This document shows positions 1 through 12,653 of a stretch of 12,653 bases of DNA, piece after piece. The stretch spans positions 1 to 12,653 of the forward strand of contig JADGJG010000776.1 of NCBI GenBank assembly GCA_027596195.1, in the 5' to 3' direction. How positions within the stretch are numbered: position 1 is the first letter of the stretch; the number at the start of each line of letters is the position of its first letter. The notes beneath the pieces are model-generated. The model made no database searches, was not told where the DNA came from, and worked only from the letters and a program-made list of their open reading frames with translations. The position numbers and the translations under genes were made by a program. This DNA is from Podochytrium sp. JEL0797. Taxonomy: Eukaryota > Chytridiomycota > Chytridiomycetes > Chytridiales > Chytriomycetaceae.

Positions 1-36
1 CCCCCCCCCCCCCATCCCCCCCCCCCCCCCCCCTCC
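1..36. repeat. Poly-C low-complexity tract
   Basis: An almost pure C run (13 C, then AT, then about 19 C) opens the window. The opposite strand is a G run able to form G-quadruplexes. It may be a natural tract or a contig-edge artefact. It does not match a TTAGGG-type telomere repeat. No gene is visible before position 104. Confidence 0.8.
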
Positions 37-103
37 TCCATGAACATAAATTTCGTTTAATGGCGTACAATAAAAGTGTTCCAATCCAACCCGATTCTCC
101 AGC

Positions 104-293
104 ATGATTTTCGATCGCTCTCTTGGTCATCAGTGTGATAAGTGCGATGTCTTGTGTCGCGATGAGGAGGCAGTCCCAGAATCGGTTGTGCGTCTCAAAA
201 AGTGCCGACAATGTCTCTCCAAGCACTACTGTTCCCCAACATCACCGCCTGAAAAGCTGGCCATAAGGTCATGTGTCGACCACGCATTTTTGT
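104..293 (+). pseudogene. MYND-A copy 1, truncated MYND zinc-finger relic
   Basis: This is a broken copy of the small MYND protein found intact at 1022-1447. It begins with the same ATG and residues (MIFDRSLGHQCDKC) and keeps both early CxxC pairs, the second in KKCRQC. After HYCSP it loses about 8 bases relative to the other copies, which shifts the frame. In the restored frame the finger's tryptophan codon is TGA, followed by KAGHKVMCRP. Similarity then stops, and the DNA beyond belongs to the MYND-B relic on the other strand. MYND fingers bind zinc and usually mediate protein-protein contacts, and this copy cannot make a whole finger. Weak similarity to the other copies extends slightly upstream of the ATG, so part of the 5' flank was copied too. 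Confidence 0.75.
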
Positions 294-918
294 GACCCTC
301 CTTCTATCCCTTCTTTTGGCAAATTCGGGAGCAGTAATAGACAGACTCGCATTGTTGGCCTTTTTGGAGAGTAGATTCGACACGGGAGATCTCGCAGACA
401 TTGATGCAAAAGTGGCCATGCGCTGATTCAGCTCCCTTTCAACCAAGATCCTTGAGAATAATCTGAGACCAATAACCAACTGCTTCAGAAACCAGAGTCT
501 CAGCTCCACGGGGCCAAACAGAGTCTCGATTCTCGGAGAGTTGGTTGAATGCGGCCAAGGCAGAATAAAGTCTCCTTGGAATGGGGTTGCAGAGCGTCTC
601 GCTTAGAGCGTATGAAATCAGCATGAAGATGGCATGGTGGTATGGGTGCTCGTCTTTTGAGGATGCGCGCGCCTTGATGAAAGTCGCGTCCGACTCGGAC
701 ACGGGGACCTTTACGAACTCCAAACCGCTGACCCAAAAACTGTCCCACAGACACTCGAGATTTTGAGAACGCTTGAGATTGCAGGGGTTGAGTCCCGGTG
801 CAAGTCGCTGCAGCTGTCGGATTGCATGGTCACGCAACTTACGTTTAGCAGTGGGTACCTGTATCCTCTCGAGATTGCCACGACGATGTGATTGGCACCG
901 ATCGGATCCACATTTCAA
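288..918 (-). pseudogene. MYND-B, 5'-truncated protein with degenerate C-terminal MYND finger
   Basis: One minus-strand frame reads from about 918 down to 288, interrupted by TGA (439-441) and TAG (304-306). The body has protein-like composition (for example ECLWDSFWVSGLEFVKVPVS and EHPYHHAIFMLISYAL) but matches no family I recognise. After the first stop comes a MYND-like finger with VYYCSRICQKKG, then TAG where the conserved Trp belongs, then KEGHK. One upstream cysteine of the finger appears replaced by Gly. The last Cys returns if the A-run near 291 is one base longer. No ATG lies in frame at the 5' end, where a TAA sits just upstream. A C-terminal finger on a longer body differs from MYND-A, so I treat it as a separate family. 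Confidence 0.6.
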
Positions 919-1021
919 CGTGAATTATTTGCGACTGGTTCGGATCCGCGTCAGAGAAACTCCCGGCTACAATGACACTGCCATGTCCTCCAATAACAAA
1001 TACTTATATATTTAATGAGAC

Positions 1022-1447
1022 TCAAAAGAACGATCTCGAGAATTCAATTTCCAAATCTTCCCAGTTCCAACGCTCCTCATTTAACATGACACGTGTGAGA
1101 TTCCAGTGCTTACTCAAATACGACACGATCCACTTGATGCAATCTCCCGAAGAAGTCGGCGCGGACTCGCGAATCTCGTATATGTTGCCGTTCATGGAGG
1201 AATATTTCGCGTTTTGGAGTCCGTGAATGCGGACCAAGTCGAACTCCACAAGCGACGTGGGAGGTCGACACATGGCTTTGTGACCCGCTTTCCAGGCGGT
1301 GCGTTGGCATGCGGGGGAGCAGTAGTACTTTGAGAGACATTGCCGGCACTTTTTGAGAAGAACAACAGATTCCGAGCCACCGTGCTCCTCGCGGGTCAAG
1401 ACACCACAATTGTCACACTGATGCCCGGGAGACCGATTGAAAATCAT
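1022..1447 (-). CDS. MYND-A copy 2, small MYND zinc-finger protein (open copy)
   Basis: A 141-residue protein that starts at MIFNRSPGHQCDNC, the same ATG used by copy 1. The reading frame stays open upstream to a TAG but has no ATG there, so this start is preferred. Residues 10-55 form a MYND finger: CDNC, then KKCRQC, YYCSPACQ, W, H and a final Cys in HKAMC. The remaining ~85 residues (CRPPTSLVEFDLVRIHGLQ through ERWNWEDLE) form a tail shared with copy 3 that I do not recognise. The finger suggests protein-protein binding, possibly in transcription. It is the only one of three copies without a break. A GGGCCC at 1497-1502 marks where similarity to copy 3 begins, and similarity runs past the stop to about 963. 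No clear TATA was seen upstream. Confidence 0.7.
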   Translation of the reverse strand: MIFNRSPGHQCDNCGVLTREEHGGSESVVLLKKCRQCLSKYYCSPACQRTAWKAGHKAMCRPPTSLVEFDLVRIHGLQNAKYSSMNGNIYEIRESAPTSSGDCIKWIVSYLSKHWNLTRVMLNEERWNWEDLEIEFSRSFF

Positions 1448-1719
1448 GTCGCGGAATTGGGGACACTCGGCATTCTTTCGCGTTTCGGAAAAGAATGGGC
1501 CCAACTGCGTCGAATTCGAATCACCCCCTCCAACTCTGCGCGTCTTTTCTACGCTTTTCCCGCTCCGCTACGCTCCGCATCGCGTCACGTCGCACGCCAT
1601 AGTACATCTCCACCCCAAATTTCACAAAAATGAATCTTTATAAGAAATCTATTATACAGGGCAAAAAGAATGATGGCAGACAAGCACGCATACAAAAAGA
1701 AAAACAAAACAAGTAGTCA
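1448..1719. other. Intergenic: MYND-A copy 2 upstream region and bZIP1 3' end
   Basis: This 272-base stretch holds the 5' flank of MYND-A copy 2, reading leftward, and the 3' flank of bZIP1. At 1559-1598 it carries a CpG-rich run of repeated GCTCCGC/TACGCTCC words. That run resembles in style, but not in exact sequence, the repeats in the long intron near 11,900. No further gene is visible. Confidence 0.5.
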
Positions 1720-2376
1720 TTAACAGTTTTGAGCCAACAAAGCACGGTGAGACTCAGCCAACTGCTTCTCAAGCATGGCGACCCTTGTCTTGAGATCCGA
1801 CTCGCGTTGAACAAAAGACCGCTGGTTGTTTTCCAAGACGGCAATGCGCGTGTGGAGCGAAGCGCGTTCTTGTTCGAGCGTGTCGGTTTTGGACTCAAGA
1901 GATTCAATGAGGGCGGCCTTGCGGGCACGCGACTTTCTCGCGGCGTCCGTGTTTTTCTCACGACGAGTTGGTTTTGGTTTTTCGACTTTGTGGAGGGCGG
2001 CGTCGGTTTTTGTGTCAGAGAGGGCGGGGGGCGAGAAGGAAGACTCGTTGGGGACCACGATGCAGGTCGCGTCGCTGAAGTCGGACGAAAAGGCGCTTTG
2101 TTGTTGCGGAAGCGAAAACGAAGACGCCGCCGCGGGAAGCCCTGCAAGACCACTCAGCCACAGCGACAAGTCGTCTTGGCCAGGCGAAGAGAGAAGATCG
2201 CAGAGAAGCGGAGAGTCGCCAAACAGCCACGCGTCGCTGACGGACCCAACAGAGCTGCTGAGACAACCGAGAGGTGAAGTGAAGTCCGTTTGGATGGGCC
2301 CAGGTGGGGAGGAGTATGAAGGCGTGGGAAAGAGTGCAATGGGAGAAGCAGCGGGTTTCGTCTTGACGTAGCACAT
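1720..2376 (-). CDS. bZIP transcription factor 1 (Gcn4/Jun-like)
   Basis: A 218-residue basic-leucine-zipper protein without introns. The start MCYVKTKP is preferred over an upstream in-frame ATG because bZIP3 begins the same way and a TATA-like box lies 69 bases before it. Residues 1-130 are rich in Ser, Pro and acidic/aromatic patches (DDLSLWLSGL), as in an activation region. The basic region carries KNTDAARKSRARK with the N-x2-AA-x2-SR signature (Asn142). A coiled coil follows, with leucine heptads from about 158 to 210 (SLESKTDTLEQERASLHTRI onward). The protein should bind DNA as a dimer in the nucleus at TGACTCA- or TGACGTCA-type sites. Two TGACTC motifs lie in its own upstream region. 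Its closest relative in the window is bZIP3, which shares the ENN-RSF-QRE zipper block. Confidence 0.93.
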   Translation of the reverse strand: MCYVKTKPAASPIALFPTPSYSSPPGPIQTDFTSPLGCLSSSVGSVSDAWLFGDSPLLCDLLSSPGQDDLSLWLSGLAGLPAAASSFSLPQQQSAFSSDFSDATCIVVPNESSFSPPALSDTKTDAALHKVEKPKPTRREKNTDAARKSRARKAALIESLESKTDTLEQERASLHTRIAVLENNQRSFVQRESDLKTRVAMLEKQLAESHRALLAQNC

Positions 2377-2423
2377 TTGTTTTGTTTTGTTGTGATGGAT
2401 CAGCAAGGGGGCGGGTTGGGGGG

Positions 2424-2452
2424 GAGTCACGACGAGGTGGCCCGCTTTTATC
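2424..2452 (-). promoter_or_regulatory. bZIP1 core promoter: TATA-like box plus shared element
   Basis: Read on the minus strand, GATAAAAG (2445-2452) is followed by CCTCGTCGTGACTC, then the leader. bZIP3 has TATAAAAG and ACGTCGTCGTGAATC in the same order and at nearly the same spacing (62 versus 69 bases from box to ATG). The conserved CGTCGTGA word sits where transcription would start. It overlaps TGACTC here and TGAATCA in bZIP3, both close to the Gcn4/AP-1 site. Confidence 0.55.
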
Positions 2453-2487
2453 CGTTTCGACAAAAACGAAAATTTTCAGCGTTTCAA

Positions 2488-2775
2488 TCACCGAGTTCGT
2501 TTTCGAGTCATTGTTACTCGAAAACGAGACGAAGGCTGACAAATTTGATCCAAAAGATGCTGCCTCCCTTGCACGTGGTGGAAAATCGCCGCAACCAACG
2601 GGGGTATCAAATCGAGAATGCTGTCCACCTTTGGCTTGAATTTGAACCTTTCTCGGCCCTGAGCTGATGATTGCACAATTTCTTTCAGAGAGAGGATTCC
2701 GTCCTTTTTACCTTCAATATATTTTGCGATGCGCATCTCGATGCTGACGACCGCGAAACTGAACCTTGACGCCAT
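2488..2775 (-). CDS. Hypothetical 95-residue protein
   Basis: An open frame from a true ATG (2773-2775) to a stop at 2488, upstream of bZIP1 and on the same strand. The first 85 residues have ordinary protein composition, with a mixed charged and hydrophobic pattern (KYIEGKKDGILSLKEIVQ, then ILDLIPPLVAAIFHHVQG). The last ten are basic and coincide with a DNA inverted repeat, so the true 3' end is doubtful. The hydrophobic stretch slightly recalls an F-box start, but too weakly to name. It could be the first exon of a longer gene or a relic. It would leave very little room for a bZIP1 promoter. Confidence 0.3.
   Translation of the reverse strand: MASRFSFAVVSIEMRIAKYIEGKKDGILSLKEIVQSSAQGRERFKFKPKVDSILDLIPPLVAAIFHHVQGRQHLLDQICQPSSRFRVTMTRKRTR
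2497..2527. repeat. Perfect 12-bp inverted repeat upstream of bZIP1
   Basis: TCGTTTTCGAGT (2497-2508) and ACTCGAAAACGA (2516-2527) are exact reverse complements around a 7-base spacer. The left arm plus spacer contains GAGTCA, that is TGACTC on the bZIP1 strand. The dyad lies about 120-150 bases upstream of the bZIP1 ATG and 45 bases beyond its TATA-like box, a plausible site for a dimeric regulator. Confidence 0.7.
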
Positions 2776-2846
2776 GAATATTACGCAGTATTATACGAGA
2801 GAAGAGGCAGATAGAATTAGGGATGTCCCGCAGTTTCAGTCAAAAC

Positions 2847-3352
2847 GGGCCCGTCCTTTTCCGAAACTCGCGAGAAGACAGAGTTTCCACGATTCAGCAA
2901 CTTTATTTTCGATCGCCTTCCCGGCCATCAGTGTGACGAGTGTGCTGTGTTGTGTCGCGACGAAGAGGGCGGCCCAGAATCGGTCGTGCGGCTCAAAAAG
3001 TGCCGCCAATGTCTCTCCAAGCACTACTGCTCCCCCAAATGCCAACGCACCGACTTGAAAGCGGGCCACAAATTTATGTGTCGCCCTCCAACTTCTCTGA
3101 TTGAGTTCGACTTGGTTTGCGCTCACGGACTTCAAAATGCGAAATATTCCCCAATGAACGGAAACATTTACGAGATTCGCGGGCCCGCGCCAACTTCTTC
3201 GGGAGATTGCCTCAAGTGGATTGTGTCGTATTTGGGTGGGGGGATGAGGTAGTTGTGAAGCACATGAATCTCACGCGTGTCATGTTCAAGGAGGAGCGTT
3301 GGAACTGGGAAGCTTTGGAGTGAATTCTCGAGATAGTTCTTTTGAGTCACAT
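2847..3352 (+). pseudogene. MYND-A copy 3, broken MYND zinc-finger gene
   Basis: Similarity to copy 2 starts at GGGCCC (2847) and covers the whole gene. The start ATG of copies 1 and 2 is changed here (the residues read NFIFDR), and no other ATG lies in frame after a TAG just upstream. The finger is complete: CDEC, KKCRQC, HYCSPKCQ, H and KFMC, but its Trp is Leu (RTDLKAGH). After WIVSYL a 20-base insertion (about 3235-3254) shifts the frame and produces stops. The expected tail, MNLTRVMFKEERWNWEALE, continues in the next frame. An alternative is a spliced upstream exon supplying a start plus a very short intron at the insertion, which I consider less likely. Similarity to copy 2 continues into the 3' flank to about 3405. 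Confidence 0.7.
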
Positions 3353-3502
3353 ATAATATAAAATATGCGTGTTGTTATTGGAGGCCTTGGCAGAACGTTC
3401 ATTGCGATACCAGAAACTCTGTGCTCTACTACGTTTTTGATAATTACACGCGATCAAAAACACATAATCAGATCAAAATAAGGAAAATTAGGTAGTGTAT
3501 TT
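3353..3502. other. Intergenic: duplicated 3' flank of MYND-A copy 3
   Basis: The first ~50 bases match the 3' flank of copy 2, including GTTATTGGAGG followed by a CTTGGCAG-like word. The rest is AT-rich and shows no gene. Confidence 0.5.
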
Positions 3503-3889
3503 TTACACAATGTACGGGTATGATAGAAACAAAGTAAAACAAAACAAGGCCATGAACCACAGAATCCATTCGATTCCTTGCAGACCTTGTGTATATGCTT
3601 CTGCGATACTCTCCTTTCGCTTGAGTTCTTCTTTTCGACAGTATCTTCCGTGGTGATGGTGGTGGTTGTTGTGGTTCTTGTGGATTGATGAAGAGCGCAG
3701 TGGCAATCGGCTCGAATCGAGCAAGGTTTCGGCACTGTGAGGATCAGACGAAGTGCATTGGATTCCGACCAGGGGTTGGATCTTGGTTGTGTTGAGGGCG
3801 GGTAACTCGTCTTTGCAAAGAATCGGGCGGTTTGCTGGGAGAGCGTTCGCGCCGTCGTTGGTTGGCAGTAGTGGTTCAGTCGACGGCAT
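3503..3889 (-). CDS. Hypothetical C-terminal single-pass membrane protein
   Basis: A 128-residue frame starting MPSTEPLLPTNDG. The ATG at 3889 is preferred to one at 3925 because of its AAAAATGCC context. Residues 1-75 are polar and probably disordered. A histidine-rich patch (HKNHNNHHHHHGR) follows, then a basic stretch (RKEELKRKE). The last 25 residues contain one strongly hydrophobic segment (IEWILWFMALFCFTLFL) ending SYPYIV at the stop. This layout fits a tail-anchored protein or a small subunit with a cytosolic N-terminus. I recognise no family, and the His run could be low complexity or metal binding. It stands alone between MYND-A copy 3 and bZIP2, on the bZIP strand. Confidence 0.5.
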   Translation of the reverse strand: MPSTEPLLPTNDGANALPANRPILCKDELPALNTTKIQPLVGIQCTSSDPHSAETLLDSSRLPLRSSSIHKNHNNHHHHHGRYCRKEELKRKESIAEAYTQGLQGIEWILWFMALFCFTLFLSYPYIV

Positions 3890-4072
3890 TTTTTCTCGAC
3901 GCTTAGAAATTATGAAGGAAATCAAATCGAGTTGGCGGCTTTTGCTTGATTCTTTAGAAATGCTGATATGTGAAATGACGGAATGCCAAGGCGACCCAGG
4001 AGGTCGTGCTTATCAATAAACAATGTATTTTTCTTTCTTCATTCTTCAACATAATACCAACTTTATTTAATA

Positions 4073-4585
4073 CTACAAACAAGCCTTCACCGCATTCTGA
4101 GACTGCACCAACTCCTCCTCCAAAAACGCAATCCGATGCAACAAATCAGCCTCCCGCTGCGCAAAAGACGCCACATTGTTTTCTAAAACGGCCACACGCA
4201 CATCGAGGTGCGCTTTTTCGGCCTCGAGACGCGCGGTGCCTGATTCGAGGAGCTCGACTTGCTCCGATTTGCGTTCACGCGATTTTCGCACAGTGAGAGT
4301 GTTTTGCGTGCGTCTTTTGATGCGTTTATCGAGGTGGGTGGAGATTGGGGACGGGAGGGTTGGTGGGTCTGGGAGGGGGGATGTGGAGGTGGCAGGGGAT
4401 TCTAGATTCCACTCAAATGGGGGAAGTGAGCTGAAGCAGGATGGGGACAGTGAGGTGGCTGTAATAGAAGGTAGTGTTTCACTCGAGGTGTCGAACCATG
4501 ACATCAATTCCGGGTCGATGGGGGGCCCGCGTTCGGATTGAACCTCGATAGATATCTGCCCTTGGTTTGGCGATGGGAAGAGCAT
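4073..4585 (-). CDS. bZIP transcription factor 2 (divergent basic region)
   Basis: A 170-residue bZIP protein if translation starts at MLFPSPNQ. The same frame stays open to another ATG at 4726 (217 residues). I prefer the shorter form because an AAATATATTTA element lies about 32-42 bases upstream of its ATG and the longer start leaves only 74 bases to the next gene. An acidic motif (PELMSWFDTSSETLP) resembles DWMNWLETISS of bZIP3, so both may share an activation patch. The basic region reads QNTLTVRKSRERK. The two alanines of the usual N-x2-AA-x2-SR signature are Thr-Val, which may alter or weaken DNA recognition. The zipper (VELLESGTARLEAEKAHLDV onward) keeps ENN and FAQREADL, as in bZIP3. 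It could act as a dimer partner or inhibitor of its paralogs. Confidence 0.88.
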   Translation of the reverse strand: MLFPSPNQGQISIEVQSERGPPIDPELMSWFDTSSETLPSITATSLSPSCFSSLPPFEWNLESPATSTSPLPDPPTLPSPISTHLDKRIKRRTQNTLTVRKSRERKSEQVELLESGTARLEAEKAHLDVRVAVLENNVASFAQREADLLHRIAFLEEELVQSQNAVKACL

Positions 4586-4800
4586 GTTGTTCCTTTTTCC
4601 GAATAAGTCTTTAACCCTAAATATATTTCTGGATTGGGGGAGTTCAACACATCGAATTTCAAACTCGATCCGGCGGCTGAACCCTTGCTTGTTTCTTTCT
4701 GTTTCCGGATTTCTAATCTCACTCATCAATGCGAATGCGAATGCACAAATTATACAGGTATATTTTGCCTCTGATGAGCAGATAACAATAAGAAAACGAA

Positions 4801-5541
4801 TCACAATCCATTCTGCGACAACAAAGCGCGATGCGACTGCGTCAACTGCTCCTCCAAAAACGCCACCCTCTGCTTCAAATCCACCTCCCGCTGCGCAAAC
4901 GACCTCTCATTGTTCTCCAACACCGCAATCCGCGTGGCCAACCGCGCTTTATCGTTCTCCAACATGTCCGATTTAGATTCCAACGAGTCAATGAGGGCGG
5001 CTTTGCGTGCGCGCGACTTTCTCGCCGCGTCCGTGTTCTTGGTGCGGCGCACGTTGCCGTCGCTGTCAAGGGAGTCGGAACGCGAGGTGCGCTTTCGGAG
5101 GTTGACGGGGGCCATGGCGGGGATGTACATGGCAGTAGGTGGGGCCGCGAGTGTGTTATATTCTGGGGATCGCACGGCAGTGGTTTCCGTCATGGTAGGT
5201 GACACAACGGTTCCCATTTCCATGGGTGGCGCCATTGTGGTTGTGTCGGCGGGGAACGAGGAGATGGTTTCGAGCCAGTTCATCCAATCGCCGTTGATAC
5301 GCGGCACGGAGGCGTTGGTTTCTTGGATATCATATTCGAGGGGGGAGGAGGTGGCATCCGGGGTGTTTTGTTGTTGCTGTTGTTGGCCTTGGAACCAGTC
5401 TTCGTTGAGGTTGTTGGCGAGCCAAGATTCGGTGGAGGCGAGGGCTGCCATGGTAACATCCTTGACAGGAGCGACAGTTGCTTGAGCGATGGGAGCAACG
5501 ACTTCGGCGATTGCGGAGGACTTGACTTTGACGTAACACAT
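4801..5541 (-). CDS. bZIP transcription factor 3 (Gcn4/Jun-like)
   Basis: A 246-residue intact bZIP protein, start MCYVKVKSS, matching bZIP1 and placed 62 bases after a clear TATAAAAG. The N-terminal half has Ala/Val-rich sequence, a seven-Gln run followed by NTPD, and an aromatic-acidic patch (GDWMNWLETISSF) likely to activate transcription. The basic region is KNTDAARKSRARK (Asn169) with a full signature. The zipper runs from about 185 to 238 and ends SHRALLSQNGL, almost as in bZIP1. It is a nuclear DNA-binding dimer, probably able to pair with bZIP1. It lies in tandem between bZIP2 (215 bases from its shorter start) and bZIP4. The 450-base gap upstream is the largest between neighbours in the array and holds a 16-bp palindrome and several TGA-TCA-like words. 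Confidence 0.93.
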   Translation of the reverse strand: MCYVKVKSSAIAEVVAPIAQATVAPVKDVTMAALASTESWLANNLNEDWFQGQQQQQQNTPDATSSPLEYDIQETNASVPRINGDWMNWLETISSFPADTTTMAPPMEMGTVVSPTMTETTAVRSPEYNTLAAPPTAMYIPAMAPVNLRKRTSRSDSLDSDGNVRRTKNTDAARKSRARKAALIDSLESKSDMLENDKARLATRIAVLENNERSFAQREVDLKQRVAFLEEQLTQSHRALLSQNGL

Positions 5542-5573
5542 TTTTGAGAGTTGGGTGTAACCGGGGTTGGGAT

Positions 5574-5610
5574 GTGGGGGTGATTCACGACGACGTCCTT
5601 CGCTTTTATA
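5574..5610 (-). promoter_or_regulatory. bZIP3 core promoter: TATA box and GACGTC/TGAATCA element
   Basis: On the minus strand TATAAAAG (5603-5610) is followed by CGAAGGACGTCGTCGTGAATCACCC. This contains the palindrome GACGTC, the core of CRE-type bZIP sites, and TGAATCA, one mismatch from the AP-1/Gcn4 site. The order and spacing match the bZIP1 promoter. Confidence 0.65.
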
Positions 5611-5768
5611 CAATTCCGCCCTGCACCCCCCAGAAAAATCTTTTTTTTCCTGCGGCCGAGGTTCAAACCACCAAACACAATTATCGAACAACGAGGCCCC
5701 GAAATCACTCGCAATGAATCATTTTCACTCGAGTTGACTGACGGACGAATGACATTTATAAGCAAATA

Positions 5769-5784
5769 TTCATTTGCAAATGAA
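5769..5784. repeat. Perfect 16-bp palindrome TTCATTTGCAAATGAA
   Basis: The sequence is its own reverse complement and sits 228 bases upstream of the bZIP3 ATG. A partial direct repeat of its CAAAT word precedes it. A symmetric 16-mer in non-coding DNA is a plausible dimer-binding site; its binding protein is unknown. Confidence 0.6.
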
Positions 5785-5844
5785 ATTGGGGGCTTGAAAC
5801 GTGCGAAAAGGGTTCTTTCAAGCTTGGCACTGACAAAAACGCCT

Positions 5845-5866
5845 AGAGTGGCTTTCGAGCCACTCT
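5845..5866. other. Hairpin with TTCG loop
   Basis: AGAGTGGCT, TTCG, AGCCACTCT form a perfect 9-bp stem with a UUCG-type tetraloop. It lies between the end of bZIP4 and the start of bZIP3. A second small dyad (TGCACAGTGCA, 5866-5876) follows at once. It could be a structured 3' end of the bZIP4 transcript or a DNA-binding site. There is no U-run as in bacterial terminators. Confidence 0.55.
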
Positions 5867-5991
5867 GCACAGTGCATGGTGGCTGAATAATAACATATCG
5901 TGGGCCCAAGCCCCAAGCGTGGGCCAGGTATTATCGGCACGCATTCCCAATAGAGAAAATAATATTATTATACACACGCGCTACGACGTTT

Positions 5992-6606
5992 TTACATTCC
6001 CAAAAACGCCTTATAGTTATCCGCCAGCTGTTGCTCCAATAAATTCACCCTCTCTTTCAACATCATCTCCATCTGCTCAAACGTTCTCGCATTCCTTCCA
6101 ACGAAACAATCCGCTCTCCAAGCCCTACCTTCTCCTCCTCGAGCGCCACCACTTTCTGTTCCAGTGTCACCATGTGATCGAGTTTGCGCGCTCGAGACCG
6201 GCGAGCTGCTTCGGTGTTTTTCTGGCGGCGTGTGAGGTGTTGTGTCTCGTCGTCGCTGTCGAGCGGGCTTCGCACTCGGATGGTTCTTCTTTTCCGGGAG
6301 GTGGTCGCACTACTGCTTGAGTGGGAGGGTGGGTCGATGGAAGTGGCGGTTTCGTTGCTTTCGATGGAGGTGTTGGAATCGAGGGTGAAGTTACGAGTTG
6401 GATTCCTGTGGTGGTTGTTTGTTCATTTGGGACATTCGCTACGCAACGGACAAGCTCTCGTTGATTTACCATGATGCGTTCCAGTCACTTTGGTGCATTT
6501 GAGGCTGAAGCAGAGACATGTCGATTGTGTTGATGGGTGGTTGCTGCTGGGAATACGCCAGTTGATCGTTCGTGAACATTTTCGTGTCCGATTTGTCGGG
6601 GCACAT
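5992..6606 (-). CDS. bZIP transcription factor 4 (Gcn4-like), two exons, one-base frame break
   Basis: Exon 1 (6606-6470) starts MCPDKSDTKMFTNDQ and ends at GCATCATG before GTAAAT. A 64-nt intron (6469-6406) ends ACCACAG, and exon 2 runs 6405-5992. Splicing joins QSDWNAS to WNPTRNFTLDSN and keeps the frame into an acidic Ser/Thr-rich region, then KNTEAARRSRARK. This is the closest basic region here to yeast Gcn4. The zipper begins MVTLEQKVVALEEEKVGL. After SLEG the frame changes. One extra A near 6091-6093 (GGAAAT instead of GGAAT) restores NARTFEQMEMMLKERV and the end LLEQQLADNYKAFLGM, matching its paralogs position by position (183 residues). As written, the zipper is cut short. Either this is a recent lesion or, more likely, a homopolymer error in the sequence. 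Confidence 0.82.
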
Positions 6607-6759
6607 CTCCCTTCCCCTTCCAATTTTTTTTAATTTTTGAGCAAATGTGACTAAACTTGGCAACAAGAGTGATGGCGCAATCGCGCAACCCCATGGCAAG
6701 CACTTATGGCGCCGCGGGTGAAACGCGCCTTCCCAGCTGGTATATTCACAAAATCTTCA
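6607..6759. other. Intergenic upstream of bZIP4
   Basis: On the minus strand an A-rich stretch (CAAAAATTAAAAAAAATTGG, about 6621-6640) lies 15-35 bases before the bZIP4 ATG and may serve as its core promoter. The rest shows weak coding-like sequence on the minus strand that may belong to the remnant further right. Confidence 0.35.
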
Positions 6760-7888
6760 TTATTCGCCATCCACATATTTACATCTACATCCGTGTAACT
6801 GCGCGCGATTGCCTTGACGCCAAGTTTCTGCCGTGAGTGAAACCTTTGTGCGGTCGTGAAGATTTTGCGAGCAGATGTGTTCCATTCGTTTGGCAACCGT
6901 GAGAATTTGAATCAGAGTTTCTTCACCGTTTCCCTTTTGTGGTCCTTGTTCCGTCGCGGTTTTCTTGATTAGTAAAAGGGCGCCAGGAAAAAGACGGAAG
7001 AGGCGAGGAAAACGAACCCAAAACAAGGAGCAAAATTCATGCACATACGAAGGTCTATTTGGAGAATTCTGAAGAGATGAGATAGCGAGAAGCTGATCGC
7101 TAAACACCAGTGCTGGAGGCAGTAACAGAATATTCGTGAGCGGGGCCAGGATGGTTGGAGAAACCGGCGGCGATCCCGAAGCGAGAGGAATCTCAAACAC
7201 GGAGTTGCGGTTCTGAACGTGGTCGCGATTCTTCAACAGCTGCGCGAGCACACGTTGGCGCATTCATCCAGGAGTTTGGAGCGGATATAAAGACCTCGGA
7301 TATTGTATCGCTTCTACTTGGTGATATCGGTGCAGAGGGATTGTCGTTCGAACATGTCCATCAGCTCGTCAACAAGAAAGAAGTTTCTCAGGGAATTCAA
7401 CGACTTCAACGCGTTGCGGCACCATTCCGTGTCGGGTTGTCCAGTTTCCTTCCGCTCGCGTTTCTACTTGGGTAGGGGAAGGGAAGAGACGAAGGCAAGT
7501 GTTTGATCAATGCCGACTAAGGGGCCTGCACGCTGGTTCCGGCAGTATCGACACAGAACGCGGTCAAATCGCCAAATGTTGTTGATGACGGTGCGCAGAT
7601 TCGAGTTCTGCTTCTTGAGCAATGGTCACAATTCTTGTCGCTGGCAGGTGCACTCTTTCGCTTGCGTTCACGCGTGCTGGTCGTGGTAGTGTGTGGGTGG
7701 CTGGAGCTCGCGGAAGAGAAAGGGCCGGTGTATTCATCGTTGCTGGGTTGCATATTTTCGAAATCGCGTGTGGATTTGGACTCCATTCAATTCATTGCAT
7801 GCATGCATGCGAGTCGAGAATCGCTTACCTGACAGGCTCCCTTTAGCGGCGGCGGCGGAAAGGCAATTGCCAGAGATTGAATCGTCAT
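6760..7888 (-). pseudogene. Degenerate minus-strand gene, possibly a regulator
   Basis: A convincing first exon lies at 7888-7829: ATG, MTIQSLAIAFPPPPLKGACQ, then a strong donor CAG|GTAAGCG, with an AT-rich run 20-40 bases upstream of the ATG. An acceptor (CAACCCAG) at 7743 is possible. Beyond it comes a Ser/Thr-rich stretch, then TRERKRKSAPASDKNCDHC. The protein-like sequence then changes frame to LKKQNSNLRTVINNIWRFD, later SLRNFFLVDELMDMFERQ, and again to a 150-residue open stretch (7263-6760) with long hydrophobic segments. Several stops and frame changes interrupt it. A basic Cys-containing cluster near the N-terminus recalls Zn2Cys6 fungal regulators, but the cysteine spacing is not complete, so I do not name it. 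It could be a gene with sequence errors or a pseudogene. Confidence 0.35.
7797..7810. repeat. GCATGC tandem palindrome
   Basis: GCATGCATGCATGC is a 14-base self-complementary run inside the first intron proposed for the minus-strand gene. It is a simple alternating repeat and no function is evident. Confidence 0.5.
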
Positions 7889-7993
7889 TAGCAAAAGGGA
7901 ATTCAAATATTTTTTTAATTATTTTTTTTGCAGTCTAAAGCTGCCTCAGATAAGAATTTGTGACGGAAGCTGAATAAAGGGGCAGATACGTTT

Positions 7994-8763
7994 TTGATTT
8001 GTGAGGCTCGATTCCACAGGAGCTTGGAAAGCCGAGCCAACTTCAATTCATATATTTGTATGAGTGCAATCTGTCAGGGGATATTCCTCATGAACTTGGT
8101 GAGCTCGAGAGTTTGGAGGACTTGGGTAATGTGCTCTTGTCCGGAGAGATGCCAGCAGTGTTGGCGACGTTGGCGCGTCTTGAATGCTGCGATTTGAGTG
8201 GATGTCCAGGGTTGACGATTGGGTTTGAATTTCATGAAGGAGTTGAATTTTATGGCCCCAACGACAATAAAGAGCATTCCTTCCAAACTAGTAGTAGTTG
8301 CGTTGGTGTTGAGTTGGATTCATCCAAAGGATGTCTGGAAGCTTTGCGGTCTCTCGCGTTCCTTCAGAGACCGCCTTTCGACCAAGTCGTTTGCGTTTCT
8401 CAACATCCGCCGCTTCGTCCCCGCACCCGACCTCACGTGCTTCGAAAGGTCCGACACCTTCTACCTTCTGAATTTTAAAAAAATTGGAAATCTCTCAATC
8501 AGAAGGGCATCTCTGGGTTGATTCCACCAGAGTGGGGTGGCATGACCAAGTTTAATAGGCTGGTTCAATTCCTCGGGAGCTCGGAAATTTGAGTCAACTT
8601 GAATTCTTGGGGCTTGAGATTTGGAGAGATTCCGCGTGAGCTCGGTGGGCTCTAGACGTTGAAGGTGTTGGATTGGTCGGGAAACACACACTTGTCTGGT
8701 GAGGTGCCGGCGGTGTTGGCAACTTTGGCGCATCTGTTTTTTCCCCCCTTTTCGAAGAAGTAG
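7994..8763 (+). pseudogene. F-box / plant-type LRR gene relics
   Basis: Two relics lie head to tail. The first (7994-8235) is leucine-rich repeats of the LSGxIPxELGxLxxL type. It reads DL, TGA (8002-8004), GSIPQELGKPSQLQFIYL and then CNLSGDIPHELGELESLEDL. The second (about 8236-8763) opens with an F-box-like segment (IPSKLVVVALVLSWIHPKDV, then WKLCGLSRSFRDRLSTKSFA). It then needs one extra A in the A7 run at 8477-8483 to continue into WKSLNQKGISGLIPPEWGG and further repeats (IPRELGNLSQLEFLGL, LSGEVPAVLATLAHL) spread over two frames with stops. F-box proteins recruit substrates to SCF ubiquitin ligases and LRRs bind the substrate. This locus cannot make an intact protein. The second relic runs into the cobU leader. 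Confidence 0.7.
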
Positions 8764-8773
8764 CAAAAAAACG

Positions 8774-9501
8774 ATGCCATCTTCGCGCATCATTCTCTGC
8801 CTCGGCGGTGCGCGATCCGGCAAATCAACGTTCGCCGAGAAACTCGCCGTGTCGACCAACCTGCCCCTCCTCTACATTGCCACTGCCAAACGCAGCGACG
8901 CTGAGATGACACACCGAATCGAACAGGTTTTTATTTGCCTTTTGACCAACACTCGCCCACCGTGATCACTCTCCCAGCACATCAAAGACCGCGCCAACCA
9001 ACCCTGGACCACAATCGAATGCCCCATCGACCTCTCCCTCGTCTCCCTCGACTCTGCCGGCGTGATCCTCGTGGACTGCGCGACCGTGTGGCTTGCGAAC
9101 GTGATGGGACGCATCGGGTGGCCCAAAGACGAGGAAGTGAATGCCGAAGCTGTGGCGTGGGCGCAGAAAGTGGACGACACGGCGCGTACGGAGATGAAGG
9201 CGTTTTTGGATAGGTGTGAGAGGGAAGGGAAGGTGGTCGTGATTGTAGCGAATGAGGTTGGGTTGGGGATTTGTCCTGAGGGAAAGGTGTCGCGGTATTG
9301 TGAGTATTTCTCTTGGCGTTTTGGTTTGGTGTTGGTTTGGTTTGACTGATTTTTGTTGCAGATCGCGATACGTTGGGAAGGATTAACCAGGACATTGGGA
9401 GACGCGCTGAACGCGTGTACATGATGATTGCGGGGTGTGGCGTGGATATCAAGCGTTTGTCGGAGGAGGCGACGCTGAAACGGTTCGAATACGCGAAATG
9501 A
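8774..9501 (+). CDS. cobU: Adenosylcobinamide kinase / adenosylcobinamide-phosphate guanylyltransferase, three exons
   Basis: Exons 8774-8926, 8978-9299 and 9362-9501 encode 204 residues (bacterial CobU/CobP is about 180). Introns of 51 nt (CAG|GTTTTT to CTCCCAG) and 62 nt (ATT|GTGAGT to TTGTTGCAG, with TTGACTGAT before it) keep the frame exactly. Visible motifs are the P-loop GGARSGKS (residues 11-18), YIATA, and R-I-E-Q-H at 48-52. His52 probably corresponds to the guanylylated His of Salmonella CobU. Walker B-like VILVDC, ANEVGLGICPEGKVSRY and YRDTLGRINQ with AERVYMMIAG follow. The enzyme phosphorylates adenosylcobinamide and transfers GMP to it, giving AdoCbi-GDP, the substrate of CobS. 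The next gene, cobS, faces it 150 bases away. The start follows a TAG-containing leader with AAAAACG before ATG. All key residues are present, so it should be active. Confidence 0.95.
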
Positions 9502-9651
9502 GCTCTTGAATTTCGTTTTTCGATGTATGAGATGCACTGCGAGATTCATGCAATAGAAGACAATAAGAAACCTATATTAACCATTGATTTATGCGAGAAA
9601 TGTCCCCCTTCCCTTCATAATGCATCCTCACGACTTAATCAAAGAATTCCT
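9502..9651. other. Convergent 3' intergenic region between cobU and cobS
   Basis: These 150 bases separate the two facing stop codons. They contain an AT-rich stretch with AATAGA and ACAATAAGAAAC words that could serve for 3'-end formation of cobU. No gene is visible. Confidence 0.5.
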
Positions 9652-10641
9652 TTATAATGAGATACACATCCGTAAGTTTCCAAAAACCCTGATCCAATTG
9701 ACACCCAACACCAAATACGTGGCACACTCGACAATCTGATTCGTCGCGCCCAAACAGTCACCAATAACGCCACCAACCACGCGGTTAATATACCGCCCCA
9801 TCGTGACGGTAATGTAACAACACACGAGCCACAACATGACCATCTCCACCACAAACTGCTGCACACTCAGTGCCCCGATCCACAACGAACCCGCCACAAT
9901 CGCACCCGCACTCGCCGTCGCAAACACGACCCGCGCGTTCGTGACCAAAAACAAAACTCTTTTCCGACGGCAGACGCGTTTTCAACGTACTTGTACCGAT
10001 GCAGGAGGTACGTGTTGCACCATCTTCCGAGGACGTGGCCGGAAATGAGGATACCACCGATGCGCGCGAGTTTGAACACGTGAGTCATGATGATGGGCAG
10101 GCGCGGGTGAATCACGGCATACGACGAATCGAGGGCACCCAAGGGGGTGGTTTCGAGGAGGTACGAAACGGCAGCGAGTTTGGTGAGTTGGAACATGGCG
10201 AGGCCGAGGCCCGCAAATACGCCAATGCAAGAGTCTCGCATGATGCGCAGGATGGAGGTTCGTGTCCAACCTCCTCCAAAGCCATCACACATGTCGGCGA
10301 GTCCGTCTTCATGGAATGCACCCGTGAACCGAATGGTAGCGAGGGAGTACCACACGGTGGGGATCAGAGTTGACCCAGGGAAAAGATAATACCCGAGGGA
10401 GAAGAACGCAAAGCCGACGAGACCCACAATCACGCCAATGACAGGAAAGTAGGCTGTGGACAGCGACAGCCAGTACATAGAGTGGTTGACCCACTTTGGC
10501 ACAGACACACGCGTAAAGAACATGATTCCGCTGAGGAACGCGTGGGTCTCCTGGACGGCGAAGGAGACGCTCTTTTCCTCTTTGGGGACAATGAGGGGCG
10601 TGGAAGGGTCTGGGGTGGGTTCGGCGGTGCTTCTGGGCCAT
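9652..10641 (-). CDS. cobS: Adenosylcobinamide-GDP ribazoletransferase (cobalamin-5'-phosphate synthase)
   Basis: A multi-pass membrane enzyme that joins AdoCbi-GDP with alpha-ribazole (phosphate) to form cobalamin(-5'-phosphate). Family motifs are clear: FLSGIMFFTRVSVP at the N-terminus, FHEDGLADMCDGFGGG (the acidic Mg-binding motif), ILRIMRDSCIGVFAG, and near the end GGVIGDCLGATNQIVECA. The middle lies in one frame (10523-9960) and the C-terminal 100 residues in another. One more T in the T-run at 9953-9956 (VGKEF to LFLVTNARVV) joins them. The coding frame extends upstream of MFFTR through VSFAVQETHAFLSG. The ATG at 10639-10641 (MAQ) is one base out of frame with it, so the true start is uncertain. 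Restored length is about 329 residues, longer than the usual ~250 mainly at the N-terminus and loops. No intron was found. Confidence 0.9.
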
Positions 10642-10692
10642 GGCTTGCGTGGACAGAAAAATAAAATAAAAGTAGATCAACAGATAAAGACG
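10642..10692. promoter_or_regulatory. Putative 51-bp bidirectional promoter (cobS / ABCD4-like)
   Basis: Only 51 bases separate the two candidate ATGs of the divergent genes. The segment has an AT-rich core (AAAAATAAAATAAAAG, 10660-10675) that reads as a TATA-like run on either strand. If the cobS start is really at 10523 the shared region would be about 169 bases. The arrangement would couple expression of the two genes. Confidence 0.4.
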
Positions 10693-11840
10693 ATGCGGGT
10701 CGATGGGATCTTCTTTGCGCGGCTGTGGCGGCTTCTCTAGCTGGCCTCCGGTCCCCACCAGGCATCGAGCGACATATCCAAGGCACCCGTTCCGTTCCAC
10801 CTCTGTTCTCCACAGCGACTCTTTAGCTCGGTAAAGCGCATTGTTTCCTTGATCGTAGCTCTGTGTGCGTTAGCTGAAGTGCTTGCGTATCTGGGTGAGC
10901 CTTTGTGATCACTTCGGAGTAAGAAGAAGGACTGATTCTTTCCTCAGCCGGAACCCGCGTATCGCAAATCTACCCATTCTCGCCCGCCGCGACTTTCCCG
11001 CATTCACCACCCTGATTGTCACCTGCTTCACGCTCTATCTCACTTTCGCTGCCCTCACCGTGATCAAGGAGTGGTCCAGAGGCTGTCTGGCCCCGGTTGT
11101 TCGCGAACGTCTGACCCGTCTGATGCACGACAAGTACGTCAAGCAGCACAATCTGTACGGAATCGCAAGCATTTGTCTCAACTCCGACGGGACTAAACTC
11201 TCTGATCTCGAGCGCCCGAGTTTCGAGTCCTTGCGTGAGGAATCATCAAATGATGAGGAATCCTCCCCGCTCCTCTTCCCCTCACCCGACAAACCCGCCC
11301 ACCAAAACCGGATCGACAACCCCGACCAAACCATCACCCAAGACATTTCCCTCTTTTCCGAAATGACGTCCCAAATCACCATCAAAATTCCCTCCTTTCG
11401 CCTATCCTCATTTTCCTATTCTTTTTCTCGTCTTGGTGGATCTGTCGCACGGCCATGAATCCCGTCGTCCCCGCCGTTTATGCGAAAGAAAAACTCGAGG
11501 GTGATTTCCGATTCATTCATGTCCATACGCGTGTGCAAGCGGAACGCATTGCCTTCCTCCACGCCGAACGCGTCGAACGCGACCGGTTGGACACTCTTCT
11601 CGATTCCGTCGTGGACGCGAGTTTTGTCGTGCTAGGTCGCAACGTGGTGCTTCATTTTCTTACTGAATCGACTGTGTTCCTCGCGAGTGTGTTGACGTAT
11701 GGCGTTGTTGCCATTCCGATTTTCGATGGCACATTCGATGGCAAGACGGAGGCGGAGATTAGTGGGATTGTGGCCAAGAATTTGTTTGTGTGTTTGTATT
11801 TGATTCATCAGTTGACTGTGTTGACGCAGTTGTCGAGGGA

Positions 11841-12129
11841 GTTGAGTATTTTTTGATTGAGTGGAGCCTGGAGTGCAGCGAGGCCTTGGCGCGAAGCGTC
11901 GAAATGCCAGGAGTGAATGAGCGAAGAGAGCGAGAAGCGTCGATACGAAGCGAGGCCTCGACGCAAAGCGTCGAATGAACGGGATTGAGCAAAGAAATCG
12001 AGCCGAAGCGTCGATAACCCAGATGAGCGAAGCAAATAGAATACGCGGTTCGCGCCTGGAACGAAGAAAATCCCCCCTTCTGCACGCCTTTCCCCCACAC
12101 ATACTGACCCCAATTTCTTTTTTGAACAG
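11841..12129 (+). other. Long repeat-bearing intron of the ABCD4-like gene
   Basis: The donor GA|GTTGAG and acceptor TTTGAACAG give a 289-nt intron. Splicing here joins QLSRE to LTQLSGYTTRIG, which aligns without gaps to the animal protein; a donor five bases later would break the frame. The other introns in the window are 51-64 nt, so this one has been enlarged, mainly by the repeat at 11877-12021. Confidence 0.7.
11877..12021 (+). repeat. Two-copy ~72-bp tandem repeat in intron
   Basis: AGCGAGGCCT, then a short variable step and CGCRAAGCGTCGAA, occurs at 11877 and again at 11949, 72 bases apart. Within the units the word (G/A)AAGCGTCGA appears four times (11893, 11934, 11965, 12005) at 41-, 31- and 40-base steps. 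The copies have diverged. The composition is purine-rich and CpG-rich compared with the surrounding exons. Confidence 0.7.
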
Positions 12130-12515
12130 ATTAACTCAACTCTCGGGATACACGACGCGTATCGGCATGCTCCTCGAATCCTGCGATACCCTCTCCACCC
12201 TCCACCCACACTCCTTCCCACCCAACCACACCCTCACCACATCCACACTCATCCTTAAAGTCACGAATCTCGTCCCGACCCCACCCAACAGGATTGCCCC
12301 TGCGTCCTCCCAACCCCTCACCTTCGCCATCCACACACACCAACACACAATCATCCAAGGACCATCAGGATCCGGAAAATCCTCACTGCTGCGCCATATT
12401 GCGGGGATCTGGCCCGATCCGAAAGATGCCGTGGTGGAATGGAACGACGCGACGGATCTGTTGGACCCAAGGAGTGTGATGGTTGTTGCGCAGGAGCCGA
12501 TCGTGGTGTTTGTGG

Positions 12516-12653
12516 AGTGGGGTAGAGGAGGGTGTGGAGTTGGCGGTGTGGAGGGAGGTGATGGGGTGCGGGTGTACGGTTGTGGCTGTGAGGTATGGGT
12601 GTGGGTGTGAGAGGGATGGGGGGGAGGTGGAGGGGTTGTTTGGGCGGAAGGTT
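12516..12653 (+). other. G/T-rich window end
   Basis: The last ~140 bases are strongly G and T rich on the plus strand. One frame (12517 onward) reads as the end of an ABC nucleotide-binding domain; the other frames are low complexity. Whether a further exon follows cannot be seen. Confidence 0.45.

Follow-up and report, generated by a model that had tools for sequence, protein, structure and literature searches.

Fungi were long held to be non-users of vitamin B12, and recent work has described the early-branching lineages as users of the finished vitamin. A locus of the chytrid Podochytrium sp. JEL0797 raises the question of whether some fungi may also have had the means of finishing incomplete corrinoids. 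In the window, by which we mean the whole stretch of 12,653 bp that was analysed, genes for CobU, CobS and an ABCD4-type transporter are all real and are arranged as the original prediction had stated (Table 1). The convergent then divergent arrangement claimed for them, their physical linkage and their spliced eukaryotic setting, with GT-AG introns in CobU and in the ABCD4-type gene, were confirmed, and so were the three identities, the Pfam cut-offs being passed and the sister copy of the transporter having ABCD4 as its best solved match. The draft assembly comprises 995 contigs. Because the identical order recurs on a second contig, C253, the layout does not stem from an accidental join within a single contig. 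The short stretch between the divergent start codons is possibly a promoter region common to CobS and ABCD4. Two of the three reading frames of the window, those of CobS and ABCD4, are broken, which the original prediction had overlooked.

Table 1. Features of the corrinoid locus in the window, with the lesions of its CobS gene.
Feature	Position	Strand	Basis
CobU (adenosylcobinamide kinase / guanylyltransferase family)	8774..9501 (exons 8774-8926, 8978-9299, 9362-9501)	+	splice sites, translation, family cut-offs, solved relatives, NCBI protein HDU98_010832
CobS (adenosylcobinamide-GDP ribazoletransferase family), frame broken	9650..10641	-	family profile, NCBI model HDU98_010833, lesions vs sister copy
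CobS lesion 1, 2 bp lost	directly after start codon		vs sister copy
CobS lesion 2, 1 bp lost	near 9956		vs sister copy
CobS lesion 3, 1 bp lost	near 9677		vs sister copy
CobS lesion 4, 8 bp lost	near 9650		vs sister copy
Stretch between CobS and ABCD4 start codons, 51 bp	10642..10692	.	start positions
ABCD4-type half transporter, broken	10693..12653 (exons 10693-10894, 10948-11840, 12130 to contig end)	+	profile, alignment to sister copy P0241

The CobU frame is intact, and its exons, separated by two introns, encode 204 residues to which NCBI protein HDU98_010832 is 100% identical. The protein scores 169.7 bits against PF02283 (cut-off 27) and passes the NCBIfam equivalog NF004469 (172.8 against a cut-off of 161). 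A P-loop, GGARSGKS, is found at residue 11, and H52, which we take to be the CobU histidine that carries GMP, is invariant across 15 aligned sequences. By its sequence this is a member of the adenosylcobinamide kinase / guanylyltransferase family, with a predicted activity on cobinamide. Judged in the same way, the CobS of the window is a damaged family member. It reaches 112 bits against PF02654 (cut-off 23.2); NCBI's model of it stays below two NCBIfam equivalogs, TIGR00317 (65.6 vs a cut-off of 110) and NF001277 (153.5 vs 273), and the CobS of Siphonaria likewise falls under the NCBIfam cut-offs (TIGR00317, 74.9 vs 110). Compared with C253, bases are gone at four sites, and the frame is interrupted over the conserved region, where the frameshift near 9956 hits a motif present in all 16 of the other fungal CobS proteins among the matches listed. 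A 32-base intron at this place, implied by NCBI's model, would rescue the frame; we judge it unlikely, as it would delete that same motif. The CobS of C253 has lost 46 bp at one place and 88 bp at another, contains a duplicated 87-bp segment and is interrupted by three stops, and the genome search gave these two CobS places, both damaged, and no intact CobS in the assembly.

The third gene is, by its profile and alignment, a clear ABCD4-type family member with a broken frame, for which cobalamin transport is predicted. PF06472 scores above its cut-off in two of the exons. Codon 16 is a stop (TAG at 10738), exon 2 is shorter by 62 bp net than in C253, and residues 509-592 of the sister protein, which hold the ABC signature, have no counterpart; Walker A, signature and Walker B are not found together in one frame of the window copy, and occupy one frame in C253 (positions 463, 565 and 585). 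The match runs out at the contig end, 3 residues before the end of the sister protein. The latter, P0241, is closer to ABCD4 than to ABCD1-3 among solved proteins (ABCD4 1.4e-60, plant ABCD1-type 2.4e-44, ABCD3 6.1e-26, ABCD1 9e-17), and on the peroxisomal-type NCBIfam model TIGR00954 it scores 163 vs 918.9.

C253 carries a second copy of the cluster, about 85-92% identical and of unchanged order, and both copies adjoin fungal bZIP genes. On C253 ABCD4 is readable, CobS is ruined, and a fourth, CBA1-like gene, absent from the window and missed by the original prediction, lies beside CobU. With an unbroken CobU in the window, an unbroken ABCD4 and CBA1-like gene in C253 and damage to CobS in both, the two diverged copies of one duplicated segment appear to decay in complementary fashion. 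The dN/dS between them is 0.11-0.23 across the three genes, and therefore the decay looks recent; in exon 3 of CobU, 9 silent and 3 replacing codons were counted out of 45.

CBA1 is an algal B12-uptake (cobalamin acquisition) protein, and CBA1-like sequences have been reported in five fungi, the partner proteins of CBA1 being left open (PMC10828217). None of the library profiles names the CBA1-like protein of C253. Four such sequences, one from C253, two from contig C56 and one from Siphonaria, resemble CBA1 in an E-x7-FFNxE block at the published spacing (PMC10828217), a pattern that arose in 0 of 2000 shuffles of each sequence. An aromatic-F-E-x11-D block is present in three of the four and PxVxW in one, the last pattern also arising in 43 of 2000 shuffles, and one of the three blocks is common to all four sequences. 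Unlike CBA1 as portrayed there, the gene stands beside CobU in C253, and the ABCD4 model of Siphonaria, P0243, continues into a CBA1-like protein.

Elsewhere in the genome, the search proposed with the original prediction recovered metH, methylmalonyl-CoA mutase and adenosyltransferase, all three of which are encoded. A MetE-type gene is present as well, and B12 need therefore not be essential for methionine. The search for LMBD1 returned one LMBR1-family gene, on contig C862, whose subfamily is left unnamed by the library profiles and which one motif makes appear LMBD2-like. CobT, also on the proposed list, and CbiZ gave no candidate in the genome search. The claim that the organism remodels foreign corrinoids consequently finds no support, CobT and CbiZ having failed to appear, and an ability to finish corrinoids with these copies is not supported either, both CobS places being damaged and the window ABCD4 broken.

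Linkage in relatives is partial. Of 11 scorable species, 6 have two or more of CobU, CobS and ABCD4 on a single contig; the remaining five have none of the pairs together, the genes lying on different contigs. These species were taken from among the matches listed, and linkage was scored from locus tags and contig sizes rather than gene maps. Gene orders and pairings vary between species, and in Siphonaria CobU is apart from CobS and ABCD4. For the five linked pairs outside Podochytrium, about 0.016 would be expected at random under an assumed 20 Mb genome, the species not being independent. Fungal CobU forms one clade in a tree that included 16 of the 47 bacterial loci that have CobU and 22 of 107 listed matches not named as fungal. 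So does fungal CobS, save one metagenome row, in a tree built from 40 of 80 bacterial loci, of which 38 passed a length filter; the bacterial rows closest to the fungal sequences are not the same for the two proteins. CobU occurs within the flanks of 47 of the 80 bacterial CobS loci, and where close the two are co-directional in 37 of 47, in contrast to the convergent fungal pair. Fungi are thus likely to have gained CobU and CobS from separate bacterial lineages and joined them within fungi, rather than to have inherited a bacterial operon.

The cobUST operon of Salmonella is one of the bacterial cobU-cobS nucleotide-loop clusters. The window resembles such clusters in the closeness of CobU and CobS, and departs from them in the convergent orientation of its genes, in their introns and in the lack of a CobT candidate in the genome. 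Algae, Chlamydomonas among them, have the nucleotide-loop enzymes COBT, COBS and COBC, and a CobS of Sphaeroforma arctica is named there as the nearest non-algal match (PMC4850488). A eukaryotic CobS is common to that system and to Podochytrium, which has CobU and no CobT found; the portion of the algal account considered has no mention of CobU and no gene linkage described (PMC4850488). MetH, methylmalonyl-CoA mutase and adenosyltransferase occur in non-Dikarya fungi including Chytridiales, and in these three Podochytrium is like other early-branching fungi; CobU, CobS, cobinamide, ABCD4 and LMBD1 have no occurrences in the main text of that source (PMC8085122). ABCD4 is described as a lysosomal cobalamin transporter (PMC8113721); the sister protein is like it in its best solved matches, and the Podochytrium gene differs in being fungal, linked to CobU/CobS and broken in the window, with lysosomal location and substrate predicted. 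B12 use by fungi and CobS in algae are already known, and a search of the open literature gave no report of fungal CobU, fungal CobS or their linkage with ABCD4.

Taken together, we consider it probable that the window represents one of a pair of diverged copies of a small cluster, now with an intact CobU and broken CobS and ABCD4, which likely imported corrinoids and finished cobinamide, with CobU and CobS likely drawn from different bacterial lineages and the copies apparently decaying. In favour we count family membership, the order repeated in two copies, the linkage in 6 of 11 species, the CBA1 residues next to CobU, the CBA1-like continuation of P0243, dN/dS, the B12 users, the clades and the convergent orientation of the fungal pair; against it stand the failure to find an intact CobS, CobT or CbiZ, the five unlinked species, the separate position of CobU in Siphonaria, the CobS of Podochytrium and Siphonaria under the NCBIfam cut-offs, the single CBA1 block found in all four sequences, and the lack of a library name for the CBA1-like protein and of a subfamily for the LMBR1-family gene. 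Judging from the families, a CBA1-like protein at the cell surface, whose gene belongs to the C253 copy of the cluster and not to the window copy, would capture extracellular corrinoid and, after endocytosis, ABCD4 would shift it from lysosome to cytosol; cobinamide would be phosphorylated and guanylylated by CobU, and CobS would couple GDP-cobinamide with alpha-ribazole or its phosphate, which would need another source, given the lack of a CobT candidate. The product would supply adenosyltransferase, MetH and methylmalonyl-CoA mutase. That chytrids built, within the eukaryotic line, a cluster spanning this whole route, from CBA1 capture through ABCD4 lysosomal export to finishing by CobU and CobS with an imported lower ligand, is a more tentative proposal, to which we give somewhat less than an even chance.

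The broken frames might instead be errors of assembly or sequencing, enzymes and transporter being whole in the living fungus and the pathway working as originally predicted save for the missing CobT. The draft state of the assembly, the 1-2 bp size of several CobS lesions in the window and the long constraint that dN/dS indicates in all three genes are in keeping with this, but the larger CobS lesions of C253 are not, nor are the stop of the window ABCD4, the ~60 bp missing from its exon 2 and the loss of the region encoding residues 509-592; we regard such errors as unlikely. That the adjacency reflects chance and drift, with no functional meaning, would fit the five species without any pair on one contig and the differing orders and pairings, yet appears quite unlikely: linkage in six species greatly exceeds a rough random estimate, even if these are not independent, and a CBA1-like gene adjoins the cluster in C253 as well as in Siphonaria.

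CobU and CobS might also serve a step other than cobinamide completion, for instance nucleotide-loop repair or turnover of imported cobalamin. The textbook route is incomplete, as CobT and CbiZ were not found, but this role seems improbable for a CobU that passes its equivalog cut-off and keeps the P-loop and invariant histidine, alongside a CobS that retains motifs invariant in its alignment. A bacterial contaminant, or an operon recently acquired from bacteria, would fit the bacterial type of the families; the introns of CobU, the bZIP neighbours of both copies, the placement within fungal clades, the convergent order and the lack of a CobT candidate largely refute this reading, and we hold it highly improbable.

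The occurrence of CobU and CobS in chytrids suggests that some of these fungi may be able to finish incomplete corrinoids and would then occupy a different position in the freshwater exchange of B12, and the linkage offers a genetic hint as to which proteins work with CBA1. If the cluster was indeed built within eukaryotes, some fungi would be cobalamin finishers, ABCD4 would be indicated as the partner of CBA1, and Podochytrium would present a cluster caught in complementary decay following duplication.

The window represents one entire contig (C752, 12,653 bp) of the Podochytrium sp. JEL0797 assembly, which comprises 24.4 Mb in 995 contigs, and the gene identities and layout originally predicted for CobU, CobS and an ABCD4-type transporter were borne out by family scores, strands and coordinates. 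CobU scored above the cut-offs of both Pfam and the NCBIfam equivalog, and its top match among solved structures was the adenosylcobinamide kinase 1c9k of Salmonella (3.2e-30). The ABCD4-type protein of a second contig, C253 (P0241), likewise found ABCD4 as its top solved structure, at 1.4e-60 versus 2.4e-44 for the next type. In the window the start codons of CobS and ABCD4 are 51 bp apart, and the introns measured range from 51 to 62 bp, apart from the second intron of ABCD4, which is long (278 bp in C253) and displays imperfect repeats noted by eye.

Features of the window (positions in bp)
Feature	Position	Strand	Remarks
MYND-finger frame	1022-1567	-	one of two
bZIP gene	1720-2475	-	one of three, within 1-7760
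MYND-finger frame	2821-3252	+	one of two
bZIP gene	4073-4906	-	one of three, within 1-7760
bZIP gene	4801-5718	-	one of three, within 1-7760
Leucine-rich-repeat match	8005-8478		in the gap between bZIP block and CobU; 19.7, just under the Pfam cut-off of 20.6
CobU	8774-9501	+	two GT-AG introns, 51 and 62 bp; 204 residues; HDU98_010832 in protein database
CobS	from 10641	-	HDU98_010833 in protein database
ABCD4-type gene	from 10693 to contig end	+	introns of 53 and 289 bp
ABCD4 intron 2	11841-12129	+	289 bp

Pfam family searches of the whole genome located CobU and CobS at two places only, the window and C253. The cob regions of both contigs align in four pieces longer than 400 bp (84.6 to 91.7% identity), and the upstream block of bZIP genes is likewise duplicated, its longest piece being 89.8% identical, with a spacing between both blocks of about 1 kb in the window versus about 6 kb in C253. 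Much of the bZIP block is carried by C253:18748-23406 (L010) at about 90% identity; a weak glycosyl hydrolase 18 match lies on the minus strand of C253 stretch L008 (3684-4502; 27.7 bits, cut-off 29.6).

The original prediction was silent on damage to these genes, which affects both copies. Relative to C253, CobS of the window shows four short losses: 2 bp right behind the start codon, a single base each near 9956 and 9677, and 8 bp near 9650. Those near 9677 and 9650 are confined to the tail, while that near 9956 hits the motif SAxGK[EQH][FY], which 16 of 17 compared fungal CobS proteins carry and the NCBI model of the window gene lacks. The ABCD4 gene of the window has a TAG at codon 16, its exon 2 measures 893 bp versus 955, and it lacks a match to C253 residues 509-592, a segment holding both the ABC signature (position 565) and Walker B (position 585). 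In C253, by comparison, the ABCD4 frame is open over 641 residues with two introns, CobS has lost stretches of 46 and 88 bp, contains a duplication of 87 bp and is interrupted by three stop codons, and CobU is devoid of 11 bp spanning the donor site of its first intron, the NCBI model (P0122, 204 residues) using a different splice. Part of the small lesions could be sequence errors. Silent divergence between the copies is 0.12-0.25 and dN/dS 0.11-0.23 (CobU exons 1-2, CobS and ABCD4, stop codons omitted), and CobU exon 3 differs by nine silent and three replacing codons among 45. Such low dN/dS suggests that both copies were likely constrained during most of their separate history, and that the damage is likely recent.

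An extra stretch of C253, absent from the window, contains a long open frame (13918-15252) with an upstream exon placed by eye, whose protein bears conserved residues published for CBA1, a protein of B12 uptake in algae. E-x7-FFNxE occurred at the published spacing in all four CBA1-like sequences tested (C253, two of contig C56 and a Siphonaria tail) and in none of 2000 shuffles of each; an aromatic-F-E-x11-D block was present in three of the four and PxVxW in one. Searches of Pfam, NCBIfam and solved structures returned no naming match for the C253 protein, the sole Pfam match with E <0.1 being an unrelated family below its cut-off. Its C-terminal 19 residues are hydrophobic, which would fit an anchor. 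The two C56 genes lie on opposite strands at about 6540-9998 of stretch L038, near a histidine-rich open frame that by eye resembles a zinc transporter. P0243 of Siphonaria sp. JEL0065 (912 residues), an ABCD4 model ending in CBA1-like sequence, is probably two neighbouring genes fused in the model.

Among the matches listed (120 of 1141 for CobS, 120 of 3505 for CobU) there are at least 17 named fungal CobS and at least 13 named fungal CobU proteins, the CobS hosts being chytrids and their kin together with Blastocladiomycota, e.g. Allomyces and Catenaria. In the matches listed for CobU, CobS and ABCD4, 11 species have two or more of these genes located, and linkage was scored from locus tags and contig sizes, records on equal-sized contigs being counted as one contig. 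A pair shares a contig in six: Podochytrium (twice), Phlyctochytrium bullatum (CobS 007876, CobU 007878), P. planicorne (CobU 002744, CobS 002745), Chytriomyces confervae (ABCD4 g03138, CobU g03140), Chytriomyces sp. MP71 (CobU and ABCD4, 40,219-bp contig) and Siphonaria sp. JEL0065 (CobS and ABCD4, 114,124-bp contig, with CobU on a separate one). For the five linked relatives of Podochytrium the summed chance of contig sharing is 0.016, assuming a 20 Mb genome and with species that are not independent. The genes are unlinked in Dinochytrium, Nowakowskiella JEL0407, Cladochytrium, Obelidium and Rhizoclosmatium JEL0117, where fragmented drafts could hide linkage, and no Chytriomyces CobS appeared among the matches listed. 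More distant second ABCD4-like proteins of Siphonaria (P0249) and Chytriomyces sp. MP71 (P0250), on contigs differing from the first, make a second ABCD4 lineage in Chytridiales possible.

In the CobS tree (17 rows from fungi, 7 from the database and 38 from bacteria) all 17 fungal rows group with one unnamed metagenome row (SH-aLRT 98); immediately outside this group stand a further metagenome row, two rows of Chlorobi type and a Pseudomonadota row on a long branch. In the CobU tree (13 rows from fungi, 22 from the database and 16 from loci) those of fungi form one group (100) nested in a wider group of database sequences including Dictyobacter. Since the bacterial rows are close matches only, these neighbours would be no more than candidate donors. 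Of 80 bacterial CobS loci, 47 have a CobU match in the flanking sequence retrieved (up to 4 kb), and 37 of these matches share the strand of CobS. The convergent order of the fungal genes and the differing bacterial neighbours of the two suggest that the grouping likely arose within fungi.

Regarding the partner genes, genome searches recovered MetH, methylmalonyl-CoA mutase and an adenosyltransferase, and also a MetE-type gene, further ABC genes, a weak MMACHC match (25.2 bits, 28.5 including neighbours, cut-off 27) and, for LMBD1, one LMBR1-family gene. A first look gave no candidate for CobT or CbiZ, although a like search recovered exons of CobU, CobS, MetH, the mutase and the adenosyltransferase; CobT may be too diverged, or absent from the draft. 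The lower ligand would have to be supplied in some other way. CobS can use alpha-ribazole directly. A formula matching alpha-ribazole is reported, in a passage of PMC9296465, from marine organic matter.

The use of B12 by fungi is already described in PMC8085122, the main text of which names no CobU, CobS, cobinamide, ABCD4 or LMBD1; passages of PMC4850488 and PMC10828217 record CobS from algae and Sphaeroforma and CBA1-like sequences in five fungi, respectively. Word matching in the open full-text literature, which leaves most subscription papers outside, found no description of fungal CobU or CobS, nor of any link between these genes and ABCD4 or CBA1. The predicted linkage of salvage and transport is better supported by C253 and the relatives than by the window itself, where two frames are damaged. 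A working pathway in isolate JEL0797 is doubtful, and we put forward a salvage/transport cluster of chytrids as a testable proposal.
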